Shown piece after piece: positions 1 through 49,250 of a DNA stretch of 49,250 nt. Where the stretch lies: positions 1-49,250 of the forward strand of contig PKYQ01000012.1 of assembly GCA_003133685.1 (NCBI GenBank), read 5' to 3'. Source of the stretch: Acidimicrobiaceae bacterium (GTDB lineage: Bacteria > Actinomycetota > Acidimicrobiia > Acidimicrobiales > RAAP-2). Made by a program: the position numbers and the translations under genes. Positions within the stretch are counted from its first letter, which is position 1. The number at the start of each line of letters is the position of its first letter. The notes under the pieces are model-generated. The model searched no databases. It was given only the letters and a program-made list of their open reading frames with translations, and had not been told where the DNA came from.

Positions 1-926
1 TGCAGGCGGTGCACCCCGACGGTGAGGTGGCGGTCGCTCGGGCCGCGGCCAATCGCGGGGTCGCGATGGGACTCAGCTCGTTCGCGAGCCGATCCATCGA
101 AGAGGTCTGCGCGGTGCACTCTCAGGTGCTCTTCCAGATGTACTGGTCGGGGGACCGCGACACGATGCTCGCGCGCTTGGCGCGGGCGCGTGACGCCGGT
201 GCCAAGGGGATCATCCTCACCCTCGACTGGTCCTTCGCGAACGGACGCGACTGGGGAAGTCCGTGGATTCCCGACAAGATCGGACTGAAGGCGGTCGTGA
301 AACTCGCGCCAGAGGTGGCGCGGCGACCTCGCTGGTTCTGGTCCTACGCCAAGACCGGTCACATGCCCGGACTGTTGACGCCGAACATGGCCAAGGCCGG
401 TGAGAAGCCCCCGACGTTCTTCGGCGCGTACTACGAATGGATGCAAAGCCCGTTGCCTGATTGGGATGACGTCGCGTGGCTGCGCTCGAACTGGGACGGA
501 CCCTTCATGGTGAAGGGCGTCAGTCGCGTCGACGACGCCAAGCGCGTCGTCGATCTCGGAGCGACGGCACTCTCGGTCTCGAATCACGGGGGCAACAACC
601 TCGACGGTACGCCGGCGCCGATCCGGGCACTGCCGGCCGTCGTCGACGCCGTGGGCGACCAGATCGAAGTCCTGCTCGACGGGGGCGTTCGCCGTGGCAG
701 CGACGTGGTGAAGGCCCTGGCGCTCGGTGCCCACGCCGTGATGATCGGTCGCGCGTACCTGTGGGGTCTCGCGGCCGAAGGTGAGGCCGGAGTGGAGAAC
801 GTGCTGGACGTGGTGCGCGGCGGTATCGACTCGACGCTGCTCGCCCTCGGCAAGTCCGACGTGAGCGAACTCGATCGCAGTGACGTCGTCGCGCCCGATG
901 ACTTCTTTCGAAGGCTGGGCCAGTGA
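1..926 (+). CDS. mftD: Pre-mycofactocin synthase MftD (FMN-dependent alpha-hydroxy-acid dehydrogenase family), 5' partial
   Basis: The gene runs in from the left edge: the reading frame is open to base 3 and the family's conserved QAV-(H/D)-PDGEVAVARAA stretch already lies at the edge, so the GTG at 9 is internal and the N-terminal quarter is missing. The rest matches MftD closely: MGLSSFAS, a GRDWGSP block, SVSNHGGNNLDGTPA (catalytic His/Arg region of the FMN hydroxy-acid oxidases) and LLDGGVRRGSDVVKALALGA (FMN phosphate site). In known systems MftD oxidatively deaminates the MftC/MftE product AHDP to pre-mycofactocin, a redox cofactor precursor. The stop overlaps the following SDR start by 4 bases (GTGA), so the two are co-transcribed. 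The mftABC genes would be expected just upstream, outside the window. Confidence 0.9.
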   Translation, partial: QAVHPDGEVAVARAAANRGVAMGLSSFASRSIEEVCAVHSQVLFQMYWSGDRDTMLARLARARDAGAKGIILTLDWSFANGRDWGSPWIPDKIGLKAVVKLAPEVARRPRWFWSYAKTGHMPGLLTPNMAKAGEKPPTFFGAYYEWMQSPLPDWDDVAWLRSNWDGPFMVKGVSRVDDAKRVVDLGATALSVSNHGGNNLDGTPAPIRALPAVVDAVGDQIEVLLDGGVRRGSDVVKALALGAHAVMIGRAYLWGLAAEGEAGVENVLDVVRGGIDSTLLALGKSDVSELDRSDVVAPDDFFRRLGQ

Positions 927-1708
927 GTCGCGTCGCCATCGTCACCGGCGCGGCGCGCGGCATCGGCGCGGCGACCGTGGACGCGTTGGTGAACGACGGC
1001 TATCGAGTGATCGCGGTTGACCGCTGCCGCGACATTCCCGAGGTCCCGTACGCGCTGGCGACGTCGGCGGACCTCGACGCCGTCGTCGCGAGCCACGGCG
1101 ACTCGGTGCTCGGGCTGGTCGGTGACGTGCGAAGCGCGTCGGACATGCAACTCGCGGTCGAGACCGCGACGCGTCACTTCGGGCGCCTCGACGCGGTCGT
1201 CGCCTGCGCCGGGGTCGTCGCGGGCGGTGTCGCGATCTGGGAGTTGACGGACGCCGCGTGGGACGCGGTCTGGTCGGTGAATGTCCTGGGCACCCGGCGC
1301 TTAATCGACGCGGCCGCTCCGACGTTGATCGCGAACGGCAAGGAGGCGCACGGCCGGGTGGTGGCCGTCGCGTCGGCCGCCGGTCGCACGGGTCTTTACC
1401 ATCTCGCGGCCTATTCGGCGGCGAAGCACGCGGTGGTCGGACTCATCCGTGGCACCGCGATGGACCTCGCGCCCTACGGCGTGACCGCGAACGCGGTCAG
1501 TCCCGGATCGACCCGCACGGGCCTGCTTGACGCGTCCGCCAAGTTCTATGGACTCGCGAGTGCCGAAGTTTTCGCGCAGCAACAACCCATCGGCCGTCTC
1601 ATCGAACCCGTGGAAGTCGCCTCGACGATTACGTGGCTCTGTTCACCGGCCGCCTCAGCCATCACGGGCGCGGACGTCGCGGTCGATGGCGGCATGACCG
1701 TCGGCTGA
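923..1708 (+). CDS. Mycofactocin-coupled SDR family oxidoreductase
   Basis: A 261-residue classical short-chain dehydrogenase. It has the Rossmann motif TGAARGIGAA near residue 8, an NAG-type CAGVV near 100, an active Ser around AVASAAGR, YSAAKHA (Tyr-x-x-x-Lys) and a C-terminal DGG. After the second beta strand (about residues 40-60) there is an insert of roughly 15-20 residues containing PYALATSADLDA. From memory this insert is typical of SDRs that co-occur with mycofactocin and hold NAD non-exchangeably. The 4-base overlap with mftD supports that role. It starts at GTG 923. The substrate, probably an alcohol, cannot be read from the sequence. Confidence 0.88.
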   Translation: MSRVAIVTGAARGIGAATVDALVNDGYRVIAVDRCRDIPEVPYALATSADLDAVVASHGDSVLGLVGDVRSASDMQLAVETATRHFGRLDAVVACAGVVAGGVAIWELTDAAWDAVWSVNVLGTRRLIDAAAPTLIANGKEAHGRVVAVASAAGRTGLYHLAAYSAAKHAVVGLIRGTAMDLAPYGVTANAVSPGSTRTGLLDASAKFYGLASAEVFAQQQPIGRLIEPVEVASTITWLCSPAASAITGADVAVDGGMTVG

Positions 1709-1765
1709 CGCCGGCGTCGCATCTCTCGAACGTCTGTGTTTCCCGGTGGACGTGCCGTCAACGGT

Positions 1766-2773
1766 TCACGTCAGGGAATGGGCCTGGAAGAACGTCCACA
1801 TCAGTGTGTTGGCGTTGACCAGACTCGTCTGCGGGCCGAGCAGTGCAGTGATTGACGACGGCAGCGTCGGTCCGCCCGGCCATTCGTGTCCTTCGCCGAA
1901 GATCTCGTAGAGCTCGACCTCCGCACCGTTGGCGCACGTGTAGTACGTCGTGATTTTGACGCCGTTCCCCGGCCCCGAATGCACAATTGACGCGCAGTGG
2001 TCTTGCGTCGACCAATCCTGAGCCGCCGTCTTGACCGAATAGGTCCAATACTTCTGGCCGTTCCCGGCGAAGGGATCGACCGGATCGGCCGAACCGTGAA
2101 AGGAGATCACCGGCACCGCGCGAGTGGTCGGACAGGGCTTCGGTCGCCGTAGTCCGCTGACGGGTGCGACCGCGGCGAAGAGTGCTGAATCATCACAGGC
2201 GAGTTGGCTGGTCATTCGGGCGCCACCGGAGAAACCTGTGGCGTAGACCTCTTTATGATTCACGCAGTACTTCGACTCCAAGATGGCGACAAGCGACGTC
2301 AGGAACTTCACGTCGTTGGCCGACTTCGGGGGGACCGCTCGACCGCCGATCAGTGGCACGCCGGGAATGTTCCAATCGAAACCGACTCCGTCAGGGATGA
2401 GCGCTTGCGGGTAGGCGACGATAAAACCATCTTCGTTGGCCGTCACGTTCATCTTGGTGAACTTCACTTGACTGGCGGCGGTACTGCCGCTTCCGTGCAG
2501 GTTAAGTACCAACGCGAGGGGAGTGGTGCCGGTTGAACTCTTCGGCACGTGCACGATTACCGTCCGGGTGAAGCCGTTCACTTTGAGCGACAGGGTCGTG
2601 GACTCCGGGGACGCCGCGCTGCAGCCGGTTGGCGTTGCCGCGGCCGCGAGCGTCGGCGACGCGGCGTCGAAGGGGACTGCGCCCAGTGCGACGAGTGCGA
2701 TGCTCGCTGGGATGGCGAAGACGAGGAGTCGCCCGATCGTCTCGCCGAGCGAGCGCTTCGGGGTCTCTGCCAT
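1766..2773 (-). CDS. Secreted alpha/beta-hydrolase, PHB depolymerase / LpqC-type esterase
   Basis: About 335 residues from the ATG at 2773. The open frame extends upstream, but the extension runs into the cobalamin riboswitch region and lacks family similarity. The N terminus has a basic stretch, a hydrophobic segment at about 14-34 and an Ala-rich cleavage region, so it is secreted or membrane-anchored. The hydrolase core shows LNLHGSGS (oxyanion region), the nucleophile elbow GFSGGAR near residue 179, SADPVDPF near 229 (acid) and GEGHEWPGG near 294 (His). Family members hydrolyse polyhydroxyalkanoate, feruloyl or acetyl esters; the true substrate is unknown. It is divergent from the B12-uptake operon. 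Confidence 0.8.
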   Translation of the reverse strand: MAETPKRSLGETIGRLLVFAIPASIALVALGAVPFDAASPTLAAAATPTGCSAASPESTTLSLKVNGFTRTVIVHVPKSSTGTTPLALVLNLHGSGSTAASQVKFTKMNVTANEDGFIVAYPQALIPDGVGFDWNIPGVPLIGGRAVPPKSANDVKFLTSLVAILESKYCVNHKEVYATGFSGGARMTSQLACDDSALFAAVAPVSGLRRPKPCPTTRAVPVISFHGSADPVDPFAGNGQKYWTYSVKTAAQDWSTQDHCASIVHSGPGNGVKITTYYTCANGAEVELYEIFGEGHEWPGGPTLPSSITALLGPQTSLVNANTLMWTFFQAHSLT

Positions 2774-2840
2774 GGCCCCCACGTTAGGTTGAGCCCGCGG
2801 ATTTTCTCGGAGGATCAGTATCGAATGCAGTAGGGTCGAA

Positions 2841-3020
2841 GGTGCCTCGCGGCAGCGAAGTTGGTGAGATTCCAACGCTGTCCCGCAACTGTAAGTGGTC
2901 GTGCATTAGGACCATGTAGCCAGGTCGCCTTCCGCGAGGAGATGTGAAAGACAGCTCTCGAGGTAAGGAGCGGTCGTTCGGATATCCATCCGTCGCCCAA
3001 CCCACTTCGACGGAAAGGAG
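2841..3020 (+). promoter_or_regulatory. Cobalamin (B12) riboswitch upstream of btuF
   Basis: The aptamer core is visible: GGTGAGATTCC (2863-2873), CTGTCCCGCAACTGTAA (2878-2894) and the B12-box-like GTAGCCAGGTCGCC (2916-2929). The core is closed by a perfect 8-bp stem, CCTCGCGG at 2845-2852 with CCGCGAGG at 2932-2939. Downstream, CCGTCG (2990-2995) and CGACGG (3008-3013) can form a hairpin directly before the Shine-Dalgarno AAAGGAG (3014-3020). This suggests translational control of btuF by adenosyl- or other cobalamin, with the operon repressed when B12 is plentiful. The aptamer call is firm; the switching mechanism is inference. Confidence 0.9.
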
Positions 3021-3026
3021 ATATCC

Positions 3027-3944
3027 GTGTTCAAGTCCCTACGGTTGGTTCTCGCGCTCTTCTTGAGTGCGTTGGCCCTTCCCTTCATTGTTTCGAGTAG
3101 CGCCAGCGCCGCGACGAAACCGAGTTGCGTCGTGTCGCTTTCGCCCACGGCCACCGAAACGCTCTACGCCATCGGTGCCGGACCGGAGGTGCAAGCGGTC
3201 GACACCGACTCCGACTACCCGACGACCGGTCTGCCCACGAAGCGCGTCAATGGGCTCAATCCCAGCGTCGAAGCGATCATCGGCATCTGCAAGACCTCGT
3301 CGACCCACCCGTCGACCAAGCCCGACCTGGTCATCATCTCCTATGACGCCAACGACGTCAAGGAGAAGTTGACCGCGCTCGGCGTGAAAGTCGTCGAACA
3401 AGACGCACCGTCGAACGTGGCGGGCGCACTCAGCCAGATCGAACAACTCGGCACACTCACCGGGCACGTGAAGAGTGCCGACAAACTCGCCGCGTCGATC
3501 AAGCAGACCATCCACGCGGATATCGCCTCGGTACCCAAGCACCCGGGCAAATCGCTCACCGCGTACTACGAGCTCTCTACGGACTTCTATTCACTGACCA
3601 GTTCCACGTTCGTCGGATCGTTGTTGAAAGCGCTCGGTGTCGTGAACATCGCTGACCCCAAGAACACGACGGCCGACGCGGGTTACCCGCAATTGAGTGC
3701 CGAGTACCTCGTCAGTGCGAATCCCAAGATGATCTTCCTCGCCGACACGATCGGTGGTAAGGCGTCGGCGTCGTCGGTCGCCAAGCGGCCCGGTTTCTCC
3801 AAGGTCGCAGCGGTCGAAGATCACGAAGTGATCGGACTGAATGACGACATCGCGTCTCGTTGGGGCCCGCGCCTCAGCATCCTCATGAATCAGATCACGG
3901 CCGCGGTGAAGGGCGCGCTGAAGAACCCCAAGCTCTGGAAGTAA
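3027..3944 (+). CDS. btuF: Periplasmic-type cobalamin/metal-chelate binding protein of an ABC importer (BtuF-like)
   Basis: 305 residues from GTG 3027, with AAAGGAG six bases upstream. The N terminus is a clear Sec signal (hydrophobic core at about 6-23, then SSASA-ATK). No lipobox Cys follows, which is unusual for a binding protein in a Gram-positive-type envelope. The mature part has the class III binding-protein architecture: VVSLSPTATETLYAIGAG at the start, a SDYP motif, PDLVI, and the long helix between lobes. The riboswitch in front and the FecCD permease and ATPase behind make cobalamin the likely ligand. Confidence 0.87.
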   Translation: MFKSLRLVLALFLSALALPFIVSSSASAATKPSCVVSLSPTATETLYAIGAGPEVQAVDTDSDYPTTGLPTKRVNGLNPSVEAIIGICKTSSTHPSTKPDLVIISYDANDVKEKLTALGVKVVEQDAPSNVAGALSQIEQLGTLTGHVKSADKLAASIKQTIHADIASVPKHPGKSLTAYYELSTDFYSLTSSTFVGSLLKALGVVNIADPKNTTADAGYPQLSAEYLVSANPKMIFLADTIGGKASASSVAKRPGFSKVAAVEDHEVIGLNDDIASRWGPRLSILMNQITAAVKGALKNPKLWK

Positions 3945-3948
3945 ACCG

Positions 3949-4989
3949 TTGAGTTCCAATCCACCCACGCCACGTCGAGTGGCCTTCGTCGCGGCCGGCA
4001 CGGTCGTGGCGCTCTTCGTCGCGATCGTGTGCGGACTGGTCATCGGTCCGACGTCGGTCCCCACGTGGCGAGTGGTCGGCGACATATTCGCGCACGTGGG
4101 AATCGGTCACAACACGCTCACGCCACTGCAGTCGACCGTCGTCTGGACGCTGCGAGCACCACGAATGGTGATCGGTCTGCTGGCCGGGTCGATGTTGGCG
4201 GTGGCCGGCGGGACCTACCAGGGCGTCTTTCGCAATCCGCTCGCCGATCCGTATCTACTCGGCGTCGCCTCCGGCGCCGGGCTCGGCGCCACATTCGCGA
4301 TCATCGACCTAAGTCACGGCGTCGGTACGCCGACCTGGACGCCACTACTGGCGTTCGTCGGGGCGATGGCGGCGGTCATCGTGACGTGGTTGATCGGCGG
4401 TCGCTCGATTCGATCGAATACGTCGACGTTGATACTCGCCGGTGTGGCGGTGGCGTCACTGCTCACGAGTGCACAGACGTTTCTCCAGCAGCAATCCAGT
4501 GCCGGCTCGATCACGCGGGTCTACATCTGGCTGCTCGGTTCGCTCGCCAGTGCCGGATGGGGCACGGTCTGGCTGGTCTTTCCCTACGTCATTGTCTGCA
4601 TCATCATCTGCGTCGGGGCCGGGAGAGCGCTCGACGTCATGAGCGTGGGCGAAGAAGAATCACGCTCGCTCGGCGTGCCGGTTCGGCGCGTGCGTTTCAT
4701 CGTGATCGCCGCCTCGTCGCTCGGCACGGCGGCCATCGTGTCGGCCGTTGGACTCATCGGCTTCGTCGGTATCATCGTGCCGCACATCGTGCGTCTCCTG
4801 GTGGGGACGTCGTACCGAAGGATCCTGCCGATCTCGGTGATCTTCGGCGCGGCCTTTCTGGTCTTCGCCGATACCATCGCACGTACAGTCATTGCGCCGT
4901 CGGAGTTGCCACTCGGCGTGGTGACCGCACTCATTGGCGCCCCGGTCTTCGTTATCATCCTCAGCCTTCGCCGACCGGTTCCGGTATGA
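3949..4989 (+). CDS. btuC: FecCD-family permease of the cobalamin ABC importer
   Basis: 346 residues from a TTG start at 3949, only 4 bases after the btuF stop. About ten hydrophobic helices are present. Family motifs include LRAPRMVIGLLAGSMLAVAG near residue 65, NPLADPYLLGVASGAG near 95, and the ATPase-coupling segment GLIGFVGIIVPHIVRLLVG near 265. It forms the membrane channel of a type II ABC importer with the adjacent ATPase. Its stop overlaps the ATPase start by 4 bases (ATGA), indicating translational coupling. Confidence 0.9.
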   Translation: MSSNPPTPRRVAFVAAGTVVALFVAIVCGLVIGPTSVPTWRVVGDIFAHVGIGHNTLTPLQSTVVWTLRAPRMVIGLLAGSMLAVAGGTYQGVFRNPLADPYLLGVASGAGLGATFAIIDLSHGVGTPTWTPLLAFVGAMAAVIVTWLIGGRSIRSNTSTLILAGVAVASLLTSAQTFLQQQSSAGSITRVYIWLLGSLASAGWGTVWLVFPYVIVCIIICVGAGRALDVMSVGEEESRSLGVPVRRVRFIVIAASSLGTAAIVSAVGLIGFVGIIVPHIVRLLVGTSYRRILPISVIFGAAFLVFADTIARTVIAPSELPLGVVTALIGAPVFVIILSLRRPVPV

Positions 4990-5780
4990 GTTCGGTCGAG
5001 GTCAATGAGTTAAGCGTTCGCGCCGGCAACAAGACGCTGATCTCGGAGGTGACCTTGGCCTTCGAACCCGGCACCTGGAGCACGATCATTGGACCGAACG
5101 GGGCCGGCAAGACGACGCTGGTCGAGACAATCGCGGGGCTTCGACGCCCGTCGCACGGTGCGGTGTCGATCCTCGGCGAAGCGATCACCGAGATGAACGA
5201 ACGCGAGCGCGCTTTGCGCGTGGCGCTGGTCCCGCAGCATCCGGTCGTGCCGAGCGGAATGAGCGTGTACGACTACGTCGCGCTCGGACGAGTCGCCCAC
5301 CACGGGTTGTTCCACCCCGCGAGCCCGCGCGACCGCGCGGTGGTCGAGTCGGTTTTGGAGCGACTTTCGCTCGTGGAGTTCCGTGGACGCGACGTGGCGA
5401 CGCTTTCGGGCGGCGAGCGCCAGCGGATGGTGCTCGCCCGAGCCCTCACCCAGTCCACGATGGTCGTGGTTTTGGATGAGCCGATTACCGGACTCGACCT
5501 GCGCCACCAGATGAACATGCTTGAGCTGATGAAGAGCGAGGTCCACGAGTGCGGTCTCACGGTCGTGGCGACCTTGCACGATCTCACGTTGGCTGGGCAG
5601 TTCGCTGATCGCCTGGTGTTGCTCGATCGCGGCGAAGTGGTGATCGACGGCCCGGCCGCAGCGGTGATTCGCAGCGACGAGTTGGCGAAGCGCTACGGCA
5701 TGAACTTGCGCGTCGTCGACGTCGACGGCGCCGACGTCGTCGTACCCGTTCGACACGGCGACAACGTGAACGGCGCGTGA
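4986..5780 (+). CDS. btuD: ABC transporter ATPase of the cobalamin importer
   Basis: 264 residues from ATG 4986; the same frame is open further upstream but there it only shadows the permease. Motifs in order: Walker A GPNGAGKTT near residue 36, Q-loop VPQHP near 82, ABC signature LSGGERQR near 140, Walker B VVVLDEP near 160 and the switch His in LHDL near 195. It energises uptake through the preceding permease. It is the last gene under the B12 riboswitch; pyruvate kinase begins about 60 bases later with its own ribosome binding site. Confidence 0.9.
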   Translation: MSSVEVNELSVRAGNKTLISEVTLAFEPGTWSTIIGPNGAGKTTLVETIAGLRRPSHGAVSILGEAITEMNERERALRVALVPQHPVVPSGMSVYDYVALGRVAHHGLFHPASPRDRAVVESVLERLSLVEFRGRDVATLSGGERQRMVLARALTQSTMVVVLDEPITGLDLRHQMNMLELMKSEVHECGLTVVATLHDLTLAGQFADRLVLLDRGEVVIDGPAAAVIRSDELAKRYGMNLRVVDVDGADVVVPVRHGDNVNGA

Positions 5781-5840
5781 AGCATTTCGAGGGGGCTTTT
5801 CCAATCCTTTAGACTTGTGAAAAGTAACGAAGGGAACCAC

Positions 5841-7256
5841 GTGCGACGCACGCGAATCGTAGCCACCATCGGTCCGGCCTCGGAGAGCGACGAGGTACTG
5901 AAGGCACTGGCGGTCGCGGGCGTCGACGTCTTTCGACTTTCCTTCGCCCACGGCGACATTCCTTCGGGAATCGCACGACTTCGTCGACTGAGGGTCCTGG
6001 TGCCCGACCGAGCGATCATGGTGGACATCCCCGGCCCCAAGATTCGCGCCGGTTCCTTCGGGACGACGCCCGTCGTACTCACCGTGGGCGACGCGATCGA
6101 GTTGAGCGAGGGATTCGACGAGACCTCGAACGCCAAGCACATCGTCGTGGAGCGACTCCACGTGTTGGCGCAATTAAGTGAAGGCGACAAGATTCACATC
6201 GGCGACGGGGGAGTCTCGCTGCTCGTCGAACAGACCGGATCCAAGGCCCGGGCTCGCGTCACGTCAGGTGGAACCGTCATGGGCAAGCCCGGACTCTCGC
6301 TGCCGTCGTCGTTGCTGAACGATCGCCTACCGACCGATGACGACCGCGAGCGCCTCGAAGCGTTGCGCACCGAATCCTTTGAGATCCTCGCGGTCTCTTT
6401 CGTGCGTTCGGCCTTCGACGTGGTCTCGGTTCGCACCGCGCTCGCGCGTGACGACGTCATGATGATGGCCAAGATCGAAACCGGTGAGGGCGTGGAGAAC
6501 CTGGACGAGATCATTACGGTCTCGGACGCGATCATGGTCGCGCGCGGGGACCTCGGCGTGCGAATGCCGATCGAAGAGGTTCCGCACCTCCAAAAGGAGA
6601 TCGTTCGACACGGCGTGCGCTACGCCCGACCGGTCGTGGTGGCCACACAAATGCTCGAATCGATGACGCACTCCCAGGTGCCGACGCGCGCCGAAGTGAC
6701 CGACGTCGCCAACGCGGTGCTCGACGGTGCCAGCGCAGTTATGTTGAGCGGCGAGACGGCGATCGGCGACGACCCGGTCGCAACCGTGACGACGATGGAC
6801 CGCATCGTGCGCCGGGCCGAGGAGTATTTCGACTACACCGGATGGGGCGCGGGCTTGGGTGTCCAACAGATCGGCGCCGGGACGCGTTCGACGCGCGTGA
6901 CGGCCGCGATCACCGGCGCCGCGTGGCGTGCGGCGATGGAAGAACAGGCCGTGGCAATCGTGGCCTGCACCCGCTCCGGCATGACCGCTCGCGCGATCTC
7001 ACGTTTTCGACCGCCCATGCCGATCGTCGCCATCACGCCGAGTGACGCGACCGCTCGACAACTGCACTCCTCGTGGGGCGTGCAGGAGATTTACGTCTCA
7101 CCGGCCCAGGACATCGATGAACTATGTGACGTTGCGGTCACTCGACTCAAGCAGTCCGGTACCGCCAAGGCTGGTGACCCGGTCGTGATCATGGCCGGCT
7201 CGGCGTCAGGTGGCGCGCAGGTCACCGACACCGTTCGCATGCTCATCGTTCCGTAG
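5841..7256 (+). CDS. pyk: Pyruvate kinase
   Basis: 471 residues from GTG 5841, preceded by AAGGGA at 5830-5835. An in-frame GTG at 5817 has no comparable site and adds residues not found in the family. Family motifs: RRTRIVATIGPAS at the N terminus, MVDIPGPKIR near 58, MMAKIETGEGVENLDEI (catalytic Lys and metal-binding Glu), VARGDLGV, ATQMLESM, TRAEVTDVANAVLDG and MLSGETA. The RLSFAHG segment replaces the usual RMNFSHG. The C-terminal allosteric domain is complete. It converts PEP and ADP to pyruvate and ATP. Confidence 0.94.
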   Translation: MRRTRIVATIGPASESDEVLKALAVAGVDVFRLSFAHGDIPSGIARLRRLRVLVPDRAIMVDIPGPKIRAGSFGTTPVVLTVGDAIELSEGFDETSNAKHIVVERLHVLAQLSEGDKIHIGDGGVSLLVEQTGSKARARVTSGGTVMGKPGLSLPSSLLNDRLPTDDDRERLEALRTESFEILAVSFVRSAFDVVSVRTALARDDVMMMAKIETGEGVENLDEIITVSDAIMVARGDLGVRMPIEEVPHLQKEIVRHGVRYARPVVVATQMLESMTHSQVPTRAEVTDVANAVLDGASAVMLSGETAIGDDPVATVTTMDRIVRRAEEYFDYTGWGAGLGVQQIGAGTRSTRVTAAITGAAWRAAMEEQAVAIVACTRSGMTARAISRFRPPMPIVAITPSDATARQLHSSWGVQEIYVSPAQDIDELCDVAVTRLKQSGTAKAGDPVVIMAGSASGGAQVTDTVRMLIVP

Positions 7257-7427
7257 GGCGACACATCTTCTTGTAATTTCGTTTAGAAATCCTTCACCGG
7301 GACCGGGTCCCCGGGTGGTGGCGAATATCCCTCAGTGTCGCAAGCACCGCGGCAGACGTTGGACTCCAAGAAACCAACGGAGCCACCGAACGGTTCCACG
7401 AACGTGGGCCGACAAGGAGGACTGGCA

Positions 7428-7622
7428 ATGCACGACATCTCTCGTAGGGGCTTCTTGAAGGTCGTTCGCAACGGAATCGCAGCAGCGGGACTCGTGGCCG
7501 CCGCCCCAACGGCGTTGATCGTCACGGCCGGTGCTGCGGCTCAGTGCGCTGGGGCTTACTGCGCCGGACCGGACCCCAGTACGACACTCATGGTCTGGGC
7601 CACGCCATTCAGGTTGAGGTAG
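7428..7622 (+). CDS. 64-residue Tat-signal microprotein, function unknown
   Basis: It starts at ATG 7428 with an ideal AAGGAGG (7414-7420) upstream. Residues 5-11 are SRRGFLK, a textbook twin-arginine motif, followed by a hydrophobic core and an Ala-rich cleavage region at about residue 38. The mature part is only about 25 residues: two Cys in QCAGAYC, then PDPSTTL and WATPFRLR. The last 67 bases overlap tail-to-tail with the 3' end of the htrA-like gene. It may be a genuine secreted peptide or the stub of a larger Tat substrate cut by a rearrangement. The strong ribosome binding site and perfect signal argue that it is translated; I recognise no family. Confidence 0.6.
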   Translation: MHDISRRGFLKVVRNGIAAAGLVAAAPTALIVTAGAAAQCAGAYCAGPDPSTTLMVWATPFRLR

Positions 7623-8833
7623 TCCACGTGGATCGTGTCGCCGGGCTTCTTGGCCAACAGGATCGACTGAAGGATGCTGCCCGACGTCGCGGACTGCCCG
7701 TCGATGGAGGTGATGACGTCACCGGCCACGAGACCGGCCTTGTTGGCGGGCGTTCCCGCGACGGTGCCGGCGATGGTGACACCGTTCGATGAGTTCGCGC
7801 TTGTCCCCGCCGCTGTCGCCGAATCAAATTCGACACCTAAGAAGGCGGTCGCCCCGATGTGGACGCCCGAGATGGCGTTGTCATCGCGGATGGACGTGAC
7901 AATCGCCAGGGCCGTGTCGATAGGAATCGCGTAGCCCCGGCCACTCGACGTGTTGCCCGGGGCGAATCCGAAGCCGCCGTTGAGGTCCGAGCCCGCGGTG
8001 TCCATGCCGACGACGTCACCCTTGTCATTCACCAATGGTCCGCCGGAGTCCCCGGGTTCGATGGCCGCGTTCACTTCGATGAGTCCGCTCAAGTGCTCGG
8101 ATCCGGCGGGATTCGTCTCGTCGCCCGCGGTAATCGCCTGGTCGAGGCCGACCACGGAGCCGGCGACGAAGCTCGGCGTGCCGCCGAGCCCCCCGGCGTT
8201 GCCAATGCCCACGATCTTCTCGCCCGAGGAGACCTTGTTGGAGTTCGCGGTCTTGATCGTCGTGAGACCACTCGCGCCCTTCAATTGGATGAGCGCCACG
8301 TCCTCGGCGAGGTCGTAACCAACGACGGTCCCGACGTACGTCGTGTTGGTGGCGACGTCACGCACCGAAAGGGTCTGGGCGTCTTCGACAACGTGGTTAT
8401 TGGTGAGGATCAGGCCGTTCGAAGTGAGGATCATGCCCGTTCCTTCCGCGGTGCCGTTCGCGCTGGCGAAGGTCGAGGTGATGTCGACCAGGCCGGGGTC
8501 CACTTTGTTGGCGATCTTCGCGGCCGCGGCGTCCGCCTTGGTGTTCTGTGGCGTCACCAAGGGATATTGGATGGAGGGTGAGTCACCACCGTTGCCCAAA
8601 CCTCCGGAAGGGAAGCTGTACTGCGGCGCGGCGGAACGAATCGGCGCGGGCTTCACGACGTCGTGTCCGAGGATGAAGCCCGCTCCACCAATCGCCAGGA
8701 CCAGCACGAGCGCGCTGAGTGCCTTGGCCAGTCGCCAATGCGTCTTACGAATCGTGACGGTCCTCACCGGCGCCTCGGGGCTCGCGACCTCGTCGGTTGG
8801 TGGAACCACTGGGTTTTCGTCGTCCCACTCCAT
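7556..8833 (-). CDS. HtrA/DegP-like serine protease with PDZ domain
   Basis: 425 residues from ATG 8833, chosen because AAGGAGA lies 5 bases before it; longer in-frame starts at 8848 and 8893 lack such a site. Order: an acidic cytoplasmic tail, one membrane helix at about 38-57, a trypsin-like domain with His in NNHVV near 145, Asp in DLAEDVAL near 174 and Ser in EPGDSGGPL near 261, then one PDZ domain at about 325-415 (AGLVAGDVITSIDGQ). It is a membrane-tethered envelope quality-control protease facing outside. Its 3' end overlaps the small Tat ORF. Confidence 0.92.
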   Translation of the reverse strand: MEWDDENPVVPPTDEVASPEAPVRTVTIRKTHWRLAKALSALVLVLAIGGAGFILGHDVVKPAPIRSAAPQYSFPSGGLGNGGDSPSIQYPLVTPQNTKADAAAAKIANKVDPGLVDITSTFASANGTAEGTGMILTSNGLILTNNHVVEDAQTLSVRDVATNTTYVGTVVGYDLAEDVALIQLKGASGLTTIKTANSNKVSSGEKIVGIGNAGGLGGTPSFVAGSVVGLDQAITAGDETNPAGSEHLSGLIEVNAAIEPGDSGGPLVNDKGDVVGMDTAGSDLNGGFGFAPGNTSSGRGYAIPIDTALAIVTSIRDDNAISGVHIGATAFLGVEFDSATAAGTSANSSNGVTIAGTVAGTPANKAGLVAGDVITSIDGQSATSGSILQSILLAKKPGDTIHVDYLNLNGVAQTMSVVLGSGPAQ

Positions 8834-9028
8834 CGGAATCTCCTTCATTGCGCGTTCGGATCGAACTTCAGTATCAGCGTCGAACGTGAACATGTTCTAG
8901 TGGATACCTAAGAAGTCGCTAAATGGTCCTACGTGCAGCGTATTGGTCCATCTGATGAGCCACTCCTCGCGCAGAGGCATCGAGAAGAATGGGTCGAAAT
9001 GACGTGGACATCGAATCTCGAATGACCG

Positions 9029-9553
9029 ATGACTGATCGACTGCTCTTGGTCGGGATGATGGCGGTCGGCAAGACCACCGTCGGACAGCTCAGCGCCAAG
9101 AGACTTGGGTGGTCATTCCTCGATTCCGACGCCCAACTGTTGGCCGACACCGGACGCACGGCTCAGGAGGTCTTCGACACCGATGGCGACGAAGCGCTTC
9201 GTTCGTTGGAGAGCCACCTGCTCGCCCAAGCGATCGCGCATCCCGTTCCAGTGGTGATCGCCGTCGCCGGTGGGGTCGTTCTCTCCGAGGTCAATCGGGC
9301 CTTGTTGGTGCGCTCCGGCGTTGTCGTGTGGCTACGCGCCTCGATCACCACCCTGAGCGAACGAGTCGAGCGTGGGGGAGCGAGGCCGCGCCTCGACGCA
9401 GATTCGACGCAGTCGCTGCGCGATCTTTATCTCACTCGTCATGCGCTCTACGCTTCAGTGGCGCAGTTCGTCATCGACGTTGACGATCTCCCTCCCGAAG
9501 AAGTCGTCGCGCGCATCTTGGAAGACACGGGTCTGGGAAACGCCGAGCAGTAG
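9029..9553 (+). CDS. aroK: Shikimate kinase
   Basis: 174 residues. P-loop GMMAVGKTT at about 9-17, FLDSD near 31-35 (shikimate- and Mg-binding Asp), an Arg in ALRSLES, and the lid GGARPRLDAD near 116. The usual GGG substrate loop reads AVAGGVV here, that is AGG instead of GGG. It phosphorylates shikimate at O3 in aromatic amino acid synthesis. It stands alone rather than with aroB/aroC, divergent from htrA. A related small-molecule kinase of the same fold cannot be fully excluded. Confidence 0.8.
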   Translation: MTDRLLLVGMMAVGKTTVGQLSAKRLGWSFLDSDAQLLADTGRTAQEVFDTDGDEALRSLESHLLAQAIAHPVPVVIAVAGGVVLSEVNRALLVRSGVVVWLRASITTLSERVERGGARPRLDADSTQSLRDLYLTRHALYASVAQFVIDVDDLPPEEVVARILEDTGLGNAEQ

Positions 9554-9605
9554 TTCGGATACGACCGACGACGCGGTCCGTTCTGGTCGCCTGTAGGTTT
9601 GGCCG

Positions 9606-10199
9606 ATGGCTCCGCTGGCGTACACCGACGTAGGCGCGAAGTACGCCTTCTACGTGGTCCTCGGAATGTTCGCGGCGTCTGAGTGGAGCATTCGATTGCG
9701 CAGTCAGAAGAATCACGGCGGTACGCGAAAAGACCGTGGGAGCTTTTACGTCGTCGTTTTCACAGCCGTTTTGGGCATCGGCGCGGCCTTCGCTCTCGCG
9801 CACAGTGTGCAATCCGCGGGCATCAATGTTGCGCGCTGGCCAATCTTCATCATCGGATTGGCGATCGTGATTCTCGCAATGGCACTGCGACGGTGGGCGG
9901 TCTTAACGCTCGGCCAGTTCTTCACGGTCCAGGTTCAAGTGCGGAGCGGTCAGACAGTCGTTGACACCGGTCCGTATCGATGGGTTCGCCATCCGTCGTA
10001 CACGGCGATCACGATGTCGTTCGTGGGCATTGGTGTGGCCTTGGAGAACTGGCTGTCACTGCTCGTTTTGATCGTCGTTCCCACCATCGGACTCGTCGTT
10101 CGGATTCGCGTTGAAGAGCGTGCCCTGCTCGAAGCACTCGGTGAGCCCTATCGAGAGTTCTCGGCGACTCGGGCACGACTCATTCCCAAGGTATGGTGA
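9606..10199 (+). CDS. Isoprenylcysteine carboxyl methyltransferase-like membrane protein
   Basis: 197 residues with about five hydrophobic helices. The C-terminal half has the signature of the ICMT/PEMT-like methyltransferases: DTGPYRWVRHPSYTA near 125-140, RIRVEERALLEALGEPYREF near 165-185 and a terminal RLIPKVW. These form the SAM-binding hairpin and the conserved Arg/Glu pair. Bacterial members methylate lipids or small hydrophobic molecules and the substrate is rarely known; none can be deduced here. Confidence 0.8.
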   Translation: MAPLAYTDVGAKYAFYVVLGMFAASEWSIRLRSQKNHGGTRKDRGSFYVVVFTAVLGIGAAFALAHSVQSAGINVARWPIFIIGLAIVILAMALRRWAVLTLGQFFTVQVQVRSGQTVVDTGPYRWVRHPSYTAITMSFVGIGVALENWLSLLVLIVVPTIGLVVRIRVEERALLEALGEPYREFSATRARLIPKVW

Positions 10200-10245
10200 G
10201 CAACTTCATCGCGTTCGAGTTCGTTGTTTCGGGACCGCAGCGTGG

Positions 10246-10317
10246 TGCCCCCGACAGGAGTCGAACCTGCGCACATGGCTTCGGAGGCCAATGCTCTATC
10301 CACTGAGCTACGAGGGC
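10246..10317 (-). tRNA. tRNA-Arg (anticodon CCG)
   Basis: Read on the minus strand it folds as a 72-nt cloverleaf: acceptor GCCCTCG/CGGGGGC, D arm GCTC-AGTGGATA-GAGC, anticodon loop CTCCGAA (anticodon CCG, codon CGG), variable loop of four, T arm with TTCGACT, and discriminator A. One T-T mismatch tops the anticodon stem. No CCA is encoded. A tRNA-Arg ahead of lysA recalls the tRNA-Arg/argS/lysA order of other Actinobacteria, but here it is on the opposite strand and argS is absent. Confidence 0.93.
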
Positions 10318-10391
10318 AATTAGCGAAGCCTACCCCTGGCGTTTCACGACTCGTTTTCGAAAGTGGCGGCGCGACCTCGTAATGTTCATCT

Positions 10392-11663
10392 ATGAGTGCA
10401 GAGCCAATCGCCGCGTCGTTGCTTCCCGACACCGCCGAGATCTCTGCGAATGATGTCGTCATCGGCGGCGTCTCGTTGCGCGGACTCGCGGGTTCTTACG
10501 GCACTCCTTTGTTCGTCTATGACGAGGAGACCTTGCGCGCTCGCTGTCGCGAAGCGGTCGGTGCCTTCGACGACGGCGTTGCGTTCGCGGCCAAGTCATT
10601 CCTCTGCGGTGCGATGGGCCGCCTGGCCTTTGAAGAAGGTCTCTGCATCGACGTCGCGACCGGCGGCGAACTCGATCTCGTGCTGCGCTCCGGTGTGCCG
10701 GCCGGACGTGTCATCATGCACGGCAACAACAAGTCGGCCGATGAATTGGAACGAGCGATTGAAGTCGGTGTTCATCGACTGGTCGTGGACAACTTCGAAG
10801 AGATCGCCATGCTCGCGACCCTCGTCAGCGTGTCATCACCGCTCGACTGCTTGGTGCGCGTGACGCCCGGTGTCGAAGCGCACACGCACGAGTTCGTTCG
10901 CACCGGCCAAGAGGACAGCAAGTTCGGTTTCTCGGTTGCCACGGGCGACGCACGAAAGGCGATCGACGAACTACGCGCCATTCCCGGTCTGACGCTGCAT
11001 GGCGTCCACGCACACATTGGCTCGCAAGTCTTCGAACTCATCGGCTACGTGGAGTCGCTGACGATTCTGGCGAAGTTCATCGCCGAGGACGACTTCGACG
11101 AACTCTGCGTCGGCGGTGGGTTGGGTGTCGGCTACGTCGCCGGTGAGTCGGCGCCGTCGATTCACGAGTGGGGTGACGCGATCCGCGTCGCGGCCCACGA
11201 AGTCGGTCTCGACACCAACGTGCGTCTCCTCGCCGAACCCGGTCGCGCCATCGTCGCCCAAGCGGCCGTGACGCTGTATCAGGTCGGCGCGGTGAAGTCG
11301 GTTGAGCAACGCACGTATATGGCGGTCGACGGTGGCATGAGCGATAACCCGCGACCCGTGCTCTACGGATCCGGTTACGAGGCCTTCGACGTCGGCGATC
11401 CGCTCGCCAGTCGTCCCCAGAACGTGCGACTCGTCGGCAAGCACTGTGAGAGCGGGGACGTCCTGATCGACGAGGCGTGGCTGCCCGAGTCGACCAAGGT
11501 GCGAAGCATTATCGCGACGCCGGTCACCGGCGCGTACGGCTATTCAATGGCGTCGAACTACAACCGCGTGCCGCGCCCGGCGGTGCTCTTCGTTCGCGAC
11601 GGCATAGCTCGCGAGGTACTGCGCCGCGAGACCTTCGACGACATGGCGCGACTCGAAGTTTGA
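10392..11663 (+). CDS. lysA: Diaminopimelate decarboxylase
   Basis: 423 residues. Fold-type III PLP enzyme: the cofactor Lys is in AAKSFLCG (about residue 59), GVHAHIGSQVFE near 200, the phosphate-binding GGGLGVGY near 240, EPGRAIVA near 280, and the second-subunit loop GKHCESGD and TGAYGYSMASNYN near 350-385. It decarboxylates meso-diaminopimelate to lysine. It starts the lysA-hom-thrC cluster, with hom 37 bases downstream. No lysine riboswitch is visible in the short upstream gap. Confidence 0.93.
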   Translation: MSAEPIAASLLPDTAEISANDVVIGGVSLRGLAGSYGTPLFVYDEETLRARCREAVGAFDDGVAFAAKSFLCGAMGRLAFEEGLCIDVATGGELDLVLRSGVPAGRVIMHGNNKSADELERAIEVGVHRLVVDNFEEIAMLATLVSVSSPLDCLVRVTPGVEAHTHEFVRTGQEDSKFGFSVATGDARKAIDELRAIPGLTLHGVHAHIGSQVFELIGYVESLTILAKFIAEDDFDELCVGGGLGVGYVAGESAPSIHEWGDAIRVAAHEVGLDTNVRLLAEPGRAIVAQAAVTLYQVGAVKSVEQRTYMAVDGGMSDNPRPVLYGSGYEAFDVGDPLASRPQNVRLVGKHCESGDVLIDEAWLPESTKVRSIIATPVTGAYGYSMASNYNRVPRPAVLFVRDGIAREVLRRETFDDMARLEV

Positions 11664-11700
11664 AGTCGGCAACGCCGAGATGGTCGGTTAGCCTTTAATC

Positions 11701-13002
11701 GTGAGCAAGCCGGTCGTTCGAGTCGGAATCATTGGTGCCGGTAACGTCGGCGCCGCCCTGGTCGAACTTTTAAATGACCCGGATCGTCGCGAGGCGTTGC
11801 TCGACGCGGCCACCGGACCGATCGAGCTCGTGGGCGTCGCGGTACGCGACGCGGCCAAGCGCCGCAAGGGAATCCCCAAGCAATTGCTCACCACCGACGT
11901 GACCGGGCTGGTCGCCAATGACGACCTCGACATCCTGGTCGAGCTCGCGGGCGGCATCAAGCCGGCGCGGGTCTACATCGAGACGGCCCTTCGTCACGGC
12001 GTGTCGGTCGTCACCGCGAATAAGGCCCTGATGGCCGAGTGCGGTACGGAACTCGCGCAGTTGGCCCACCAGAACGGTGCCGACCTCTTCTACGAGGCCG
12101 CCGTCGGCGGGGGCATCCCGATCCTTCGCGCGCTGCGCACGTCACTCGCCGGTGAACGCATCGATCGCGTGATGGGAATCGTGAACGGGACGACGAACTT
12201 CATTCTCTCCAAGATGACGAGCGAAGGCAGCGACTACGCCGCGGCGCTGAAAGAAGCCCAGTCCCTGGGCTACGCCGAAGCCGAACCGAGCGCGGACGTC
12301 GAGGGCTACGACGCCGCCGCCAAAGTTCAGATTCTCTCGTCACTGGCCTTCGGGACCGAACTCGTCGGTGACGCGATCGCCCGCCAGGGTATCGTCGGCA
12401 TTCGTTCGGTCGACATCGAATTCGCGCGACGAACGGGCTACGTGATCAAGCTCCTTGCCGTCGCCGAGCGCGTGGGCGACTTGGGGATCTCTCGCCGAGC
12501 CCACCCGGCCTTGATCCCGATCGAACACCCGCTCGCGTCGGTCCACGGCGCCATGAACGCGGTCTTCGTCGAAGGCGTGCGCAGCGGTCCGCTGATGTGG
12601 CTCGGCCAGGGCGCTGGGGGAGAGGCGACGGCGACCGCGGTGCTGGGCGACCTGCTCGACGCGGCGCGCAACCGATTCAGTGGCCGACACGACGTCCCCT
12701 TCAGCGTGGATCGAACACTGCACAGCGTGCCCGCCGGTGAACTCGAGAGCGTCTTCTATATCAGCATCGACGTGTTGGACCGACCCGGTGTGCTCGCCGC
12801 CGTCGCGGGGATCTTCGGTGACAACGGCGTGTCGATCCAGTCAATGGAGCAGTCGGGATTCGGCGACGAGGCCCGACTCGCGTTCTTGACGCACATGGCC
12901 CTCACCGATCGCGTCACCGCCACCGTGAAGGACCTCGCGAAACACAAGTCCGTGGACTCGATCGGCGCGTGCTTGCGAGTGATCGACGGAGGTCGCGGGT
13001 GA
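11701..13002 (+). CDS. hom: Homoserine dehydrogenase
   Basis: 433 residues from GTG 11701. N-terminal Rossmann motif [25 protein letters not shown] near 103-110 (catalytic Lys), [30 protein letters not shown], and the substrate-binding segment with [22 protein letters not shown]-terminal ACT domain (about residues 350-430, [22 protein letters not shown]) implies feedback control, typically by threonine. It reduces aspartate semialdehyde to homoserine. Its stop overlaps thrC by 4 bases. Confidence 0.95.
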
Positions 13003-14036
13003 TCGGGTGGAAGGGTTTGTTGCTCGAATACGCGCAGTGGTTCGACCTCGACGGCGTCGACGAGATCGTGACCTTGCAAGAGGGTCACACGCCACTCATC
13101 CACGCCGAACGACTCTCCGAGCGCGTGGGCGCCGACGTCTGGCTGAAGTACGAAGGACTGAATCCCACGGGCTCGTTCAAGGATCGCGGCATGACCATGG
13201 CGATCACCAAGGCCAAGGCCAACGGGGCCACGTCAGTCATCTGCGGATCGACGGGTAATACGTCAGCGTCGGCCGCGGCCTACGCCGGCAAGGCCGGGAT
13301 GGACTGCGTGGTCCTCGTGCCCGAGGGCAAAATCGCCCAGGGCAAGCTCGCCCAAGCCATTGTCTACGGCGCCCGGGTCCTGCAGATCCGCGGCAACTTC
13401 GATCAAGCGCTCAATCTGGCGCGCGAGCTGACTCAGCACTTGCCGATCACGATCGTCAACTCGATCAACCCCGATCGCATCGAGGGCCAAAAGACCGGTG
13501 CCTTCGAGATCATCGACGTACTCGGGAAGGCCCCCGACGTCCTTTCGATCCCCGTCGGCAACGCCGGCAACATCACCGCCTACTGGCGGGGCTTCACGCA
13601 GTACCACTTCGCCGAACGATGCAAGATCCTCCCCAAGATGTGGGGATTCCAAGCTGCTGGTGCCGCGCCCATCGTCCTCGGATATCCGGTCGCGAATCCC
13701 GAGACGATCGCCACGGCGATTCGCATCGGTAATCCCGCGAGCTGGATCCCGGCGCTCGAAGTGATTCACGAATCCCTGGGCGACATACGCGCCGTCACCG
13801 ACGACGAGATCCTCGAGGCGTACCGCTACGTCGCTCGCTACGAATCGATCTTCTGTGAGCCGGCCTCGGCGGCGTCGATCGCCGGCATCATAAAGTACGG
13901 CGTCCCGAAGGGTTCGACGGTCGTGTGCGTACTCACGGGCAACGGTTTGAAAGACCCCGACACCGCGGTCGAGACCAGCGTCACCCCCGACGTCGTGGAC
14001 GCGACGTTGAAGTCGCTGCTCGCGAAACTCTCCTGA
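12999..14036 (+). CDS. thrC: Threonine synthase
   Basis: 345 residues from GTG 12999 (GTGA overlap with hom); GGAGG precedes it. Fold-type II PLP enzyme: GHTPLI near 24, the cofactor Lys in [11 protein letters not shown] near residue 60, [13 protein letters not shown] near 85, and [12 protein letters not shown] near 185. It converts O-phosphohomoserine to threonine. The substrate requires homoserine kinase (thrB), which usually follows in Actinobacteria; here a gene-free leader and rho follow instead. Confidence 0.95.
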
Positions 14037-14173
14037 GAGCGCGCACCCTCGACTATCCGCCACGCATCACCCGCGGCGCCGACGTCCGGGCAGCTTCGGC
14101 CCGGCAACGCGGCGACGACGGTCGCGAGCACCTCTTTTGGCCCATGATGTAGGTGGTCAGCCTCAGAAATTGA

Positions 14174-14189
14174 GTAGTGCCAGCACTAC
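14174..14189 (+). repeat. Perfect inverted repeat in the rho leader
   Basis: GTAGTGC (14174-14180) and GCACTAC (14183-14189) are exact reverse complements separated by CA. It lies about 80 bases upstream of the predicted rho promoter. It could be an operator or the stem of a short hairpin after thrC. No T-tract follows, so it is not a classical intrinsic terminator. Confidence 0.5.
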
Positions 14190-14268
14190 GCAAATTGACG
14201 CCCGCGGCGCGTTGATCTCGCCTCATACTTTGGGGCGCCAAGCCCGGATGAGCGGAATTGGACAATTG

Positions 14269-14297
14269 TTGGAATTCGGCGCAGACTTCGCTACACT
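14269..14297 (+). promoter_or_regulatory. Predicted sigma-70-type promoter for rho
   Basis: TTGGAA (14269-14274), a 17-base spacer, and TACACT (14292-14297), in the 378-base gene-free interval between thrC and rho. It would give a leader of roughly 110 bases before the rho start at 14415. A long leader fits Rho autoregulation in other bacteria, which is inference here. Confidence 0.5.
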
Positions 14298-14414
14298 GGT
14301 GATGTCGTCCACGACCGGCCTTTCCCCGGTGTGAGGAACTCTTCCGAGACGACGTTTCCCGATTTTTCTTCTTCGCTCATTCAATTTTGTCGAGCGGAGC
14401 GAAAGGAACCACCT

Positions 14415-16067
<1,653 letters not shown>

Positions 16068-16105
16068 TTTCCCGATAAACTTGTCATTCGCAACGAGGAG
16101 CACCT

Positions 16106-16330
16106 ATGAAGCCTGATATTCACCCCAACTACGGCGAAGCGACCGTTAAATGCTCGTGCGGTAACACTTTCACGACCCAGTCCACGAAGTCCGCGATGAC
16201 CATCGAACTGTGCAACGAATGCCACCCGTTCTTCACCGGCAAGCAGAAGCTCGTCGACACCGGAGGTCGCGTCGAGCGCTTCCAGCGTCGTTACGCGCAA
16301 AAGACCAAGGCGCGCGCTCCTAAGGCTTAA
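16106..16330 (+). CDS. rpmE: 50S ribosomal protein L31, zinc-binding form
   Basis: 74 residues from ATG 16106, with AGGAG upstream. It begins MKPDIHPNY and carries the C+ zinc site: CSC at 16-18 and CNEC at 36-39, then [20 protein letters not shown]. The Cys-containing form is the zinc-replete version of L31; the zinc-free paralogue is not in this window. rho-rpmE-prfA is a conserved actinobacterial order. Confidence 0.97.
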
Positions 16331-16351
16331 GGCCTCGAGCGCTCACCCGCC

Positions 16352-17431
16352 GTGCGCTCCGTTGACGAGACCCTGAACGTCCTTCGAGACGAACTGCGCA
16401 CCGTCGAATCACAACTCTCGGAACCGGACGTCGCGAGCGATTTGACGCGCCTGCGCGATCTCTCGCGGCGCCACAAGGAGTTGTCCGAGATCAACAACGC
16501 CTGGATCGAGTTGAAGGCCGCCCAGTCGGACTTCGCGACCGCCAAGGAGATGTTCAACGAGACCAGCGGCGACGATCGAGAACTCTGGCGCGAAGAGATG
16601 AACAACGCCGAAGAGAAGATCCCGGCGCTCGAATTGACTCTCGAGACGATGTTGCTGCCGCACGACCCCAACGAGGGCCGCAACGTGATCCTCGAGATCC
16701 GCGGCGCCGAAGGCGGCGAAGAGGCCAACCTCTTCGCCGGCGACCTGGCCCAGATGTACCGGCGCTACGCCGCACTACGGGGCTGGAAGCTCGAAGTCAT
16801 CGAAGAGCGCGAGTCCGAACAGGGTGGTCTGGATGAGGCCATCTATCTCATCAAGGGTGAGGACGCGTGGTTCCGGTTGCAACACGAGGCCGGCGTGCAC
16901 CGCGTCCAGCGCGTGCCGGTGACCGAAGCCAAGGGTCGCGTCCACACCTCCTCAGCGACGGTGTCGGTTCTGCCCGAGGCCGAAGAGGTCGACGTCGACA
17001 TCAACCAGAGCGATCTCAAGATCGATGTCTACCGATCGTCGGGTCCCGGGGGACAGAGCGTCAACACGACCGACTCGGCGGTTCGCATCACTCACCTGCC
17101 GACTGGCATTGTCGTGTCGATGCAGGACGAGAAGAGCCAGATCCAGAACCGCGCCAAGGCGTTGATCGTGTTGCGCTCGCGGTTGCTCAAGGCGGCCCAG
17201 GACGCCCAGGCGAGCGAGCAGGGCGACCTCAAGCGCTCCCAATTGGGTAGCGGCGGGCGCAGCGAGAAGATTCGCACCTATAACTTCAAGGAGAACCGGG
17301 TGACGGATCACCGGATCAACCTGACCACCTATACGCTCGATTACGTGCTGGCCGGTTACCTTGATCCCTACGTCGACGCGTTGCTCGCAGAAAAGCGTGC
17401 GCGACAACTGGCCGAGAGCGATGGACGCTAA
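16352..17431 (+). CDS. prfA: Peptide chain release factor 1
   Basis: 359 residues from GTG 16352. RF1-type stop recognition: the PxT tripeptide is PVT within RVQRVPVTEAKGRVHTS near 190, which indicates UAG/UAA specificity. The GGQ catalytic motif is in SSGPGGQSVNTTDSAVR near 230. Its 3' end overlaps prmC by 11 bases, coupling synthesis of the factor with that of the enzyme that methylates its GGQ glutamine. Confidence 0.96.
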   Translation: MRSVDETLNVLRDELRTVESQLSEPDVASDLTRLRDLSRRHKELSEINNAWIELKAAQSDFATAKEMFNETSGDDRELWREEMNNAEEKIPALELTLETMLLPHDPNEGRNVILEIRGAEGGEEANLFAGDLAQMYRRYAALRGWKLEVIEERESEQGGLDEAIYLIKGEDAWFRLQHEAGVHRVQRVPVTEAKGRVHTSSATVSVLPEAEEVDVDINQSDLKIDVYRSSGPGGQSVNTTDSAVRITHLPTGIVVSMQDEKSQIQNRAKALIVLRSRLLKAAQDAQASEQGDLKRSQLGSGGRSEKIRTYNFKENRVTDHRINLTTYTLDYVLAGYLDPYVDALLAEKRARQLAESDGR

Positions 17432-18242
17432 TTCGTTTCTGGTGACCGAACTGATCGACGCCGGATTGAACCGACGCGAAGCCCGGTGGTTGGTCGAAGA
17501 GTTCTCGCCCTCGAACCACGAGGCGATCGGCGCCATGCGCGCCGCCGCCCAACGCCGACTGGACGGCGAGCCGATTCAGTACGTGCTCGGGCACTGGCCG
17601 TTTCGCTCACTGGATCTCGACCTTGATCCCCGCGTCCTCATCCCGCGTCCCGAGACCGAAGAACTCGTCGGACACGCCTTCGACGAGCTCATGCAGCGAC
17701 GGCTCAAGGATCCGCTCATCGTCGACCTCGGGTGCGGCTCAGGCGCCATCGGACTCTCGCTGCTTTTTGAGCTTCGCCAATTGGGCGTCAACGCCACACT
17801 CGTGGCGGTCGACTCGTCGCGTGACGCGCTCGAGGTCACCCGAGCGAACGCCGCCAAGCACGCGTTGGAGGGCGTCACCACCGTGCACTCCTCCTGGTTC
17901 GACGCCCTGGATGAGTCACTACGCGGGCGCGTCGACCTGATCGTCGCCAATCCGCCGTACGTCGGCGCGACAGAATTTGCGACGCTCGACCCGGTACTCG
18001 GCTACGAGCCATTTGGTGCGTTGGTCTCAGAGGACACGCTGCACGCCGAAGGGTTTCTCGACCTCGAGGTCATAATCGGGCAATCCGGCGCGTGGCTGGT
18101 GGCAAACGGGTTGTTGATATGTGAACATGGAAATATGCATCGTCCGGCAGCACTCCAAGCGGCACACGACGCGTCGTTCACTGACGTCCAGGACCTCGAC
18201 GATATGTTCGGCAACCCACGATTCTTGATTGCGAAACGCTGA
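17421..18242 (+). CDS. prmC: Release factor glutamine N5-methyltransferase
   Basis: 273 residues from ATG 17421, inside the end of prfA; the upstream frame only shadows prfA. N-terminal helical domain with PIQYVLGHWPFRSLDL near 50-65, the SAM-binding VDLGCGSGAIGLSLL near 100, and catalytic NPPYVG near 177. It methylates the Gln of GGQ in release factors. It overlaps the next gene by one base (TGATG). Confidence 0.95.
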   Translation: MDANSFLVTELIDAGLNRREARWLVEEFSPSNHEAIGAMRAAAQRRLDGEPIQYVLGHWPFRSLDLDLDPRVLIPRPETEELVGHAFDELMQRRLKDPLIVDLGCGSGAIGLSLLFELRQLGVNATLVAVDSSRDALEVTRANAAKHALEGVTTVHSSWFDALDESLRGRVDLIVANPPYVGATEFATLDPVLGYEPFGALVSEDTLHAEGFLDLEVIIGQSGAWLVANGLLICEHGNMHRPAALQAAHDASFTDVQDLDDMFGNPRFLIAKR

Positions 18243-18844
18243 TGGCGAGGTTGATGAAAGTCGAAGCGGCCATCGCCGCGTTGGACGCCGGGGGGATCGT
18301 CGCGGTGCCGACCGACACGGTCTACGGTCTGGCCGCCGAAGTGAGCCAGCCGTCGGCCGTCGCCAGGCTGTTCACGTTGAAACATCGCCCGGAATTCGTC
18401 CCTATCCCCGTGTTGGTCGACTCGATCGACCAGATCGAGTTTCTCGGTGTCGAGTGGCCCGACGAGGCCCAGGGACTCGCCGACGCCTTCTGGCCCGGGG
18501 CGCTCACGATCATCATTACGGTCCCGCACAATCTGTCCGTGATGTTGGGCGGCGAGGGCGATACCGCGGGTTTCCGGATCCCCGATGACGACATGCTTCG
18601 TCGCATGATGGCGGTGCTGGGTCCTTTCGCGGTGACCAGTGCGAATGAGTACGGTGAGATGCCGTGCCACAGCGCCTACGAGGTGCTCGAAAGATTCGCT
18701 TCGCGCGACGAGTTGAACGGTGCTATTGACGGCGGGGAACGTTCGGGCGACGTGTCGAGTGTCGTTGACCTCTCGGTGACGCCGTGGCGAGTGCTTCGAG
18801 AGGGCGCGGTTTCTAGCGCAGAGCTGGCTCGCGTACTTGACTGA
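18242..18844 (+). CDS. tsaC: Threonylcarbamoyl-AMP synthase (Sua5/YrdC/TsaC family)
   Basis: 200 residues. Family landmarks: IVAVPTDTVYGLAA near 19-32, LKHRPEFVPIPVLV near 46-60 (the Lys-Arg-rich substrate loop, slightly divergent from KxR-xxxPL), FWPGALTIII near 80, GFRIPDD and TSANEYGE near 130-140. It makes threonylcarbamoyl-AMP for t6A37 of tRNAs that read ANN codons. Position after prmC is the standard actinobacterial location. Confidence 0.88.
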   Translation: MARLMKVEAAIAALDAGGIVAVPTDTVYGLAAEVSQPSAVARLFTLKHRPEFVPIPVLVDSIDQIEFLGVEWPDEAQGLADAFWPGALTIIITVPHNLSVMLGGEGDTAGFRIPDDDMLRRMMAVLGPFAVTSANEYGEMPCHSAYEVLERFASRDELNGAIDGGERSGDVSSVVDLSVTPWRVLREGAVSSAELARVLD

Positions 18845-18917
18845 CCGCGTCGTTGGTTCGCACCTCGTGACGCGATACGAAACTGAGCGGTTGCGTGATC
18901 GTCACTAGCGTGGAGCC

Positions 18918-19382
18918 ATGAGGCCCATCGCTCGAGTTCCAGCGCAGGCGATAGTGATTCTGGGCTTTGTCGTGAGCGCGCTCGCCACCGTCATTTCTTA
19001 CGTCCAGACCGTCATCGGGCAGGGTTACTACTTCCATTCGTTCCGTGAAATTGTGCTTCCGATGTTGAATCCGTTGACAATGATTGCCGCGGTGTTCGCG
19101 TGGTGGTGGTTGACCACGGTCGAAGCCAACGACGAACATCAGCGAACCAATCTCCAACGCGCCTACGTGGCGTTCGCAATTCAATACGGGCTCACGACCG
19201 CCCTGATCTTGTTCCTCATCACTCCGTTCCGATCCTTTGGTGGTTTCTGGTTGACGAGCGTGCTCTGGTTGGAACTGGTTGGAGCGTTCATCTCCGCACT
19301 CGGACTATTTTTATTGTCTCGAACGCTGAGCGTGCGAGTGACGACCGTCGAACCAGTTTCGGATGTGGACGCGTTGACTTAG
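18918..19382 (+). CDS. Small membrane protein, unknown
   Basis: 154 residues with four hydrophobic helices, at about 8-30, 46-66, 88-110 and 118-140. The loop after helix 2 is charged (TVEANDEHQRTNLQR) and the tail is short and acidic. I recognise no family and no catalytic motif. It is preceded by 73 bases and ends 24 bases before the convergent thiolase gene, so it is probably transcribed on its own or read through from tsaC. Confidence 0.7.
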   Translation: MRPIARVPAQAIVILGFVVSALATVISYVQTVIGQGYYFHSFREIVLPMLNPLTMIAAVFAWWWLTTVEANDEHQRTNLQRAYVAFAIQYGLTTALILFLITPFRSFGGFWLTSVLWLELVGAFISALGLFLLSRTLSVRVTTVEPVSDVDALT

Positions 19383-19406
19383 ATAAGGTCGAGATTGCGA
19401 AGAGCG

Positions 19407-20894
19407 CTACAGCGCGAAGACGTCACTTCGAATCTCGCCGGTACGGCCAATCAGTTCGGCAACTTCGGCCTCATTCATTAGCGCCGGATCGGTGCTATGA
19501 CACCAGGTTCGAACGTGGTCCGGCGTTCGCGCCGCGATGATAAGTCGCTCCGGGTCACCGTTGGTCGCGTGTGTGACGGTGTAACTCTCGACCGTCGCAG
19601 GACCATCACGTTGATCACTCACACAACGTGACTGTCGGTCGATCGTGTCTTGCGGGTTTGACCAACGAAATCCGTCGCGCGGAGGGGACGCGGAATACAC
19701 ACCCCACGAGTGCTTGGTGCAGAACCAGCCGAGGGCGGTGATGAGTCCCTGACTCGAGGGGTCGGCGCGAAGTGCGTCGACCATGGACGCGATCGAGTGC
19801 GTGACGTAATTGTTGCCGGGTCCACCGCCAAAGGTCAGCCCGCCAGTGAGTGTCGGCACCCGACTTGGATCGAAGGCGTCAATGCCGAGGACGTCACAGG
19901 CACTCTGGACGACAGTGGGGAAACAACTGTAAAGATCCAGGTGGGCAACGTCATCGATCGTGACGCCGAATCCCTTCAGCGTCGCCCAGGTGGTGCGCAT
20001 CGCGGGGGAGTCGTCGAGTTGCGGTCGATCGGATATCAGCCAGTGATCGTTGGCGTCCGCGCCGCAGTCGGGAAAGACCATTCTGTCTTTCGCGACTCCG
20101 AGTGAGGTGGCGACTTCGAAGCTGGTCATGATGTAACACGCCGCCATGTCGACCGGCATATTGGCCATCAGCAACTTGGTATACGGAAAGGCGACCATGC
20201 GGTTGTCAGCACTGGGCGAAGAAATTGTTTCGGGCGACGGCGCGTCCCCCATCCAGGCGTAGGGATTCGCCGCAGCGACGCGCGCAAAGTTGGACCAGAG
20301 ACGACCGAGGTGCTCACGTTGCTCTTGCATCGACCAACCGAGGCGAGCCCGTCGGGCATTTTCGAAGAGCGGGTACACGTTCGTCGGAAAATTCAAGCCC
20401 TGGGCGTATTCGGCGGCCGTCAATGGTGCCGGATCATTCGTGGCAATGCCTGGACTCACCACGTCGTCCGACTGGAGGATCCAGTCGGGCTCGTGGCCCT
20501 CACGCTTCGCCAGAAGGCGCGCGTACATCGCCTCAGCGCCCACGACCGCGACGGATCGCAACTCGCCCGCGAGAATCCGTCGCGCCGCGTCGTGGACGAA
20601 CTTCTGCGGTGTGTTTCCCCCGACACTCAAGAGTCGCGTCGTGACGTCAAGACCGAGTCGCTCGGCCACCAGGAGTGCCGGATCGTTGGTGTGCCACGCG
20701 AACGACGAGACCGCCGCGATCTCGTCGATGTTCGCGAGCATTGACGCCGCGCCGGAGTCGGCCGCCGCTCGCTCGAGCGCCTCGACCATGAGATCGAGCG
20801 GCTGCTTTCGAGACGCGTAGGAAGTGTCCGAACCCGGTCGTTCCGTGATTTGGCCGACACCGACGAGCACGGGCGTTCGAGGCGGAACTGTCAC
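19407..20894 (-). CDS. Thiolase-superfamily protein with altered active site
   Basis: 495 residues, with the thiolase fold recognisable at both ends: PVLVGVGQITERPG at 8-21 and GGLTFGGGPGNNYVTHSIASM near 370. The catalytic positions deviate. The nucleophile loop reads SVGGNTPQKFV with no Cys, the GHP motif reads GGP, and the C-terminal loop reads GWFCTKHSWG instead of CxGGG. This pattern belongs to the SCP2-like thiolase homologues of Actinobacteria, some linked to steroid or lipid metabolism; a non-cleaving or aldolase-partner role is possible. It is divergent from rpiB. Confidence 0.75.
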   Translation of the reverse strand: MTVPPRTPVLVGVGQITERPGSDTSYASRKQPLDLMVEALERAAADSGAASMLANIDEIAAVSSFAWHTNDPALLVAERLGLDVTTRLLSVGGNTPQKFVHDAARRILAGELRSVAVVGAEAMYARLLAKREGHEPDWILQSDDVVSPGIATNDPAPLTAAEYAQGLNFPTNVYPLFENARRARLGWSMQEQREHLGRLWSNFARVAAANPYAWMGDAPSPETISSPSADNRMVAFPYTKLLMANMPVDMAACYIMTSFEVATSLGVAKDRMVFPDCGADANDHWLISDRPQLDDSPAMRTTWATLKGFGVTIDDVAHLDLYSCFPTVVQSACDVLGIDAFDPSRVPTLTGGLTFGGGPGNNYVTHSIASMVDALRADPSSQGLITALGWFCTKHSWGVYSASPPRDGFRWSNPQDTIDRQSRCVSDQRDGPATVESYTVTHATNGDPERLIIAARTPDHVRTWCHSTDPALMNEAEVAELIGRTGEIRSDVFAL

Positions 20895-20950
20895 CCCTGC
20901 AGTATTGCCGCACCATCGTCGACTCCATTTCCACAGATAAGGTTGAACCG

Positions 20951-21412
20951 ATGCGTATCGCCCTCGGCTCAGATCACGCTGGCTTTGACTTGAAGACCGT
21001 GCTCGCCCAGACGCTCACCGATTGGGGTCATGACACCCTCGACCTCGGTACCGACAACGCCACCGATTCAGTCGACTACCCGGACTTTGGCGCTGCCGTC
21101 GGGCGAAGCGTTGCCTCCGGCGACTGCGAACTCGGGGTTGCCGTCTGTGGATCGGGCATCGGGATCTCCATTGCCGCCAACAAAGTTCCCGGCGTACGCG
21201 CCGCGGTCGTGCACGACGTCACTTCGGCCCATCTCGCGCGCGAACACAATCACGCCAACGTCCTCTGCTTGGGTTCGCGTCTCACTGGTTCGGTGGTGGC
21301 AATTGAAGCTCTCGAAGCCTGGCTGAACGCGACGCCCGCCGAGGGACACCACGTCGCGCGAATCGCGAAACTCGACGAACTCGACGAGCACCTCGTCGAC
21401 AATGAAAGGTAA
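20951..21412 (+). CDS. rpiB: Ribose-5-phosphate isomerase B
   Basis: 153 residues. RpiB hallmarks: GSDHAGFDLK at the start, DYPDFG near 44, CGSGIGISIAANK near 66 with the catalytic Cys present, RAAVVHD, and HNHANVLCLGSR near 98. It interconverts ribulose-5- and ribose-5-phosphate. Its stop is followed 3 bases later by glyA, so the pair is co-transcribed. A related LacAB/RpiB sugar isomerase activity is possible but less likely. Confidence 0.93.
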   Translation: MRIALGSDHAGFDLKTVLAQTLTDWGHDTLDLGTDNATDSVDYPDFGAAVGRSVASGDCELGVAVCGSGIGISIAANKVPGVRAAVVHDVTSAHLAREHNHANVLCLGSRLTGSVVAIEALEAWLNATPAEGHHVARIAKLDELDEHLVDNER

Positions 21413-21415
21413 TCC

Positions 21416-22708
21416 ATGACCTCCTCACCCTTTGACGCGTGGATCACGAACGACGACGAGGTGACGTCGCTGCTCGCTCAGGAGTGGCATCGTCAAACGA
21501 CGACGTTGCAGTTGATTGCCAGTGAAAACTTCGCCTCACCCGCCGTGCTCGCGGCGACTGGCTCGATTCTGACCAACAAATACGCCGAGGGCTACCCGGG
21601 ACGTCGCTACTACGGCGGCAATCAGATCGTCGACGAAGTGGAGGACCTGGCTCGTCGTCGCCTCACCGCGCTCTTTGGCGCCGATCACGCGAACGTGCAG
21701 CCCCACAGCGGAGCGAACGCGAACGTGGCGGTCTACCAAGCGCTCTTAGAACCGGGGGACACGATCCTCGCCATGCGACTCGACCAGGGCGGCCACTTGA
21801 CGCACGGATCGCCCGCGTCCATCACGTCCAAGTGGTGGAACTTCGTCTCCTACGGCGTGACGCCGCGTAACGACGATCCGGCGAGTCCCGGCGAGATGAT
21901 CGACTTCGACAACGTACGCGAACTGGCGCTGCAACACCGACCGAAGATGATACTCGCCGGTGCGACCGCGTATTCGCGACTCATCGATCCCGTTCCTTTC
22001 CGTGAGATCGCCGATGAGATCGGTGCGCTCTTGATGTTCGACTCGGCGCACGTCGCCGGATTGATCGCTGGCGGCTCACATCCGAATCCGGTGCCCTACG
22101 CCGACGTCGTCGCCTTCACCACCCACAAGACGTTGCGCGGTCCGCGCGGCGGCGCGATCGTCTGTCGCGAGGAGTACGCCAAGAAGATTGATTCGGCGGT
22201 ATTCCCCGGTCAACAGGGTGGACCGCTCGAGCACGCGATCGCCGCCAAGGCCGTCGCGTTCAAAGAAGCCGCGCTGCCGAGTTTCTCGACGTACACCGAC
22301 CAGATCGTCGCGAACGCGAGCGCCTTCGGTGCGGCACTCGCGAAGGAGGGCTTCCGCAATGTGTCCGGCGGGACCGAAAACCACATGGTGCTCTTGGATC
22401 TGCGCGAGTTCGACGAGGAGCTGACCGGCAAGGTCGCTCAAGAGGTGCTCGATCTCGCGGGCATCACGACGAATCGCAACACGATTCCCGATGACCCGCG
22501 CAGCCCGTTCGTCACGTCGGGACTTCGCGTGGGCAGCGCCGCGCAAACGACCGCCGGAATGAAAGAAGGGGAGTTCGAAACGATCGCGACGTTGATGTCG
22601 CGCGCGCTTCGCCACCGCGATGACGACGCGATCGTCGCCGAGGTTCGCGCTGACGTCGCGGCGATGTGCGCGAGGTTTAACCCCTACGCCAACTTCACGA
22701 AGCATTAG
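21416..22708 (+). CDS. glyA: Serine hydroxymethyltransferase
   Basis: 430 residues, full length. [12 protein letters not shown] near 34, [15 protein letters not shown] near 53, [11 protein letters not shown] near 99, DSAHVAGLI near 203 and the PLP Lys in [12 protein letters not shown] near 230. It makes glycine and methylene-tetrahydrofolate from serine. It sits between rpiB and wecA with gaps of 3 and 0 bases, so it belongs to one transcript with the envelope gene. Confidence 0.97.
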
Positions 22709-23851
22709 ATGCACCACATCCTCGCGTACGTCGCCATTATCGCCGTGGGAACGGTCGTGACGTTGGTGGCGAACGTTCCCGCGAGGAAGATTTCGCTGCG
22801 CATCGGTTATACCGCGACGCCGGACGAACGAAAGGTCCACGAGGTCACCACGCCCTACGGCGGGGGAGCGGCGATGCTCGTCGGATTCTGCGTCGCGCTC
22901 ATGGTCTCCATGGCCATACCTACGTTGCGCAACATCATCCTCTCTTCGCACGAGATGATCGGCGTGTTGCTCGCGGCCGGCGTGATCTTCGTCGTGGGGG
23001 TCCTGGACGACTTTCGAGAGATGAGTGCACCGGCCAAGGTCGCCGGGCAGTTCCTCGCGGCGTCGATTCTCTACTTCAGCGGCGCGACGATGTACCAACT
23101 GAAACTGCCCTTCGCCGGATTCGTCGTGCTCGGTCCGTCGATCCTGCCGATTATCACGGCCGTGTGGGTCTTCGCGCTTTCGAACGCGGTCAATCTCATC
23201 GACGGGCTCGACGGTTTAGCCGGCGGCATCGTCGCGATCGCCTCGGGCACGCTCTGTCTCTACGGCCTGCGCTTAGAGGACCTCGGGTTGTTGCCGAGCA
23301 ACAACGTGGGACCTTTGATCGCGGCGTTGACGTGCGGCATCTGTCTGGGCTTCTTACGCGACAACTTCCATCCGGCCAAGCTCTTCATGGGCGACGCCGG
23401 GGCGTTGATGCTGGGGCTCTTGATGAGCGCCTCGACGATGGTCATCGGGGGGCGAACGCCGCCGGCGAGTGGCGTGACGTTCTTCTTCTTCGCGCCGCTG
23501 TTGATCCCCGTGTTCATCCTCGGTGTTCCCTTGATTGACGCGGTCTGGGCGTTCGTTCGCCGAACGGTCTCGGGGCAGGGTTTTCACACCCCGGACAAGA
23601 ACCACATTCACCACCGATTGATGCGCCTCGGCCACGGTCATCGACGCACGGTGGTGATTTTGTGGCTCTGGACGGCGGTGCTCTGCGGCTTCGTGTTACT
23701 GCCGCTCTTCGACACTCAGGCGAACGTGTTCATTCCGCTCGGTGTCGCGCTTTTGTTGATCGGTTTGATGACGTGGTTCAGCCCCTTGGTCAATCGCCTG
23801 TACTACCGCGGCGAAGAGGCACGGCGGGTTCGTGAGGGCTCGCGGCGGTGA
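22709..23851 (+). CDS. wecA: Undecaprenyl-phosphate GlcNAc-1-phosphate transferase (WecA/TagO family)
   Basis: 380 residues, about eleven helices, starting at the base after the glyA stop. Polyprenyl-P sugar-1-P transferase motifs: PYGGGAA near 50, VLDDFREM near 97 (Asp pair), NAVNLIDGLDGLAGG near 160, FMGDAGALMLG near 225 and the HIHHRL cytoplasmic loop near 298. It puts GlcNAc-1-P on the lipid carrier to begin arabinogalactan, teichoic-acid or similar glycopolymer synthesis. It overlaps the next gene by 4 bases. Confidence 0.92.
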   Translation: MHHILAYVAIIAVGTVVTLVANVPARKISLRIGYTATPDERKVHEVTTPYGGGAAMLVGFCVALMVSMAIPTLRNIILSSHEMIGVLLAAGVIFVVGVLDDFREMSAPAKVAGQFLAASILYFSGATMYQLKLPFAGFVVLGPSILPIITAVWVFALSNAVNLIDGLDGLAGGIVAIASGTLCLYGLRLEDLGLLPSNNVGPLIAALTCGICLGFLRDNFHPAKLFMGDAGALMLGLLMSASTMVIGGRTPPASGVTFFFFAPLLIPVFILGVPLIDAVWAFVRRTVSGQGFHTPDKNHIHHRLMRLGHGHRRTVVILWLWTAVLCGFVLLPLFDTQANVFIPLGVALLLIGLMTWFSPLVNRLYYRGEEARRVREGSRR

Positions 23852-24105
23852 GCGATTCTTCCGGCGGTCACGAGCCCTCTACACCCTCTGAACAGGACAA
23901 TGACCCGGTCAAAGACCTGCCGGGGGTGCTCGCGCTCTTGACCATGGGAACGACGGTCGCGATCATCATCGCGGTCTTCGTGGTACTTGGAATATGGGCC
24001 GACCGCGCATGGGCCACCGCGCCGTGGGGTCTCTTAATCGGGATAACATTAGGAACGGTCGCCGCCGTGGTGAGCGTTGTGAAGCAAGTCCGGCGTTTCC
24101 TTTAG
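23848..24105 (+). CDS. AtpZ/AtpI-type small membrane protein
   Basis: 85 residues from GTG 23848: an acidic hydrophilic N terminus of about 25 residues, then two hydrophobic helices (about 28-50 and 56-78) joined by WADRAWATAPWG. This two-helix layout and the position before subunits I and a match the AtpZ family, linked to ATP synthase assembly or Mg/Ca transport. Function is by family and context only. Confidence 0.72.
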   Translation: MSDSSGGHEPSTPSEQDNDPVKDLPGVLALLTMGTTVAIIIAVFVVLGIWADRAWATAPWGLLIGITLGTVAAVVSVVKQVRRFL

Positions 24106-24112
24106 AAACCCA

Positions 24113-24526
24113 TTGCTCGTGCTAGAAAACCTCCCAACCGACACACTGCCGCGCCTCCTTCGTCGCACCACACTCTCGGCCATCGTCGTTGGAGCCCTGG
24201 GATTCATTGTGGCTCTCGTCGTGGCCCCGCCCTTGGCCGCGCTCGGTGTCGTGCTCGGCGTGGGCATGGCAATCATGAACCTGCGCTTCCTCGACGGCCA
24301 AGCGGCCAAGGTCGAACTGCGCGGTGAACAGAGCACCAAGGCGGTTCGTCGTCAACTGGGCGGGAGGACGACGGCCCGCTTGGCCCTCATGACGGTCGTC
24401 GTTCTGCTGGCCGTCTTCCTGAACGCTCCTCTCGGAATCGGTATTGTGTCAGGGCTCGTGCTATATCAGCTCGTGTTTGTGGTGAACGTCATGCGTGCCG
24501 TGACCAGTCAGGGAGGAGTCGAGTGA
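24113..24526 (+). CDS. atpI: ATP synthase subunit I-like protein
   Basis: 137 residues from TTG 24113; GTG 24119 two codons on is an equally possible start, and neither has a clear ribosome binding site. Four hydrophobic helices, with a MAIMNLRFLDG segment after helix 2. Subunit I assists c-ring assembly and is not part of the mature enzyme. The stop overlaps atpB by 4 bases. Confidence 0.7.
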   Translation: MLVLENLPTDTLPRLLRRTTLSAIVVGALGFIVALVVAPPLAALGVVLGVGMAIMNLRFLDGQAAKVELRGEQSTKAVRRQLGGRTTARLALMTVVVLLAVFLNAPLGIGIVSGLVLYQLVFVVNVMRAVTSQGGVE

Positions 24527-25320
24527 AGATGCTGTACGCCGCGAAGTCGATTTCCGTCGGCGATCACCCCCACCTGAGCCTCTTCGGTCTCACCATCGAC
24601 TCCGACGTTGCGTTGTCGACGCTGCTCGCTCTGGTGATCATCATTTTCATGGGCTGGCGCTTGCGCAAAACGGTCACTGACGGGGTGCCCGGGAAATTTC
24701 AACTGATTTGGGAGATCCTCGTCGTCGACATCGTGGGGGATTTGGCCACGTCCGCGATGGGGGAGAAGGGCAAGAAGTTCATCCCGCTCGGCGTCACCGT
24801 GTTCATTTTCGTCCTGGTGTCCAACTGGATCGGCTTCCTGCCGACGGCGATGCACCCCGGCCAATCGGGTGAGATCTTTCCGGCTCCGACGAGCGACGTG
24901 AATCTGCCCTTGGCGCTCGCGCTCTTCGTCATCGTGTGGGTGCACATCGAATCGTTGCGCGAGCGCCGCATCGGCGGTTACTTCAAGCACTTCGCCCAGC
25001 CCTTCGCGGCCCTGACGCCGATGAACCTCATCGAAGAGGCCACCAAGCCCATCACGTTGACGCTGCGTCTCTTCGGCAACCTCTTCTCCGGCGGTCTGAT
25101 GATCGTCGTCGTGGCGGCCCTGATGGCCAAGGCGATCGGTCCGTTCGAAATCATCTGGAAGCCCTTCGACCTCGCTATCGGAGCGATCCAGGCCTACATC
25201 TTCATGTTGCTCACGATCATCTACCTCGACATGGCGACGAGCCACGAGCAAGAGCACGAAGAAAAGAACGAGAAGAAGAAGACAAAGAAGCAGACCGCAG
25301 TATTCGAGACTTCGCAGTAA
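24523..25320 (+). CDS. atpB: ATP synthase Fo subunit a
   Basis: 265 residues from GTG 24523 (ATG 24529 also possible). The proton-channel helix carries LRLFGNLFSGGL with the essential Arg near residue 184, and LIEEATKPITLTL precedes it. A last helix at about 220-240 carries AIQAYIFMLLTIIYL. The C terminus ends in a Lys/Glu-rich tail after residue 243. It forms the half-channels against the c-ring. Confidence 0.95.
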   Translation: MKMLYAAKSISVGDHPHLSLFGLTIDSDVALSTLLALVIIIFMGWRLRKTVTDGVPGKFQLIWEILVVDIVGDLATSAMGEKGKKFIPLGVTVFIFVLVSNWIGFLPTAMHPGQSGEIFPAPTSDVNLPLALALFVIVWVHIESLRERRIGGYFKHFAQPFAALTPMNLIEEATKPITLTLRLFGNLFSGGLMIVVVAALMAKAIGPFEIIWKPFDLAIGAIQAYIFMLLTIIYLDMATSHEQEHEEKNEKKKTKKQTAVFETSQ

Positions 25321-25342
25321 CACCAACCAGGAGGAATAGAAA

Positions 25343-25609
25343 ATGGCAGGACAGACAATCGAAGGCGCGATCGGCATCGCGGGTGCCCTCGTCGGCGGTG
25401 GCATCGCCATCGGTGGTGGCGCAATCGGCGCGGCGATCGGTGACGGCCTGGCCGGCAGCCAGACCATCGCGGCGATCGCTCGTCAGCCCGAGATCGAGAA
25501 CAAGGCGCGGACGTACTTCTTCTTGACGGTCGGACTCGTCGAAGCGATGTACTTCATCAACCTTTTGTTCATGATCGTGTTCGTGTACGTATTCGCCAAG
25601 ATCAAGTAG
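25343..25609 (+). CDS. atpE: ATP synthase Fo subunit c
   Basis: 88 residues: two hydrophobic helices joined by the RQPE loop (47-50). The first helix is Gly-rich; the second carries the ion-binding Glu67 in GLVEAMYF. Ala follows that Glu instead of the Ser/Thr of sodium-type rings, so proton coupling is expected. A strong AGGAGG (25331-25336) precedes the start, in line with the need for many c copies per enzyme. Confidence 0.96.
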
Positions 25610-25623
25610 TTCTGTCGTCTCAC

Positions 25624-25637
25624 GCCACGTACGTGGC
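25624..25637 (+). repeat. Perfect palindrome between atpE and atpF
   Basis: GCCACGT followed directly by ACGTGGC. As RNA it can form a 5-bp hairpin with a GUAC loop right after the atpE stop, inside the 67-base atpE-atpF gap. It is the longest gap within the operon and the only one with such a stem. It may protect the 3' end of a processed atpE message; no T-tract follows. Confidence 0.5.
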
Positions 25638-25676
25638 ACCGACCGATGATCACTAATTACATAGAAGGGCATTGAG

Positions 25677-26198
25677 ATGATCGCTACGTCAGTCTTCCTC
25701 CTCCCCAACGGCACGTTCTTCATCGAACTCGTGACCGTGGTGGTGATACTGCTGCTGATGACGAAGTACATCCTGCCGCCCCTCAACAAGGCGCTGGAGG
25801 CTCGTCAAGAGAAGATCCGCGAGTCTCTGGAAGCCGCCGATGCCGCCAAGGCCGAAGCGGCCGCGGCCGGCGACGAACGCCAGCAACTCCTCGTGGCCAC
25901 GAGGGACCAGGCTCGTGAAATCGTTGCGGCCGCCCAGGCCACGTCCGATCAGGTGAAGGCCGAGGCCGCGGGTCGCGGACAGGCCGAGTACGACCGCATC
26001 ATCGCCAACGCGAACGCCGAAGTGGACACCGCGCGCCAACGCGCCATCGATGAGGCTTCGGCGCGGATTGGCGCGGTCGTCTTTGATCTGGTCAACCAGA
26101 TCGTCGGACGCGAGGTGGACGAGAGTTCGCACCAGGACTTGGTTCGCGAAGCCGTCGCCGCGTTGAACGTCGAAGCGGCCAGGGGATCCACTCACTGA
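25677..26198 (+). CDS. atpF: ATP synthase Fo subunit b
   Basis: 173 residues. One membrane helix at about 12-32 with LPNGTFFIELVTVVVILLL, followed by a long charged Ala/Glu/Arg-rich helix typical of the peripheral stalk dimer (EAADAAKAEAAAAGDERQ). It is a separate b subunit; the b-delta fusion found in mycobacteria is not present here. Confidence 0.94.
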   Translation: MIATSVFLLPNGTFFIELVTVVVILLLMTKYILPPLNKALEARQEKIRESLEAADAAKAEAAAAGDERQQLLVATRDQAREIVAAAQATSDQVKAEAAGRGQAEYDRIIANANAEVDTARQRAIDEASARIGAVVFDLVNQIVGREVDESSHQDLVREAVAALNVEAARGSTH

Positions 26199-26200
26199 TC

Positions 26201-27112
26201 ATGCTGCCCAAGCTCGAAGGATACGCCGCCGCCCGATTGGGCTCACTGGACGCCGCCGCGCTCGCGACGGTCACGGGAGAGCTCGCGTCGCTCGAACAGA
26301 CCGTCCTCGGTCGTGCCGACCTGCGAGCCGTCCTCACTGATACCTCAATCGCAAGCGCGTCGCGGGGACTGATCGTCCACGACGTCTTGTCCGCCAAAGT
26401 CCACGACGTCACTCTCCAGGTCGCGGTCTACGCCGCGAGCCACGCTCCGGCCCAAGAGGTTCCGCACGCGCTGGGAGAACTGGCCATTGCCGCGAGAGAG
26501 CTCGTGCAGAACGGCACCTACCCGCTCGCCGGCCTCGGTCTGTTGGCGTCGCGCCAACGCGTGGCCGGCTACGCCGACGCCCAACTCGACGACGTCGACG
26601 CGCAGAACTTCGACGAGATCGAAGACGGGCTCTTTCGCTGGGCGCGCACCGTCGAGGGCAATCTCGAACTGCGACGCCTGCTGCTCGACCGCGACGCCGA
26701 CCTCGAGTCGCGCGTCGGCACCGTCCAGGCCCTGCTCGGTGACAAGGTCGACGCCGTCACCCTGGCCCTCGCACGCTTCGTCATCGAAGGCGGTCGCGCT
26801 CGCGACGTCGTCGGCACGCTGGACTACGTCGTGGACTACGTCGCCAGGGCCCGCGACTGGCGCGTCGCGCGCGTGCACACCGCGCGTCCCCTGGACGAAA
26901 AGAGCCGAACGGACCTCGTCACGTCGCTCTCGGCGCTCACCGGAAAGAACGTGGAACTCCAGATCGCCGACAGCCCCGAGTTGCTGGGCGGGATCCTCGT
27001 CGAGATCGGCGACCTGCGACTGGACGCGACGACGCGCGCGCGTCTCGGCGCGCTGCGTGACGCCGTCTCGCCGGGCCACTTGTACGAATCATCTTTGAAT
27101 CGAAATGACTAA
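26201..27112 (+). CDS. atpH: ATP synthase F1 subunit delta, enlarged with repeated N-terminal domain
   Basis: 303 residues, against about 180 for typical delta. The extra length looks like a duplication: GYAAARLGSLDA at residue 7 onwards and GYADAQLDDVDA at about 122 onwards both lead into a helical block with ADLRAVLTD / LELRRLLLD, then SAKVHDVTLQVA / GDKVDAVTLALA. The C-terminal part (from about 225) has the delta signature ELLGGILVEIGDLRLDATTRARL. Subunit delta joins the peripheral stalk to F1; the second domain may lengthen that contact. Confidence 0.93.
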   Translation: MLPKLEGYAAARLGSLDAAALATVTGELASLEQTVLGRADLRAVLTDTSIASASRGLIVHDVLSAKVHDVTLQVAVYAASHAPAQEVPHALGELAIAARELVQNGTYPLAGLGLLASRQRVAGYADAQLDDVDAQNFDEIEDGLFRWARTVEGNLELRRLLLDRDADLESRVGTVQALLGDKVDAVTLALARFVIEGGRARDVVGTLDYVVDYVARARDWRVARVHTARPLDEKSRTDLVTSLSALTGKNVELQIADSPELLGGILVEIGDLRLDATTRARLGALRDAVSPGHLYESSLNRND

Positions 27113-27127
27113 GAAAAGGAATCTGTG

Positions 27128-28648
27128 ATGACAGAACTCACCATTAGCGCCACCGAGATCACCGAGGCCTTGCGCAAGCACGTGACGGAGTTCAATCCCG
27201 CCGTCGGCGCCGAGCAGGTCGGTCGGGTCGTCGAAGTCGGTGACGGCATCGCGCGCGTCTCCGGCCTGCCTTCGGCCAAAGTCAATGAACTGCTCGAGTT
27301 CGAAGACGGGACGCTGGGCCTCGCGATGAACCTCGACGAGGACACGATCGGCGCGGTCGTGCTCGGTTCGGTCGACACGATCGAAGAGGAGCAGGTCGTG
27401 CGCGCGACCGGCCGCATCTTGAACATGCCCGTCGGTGACGCGTTACTCGGTCGCGTGGTGAACGCCATCGGTGAGCCGATCGACGGTAAGGGACCACTCG
27501 TCAATCCCAAGGAGCGCCGCATGGAGATCCAGGCGCCGGGCATCACCGGACGCCAACCGGTCTCCGAGCCGTTGCAGACCGGCATCAAGGCCATCGACGC
27601 GATGACGCCCGTCGGCCGCGGTCAGCGCGAACTCATCATCGGCGACCGCAAGACCGGCAAGACGACCGTCGCCATTGACACGATCCTGAACCAAAAGGGC
27701 CAGGGCGTGAAGTGCATCTACGTCGCGATCGGCCAGAAGAACTCGTCGGTTGCCCAGACCGTGAAAGTGCTCGAGGATTTCGGCGCGCTCGAGTACACCG
27801 TCGTCGTGGTCGCCTCGGCCGGTGACCCCGCGCCCTTCAAGTTCCTCGCCCCCTACGGCGGTTGTGCGATCGGTCAGGAGTGGATGGACTCGGGCGAACA
27901 CGCCCTCGTCGTCTACGACGACCTCTCGAAGCAGGCCGAGGCCTACCGACAAATCTCGCTCTTGCTGCGTCGACCACCGGGTCGCGAGGCCTACCCCGGT
28001 GACGTCTTCTACCTCCACAGTCGTCTACTCGAGCGCGCCGCCAAGTTAAGCGATGAACTTGGTGGGGGATCATTGACCGCCCTGCCGATCATCGAGACCA
28101 AGGCCGGTGACATCTCGGCCTACATCCCGACCAACGTGATCTCGATCACCGACGGCCAGATCTTCTTGCAGTCCGACCTCTTCTACTCCGGCGTGCGTCC
28201 CGCGATTGACGTGGGTAACTCGGTATCGCGCGTCGGTGGGGCCGCGCAGATCAAGGCCATGCGCTCGGTCGCGGGCACACTCAAGATCGACCTCGCGCAG
28301 TTCCGCGACCTCGAGTCCTTCGCGACCTTCGGTTCGGAGTTGGACAAGTCCTCGCAGCGTCAGCTCGACCGGGGCTATCGTCTCACCGAATTGCTGAAGC
28401 AGGGCCTGAACGCGCCCATGCCGGTCGAAGAGCAGTGCATCGCGATTTACGCCGGCACCAAGGGTTGGCTCGACACGATCCCCGTCGAGGACGTACGTCG
28501 ATTCGAGTCCGAACTGTTGACGAATTTCCGCGCGCAGCACTCGGACCTGCTCTACGCGATTCGAGAGACCGGCGCGCTGCCCGAAGCGACGGCGCTCGAC
28601 GCGGCCATGCAGTCATTCGTGAACGGCTTCGCCGTCACCACGAAGTAG
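27128..28648 (+). CDS. atpA: ATP synthase F1 subunit alpha
   Basis: About 506 residues from ATG 27128, which sits 7 bases after AAAGGA; GTG 27125 one codon earlier is the alternative. Walker A GDRKTGKT near 170, and the ATPase alpha/beta signature [13 protein letters not shown] near 360. Full length and collinear with the family. It forms the non-catalytic nucleotide sites of F1. Confidence 0.97.
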
Positions 28649-28680
28649 TCGGTTAGAGAACTAGGGAGAAAGGAGGAGCA

Positions 28681-31015
<2,335 letters not shown>

Positions 31016-31017
31016 AT

Positions 31018-31446
31018 GTGGCCACACTGAAGGTTGAAATCGTGACGCCCGAGGCGCCGTTGTGGGTCGGTGAGGCGACGGCGCTTGTCGCGCGTTCGTC
31101 CGAGGGCTGGTTCACGGTACTGCCGGAGCACATGGACATGGTCGGCAACGTCGTGCCGAGCGTGGTCCGGGTGGGCACGACCGAGGGCGAGATCGCCATT
31201 GCGGTGCATGGTGGATTCTTCCAGGTCGGCCCCGGCGAAGAGGAGGGCGAAACGCTCGCGACCGTGCTCGCCGGCATCGCCGAGAAGGTCGATGAGATCG
31301 ACGTTGCGCGCGCGCAAGCCGCCAAGGAGTCAGCGGAAGCTGAGATCGCAGCCGACATTCGCAACGAACACGAAACGGCAACGAGTGTGATGGCCAGGGC
31401 CGCACTCGATCGTGCCGAACTTCGACTTAGTGCAGCGAGGTCGTAA
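31018..31446 (+). CDS. atpC: ATP synthase F1 subunit epsilon
   Basis: 142 residues from GTG 31018, 2 bases after atpD. N-terminal beta-sandwich (LKVEIVTPEAPLWVGEATALVARSSEG-like start, LPEHMDMVG, AVHGGFFQV), then a two-helix C terminus (about 90-142) rich in Ala/Glu/Arg. It is the regulatory rotor subunit. The stop overlaps the next ORF by one base. Confidence 0.93.
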   Translation: MATLKVEIVTPEAPLWVGEATALVARSSEGWFTVLPEHMDMVGNVVPSVVRVGTTEGEIAIAVHGGFFQVGPGEEEGETLATVLAGIAEKVDEIDVARAQAAKESAEAEIAADIRNEHETATSVMARAALDRAELRLSAARS

Positions 31447-31736
31447 TGCGCATTGTTGACCAGATCGAACAGAGCGGCGCCAATCACTGGGGTGCCAAAT
31501 ACGCTGACCGGGCTACGTACGGCGAGGACATTGCTGCGCAATACGGGAGAGCCCAAATCTGGAAGCGGATTACGTGGGGCTTTTACATCGTGGGTTTGGC
31601 GTTGATGTTCGCGCCGGTCGGGAACACACTTCAGTACGTCGGATGGATGATCGCAACCGTCGGACTGTTTCCACTGGTCTGTTGGCTCGCCGAGAGGTTC
31701 AAGTTTCGTAAGGCCGTCAAACTCGCGACCGAGTAA
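31446..31736 (+). CDS. Two-helix membrane protein at the end of the atp operon, unknown
   Basis: 96 residues with the ATG sharing a base with the atpC stop (TAATG). A hydrophilic N terminus of about 40 residues (EQSGANHWGAKYADRATYGEDIAAQYG) precedes two hydrophobic helices (about 44-62 and 65-84) and a basic tail. The slot corresponds to the DUF2550 gene after atpC in mycobacteria, but I see no similarity to it. Co-translation suggests an envelope or ATP-synthase-related role; this is inference. Confidence 0.65.
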   Translation: MRIVDQIEQSGANHWGAKYADRATYGEDIAAQYGRAQIWKRITWGFYIVGLALMFAPVGNTLQYVGWMIATVGLFPLVCWLAERFKFRKAVKLATE

Positions 31737-31762
31737 TCGGGGGACGCGGTTCGGTGCCGCAA

Positions 31763-32194
31763 CTAGCGCGCTGATACGTAGTCCAGCAAGTCCTTCTTCT
31801 CGTGTTCGAGTTCGTCGAAACGGGCTTTCACGACGTCGCCGATCGAGATTATGCCGACGAGTTGACCCTCGTGCACCACGGGCAGATGGCGTATACGCCG
31901 CTCGGTCATGAGTCCCATCAACTCGGTCACCGTCGTGGTCTCATCGCAGGTCTGGACGTCAGTGGACATCAAATCGGCGACCGTCGTCTCGAGCGCCTTG
32001 GCGCCATTCGTCGCCAGAGCTCGCACGGCGTCGCGCTCGCTGAAGATGCCAACCAACGGCGGGGTGGGACCGGTGACGACGAGGGCGCCGATGCTGCGCT
32101 CTTTCAGGAGCATCAGCGCGTCGTTCACGGTGCGCTCCTGGGAAATCGTTGCCACCTCTTGGCTCTTGTTGGCTAATAGATTCGAAACCTGCAC
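31763..32194 (-). CDS. CBS-domain pair protein
   Basis: 143 residues from GTG 32194, favoured over the longer start at 32218 because AAGGGGG lies about 5 bases before it and CBS proteins usually start MxVSxLL. Two CBS domains, about 10-65 and 75-132, with the repeated pattern VGIFSERDAVRAL and VGIISIGDVVKAR. Such stand-alone pairs bind adenylates and act as energy sensors. No fused effector domain is visible. Confidence 0.85.
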   Translation of the reverse strand: MQVSNLLANKSQEVATISQERTVNDALMLLKERSIGALVVTGPTPPLVGIFSERDAVRALATNGAKALETTVADLMSTDVQTCDETTTVTELMGLMTERRIRHLPVVHEGQLVGIISIGDVVKARFDELEHEKKDLLDYVSAR

Positions 32195-32330
32195 GTCGCC
32201 CCCTTGTGACTTCGCCAATCAGAGCCCGACGGGCTCTACTGCGGACCTTACGACGACGGGGTCGTGTGTGCAATCGGACAAGGAGCGTGAATCGTTACGC
32301 ATTTGTGCTTCGTGAACAATCGAACAAGTG

Positions 32331-33335
32331 TTAGAAGCCCGCGGACGTGAACTCTTCGAGTTTGTTGCGCCGGTGGAAGGTCTCGATCGTTCTCACCGTG
32401 CCCGAGCGCGAGCGCACGACCATCGACTGCGTGGTCGCGCCGAAGTCGTGAAATCGCACACCGCGCAAGAAGTCACCGTCGGTGATCGCCGTGGCCGAGA
32501 AGAAACAGTTATCACTGGCAACCAGATCGTCGGTCGTCAGCACTCGCGTGAAGTCGTAACCCAGCGCCTCGGCCGAACGACGCTCCTCGTCGTCACGCGC
32601 GATGAGCATGCCCTGAATCTCGCCGCCGAGACCCTTCAGCGCCGCCGCCGCGATGACGCCCTCGGGGGTGCCGCCGACGCCAATCAGGATGTCGGCCCCG
32701 GAGTTCGGCCAACCGGTCGCAATGGCGCCGGCCACGTCGCCGTCGGAGATGGAGAGTACGCGCGCGCCAGCTTCGCGAACTTCTTCGAGCAGCGCGTCGT
32801 GGCGCGGGCGATCGAGAATGACCACGCCGAGTTCGGGAATCGGTTTCTTCAGTCGTTTGGAGAGTTCGGCCAGGTTGTCAGTCGCCGAGGCGTTGATGTC
32901 AACCGAGCCGCGACCGCGGGGTCCGACCGCAATCTTGTTCATGTAGACGCACGGACCGGGGTTGAACATTGACCCGCGCTCGGACAGAGCGATCACCGAC
33001 AGTGCGCCGTTGCGGCCCATCGCCGTGAGTGTCGTTCCGTCGACTGGGTCGACCGCGATGTCGACGAGCGGTGGACGACCGTCGCCGATCCGTTCTCCGT
33101 TGTAGAGCATCGGCGCGTCGTCTTTTTCGCCCTCGCCGATGACGACGATGCCGTCCATGGCCACGCCGCCGAGCACGAAGCGCATCGCGTCAACCGCCGC
33201 GCCGTCGGCCGCGTTCTTGTCGCCACGCCCCGACCATCGCGCGGCGGCAATGGCGGCAGCTTCGGTGACGCGAATCAATTCGAGCGCGATATTGCGGTCC
33301 GGTTGGTATGGTTGCAGCACGCCGCCAGCGTACAT
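32331..33335 (-). CDS. glpX: Fructose-1,6-bisphosphatase class II
   Basis: 334 residues from ATG 33335; the open frame continues upstream only as the antisense shadow of murA. GlpX motifs: NIALELIRVTEAAAIAAARW near 12, the metal site VIGEGEKDDAPM near 55, DPVDGTTL near 88, DRPRHDALLEEVREAGARV near 160 and GGTPEGVIAAAALKGLGG near 205. It is the gluconeogenic FBPase usual in Actinobacteria. It is divergent from murA with about 58 bases between. Confidence 0.95.
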   Translation of the reverse strand: MYAGGVLQPYQPDRNIALELIRVTEAAAIAAARWSGRGDKNAADGAAVDAMRFVLGGVAMDGIVVIGEGEKDDAPMLYNGERIGDGRPPLVDIAVDPVDGTTLTAMGRNGALSVIALSERGSMFNPGPCVYMNKIAVGPRGRGSVDINASATDNLAELSKRLKKPIPELGVVILDRPRHDALLEEVREAGARVLSISDGDVAGAIATGWPNSGADILIGVGGTPEGVIAAAALKGLGGEIQGMLIARDDEERRSAEALGYDFTRVLTTDDLVASDNCFFSATAITDGDFLRGVRFHDFGATTQSMVVRSRSGTVRTIETFHRRNKLEEFTSAGF

Positions 33336-33393
33336 TGAGTGAACTCTTCGACCTCGTCCCGAGCCATTTCCCTTGACCGGCAATACTTGTAGG

Positions 33394-34659
33394 GTGACAA
33401 ACCTCGTCGTCAAGCCCGCCGGAGCACTCGAGGGCGAGGTACAGGCCTTTGGTGCCAAAAACGCGGTGTTGAAGGAAATGGCGGCGTGCCTGCTCGCTTC
33501 AGGTGAGCACCGTCTGACCAACGTTCCGAACATCACCGACGTCGCCATGATGGTGGAGCTGCTCGAAGCGCTGGGCTGCACCGTGGCGCGACCGGCTGAT
33601 CACGAACTCTCGATCGCTGTCCCCGAGGCCCCGGACATAAATCCGGTCGCGCCGTCACGACTATTCGAGGCAATGCGCGCGTCGATTGTCATCCTCGGAC
33701 CACTGCTGGCGCGCTGCGGTCGCGCGGACATGGCCCTGCCGGGCGGCGACGACTTCGGCCAGCGCCCGATCAATTTCCACACCGACGGCCTCACGGCCAT
33801 GGGCGCGACCTTCCACAACGACCGCAACTTCATTCGCGCCACGATTGATCGACCGCGACTGCGCGCGGCGCGCATCACGCTCGAATACCCAAGTCACACG
33901 GCGACCGATAATTTGATGATGGCCTGCGTGCTCGCCGAAGGTCGCTCGGTCATCGACAACGCCGCGCGCGAGCCGGAAGTGGAAGACCTCGCGAAACAAC
34001 TCATCGCCATGGGGGCGCGAATTGAAGGTCTGGGCACGTCGCGCCTCACCATCGACGGCGTCGCGGAGTTGCACCCTGCCCGACACGACGTCGTGACCGA
34101 CCGCGTGGTCAGCGCGACGTATTTGGCCTCGGGGCTCATCACCGGCGGCGAGGTTCGCGTGGTCGACGCCCACCCCGAACACATGGAAATGCTGCTGCGA
34201 AAGATCGAGGCAATGGGCGGCGTGGTGGACGTGCGCGGACCGGGCGTTGCCGCGCAGGGGCCGCGAAACTTGCGGGCCTGTGACGTCGCGACGTTGCCGT
34301 ACCCGGGGGTGGCGACCGATTACAAACCACTCATTACGACGATGCTGAGCGTGGCCGACGGCGTCTCGGTCGTGACCGAGAATCTGTTCGTGGGCCGCTT
34401 CCGCTACGTCGATGAGCTCGTGCGCCTCGGCGCGAGCATCACCACCGAGGGCCATCACGCGATGATTCGCGGCGTCGATCATCTGACGGGAACCTCGGTG
34501 CACGCCAGTGACATCCGCGCCGCGGCCGCGTTGATCCTTGCCGGTCTCGTCGCCGAAGGCGAGACGACGGTCACCGGACTCGAGCACGTGGACCGCGGTT
34601 ACGACGACTTCGCCGGTCGCTTGCGCCACCTCGGCGCCAACATCGAACGGTTCTCATGA
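33394..34659 (+). CDS. murA: UDP-N-acetylglucosamine 1-carboxyvinyltransferase MurA, Asp-type active site
   Basis: 421 residues from GTG 33394; an in-frame TTG at 33373 is less likely. EPT-fold enzyme: GAKNAVLKEMAA near 20 (Lys22/Asn23), RASIVILGPLLARCG near 95-109, and the mobile loop PGGDDFGQRP with Asp119 where most MurA have the catalytic Cys. Asp at this site is natural in Mycobacterium and Chlamydia and prevents covalent modification by fosfomycin. It makes enolpyruvyl-UDP-GlcNAc, the first committed step of peptidoglycan. It overlaps meaB by 4 bases. Confidence 0.95.
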   Translation: MTNLVVKPAGALEGEVQAFGAKNAVLKEMAACLLASGEHRLTNVPNITDVAMMVELLEALGCTVARPADHELSIAVPEAPDINPVAPSRLFEAMRASIVILGPLLARCGRADMALPGGDDFGQRPINFHTDGLTAMGATFHNDRNFIRATIDRPRLRAARITLEYPSHTATDNLMMACVLAEGRSVIDNAAREPEVEDLAKQLIAMGARIEGLGTSRLTIDGVAELHPARHDVVTDRVVSATYLASGLITGGEVRVVDAHPEHMEMLLRKIEAMGGVVDVRGPGVAAQGPRNLRACDVATLPYPGVATDYKPLITTMLSVADGVSVVTENLFVGRFRYVDELVRLGASITTEGHHAMIRGVDHLTGTSVHASDIRAAAALILAGLVAEGETTVTGLEHVDRGYDDFAGRLRHLGANIERFS

Positions 34660-35618
34660 TCTCCTCGGATCCGGGCGAGTTGGTCGAGCAGGCCCGCGAG
34701 GGATCGCGCACCGCCCTCGCGCGCCTGCTGACCTTCGTCGAGTCCGGGGGACCGCAACAGCTCGCCACCGCGGCGCTGGCTTATCGCGCGAACGCGCCGT
34801 ACGTCGTGGGGATCACCGGGCCACCGGGCGCCGGGAAATCCACCTTGACCGACCAGATGATCAACGTGGTGCTCGAACGCGGCTCCTTCAATGGCGCCGA
34901 GGACTTCAATCAGGTGAGTGTGCTGTGCGTCGATCCCAGCTCGCCTTTCACCGGCGGCGCGATCCTCGGGGACCGTATTCGCATGCAGGGTCACGCGACC
35001 AACGAGCACGTGTTTATTCGCTCCATGGCGACGCGCGGACACCTCGGCGGACTCTCGTTGGCGGTGCCCGACGCGCTTCGGGTCCTCGGTGCCGCGAACT
35101 TTCGACTGGTCCTCGTCGAGACCGTCGGCGTCGGTCAAATGGAAGTCGAGATTGCCTCGGCCGCCGACACGACGATCGTGGTGGTCAATCCCGGGTGGGG
35201 CGACGCCATGCAGGCCAACAAGGCCGGGTTGCTCGAAGTCGCCGATATCTTCGTCATCAACAAGGCCGATCGCGCGGGTGTTCGTGAGACGCGACGTGAT
35301 CTCGAACAGATGCTCGAGCTCGGCGCCACGCACGACTGGCGACCGCCGATCCTCGAGACCGTCGCGACCGACGCCACGGGTATCGGTGAACTGTGGGACG
35401 CCGTCGTGAACCATCGATCGTTCATCGAGGGCGGGCCGAAGGACGTTCGTCGACGGGCTCGCCTGCGCGTCGAACTCGACAAGGTACTCTCGGTGATGGT
35501 CCGTTCACGCGTCGGCGCTCTGGCGCACGGCGACGCCTACGAGGGACAGATCGAAGCGTTGCTGGCGGGCACGACCGACCCCTATCGCGCGGCAACAGAA
35601 CTACTGGGCGACGAATGA
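34656..35618 (+). CDS. meaB: MeaB/ArgK-family GTPase, methylmalonyl-CoA mutase chaperone
   Basis: 320 residues. G3E-type GTPase: Walker A ITGPPGAGKST near 54, switch region DPSSPFTGGAILGDRIRM near 92, ETVGVGQME near 152, NKAD near 205. The family protects and reloads adenosylcobalamin-dependent methylmalonyl-CoA mutase. The mutase genes are not in the window, but the riboswitch-controlled B12 importer is, which fits. Coupled by ATGA overlaps to murA before and a membrane protein after. Confidence 0.92.
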   Translation: MISSDPGELVEQAREGSRTALARLLTFVESGGPQQLATAALAYRANAPYVVGITGPPGAGKSTLTDQMINVVLERGSFNGAEDFNQVSVLCVDPSSPFTGGAILGDRIRMQGHATNEHVFIRSMATRGHLGGLSLAVPDALRVLGAANFRLVLVETVGVGQMEVEIASAADTTIVVVNPGWGDAMQANKAGLLEVADIFVINKADRAGVRETRRDLEQMLELGATHDWRPPILETVATDATGIGELWDAVVNHRSFIEGGPKDVRRRARLRVELDKVLSVMVRSRVGALAHGDAYEGQIEALLAGTTDPYRAATELLGDE

Positions 35619-36067
35619 TCGCCACTTCGATCGCCTACGATCTGGTCTTCCTGATTCACATCCTCGCGGCGGTCGACACGCTGATCGTGTTCATCGTGAT
35701 GCGCAGTGCCGCCCACGCGATCGCCCACGGCGCCGACGAGTCGCTCCAGCGGAAACGTTTCCCCGATCGACGCAATTGGGCGGTGCGCGTCGTGCACGTG
35801 CTGCCGATCACGGGACTCATCATGTCGTTGAGCGGTGACAAGTCCGTGTCGCTCTCCAGGCCGTGGATCGGCGTGGGGATACTTTGCTACCTAGCGTTGG
35901 CCGGTCACCTCGAAGCGAGAACGTTGCCGCAGGAACGAGCGCTCGCTAGGGTGATCGCTCGCGACGGAGTAGCGCCACCCGAGAGCGGACGCTCGTTCGT
36001 GAAGTCAATCGACGTGCTGCTCGCTCTCATCGCCGTGGCGTTGATCGCGATGTTGGTGCAATTTTAA
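35615..36067 (+). CDS. Four-helix membrane protein, possibly DUF2269-like
   Basis: 150 residues from ATG 35615, overlapping the meaB stop; the longer open frame upstream is a meaB shadow. Four hydrophobic helices at about 8-28, 62-78, 86-104 and 130-148, with RRNWAVRVVHVLPITGL in the second. The arrangement resembles predicted integral membrane proteins of the DUF2269 type; this is a weak match. Its stop overlaps the cysN stop by 3 bases on the opposite strand, so the two transcripts collide tail-to-tail. Confidence 0.65.
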   Translation: MIATSIAYDLVFLIHILAAVDTLIVFIVMRSAAHAIAHGADESLQRKRFPDRRNWAVRVVHVLPITGLIMSLSGDKSVSLSRPWIGVGILCYLALAGHLEARTLPQERALARVIARDGVAPPESGRSFVKSIDVLLALIAVALIAMLVQF

Positions 36068-37323
36068 AGGAAGCTCGCGTGTCCGACCATGCCGGCGGCA
36101 ACGGTGGCGTTGGTCGCTTCGTCAATGAGGACGAAACTTCCGGTGACCCGATTCGCGCGGTAGTCATCCACGACCAAGAGGTCGGCGGTTTGCAGCGTGG
36201 CCAATCCGATGTCGTTGGTGTTGAGTGACGTCGATTCGTCGATGTCGAGCTTTTCGATGTCGATCACACCGTTGATCAATTTGACGCGCACCGGCGTGAC
36301 CTTCGACGTGTGTTTCATCTTGAGACGCTGACCGATCACGAGCGGCTTCTCGCCGAACCAACAGATCGTCGTCTTCAGTTCATTTACGACCGAGGGGAGG
36401 GGCGCCGTCGCGATCAGGTCGCCGCGCCCGGCGTTCGTCTCGTCGGCCAACGCGACGTCGGCGGCCAGTCCGACGGTCGCTTGACTGATCGCCTCACCGC
36501 CGAAGTTCATCGCTGTAATCGTCGTCTCGATATTGGCCGGCAGCAACGTGACCCGATCGCCGACGTGAAACGTGTCACCGTTCACCATCCCCGCGTAGGT
36601 TCGTCCGCCACCGGATTGGCGAAGCACCCACTGGATCGGGAGGCGCGCGCCGCGCGTCGTCGTGTGCTCCCAGGCACCGGCTTCGGAGCTCTCGAGCGCC
36701 TCGAGGACGGTCGGACCCTCGTACCAAGGGAAGTGGACCGAACTCTCGACGACATTGTCGCCGAGCAACGCTGAAACCGGGATGATCGAGACCGACGTGA
36801 AGTCGAGGTCGCGCGCCAGCGCTTGGATCTCGTCGACGACGCGGTCAAAGGCCAGCTTGGACCAGTCGACCGCGTCCATCTTGTTGACCGCGACGATGAT
36901 CGAGCGCACGCCGAGGAGTGCCGCGATGCAGAGGTGTCGACGGGTCTGCTCTTTGAGTCCGGAGGCGACGTCGAGCACGACGAGGGCGAGGTCGGCGGTC
37001 GAGGCGCCCGTCGCCATGTTGCCGGTGTACTGCACGTGGCCCGGGCAGTCCGCGATGATGAACTTGCGCGTCGGTGACGTCGCGTAGCGATAGGCCACGT
37101 CGATCGTGATGCCCTGTTCGCGCTCCGCGCGCAGCCCGTCGGTCACGAAACTGAGGTCGAGGTCGCCGACGCCGCGTTTCTCCGAAGCCTCGGCGACGGC
37201 GTCGAGTTGGTCGTCGAAGAGCTGGCGCGTGTCGACCAGGATCCGACCGATCAGCGTCGACTTGCCGTCGTCGACCGATCCGATGGTCGCTAGGCGCAGA
37301 AGATCCTTGGTGGCGAGTTGCAC
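36064..37323 (-). CDS. cysN: Sulfate adenylyltransferase subunit 1 (GTPase)
   Basis: 419 residues from GTG 37323, two bases after the cysD stop. EF-Tu-like GTPase: TIGSVDDGKSTLIGRIL near 10-26, ADCPGHVQYTGNMATGAS near 85, NKMDAVDW near 145, then two beta-barrel domains. There is no C-terminal APS kinase (CysC) fusion and no cysC nearby, which suits an APS-reducing pathway. With CysD it adenylates sulfate to APS, driven by GTP hydrolysis. Confidence 0.94.
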   Translation of the reverse strand: MQLATKDLLRLATIGSVDDGKSTLIGRILVDTRQLFDDQLDAVAEASEKRGVGDLDLSFVTDGLRAEREQGITIDVAYRYATSPTRKFIIADCPGHVQYTGNMATGASTADLALVVLDVASGLKEQTRRHLCIAALLGVRSIIVAVNKMDAVDWSKLAFDRVVDEIQALARDLDFTSVSIIPVSALLGDNVVESSVHFPWYEGPTVLEALESSEAGAWEHTTTRGARLPIQWVLRQSGGGRTYAGMVNGDTFHVGDRVTLLPANIETTITAMNFGGEAISQATVGLAADVALADETNAGRGDLIATAPLPSVVNELKTTICWFGEKPLVIGQRLKMKHTSKVTPVRVKLINGVIDIEKLDIDESTSLNTNDIGLATLQTADLLVVDDYRANRVTGSFVLIDEATNATVAAGMVGHASFL

Positions 37324-37325
37324 GT

Positions 37326-38249
37326 TTAGAAGTACCCTTCGCGTTTTCGATCTTCCATGGCGGTCTCGGAGAATTTGTCGTCGGCGCGCGTCGCGCCGCG
37401 TTCCGAGACGTTCGCGAGCGCCACTTCGTCGATGATCGCCTCGAGCGTCGCGGCGCGTGACTTCACCGCCCCGGTGCAGTTGGCGTCGCCGACCGTGCGA
37501 AAGCGCACGGAGAGGTGTTCGACGGTTTCGCTCTCGCGCGCTTCGACGAACGGTCCGATCGCCAAGTACATACCGTCGCGCATGACGACGTCGCGCTCGT
37601 GGGCGAAGTAGATCTCCGGCAGCGCCATCTGCTCGCGTTGGATGTACTGCCACACGTCGAGTTCGGTCCAGTCCGAGAGGGGAAAGGCGCGCACGCTCTC
37701 GCCGGGGTTCACCTTGCCCTGGTAGATCTGCCACAGTTCGGGTCGCTGTTTACGGGGGTCCCACTGACCGAAGGTGTCGCGAAAGGACAGGATGCGCTCC
37801 TTGGCGCGCGCCTTGTCCTCGTCACGTCGAGCCCCGCCGAAGGCGGCGTCGAAGTTGTTGTCATTGATGGCGTCGAGCAACGTCACCGTCTGTAGTCGGT
37901 TGCGCGAACCCATGGCGCCGGGGTCTTGGACTTTGCCCTGGTCGATGGTGTCTTGCACCTTGGCGACCACGAGTCGCGCGCCGACGCGCTCGACCATCGC
38001 GTCGCGAAATTCGATGACCTCGGGGAAGTTCTGGCCGGTGTCGATGTGCATGACCGGAAAGGGCAGTTGCTGGGGCGCGAAGGCCTTCACGGCGAGGTGC
38101 AGCAGCACCGCGGAATCCTTACCGCCGGAGAAGAGCAGGACCGGGCGTTCGCACTCGGCAACGACCTCGCGGAGGATGAAAATGGCGTGGGACTCCAGCA
38201 GGTCGAGGTGGTCGGTGGTCGTGGAGGTGCGCAAGGGTGTCGTCGTCAT
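37326..38249 (-). CDS. cysD: Sulfate adenylyltransferase subunit 2
   Basis: 307 residues from ATG 38249; the longer open frame is antisense to cysH. PP-loop SGGKDSAVLLHLA near 43, HIDTGQNFPEV near 70, GGARRDEDKARAKER near 137, FPLSDWTELDVWQYI near 190 and the terminal KFSETAMEDRKREGYF characteristic of CysD. It is the catalytic subunit of the CysDN ATP sulfurylase, divergent from cysH across a 60-base shared control region. Confidence 0.96.
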   Translation of the reverse strand: MTTTPLRTSTTTDHLDLLESHAIFILREVVAECERPVLLFSGGKDSAVLLHLAVKAFAPQQLPFPVMHIDTGQNFPEVIEFRDAMVERVGARLVVAKVQDTIDQGKVQDPGAMGSRNRLQTVTLLDAINDNNFDAAFGGARRDEDKARAKERILSFRDTFGQWDPRKQRPELWQIYQGKVNPGESVRAFPLSDWTELDVWQYIQREQMALPEIYFAHERDVVMRDGMYLAIGPFVEARESETVEHLSVRFRTVGDANCTGAVKSRAATLEAIIDEVALANVSERGATRADDKFSETAMEDRKREGYF

Positions 38250-38309
38250 AGTCCGTAAGGTCTCCGTATATCCTAGTAAAACACTCGAGAATGCAAGGCT
38301 GTTGACCAA

Positions 38310-38987
38310 ATGACCCTGATGACGCCGACCGGTGACCTCCTCGACGAACTCGAATCGGTGAACGAGAGTTTTGAGCGTTCGACACCGATCAAGATTCTCG
38401 AATGGACCTTCGAGCGGTTCAACGACGACGTGGCGATGGCGTGCTCGTTCGAGGACGTGGCGTTGCTGCACATGGTTCATCAACTTCGTCCCAATTCTGA
38501 AATCATCTTTTTAGACACGGGCGGACACTTCCCGGAGACGCTCGAATTCGCGTCTCGAATCGAACGTGATTGGTCGCTCAACATGACCCGTACGACGCCA
38601 GGTCCCGACGCCGACGCGTGGCCCTGCGGCACTGAACGATGTTGCGAACTTCGTAAAGTCGAGCCGCTGGGGCGCGCCGTCGCGGGCAAATCGGCGTGGA
38701 TCACCTCGGTGAAACGGGTCGACGCGCCGTCGCGAACGAACATGAAAACCCTGATGTGGGATGAGAAATTCAAACTCGTGAAGGTGAACCCACTCGCCAC
38801 GTGGACCGACGACGACGTGGCGTACTACCTCTCGTCGAACCATCTGCCCGAACACCCCCTCTGGGCCGAGGGTTACGCCTCGATCGGGTGCGCCGCGATG
38901 ACTGAGAAACCACTCGTGCCGGGGGACCGCAGGTCGGGTCGCTGGGTCGGTGCGGACAAGGAAGAGTGCGGCCTCCACGAGGCGTGA
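38310..38987 (+). CDS. cysH: Adenylyl-sulfate (APS) reductase CysH with one Fe-S cysteine replaced by Met
   Basis: 225 residues from ATG 38310 (ATG 38316 alternative). PP-loop-like start MACSFEDVALLHM, FLDTGGHFPET near 67, and the catalytic C-terminal ECGLHE (Cys220). The iron-sulfur motif is nearly that of APS reductases: CysCys at 111-112 and SIGC at 194. However, the last ligand position reads Met197 (CAAM instead of CxPC). The rest of the region (TEKPLVPGDRRSGRW) aligns with the usual form. This leaves three of four cysteine ligands. It reduces APS, or possibly PAPS, to sulfite. Confidence 0.9.
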   Translation: MTLMTPTGDLLDELESVNESFERSTPIKILEWTFERFNDDVAMACSFEDVALLHMVHQLRPNSEIIFLDTGGHFPETLEFASRIERDWSLNMTRTTPGPDADAWPCGTERCCELRKVEPLGRAVAGKSAWITSVKRVDAPSRTNMKTLMWDEKFKLVKVNPLATWTDDDVAYYLSSNHLPEHPLWAEGYASIGCAAMTEKPLVPGDRRSGRWVGADKEECGLHEA

Positions 38988-39061
38988 CATCCACCAAAAA
39001 CCCATAAAACGCTTGTAACTTTTACTGCAATGTCTTGGTGGCGCGTCGTGGGGTATGTCGG

Positions 39062-39823
39062 ATGCTTCTAATAGTCCTCGCCCTCTTCTGGGTAGCGCTT
39101 CTGGTGCCCGTGGCGATTCGATGGCTCCGTGACGGCGGTGCCGAACGCTCGATCCAGTCCTTTCACGCCGAACACGAGGTCCTGAGCCGCCAGGAGTACG
39201 CCGTCAACGCGGCCCATCGCTTGGACCAGCGCGACGATGGCGAAGCCGGTCTCCAGGGGCCCGGACGCCGCGCTCGACTGACGGTCGTTCACGCTGACGA
39301 CACGTACCGCTCGCTCGAGTCACGCAGTTCGTGGGACGAGTGGAGCGAGGACTACGAGTACGACCAGCCGAAGAACGAACGCGAATCGATGAACCGCTAC
39401 GCCGCGGCCTACTCTTCGGCGCCCAACGAAACGACGGCTCGTCGCAGTTACGACGCACCGATTCGCCATCGCTCAATGAAGTCGCGGCGACAGATGATGT
39501 TCGTGCGCCTGGTGATCGCCTCGGCGGTGTTGTCGATCCTCGCCCTCACGATGAGTTACTCGTTGATCATGGACTTGGCGGTCGCCTCGTGGGTCTGCAT
39601 CGTGTCCTACGTCGCACTCGCGCTCTACGCCGTCTCCCAGGGCTTCTTGAATGAGTCGTCACTGCCGCTTCGTTTGCCCCAGCCACGCAAACTGGCCTCG
39701 GTGCAGCGTCTCTACGACGCGGTTTCACCTCGCTACGACGATGAGTTCGAATCCGACTACGAAGAGGATGACGAGGACGACGGTTGGCTGCGTCAATCCC
39801 AGCCACGTCGAGCGTTGGGTTAA
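39062..39823 (+). CDS. Actinobacterial three-helix membrane protein, possibly SepX/GlpR-like
   Basis: 253 residues from ATG 39062; upstream GTG 39035 is possible. An N-terminal helix (1-18) ends in LVPVAIRWLRDGG, followed by SIQSFHAEHEVLS. A hydrophilic charged stretch of about 110 residues comes next, then two helices at about 150-170 and 175-195, and a very acidic tail (runs of Asp/Glu near 235). The start resembles actinobacterial divisome-associated membrane proteins of the SepX/GlpR type; the resemblance is from memory and weak. Confidence 0.6.
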   Translation: MLLIVLALFWVALLVPVAIRWLRDGGAERSIQSFHAEHEVLSRQEYAVNAAHRLDQRDDGEAGLQGPGRRARLTVVHADDTYRSLESRSSWDEWSEDYEYDQPKNERESMNRYAAAYSSAPNETTARRSYDAPIRHRSMKSRRQMMFVRLVIASAVLSILALTMSYSLIMDLAVASWVCIVSYVALALYAVSQGFLNESSLPLRLPQPRKLASVQRLYDAVSPRYDDEFESDYEEDDEDDGWLRQSQPRRALG

Positions 39824-39838
39824 AGTAGAACCCTCTTC

Positions 39839-39911
39839 GGGGGTGTAGCTCAATTGGTAGAGCGCTACGTTCGCAATGTAGAGGCAGTGGGTTCGAATCC
39901 CATCACCTCCA
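39839..39911 (+). tRNA. tRNA-Ala (anticodon CGC)
   Basis: 73-nt cloverleaf: acceptor GGGGGTG/CACCTCC with the G3-U70 wobble that is the alanine identity element, D arm GCTC/GAGC, anticodon stem CTACG/TGTAG with loop TTCGCAA (CGC, codon GCG), T arm GTGGG-TTCGAAT-CCCAT and discriminator A. The following bases are CCG, so CCA is not encoded. Accessory genes begin directly downstream. Confidence 0.96.
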
Positions 39912-40032
39912 CCGAGTGTTGACAGATTTGCAACGTTGTCGTACGAGACCTCATCGAGAATCGGGTTCCTGTCGTTTCTTCACAGAATTAGTGAGTGCAA
40001 CCCGTGGGTAGGCTTGGCCCATTCCTGAGTAC

Positions 40033-40368
40033 TTGTTCTCTTTTGGAACCCTCAAGTCGGCGCCAGTTCAAGCAACGAATTTCGGCGGTGCCCTGCCGAT
40101 AAATCCTGATCTGCTATCCGGATTTCGTATCGAAACGATCACGATCACTGATCCTGACGTGATCGAGATGAGCGGATCGGACCAACACCCAATCGTCCCG
40201 CGCTCCGCGAATGCGGCCGATGCTGTTGACGGACCAGTGCTCGAACTCACGTCGGACGAGTTGCGAGCGGCCGACGCGTACGAGGTGGACGATTACCACC
40301 GAATTGAAGCAACCCTGGCGTCAGGACGCCGGGTTGGGGTCTACGTCGTCCACGAAGATCAGGCCTGA
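40033..40368 (+). CDS. Gamma-glutamylcyclotransferase (AIG2)-like protein, start uncertain
   Basis: 111 residues from TTG 40033. FSFGTLK at the N terminus matches the family's (Y/F)GTL substrate loop, and ITDPDVIEMSG, LTSDELRAADAYEVDDY and LASGRRVGVYV fit AIG2-like GGCT proteins, with the acidic residue in DELRAADAYE as the probable catalytic Glu. No ATG or GTG exists between the in-frame stop at 40009 and this point and no ribosome binding site is seen. Expression is therefore uncertain; it could be a gene with a damaged start. First gene after tRNA-Ala. Confidence 0.6.
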   Translation: MFSFGTLKSAPVQATNFGGALPINPDLLSGFRIETITITDPDVIEMSGSDQHPIVPRSANAADAVDGPVLELTSDELRAADAYEVDDYHRIEATLASGRRVGVYVVHEDQA

Positions 40369-40493
40369 TGGCAAGACTGAGATTGAATGTGCGAACTGCA
40401 GGCGTGCTTTCGGACGAGATCCAAGCGCGGCCCAATTAGTTCGATGAAGGATCGGTAGACAAACGTATCGTGCGATTCCTAGTGGTTGTTGAT

Positions 40494-40817
40494 TCAGTAC
40501 TGAATATCGAGCGCGTAGCGCAGCGCGCGGTCCAACTCGGCACGTTTTCCAAGGCCGAGATGGCCGACCCGGGTGCTGGCGAGCACGTCTATCGGCAGTG
40601 TCACGATGTTGTCGCAAGTGATCACACTTACTTCGGGGAGTCCTTCTTCAGGGCCAACTTCGACCTCCGAGCGAATCCCGCGAACTGTTCGCGTAATCGG
40701 AGCGCAGGTCACGGCCGAGAGAACTTGAATGGCAGCGTCTCGAGTCAACACGCACACTGGACGCCGGCCCGCGGGACTTCCCAGATCGGCCCAGATAATG
40801 TCGCCTCTGGCTACCAA
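40494..40817 (-). CDS. MazF/PemK-family toxin
   Basis: 107 residues from a TTG start at 40817 that overlaps the antitoxin stop by 7 bases. PemK/MazF pattern: RGDIIWADLGSPAGRRPVCVL at 3-23, CAPITRTVRG near 38, GLPEVSVITCDNI near 59 and a terminal LDRALRYALDI. Family members are sequence-specific mRNA endoribonucleases. The weak start and overlap would keep toxin output below antitoxin output. Confidence 0.85.
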   Translation of the reverse strand: MVARGDIIWADLGSPAGRRPVCVLTRDAAIQVLSAVTCAPITRTVRGIRSEVEVGPEEGLPEVSVITCDNIVTLPIDVLASTRVGHLGLGKRAELDRALRYALDIQY

Positions 40818-41056
40818 TTCGGAATTGTCTCGCTAGCGAGTCGAGCGGCAACCTCGACGACGATCGGGTCTTGTGGAGTGAAGCGATATGACGCTTGCAG
40901 TTCGGCATCAGCCCGGCGAATCTCCTCGGCATCGAGCACCGCGACTGCGCCCCTGCGCAGAAGTTCCGAACGGTTAGTTCCGCGTTCAGCGGCAAGTCGA
41001 TCAAGTCGCGCGACAAGATCGTCGTCCAATTGCACCAGCACCTCGCGTCGTCCCAT
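40811..41056 (-). CDS. Ribbon-helix-helix antitoxin of the MazF-like toxin
   Basis: 81 residues. N-terminal RHH domain: EVLVQLDDDLVARLDRLAAE (strand plus helix) then RGTNRSELLRRGAVAVLDA; the tail (AELQASYRFTPQDPIVVEVAARL) is the likely toxin-binding segment. It sits immediately upstream of, and overlapping, the toxin, the standard type II order. It probably represses its own promoter through the palindrome just upstream. Confidence 0.85.
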   Translation of the reverse strand: MGRREVLVQLDDDLVARLDRLAAERGTNRSELLRRGAVAVLDAEEIRRADAELQASYRFTPQDPIVVEVAARLASETIPNW

Positions 41057-41058
41057 GA

Positions 41059-41068
41059 ACCATATGGT
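41059..41068 (-). promoter_or_regulatory. Palindrome at the antitoxin start, probable autoregulatory operator
   Basis: ACCATATGGT is a perfect 10-base palindrome lying 2 bases upstream of the RHH antitoxin start codon (41054-41056). RHH antitoxins bind short palindromes in their own promoters; the position here would block transcription or initiation. Inference from position and symmetry only. Confidence 0.4.
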
Positions 41069-41225
41069 AACACAGATGGATTGGGTTGTCGCTTCAGCTT
41101 GTTACCTAGGGTGCCATGGTCGTTTGAGCGAGTTCTTATTGTGTCCCTCAAGGTCCACGAAGTGGGCTTGACGCCCAATTCTTCCGCCGGGCGGATTTCC
41201 GGGGCATGGCGATCGGGACTTCCAC

Positions 41226-42578
41226 CTACAGGTCTGTAAAACCCTCAGGGTAAGCCGTTTGAGTTGTCATATCAGTCGCTCTCCTAGGTCGGCCGGCTGG
41301 GGATCCTGTCAGGTGGCCACCCAGCGGATGTCCAGACTCCAGCCGATCCAGCCGCGAGGTAATGACGTCGATCACTAGTTCGCTGGGCCAGCCTGAGGTG
41401 AAGGAGGCGTCGAGACTCGAGATCGATGCTCTGATGTCGGTGGTGAGTCCTTCCAGGATCGAGTTGGCATCTGATTGGAGAACTCCCATGGCGATAGCCT
41501 CTTCGATCAACGCTTGGCGATCGACCTCGGCGAGACTCGATTGATTCCCAATGGGCGCGGCCATGCTTCCGCTCAGCTCCGGGTAGGCGAGCGTACAAAT
41601 TGAGTCATAGAGAGGCGCTAACTCAACCTGGCCATTGTTGAGCAGGAGGGAGTAGTTCTTTCCATGCCCGTCCTCATCACCCACCAAGGTACGAAACGCC
41701 ACTTGTGCAAATAAGTTGGCGACCTCCTTGGCCGGCACGTCTGCGAATCTCCTCAACAGGCGGGCCATCAGTGCCGAGGGGCGGCCTATTTGATACTTAT
41801 TGAGCGGACGGATTCCTAGGGCCTGACAAAGGTCCTCCTGGTGGGTCCGTACCACTCGCTTACCTTCGACGCGTCGGTCGTAGCGCTCAACGGCCAATAC
41901 TGAAGTTTCGCTGATTCTCTCCACCCATGTCGACCAAGCGGTCAATCCTGTCGCACGGGCGAAGTGCATGACGAGTGCTTCATTTTCGGCACTGTAGGGC
42001 CAGCGCGTCGTCGGTTTTAGGATATGTGTGGACGCGGCACCGCGCAACGGTTCGAACCACTTGTTGTCGAATCGCGCCAAGAGGAATTTGGGTTGGGCGC
42101 CGGCGAGTGACATCCGAATCTCGCGATCGGGATTTGCCCCGAGAGGGTGTTCGGGTAGATCGCGAAGGATCTCGGCAAGGTCTTCCTGGTTGAGTTGTCG
42201 GTAGTCGCCTTGACTTGGTTGGTAGTCAGTACCGGATGGCACGATCACCACTGCTCCCGCACAGTCCCTGCCATACTGCGCCAACAGTGCCACTGCATCG
42301 GCTGACGTTGCGGGAGCACCGTCTTGCAGGCGCACGTTACGCATGTTTGCCGCCATAGTTTCGAGAGCCCGTCCCTCGGGAAGTAGTCCCTCGAGAAACG
42401 AGCGAGCATTGGATGCTGTCGATGGTCCGGGAGTGGGCAGCGAGCAGGAGAGCAATGGAACTTCATTGCCAAGGTCCGCGACGACACGCTCGTCATAGAC
42501 GATCGTCAATTTACGGCCGCGATCTCGCCCTCGGCTTCGGGCTATGAACTGGTCCTCCAGCCAGATATCCAGTTCCAT
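41226..42578 (-). CDS. hipA: HipA-family Ser/Thr kinase toxin
   Basis: About 450 residues from ATG 42578 (GTG 42581 one codon upstream is the alternative). HipA landmarks in order: an N-terminal HipA_1 domain with FLEGLLPEG near 65, SLAGAQPKFLL near 160 and STHILKP near 185 (nucleotide loop and Lys), YDRR near 235, the catalytic GDEDGHGKNYSLL near 310 and APLYDS near 330 (metal-binding Asp). All key residues are present, so it should be active. E. coli HipA phosphorylates GltX; the target here is unknown. Coupled to the upstream HipB gene. Confidence 0.92.
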   Translation of the reverse strand: MELDIWLEDQFIARSRGRDRGRKLTIVYDERVVADLGNEVPLLSCSLPTPGPSTASNARSFLEGLLPEGRALETMAANMRNVRLQDGAPATSADAVALLAQYGRDCAGAVVIVPSGTDYQPSQGDYRQLNQEDLAEILRDLPEHPLGANPDREIRMSLAGAQPKFLLARFDNKWFEPLRGAASTHILKPTTRWPYSAENEALVMHFARATGLTAWSTWVERISETSVLAVERYDRRVEGKRVVRTHQEDLCQALGIRPLNKYQIGRPSALMARLLRRFADVPAKEVANLFAQVAFRTLVGDEDGHGKNYSLLLNNGQVELAPLYDSICTLAYPELSGSMAAPIGNQSSLAEVDRQALIEEAIAMGVLQSDANSILEGLTTDIRASISSLDASFTSGWPSELVIDVITSRLDRLESGHPLGGHLTGSPAGRPRRATDMTTQTAYPEGFTDL

Positions 42579-42817
42579 CACTGCCCTTTCTGACGGACTA
42601 TCAACTCCAGGCCGAGCACCGCGAGAGCGTCAAAGATCAATTCGAGCGCCCGGGTTTCGTTGCCGCCTTCCAGCGCGACGATTGCCTGGCGTGTTGCTCT
42701 GACCCGTTCGGCGAATTGAGCTTGCGTGAGTTGGGTCTGTTCTCGAGCACGTCTTATGGTTCGTCCGAGAGCCTCGGACGAACGAATTGGTGTCTCTTTC
42801 GGGCTGGATGTCGCCAT
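42578..42817 (-). CDS. hipB: HipB-like XRE-family antitoxin
   Basis: 79 residues. Helix-turn-helix of the Cro/C1 type at about 17-70: LGRTIRRAREQTQLTQAQFAE, then VRATRQAIVALEGGNETRALELIFDALAVLGL. It overlaps hipA by one base (TGATG) or 4 bases if GTG is used. It neutralises and, with HipA, represses the operon. Confidence 0.9.
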   Translation of the reverse strand: MATSSPKETPIRSSEALGRTIRRAREQTQLTQAQFAERVRATRQAIVALEGGNETRALELIFDALAVLGLELIVRQKGQ

Positions 42818-42842
42818 AACCTGATATTAGTACGTTTGGAGG

Positions 42843-42907
42843 CGAATGTTAGAGAAATACGACATTCGTAACCATTGAACCAGATATCGTATTTTCGTGA
42901 CATTCGT
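42843..42907 (-). promoter_or_regulatory. Repeated CGAATGTC-like half-sites upstream of hipBA
   Basis: CGAATGT (42843-42849) faces ACATTCG (42862-42868), a perfect inverted pair, and GACATTCGT occurs at both 42861-42869 and 42899-42907. All lie within 90 bases upstream of the hipB start in an AT-rich gap. Multiple spaced operators are usual for HipB, so these are candidate binding sites. Confidence 0.4.
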
Positions 42908-43049
42908 CAGCAGATTGGACTTGTCCCCAGCCACTTCGATCGTCCAGCCACCTGCAGAACACCATCAAAGGGCAACGATGCCTCGATCGCCTCGGAATGG
43001 AAGAAACACGATCGCCGCATTTGTCCATCGACGAACAACCTTTTTTCAG

Positions 43050-43502
43050 TTACTTCTTCTTGGCGGCTCGTTCAGCGAGGGCCGCCTTATTGGCCGCCAC
43101 GGCGGCGCGAATGAGTTGTTTGAACGCCGCTTCATTGACCTTCTCGCCTTCGTGAAAGTCAATCGCGCGCCGCACGTTCCCTTCCAGGCTCGAGTTGAAG
43201 AGCTGCTTCGAGTCCTTCACTGATGCTCCCCGAAAGAACGTGAGCTTCACGACCTGTTTATACACTTCGCCCGTACACACGCCGCCGTCGTGGCTCCAGA
43301 CTGGGACGCCCGGATTGGTGGGTTTCACCCACTTCCATTCCTCTTGCATGTCGGGATCGGCGTCGAGGATGAGTTGACGTAGACGCGCGAGCGTCTCACC
43401 GCGCCAATCGCCGAACTCTCGCGTGCGCTTGGTGATCTTGCTCGAAGCCGATTCTTCCTTTGGAGCGCTCTTGGGCACTGTGTTCCCCTTCGCCGTTTTC
43501 AT
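43050..43502 (-). CDS. DUF1801-family protein
   Basis: 150 residues. A basic N-terminal extension (about 1-30) precedes the DUF1801 core: LRQLILDADPDMQEEWKW near 45, PVWSHDGGVCTGEVYKQVVKLTFFRGAS near 68-96, LFNSSLEGNVRRAIDFHEGE near 102, and a Lys/Ala-rich end. The family has a YdhG-like fold and is poorly characterised; iron-chaperone and stress roles have been proposed for relatives. No partner gene is evident. Confidence 0.8.
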   Translation of the reverse strand: MKTAKGNTVPKSAPKEESASSKITKRTREFGDWRGETLARLRQLILDADPDMQEEWKWVKPTNPGVPVWSHDGGVCTGEVYKQVVKLTFFRGASVKDSKQLFNSSLEGNVRRAIDFHEGEKVNEAAFKQLIRAAVAANKAALAERAAKKK

Positions 43503-43568
43503 TCGCCACTGTATATGTCACCAGAACGGTTACGAATGTGACTCCACTGTCCGATGATCAGCGGTGAA

Positions 43569-45944
43569 TTACGCATCGTCCCTGGGCAGGGCGACGCTGA
43601 GCCACTCGGGTTTGCCGGCGGAATCGAGCAGGAGTCGATCGAGGTCAGCCACGGCGAGCGGTCGCGCGAACAAGAAGCCCTGTCCCGTATCAACGTGTTC
43701 GGTCTCGAGGCGTGAGCGCTGGTCGTTCGTCTCGACGCCCTCGGCGATCGTCTCAATGCCGAGGACTTTGCCGAGCTGCACGAGTGTGTGCACGAGCGCT
43801 TCGGACTCCTTCGAATCGGCGATGCCGGACACGAACGATCGATCGATCTTCAAGATGTCGATGGGGAACTGACGCAAGTAGGCGAGGGACGAGTAGCCCG
43901 TGCCGAAGTCGTCGATGGCGACGCGCACACCGAGTGCCTTCAACAACATCAAACGTGACAGCGTTGATCCGGAGTCGTGCATCAGCGCGGTCTCAGTGAG
44001 TTCCAGGATGAGCTCACTGGAGTCGAATCCGCTCATCGAGATTGCTTCGCGCACGTCGGTGACGAGTTGGTCACGTTCGAGTTGTTTCGCCGAGATGTTG
44101 ACCGAGATCGTGAATCGGTGACCACGGCCCTGCCACAGAGCGCCTTGTCGACACGCCTCGTGCAGGACCCACGCACCGACGGGGATGATGAGACCCGATG
44201 ACTCGAGCGCGGGGATGAAGTCGTCGGGCATGACGACGCCGCGGTCGGGGTGCTTCCAGCGAAGTAGCGCCTCGACGCCGGTGAAGCCACCGGTCGCCAG
44301 GTCAACCGTCGGCTGGTACATCAAGAAGAACTGGTCGCCCTCGAGAGCGCCCTGCAGGTCGACTTCCAGGCGTCGATGGTGGTCGACCGATTCCTGCATC
44401 GACGGAATGAACTTTACGGCCCTCTGTTTCCCGGCCGCCTTGGCCTGGTAGAGCGCGATATCGGCATCTTGAAGCAAGGCCTCGGGCGTGGCACGATCTC
44501 CTTCGGCGATACCGATACTGGCCGAGACGTGGAGCGGTACTTTGCTCGCCGAAATGATGAACGGCGTCGCCATGACGTCGAGCAGACGCTCGGCCACCAC
44601 GTCCACGCCGGCCTCCAAGGAGACACCGTCGGCGAGGACGACGAACTCGTCGCCCCCGAGTCGACCGACCGTGTCATTCGCGCGAACTGCGCTATTCAGA
44701 CGAATGCCGACGCTGACGAGCAGCTCATCACCGGCGCGGTGGCCCAGGGTGTCGTTGATGTCCTTGAAGTTGTCGAGGTCGAGAAAGAGCGCGGCAACTT
44801 CCGTGCGCTCGCGTCTTGAGCGTGCGAGCATGCGGTCGATGCGGTCGAGGATCAGCGCGCGATTGGGAAGACCGGTGAGTGAATCGTGGAGTGCTTGATG
44901 TTGCAGCTGATCGGTTCGTTCCTTGACGAGCTGCATGGCGCTTGATCGACTCGTACCGAGTACGTAGATCAACAGTGCGAGCAGGAGGCTGAGGAGCGCA
45001 CCACCGAGGAAGAGCTCCGAGGAATCGCCTTGAGCGAAAATGCTGGCGTTAACGGCGGCCTTATAGACCTGGACGTGCCAACCGTTGTGAAGGTCCACCG
45101 ACGCGAAGATTGCGTCCTTCGGATGACTTCCGGCCATGAAGGTTTCATTGGTGCGGGTTTGGCTGTAACGAAACGCGACCCCCGTGTTTGGGTGACCCAG
45201 CAGAGCAGTCTTCAAAATGGTCTTCGGCAGAATTTCGGTGCCAGTGAATCCAATGAGGTTCGCACGGCGAGCGGCCACCGTGTCGGGGTGGCTGCCCTTG
45301 CGATACAGCGGCGTGCCCACCGCCAAAACGGCGGGGCCGCTCAGACTGTCGGGGATGTAGACGGCCTGCCCGGAACCGGCCGCCTGAAGTAATTGCGGGC
45401 CGAGAGATGAATCACACAGGTCCAGGCCTATTGGAATCTCCGGCAATCCGGTCCGAGCGTGCTCGAGGTCCACGAGGCAGTAGAAGGGCCGCTTGCCCGG
45501 GGGTGTCAAAGTAAATGTCTGACCCGGAGCCTTGGATTCCCGCTCATTGACCGCGGCCCGTGCGGCGAAGGCCACCAACTGAGATGGACGAACGATTTCG
45601 ACTTCGGCGACGGCGAGGATCTCGGGATAACGCCGGAAGGCGTCGACGTCGTTGACCCAACGAAGGAAGCTCGACTCCGACGCGTTCGGGTTCTCGACGT
45701 TGAACGCACCCGCACTGATCGCCAGATCTTGTTCGTGTTGAATCGCGAGGTTGAGTGCGGACGCGATCTCGACGGACGACGTCTGGAGATTTTGATGATC
45801 CCGCTGAACGTCGTCCTTGGCGAGATTTTTGGCGCCGAAGAAGGACCCTAGGAAACCAATTGCTACGACGCCTACGGCAATAGCGATCCAAAAACTCCGT
45901 CGCGGACTCTTGCGGCCAGGTCCCGGTGTCGTAGATTCACTCAC
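43569..45944 (-). CDS. Membrane-anchored GGDEF-EAL cyclic-di-GMP protein with CHASE-like sensor
   Basis: 791 residues from GTG 45944. Order: a helix at about 18-38, an extracytoplasmic domain of about 270 residues with CHASE-like features (EIASALNLAIQHEQDL, RRYPEILAVAEVEIV), a second helix at about 315-335, a GGDEF domain with intact RLGGDEF near 432, then an EAL domain with EALLRW near 556, NISAKQL, LTETAL, DDFGTGYSSL and KIDRSFV. Both active sites look complete, so it may both make and degrade cyclic-di-GMP in response to an external signal. Stand-alone gene. Confidence 0.93.
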   Translation of the reverse strand: MSESTTPGPGRKSPRRSFWIAIAVGVVAIGFLGSFFGAKNLAKDDVQRDHQNLQTSSVEIASALNLAIQHEQDLAISAGAFNVENPNASESSFLRWVNDVDAFRRYPEILAVAEVEIVRPSQLVAFAARAAVNERESKAPGQTFTLTPPGKRPFYCLVDLEHARTGLPEIPIGLDLCDSSLGPQLLQAAGSGQAVYIPDSLSGPAVLAVGTPLYRKGSHPDTVAARRANLIGFTGTEILPKTILKTALLGHPNTGVAFRYSQTRTNETFMAGSHPKDAIFASVDLHNGWHVQVYKAAVNASIFAQGDSSELFLGGALLSLLLALLIYVLGTSRSSAMQLVKERTDQLQHQALHDSLTGLPNRALILDRIDRMLARSRRERTEVAALFLDLDNFKDINDTLGHRAGDELLVSVGIRLNSAVRANDTVGRLGGDEFVVLADGVSLEAGVDVVAERLLDVMATPFIISASKVPLHVSASIGIAEGDRATPEALLQDADIALYQAKAAGKQRAVKFIPSMQESVDHHRRLEVDLQGALEGDQFFLMYQPTVDLATGGFTGVEALLRWKHPDRGVVMPDDFIPALESSGLIIPVGAWVLHEACRQGALWQGRGHRFTISVNISAKQLERDQLVTDVREAISMSGFDSSELILELTETALMHDSGSTLSRLMLLKALGVRVAIDDFGTGYSSLAYLRQFPIDILKIDRSFVSGIADSKESEALVHTLVQLGKVLGIETIAEGVETNDQRSRLETEHVDTGQGFLFARPLAVADLDRLLLDSAGKPEWLSVALPRDDA

Positions 45945-46202
45945 CCGATGCGCCGAGAGAATTCGAGGCCGTGAGCTCGCATTTTTGAAAAGGAAAGTTC
46001 TTGACTCGTGTCATCTACACAACGACATGAGGAATCCACAACGGACAGCGTCGGCAAATCCTGAGGCACGTCAATATTTTACTGTTGCCGATTCAAAAGA
46101 TTGGCTCAACACAGTGATAATTCTGTGTCGTTGCAAGCAGTCGCTGAAATTTCAATATGGCCTTCGCCTCTATGAGCTCGTCGCGATTCACGCGTAGAGG
46201 GA
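45945..46202. other. Gene-free interval upstream of the padR locus
   Basis: I see no supported gene. The sequence is more AT-rich than the coding DNA around it (for example near 46060-46110) and should contain the minus-strand promoter of the GGDEF-EAL gene. Open frames here lack family features and ribosome binding sites. Confidence 0.5.
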
Positions 46203-46232
46203 CCCTGGAGTCTCGAGCACGAGATCCCAGGG
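46203..46232. repeat. Inverted repeat upstream of padR
   Basis: CCCTGG (46203-46208) pairs with CCAGGG (46227-46232), and TCTCG (46211-46215) with CGAGA (46220-46224) around an AGCA loop, with a two-base internal mismatch. No T-tract follows on either strand, so it is more likely a protein site or leader structure than a terminator. Confidence 0.45.
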
Positions 46233-46234
46233 AC

Positions 46235-46263
46235 TTGCGGACTACTACGAATTCCGTAGTAGT
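46235..46263 (+). promoter_or_regulatory. PadR operator and overlapping promoter
   Basis: ACTACTACG (46241-46249), AATTC spacer, CGTAGTAGT (46255-46263): a perfect 9+9 inverted repeat ending 27 bases before the padR start. A possible -35 TTGCGG (46235-46240) and -10 TAGTAG (46257-46262) flank or overlap it, so binding would block RNA polymerase. PadR dimers usually bind one such palindrome in their own promoter. Confidence 0.65.
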
Positions 46264-46289
46264 GGCATTTTTGCGGAGAGGTGGTGACG

Positions 46290-46604
46290 ATGGAATCGAA
46301 GCGACTGGGTCGTACCCAGGATCCGACGATTCTCGTGCTGACGAGTCTCACCGGTGGCCCGAAGCACGGCTACGCCATCAATAAAGACATCGAAGAGATG
46401 ACCGGTACGGTCTTCGGTCCGGGCACTCTCTACGGCGTGCTGGTGCGACTCGAAGAAGAGGGACTTGTCGCGGCGTTGCCGTCGAAAGACCGTCGCCGAC
46501 CGTACCGCATCACCGGTGAAGGATCAGCCGTATTGACTGAACGACTGCAGAGCGCGATGAAGGTCGCGGCGATAGGCCTACGACGTCTCGGAGAGATTGG
46601 CTGA
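46290..46604 (+). CDS. PadR-family transcriptional regulator
   Basis: 104 residues from ATG 46290, 9 bases after GGAGAGG; upstream in-frame GTGs at 46281 and 46284 are too close to that site. Winged helix: ILVLTSLTGGPKHGYAINKDIEEMTG, FGPGTLYGVLVRLEEEGLV, then RRPYRITGEGSAVLTERL. The C-terminal dimerisation helix is short (PadR-s2 type). The target usually lies in the same operon; here that neighbour is decayed. Confidence 0.88.
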   Translation: MESKRLGRTQDPTILVLTSLTGGPKHGYAINKDIEEMTGTVFGPGTLYGVLVRLEEEGLVAALPSKDRRRPYRITGEGSAVLTERLQSAMKVAAIGLRRLGEIG

Positions 46605-46901
46605 GCGTGGGAAGTTCATTCGTCGGTCTCGTCGCCGCGCCGTTATCCGAAATGGTGGCATGAGCGCTACGGCGATGAGATGAGCGCGGTCGTAGAAGAT
46701 CTGAAGGGTGAAGGTCGCTCAGAAACAAGAATCGCATTCGGGTTGCTTCGAGACGCCCTCCGTTCACGTTTTTAGGCCCGAGACATGCCGCGAACCTATG
46801 GACTCCTCGCGGGCCGAACCCGAACGTCAGTCGCGACAGGTACGTTGCCGTGGATGGCGATTGTGCCATTCGTGTTATTCATTGGTCTCTGGGACACGTA
46901 G
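46605..46901 (+). pseudogene. Decayed partner gene of padR (membrane protein remnant)
   Basis: One frame directly after the padR stop reads without start codon through RRYPKWWHERYGDEMSAVVE and a helical stretch to LRSRF, meets TAG at 46773, and continues in the same frame with MPRTYGLLAGRTRTSVATG and one hydrophobic helix to TAG at 46899. The first part has the look of the (R)RYPRWWRERYGDEM start of proteins commonly encoded after actinobacterial padR genes. A missing start, an internal stop and a truncated 3' end mark it as a relic. Confidence 0.65.
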
Positions 46902-46905
46902 TCCG

Positions 46906-47766
46906 TTAGACGCGGTGTACGTCGGCGCTCATCGTCGCTGGCGCCGTTCGCGTAAGGGCGACGACGCCGGCGCACATGACGGCAAAGGCGAAGATGCCGA
47001 TCGTGAGGTGCAGCGCACCGTGATGCAGTCGTTCGCGGTACAGCCAAATACCGAGGGCGACGCTCACGACCGGGTCAACGATGACGATGAAGGTCTGAGA
47101 GACGCTCAGCGGACCGACGTGTAGCGCCGCCTGCTCACACAGCAGTCCGACGATGCCGCCGACGATCAGGGCGTATATTGGCCATCGCGTGAACGCGCCA
47201 CCGAAGCCCAGGGCGCTGATCGTGTCGGTCGTCGCCTTGATGAACGTTGCTTCCAGGGCCCACATGACCGCCGTGGCACTCGCGAAGAGCGCGGCTCGAC
47301 GCGCCGGCGATCCCCGTTGGGCGAGAAGGACGAGTAGCGCGACTGCGGCGACACAGACAATCGATGGCACTGCCCACGCTGACGTCGTTGGAAGAAATAA
47401 TCCTCCGTGCGGCGACGTCATCACGAGAAAGATGACGAGTCCCGCTGCGGTGACAAATGCGGCCAACCACGTGACGCCACGGATTGATTGATGGAGCCAC
47501 AGCTGTCGAAGCACCAACGCGAGAATCAACTCGGTGACGAGAATCGGTTGCACCAATGACAGTGGTCCGAAGTGAAGTGCCAACGCTTGGAAAATGAGTG
47601 ATCCGCAAAGTGCAACCCATCCCAGTAACCACAGAGGATGTCGCAGTAAGTACTTCACGAACTTCCAACCCTTGGACTTTTCAACGTCACTCGTGCTCGC
47701 AATGTGTTGCAACGTGACGGCGAGTGCGTTGGTGAGTGACGTGAGGAGCGCGAAGAGGATCGTCAT
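46906..47766 (-). CDS. DMT-superfamily transporter (EamA/NIPA-like)
   Basis: 286 residues and about nine to ten helices, starting without a signal peptide. Two EamA-like halves: ALALHFGPLSLVQPILVTELIL near 62 and AALHVGPLSVSQTFIVIVDPVVSVALGIWLYRE near 218, the repeat typical of DMT carriers of the Mg/NIPA-like or multidrug type. The substrate is unknown. It ends 4 bases from the padR partner relic on the other strand. Confidence 0.85.
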   Translation of the reverse strand: MTILFALLTSLTNALAVTLQHIASTSDVEKSKGWKFVKYLLRHPLWLLGWVALCGSLIFQALALHFGPLSLVQPILVTELILALVLRQLWLHQSIRGVTWLAAFVTAAGLVIFLVMTSPHGGLFLPTTSAWAVPSIVCVAAVALLVLLAQRGSPARRAALFASATAVMWALEATFIKATTDTISALGFGGAFTRWPIYALIVGGIVGLLCEQAALHVGPLSVSQTFIVIVDPVVSVALGIWLYRERLHHGALHLTIGIFAFAVMCAGVVALTRTAPATMSADVHRV

Positions 47767-48019
47767 CTATCGAACGCAACGATCGAGTTCGCGTATTCCA
47801 GTTCGTAGTTGTAACGCACGCAACACCATTCGTTCGCGTCGAGATATTGATCGATTCGTGACGGCCTTGGTGCGCGCATCGGGCATACGTCGGAGGTTAA
47901 GGCACCACTTCGTGCGCGTCTGTTTTCGAAGGAGTTGGCTGACTCGCGGCCGTACGCCAATTCTCGGTGACCAATGGGTCAATTCGGAGTCAGAAGAAGG
48001 GCCAGCGAGGCCTTCGGGC
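47767..48019. other. Gene-free interval, first part
   Basis: The 718 bases between the transporter start and the SRAP stop contain no ORF with family features. This first part shows nothing I can name beyond the expected minus-strand promoter of the transporter; the rest is annotated separately. Confidence 0.5.
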
Positions 48020-48081
48020 TGTGGAAAACATGAGTCTAAATAGTTGGAAGTTGTGCTCTGTGTGAACAAACCGGTGGATAA
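48020..48081 (+). promoter_or_regulatory. Cluster of DnaA-box-like 9-mers
   Basis: TGTGGAAAA (48020-48028) and GGTGGATAA (48073-48081) each differ by one base from TGTGGATAA, the reverse complement of the consensus DnaA box. TGTGAACAA (48061-48069) differs by one from the mycobacterial variant TGTGGACAA. All three face the same way within 62 bases. No dnaA, dnaN or AT-rich unwinding element is near, so an origin is unlikely; a DnaA-titration or regulatory site is possible. Confidence 0.35.
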
Positions 48082-48087
48082 CGTGAC

Positions 48088-48105
48088 AACTTTTGGGCAA
48101 AAGTT
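48088..48105. repeat. 18-base perfect inverted repeat
   Basis: AACTTTTG and CAAAAGTT are exact reverse complements around GG. It lies 7 bases after the last DnaA-box-like sequence and upstream of the putative structured RNA, an operator-like position. Confidence 0.5.
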
Positions 48106-48176
48106 CCTGATATCACCATTTGACCCGATGTCAGCTTGCAAGGTCTGGCACAGTATCACTCGTAGTTCACGTAGCA

Positions 48177-48425
48177 CCTGTCGAATGAGACGGAGAACCG
48201 AAAGGGGATTCGAATCAGGAGGGGAGAGGGGCCTCGCAAGAGGAACAGAACTCCTCCAACGGGCAGCGGAGTTCGGTCCGCGGTCAGTAACGACAAATGA
48301 CGTGAAGTGCCAGCCGTCAAGCGGTGACCTGTCCGACACGGGTCAGCGAGTGATGTGCCTTCGGGAACCCCGAGGGGCGGGTGAGCTTTGGCTCACTGGT
48401 CACTCGGGGTTTTCGGCTTTTCTGA
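48177..48425 (+). ncRNA. Putative structured non-coding RNA with intrinsic terminator
   Basis: No protein family is visible, yet successive local stems are: CCTG/CAGG with CGAAT/ATTCG (48177-48219) enclosing CGG-AGAA-CCG; AGGAG/CTCCT enclosing a CCTC-GCAA-GAGG GNRA hairpin (about 48217-48255); GCGGA-GTTCGG-TCCGC (about 48266-48281); and GACC/GGTC near 48326-48344. The run ends in a long terminator: AACCCCGAG with CTCGGGGTT, an inner GTGAGC/GCTCAC stem, then TTTTC and CTTTTC. A plus-strand terminator with no gene before it implies an RNA product. I could not match it to tmRNA, RNase P, SRP, 6S or 6C RNA; the 5' end is a guess. Confidence 0.5.
48366..48425 (+). terminator. Rho-independent terminator
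   Basis: AACCCCGAG (48366-48374) pairs with CTCGGGGTT near 48403-48411, with an inner GTGAGC-TTTG-GCTCAC hairpin; the stem is followed by TTTTC and CTTTTC. The T-rich tail is only on the plus-strand side, so it does not serve the SRAP gene, which is transcribed leftwards and ends at 48485. Confidence 0.75.
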
Positions 48426-48484
48426 ATTTAATTTTGATGTTGTGATTGTTCGAGCGAGGCAGTGTGATGACCGTTCATTCAAAT

Positions 48485-49192
48485 TCAAAACAGCGGCGAA
48501 GACTCCATCGACTCGATCAGCTCCGGTCCGTCATTCTTCACTGATCCCACCGCCTTGCTGACTCCGTGGTGCACGAGTGTGCCACTACGGGCCGGTGCGA
48601 GCAGCTGCAGTCGCTCCTCGGGCTCGTGCTTTCGCACGTTGATCCAGGTCTCGACGTCGTCGAGTTCGAGGACGACGGGCATGCGGTCATGGATTTCGTC
48701 CATGTCCTCATTCGGTGTGGTGGTGATGATCGTGCAGGTCTTGGTCATCTCGGCGTCGGCCGGTTCCTCGGGACTGCGCCAGTACTCGTAGAGTCCGGCG
48801 AAGAGCATTGGTTGTCCGTCGGAGCGCGTGAAGAAGTGGGCCTGCTTGACGCGGCTCGGACGGTGATCCCACTCGTAGAAGCCGTCGACGGGAATGACGC
48901 ACGGTCGCTTGGCGAAGGCGCTGCGAAAGGAGGGCTTCTCGGCGACGGTCTCGCCGCGGGCGTTGAAGAGTCGATTGCCAATTTTCGGATCCTTGGACCA
49001 ACTCGGGATAAGGCCCCAGCGGTAGCGGTCCATGAGGCGCTCCTCGTCGCGTTCGCTCACGGCGAAGAGTCGCCGCTGCGGCCCGATGTTCCAACTGGGC
49101 TGGACGTCAGGGTCGAGGCCTGCGGCCAGGGTGGCGTTGAGTAGCCGGGCCAGGCGAACCGGCGGGGTGAACAGGGCGACACGACCACACAC
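48485..49192 (-). CDS. SRAP-domain protein (YedK/HMCES family), abasic-site DNA crosslinker
   Basis: 235 residues from GTG 49192. That start is decided by the family: it puts Cys at position 2 (MCGRVALF), which must be exposed after Met removal to form the thiazolidine link with abasic sites; the longer frame from 49240 would bury it. Other active-site elements: PSWNIGP near 32, WGLIPSWSKDPKIGNRLFNARGET-like block near 59 (Asn), FYEW near 105 (Glu), and IHDRMPVVL near 170 (His). It shields abasic sites in single-stranded DNA. Confidence 0.94.
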   Translation of the reverse strand: MCGRVALFTPPVRLARLLNATLAAGLDPDVQPSWNIGPQRRLFAVSERDEERLMDRYRWGLIPSWSKDPKIGNRLFNARGETVAEKPSFRSAFAKRPCVIPVDGFYEWDHRPSRVKQAHFFTRSDGQPMLFAGLYEYWRSPEEPADAEMTKTCTIITTTPNEDMDEIHDRMPVVLELDDVETWINVRKHEPEERLQLLAPARSGTLVHHGVSKAVGSVKNDGPELIESMESSPLF

Positions 49193-49250
49193 GGGTCCAT
49201 TCTTGCGTGAGATTGGGGCCATTGGCGCGTGTGACGACAACTGGCTACTC

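Follow-up and report, generated by a model that had tools for sequence, protein, structure and literature searches.

A predicted structured noncoding RNA gene of an apparently undescribed family in Acidimicrobiales

Introduction

6S RNA, which is distinguished by a rod-like fold that opens into a bubble at its center, binds the sigma-70 RNA polymerase holoenzyme, and Ms1 RNA, which is actinobacterial, binds the RNA polymerase core. Other structured RNAs, such as OLE and GOLLD, are orphans of unknown function that were found by comparative genomics. The commonest mode of action of bacterial small RNAs is antisense base pairing. Here we describe a locus in a 49,250-nt stretch of DNA from an Acidimicrobiaceae bacterium (assembly GCA_003133685.1, contig PKYQ01000012.1), referred to below as the window, in which nucleotides 48162-48424 very probably constitute a structured noncoding RNA gene. 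The reading toward which we lean, with modest confidence, is that of a noncoding, structured RNA of about 260 nt with a transcription unit of its own, which belongs to a non-Rfam family and serves as a trans-acting protein-binding scaffold. Within the accessible part of the open-licence papers in PMC, we found no literature on such an RNA in Acidimicrobiales.

Results

Nucleotides 47767-48484 of the window lie between two genes of the minus strand. The divergent upstream neighbor codes for an EamA-like transporter (46906..47766, starting at 47766; EamA score 21 bits, below the cut-off of 28.2), and the convergent one for an SOS response-associated peptidase, SRAP (48485..49240, ending at 48485; Pfam PF02586, 230 bits). 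The interval measures exactly 718 bases, and its initial description as free of protein genes was borne out. Two ORFs reach into it, 48044-48445 on the plus strand and 47767-48339 on the minus strand, neither of which gave a Pfam match at E 0.01, and no open reading frame is conserved over the RNA on either strand, any given frame being open in at most 8 of 28 relatives. Homologues of the EamA-like, SRAP and PadR genes were searched for around 30 loci of the genus. An SRAP homologue is located on the opposite strand, at most 1.5 kb downstream of the RNA, in 21 of them, and the EamA-like neighbor is seldom kept (4 of 30, some of the loci having short flanks). The neighbors of distant loci, as judged by eye from translations, vary and include an alpha/beta hydrolase in some, a glycerophosphodiester phosphodiesterase in others, and the start of a HAD-like gene upstream of the RNA in locus L324. 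Elsewhere in the window, nucleotides 43569-45944 (minus strand) encode a CHASE-GGDEF-EAL protein, whose domains indicate an enzyme of c-di-GMP turnover that carries a sensor domain.

The candidate gene, defined by fold, conservation and covariation, occupies nucleotides 48162..48424 of the plus strand, the 3′ end being a predicted one. The RNA had initially been placed at 48177-48425; the strand was right, and the 5′ end was moved to near 48162 on the basis of conservation and of helix P1. The RNA region is 269 to 278 bases long in 28 relatives, which have pairwise identities of 67 to 100% (mean 79%). Conservation in these sequences is about 0.42 far upstream and 0.4-0.5 downstream. Within the RNA most 20-base bins lie at 0.67-0.96, the peak of 0.96 being in the 3′ hairpin, and a separate conserved stretch is seen upstream at about 48019-48117. 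Two diverged sequences, L029 and L030, were excluded from these figures, from the count of reading frames and from the model R2 described below, and were included in the alignment A1 and in the covariation count. The longest conserved stretches are the hairpin loops, a purine-rich internal loop and the 3′ hairpin.

The segment 48170-48425 folds with −119.2 kcal/mol (z −4.87), a value equaled by none of 200 shuffles, and its parts are also stable in isolation (z −5.01 for 48162-48310 and −6.71 for 48311-48416). RNAalifold applied to the MAFFT alignment A1 of 30 sequences gave a consensus of 75 base pairs arranged in ten helices with two GNRA loops, GAAA at 48200-48203 and GCAA at 48236-48239, which agrees with the at least four hairpins, one of them a GNRA stem, seen at first. 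The 5′ domain (48162..48310), which is supported by covariation, by its isolated fold and by model R2, is a multiloop enclosed by P1 (48162-48172/48300-48310) and P2 (48180-48182/48292-48294), and when isolated it folds alone with the multiloop closed by P1. It includes a GNRA hairpin formed by P3 (48191-48193/48210-48212) and P4 (48198-48199/48204-48205), the helices P5 (48220-48224/48251-48256) and P6 (48229-48235/48240-48246), which make up the element CCUC-GCAA-GAGG within the purine-rich internal loop, and P7 (48262-48270/48277-48285), which carries the loop GUUCGG. This domain is followed by a hairpin spanning 48313..48358, which consists of P8 (48313-48319/48351-48358) and P9 (48324-48332/48338-48347) and ends in a pentaloop CCGAC (48333-48337) that is invariant in 30 genus sequences, and then by P10 (48361-48386/48391-48416), a terminator-like 3′ hairpin with conserved mismatches (CCCCGAG-RRGC-NGG / GGYYACUCGGGG).

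The stems vary by compensatory changes beyond chance rather than by drift. In the alignment, which holds 29 distinct sequences, 97.0% of the base-pair cells contain standard pairs (89.7 ± 0.3 in shuffles), 33 of the 75 pairs have changes on both sides (15.5 ± 2.0), 174 cells are changed on both sides (49.9 ± 7.5), and the covariation score is 0.309 (0.164 ± 0.006); none of 500 shuffles reached any of these values, a test that is inflated by the relatedness of the sequences. Sliding the partner strand by 1-3 columns, a control that retains relatedness and in which the structure is favored by having been taken from the same alignment, reduced the paired cells from 97.0% to 38-46%.

The 3′ hairpin (48361-48416; −42.6 kcal/mol, z −8.49) is followed by UUUU-CGGC-UUUU. 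It had been considered a strong plus-strand intrinsic terminator, and it is indeed long and stable; the U run, on the other hand, has a break in it, and more distant relatives do not keep it. A terminator scan of the window did not list this hairpin. The designation is therefore reasonable but not certain.

None of the 4227 families of Rfam 15 matched the RNA at the gathering score, either in the window or in nine relatives, and so the initial view that it is a structured RNA of no known family, unlike the common housekeeping RNAs, has withstood both the Infernal comparison and the analysis of the stems. A permissive scan of the gap gave a single 19-bit match to a microRNA family (MIR842, cut-off 85), which was taken as chance. 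RNase P RNA (RF00010) was discarded, since it does not match at this locus and the genome has its own copy on another contig (253 bits). The G033 genome, which is 94% complete, had no RF00010 match, unlike four others tested, perhaps due to an assembly gap. At gathering thresholds the whole window includes two tRNAs and a cobalamin riboswitch (2823-2946, plus strand; 36.3 bits, barely over the cut-off of 31.5), all of them outside the gap. ARAGORN also called an 89-base tRNA-Val at 14729-14817 (minus strand) that lacks an Rfam match at the gathering score and is either a false call or an odd tRNA.

Upstream of the RNA, nucleotides 48146..48154 (plus strand) include a strongly conserved, predicted extended −10 element, TGG-CACAGT (TGGCACAGT), in which four of the nine columns are invariant and three more are at least 90% conserved in 30 sequences. 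If TGGCACAGT acts as an extended −10, transcription would start at about 48161-48162, which coincides with the beginning of P1. This reading is supported by distant loci in which a hexamer of similar sequence follows a TTGAC-type box; in L324, for example, TTGACT-N17-CACAGT precedes the hairpin. A promoter scan of the window listed no promoter, and a promoter search in 128 hairpins called one for only 59.

Farther upstream, three sites of the plus strand, which we take to resemble the DnaA box consensus, are found within a conserved block of the genus alignment: TGTGGAAAA (reverse complement TTTTCCACA) at 48020..48028, GGTGGATAA (reverse complement TTATCCACC) at 48073..48081, 53 bases past the first, and TGGGCAAAA at 48094..48102, 21 bases past the second. 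These spacings are close to whole helical turns. Used as a pattern, the triple occurs once in 30 of 61 genus genomes and never in the other 31, nor in a reversed control, and it lies directly upstream of the RNA in all 22 of the 30 triple-bearing genomes with a known RNA position. Boxes were enriched in the promoter search mentioned above (0.73 versus 0.044 per 156 nt), in loci that are related and selected, so that the figure is no proof. Taken singly, TTWTNCACA sites show no enrichment in the genome of the window (28, versus 41 in a reversed control). They had seemed nearly exclusive to dnaA and the RNA locus in 1.2 Mb of G492, 280 kb of G034, 100 kb of G033 and the window, a notion that failed when whole genomes were counted (28 sites in the genome of the window, 17 in G034, 9 in G033 and 3 in G492). 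Among the elements that the initial annotation had proposed as controls, the DnaA-like boxes are thus retained as a conserved, phased triple and not as single sites, and the inverted repeat AACTTTTG/CAAAAGTT (about 48088-48105) was abandoned because only its right half is conserved.

The proposed BLASTn comparison with related genomes, carried out with nucleotides 48000-48440 on 61 genomes, was positive for 33 of the 37 that belong to the genus and for none of the 24 from other genera of the order. The four genomes of the genus without a match were G002, G024, G031 and G032, the last of which is 95% complete. Hairpin P10 is part of the models R1 and R3 and the basis of the pattern CCCCGAGRRGCNGG-N8-22-GGYYACTCGGGG, which was found in 109 stretches of the genome_contigs collection and in 15 of 395 genomes of a class sample. 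Among the 80 of the 109 records that were listed, nearly all are Acidimicrobiales, Acidimicrobiaceae, Ilumatobacteraceae or unspecified actinobacterial MAGs. The sequence CCGACAC, though absent from the search pattern, is present at most 85 nt upstream of the hairpin in 97 of the 109 loci, which are mostly close relatives and hence not independent. Models R1 and R2 were applied to 80 of these loci, and R2, which represents the 5′ domain, recognized 52. Four records (L148, L164, L132 and L177) with the labels Saccharibacteria, Acidobacteria (two) or Burkholderiales carry the RNA or its hairpin; the labels of L148 and L164 look wrong, or their bins mixed.

Model R1 matched 14 of 298 genomes of the order, in 5 of 171 genera. 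As its distant matches lacked a good match to the 5′ domain, a model of the 3′ domain, R3, was built from 33 sequences (alignment A4, 33 of 38 dereplicated sequences). R3 matched 94 of 395 genomes of the order, in 46 of 190 genera. The E-values that these models give are rough, and the weakest matches are tentative. Among the genomes listed, it matched 23 of the same genus, with none missing, and 8 of 11 from other genera of the family; the 17 matches in a phylum sample of 396 genomes all belong to the same class. When 14 distant R3 matches were judged by eye, TTGAC was seen upstream in nine and CCGACAC in only two. Beyond the family, it is mainly the 3′ hairpin that carries the match, and only this hairpin and a promoter-like start are clearly shared there. 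The two class-level matches, which have a variant hairpin, L319 and L320, are doubtful. A plasmid or phage origin was discarded, as plasmids and phages gave no match to the RNA and viral contigs gave none to the hairpin pattern.

The RNA gene is duplicated in tandem at L024 (genome G026), L046/L155 (G178), L113, L172 and L182 and in genomes G555, G729 and G735. The distance between the copies is mostly 486-601 bases, but about 2 kb in G729. One copy has lost the CCGAC loop in L113 and in L155, whereas the other has retained it, which suggests divergence after duplication. Tandem modules of a different kind precede the conserved 3′ hairpin in L317 (6421-6881; 4.1 copies of 112 bases, 97% matches) and L131 (978-1225; 4.7 copies of 53 bases, 81%).

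Discussion

The standalone gene, the conserved loops and hairpin without a long seed, the changing neighbors and the wide retention together point to a trans-acting RNA with a protein partner. Action in trans is likely, and the more specific role of a protein scaffold falls somewhat short of being probable. In the mechanism that we propose, transcription would start at a sigma-70-type extended −10 promoter and end at the 3′ hairpin, and the folded RNA would bind a protein rather than offer an unpaired seed to mRNAs. The protein could contact the CCGAC pentaloop, the GUUCGG loop, the purine-rich GRGGGR/RACRGA loop, the mismatches of P10 and the internal loops. The loops of P7 and P9 could also form a kissing contact of 4 bp (UCGG with CCGA); both are invariant in the 28 core sequences, so that no covariation stands behind this contact, and its P7 half is missing in the diverged L029, L030 and L046. 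A protein that occupies the three phased upstream boxes would probably tune transcription, DnaA being the obvious candidate, and the box triple places this link within direct experimental reach. The model of the 3′ domain matches about a quarter of the genomes sampled from this actinobacterial order, which is large and for the most part uncultured, and RNAs so widespread and strongly constrained often have a basic role.

A base-pairing antisense RNA, in which an exposed stretch would pair with mRNAs and the remainder would be scaffold and terminator, is an unlikely alternative. In its favor, conserved sequence is exposed in the loops CCGAC and GUUCGG and in the strand AGYACC (48173-48178) of an internal loop. 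However, the RNA is long and mostly helical, with 75 consensus pairs, its longest conserved stretches belong to hairpins, and no long conserved unpaired seed is found.

Less probable still is a functional counterpart of 6S or Ms1 RNA that would bind RNA polymerase and set its availability in a clade with no recognized 6S or Ms1. The size of the RNA and its standalone gene are compatible with such a role. RF00013 gave no match in the window or in five of five genomes at E up to 0.1, a weak result given that most actinobacterial controls failed too, as expected from the range for which that family was designed. Table 4 of PMC9130861 names no Acidimicrobiales among the predicted Ms1 carriers; the table omits one match to an unspecified ‘Actinobacteria bacterium’. 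The absence of a 6S match in the five genomes and of a listed Ms1 for the order makes this RNA a concrete candidate for the gap. On the other hand, its consensus, a branched multiloop with hairpins, lacks the long rod and central bubble of 6S RNA, and its neighbors in the window differ from the HAD hydrolase of Ms1. This fold and the RF00013 results for the window and the genomes exclude 6S RNA itself. A bolder and rather improbable idea is that of a third class of RNA in Acidimicrobiales that binds polymerase or a hub protein, is unrelated to 6S and Ms1, and follows the replication cycle in its level via the DnaA boxes. If this idea were true, the RNA would be a global transcription- or replication-state RNA of Acidimicrobiales with a promoter read by DnaA.

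A point against the trans-acting reading is that in five of 17 parsed distant or genus loci (L318, L319, L320, L327 and L331) a gene on the same strand starts within 100 bases past the hairpin, where a leader role is conceivable. For the RNA in general, a cis-acting leader, attenuator or riboswitch, in which the terminator or an alternative hairpin would control a downstream gene, is very unlikely. Such an alternative hairpin, CCUUCGGGAACCCCGAGGG at 48358-48376 (−12.0 kcal/mol), would compete with P8 and P10. Compared with shuffles it is modest (z −1.96, 8 of 200 as good) and its columns hardly vary; apart from its energy little supports it as a functional element, and, conserved in sequence as it is, it may be incidental. 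Moreover, the next gene in the window is convergent, as is the SRAP gene in most loci of the genus, the downstream genes of distant loci vary, and a constant same-strand downstream gene, the hallmark of riboswitches and leaders, was not found in the 30 genus loci or the distant ones.

The weakest alternative, a DNA element such as a replication origin or a DnaA-titration site, is highly improbable, in spite of the three phased DnaA-box-like sites, in view of the RNA-type covariation across about 250 bases and of TTWTNCACA counts below those of the reversed control. The question of an origin was addressed by tiling G492:C1, most of G034:C23 and part of G033:C18, and by locating dnaA and parB. 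Within the 1.2 Mb tiled from G492, TTWTNCACA occurs just twice, one site being at the 5′ end of dnaA and the other upstream of the RNA. The cumulative GC skew of G492 dips twice, once at 200-220 kb, where dnaA lies, and once at 680-700 kb, where the RNA lies, which leaves this genome ambiguous by itself. In G034, by contrast, the cumulative skew declines to the left as well as to the right of the RNA, albeit with slightly positive values in the two 10-kb bins directly before it; in G033 the skew is positive on both sides, the right one extending for only 10 kb. Gene dnaA is 481 kb away from the RNA in G492 and 376 kb in G110, and is on another contig in the genome of the window and in G034, G033, G028 and G030. 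It lies 5.2-6.4 kb from parB in 8 of 10 genomes, the exceptions being the genome of the window, where the two genes are on different contigs, and G038, where they are at opposite ends of the record. In six genomes the stretch that follows dnaA, up to a gene judged by eye to be dnaN, includes box-like sites beside CTACTACTACTA repeats (three genomes) or the variant CCTACTACT (three), an arrangement that we take to be the DnaA-trio hallmark of oriC. Despite the boxes and the skew of G492, these results do not support an origin at the RNA locus, which is probably not one.

Returning to the proposed trans-acting structured RNA, its closest counterparts can be compared as follows. RNase P RNA of class A is likewise a conserved multi-helix noncoding RNA, which in this genome is encoded on contig C25. 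With 6S RNA the window RNA shares the length class, the structured nature and, as predicted here, independent transcription; 6S RNA, however, is a long rod, whereas the consensus described here consists of a multiloop domain and two hairpins. The resemblance to Ms1 lies in an actinobacterial, standalone intergenic RNA of similar size with limited sequence similarity outside close relatives. Compared by description, the fold appears different, and Ms1 is flanked by a HAD IB hydrolase gene instead of the EamA-like and SRAP genes. As in orphan structured RNAs like OLE and GOLLD, covariation is strong, a coding frame is absent and the taxonomic range is limited; unlike them, the RNA matches none of the 4227 Rfam families at the gathering score. 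The family thus appears to be undescribed, while its kind, the structured and independently transcribed bacterial RNA, is a known one.
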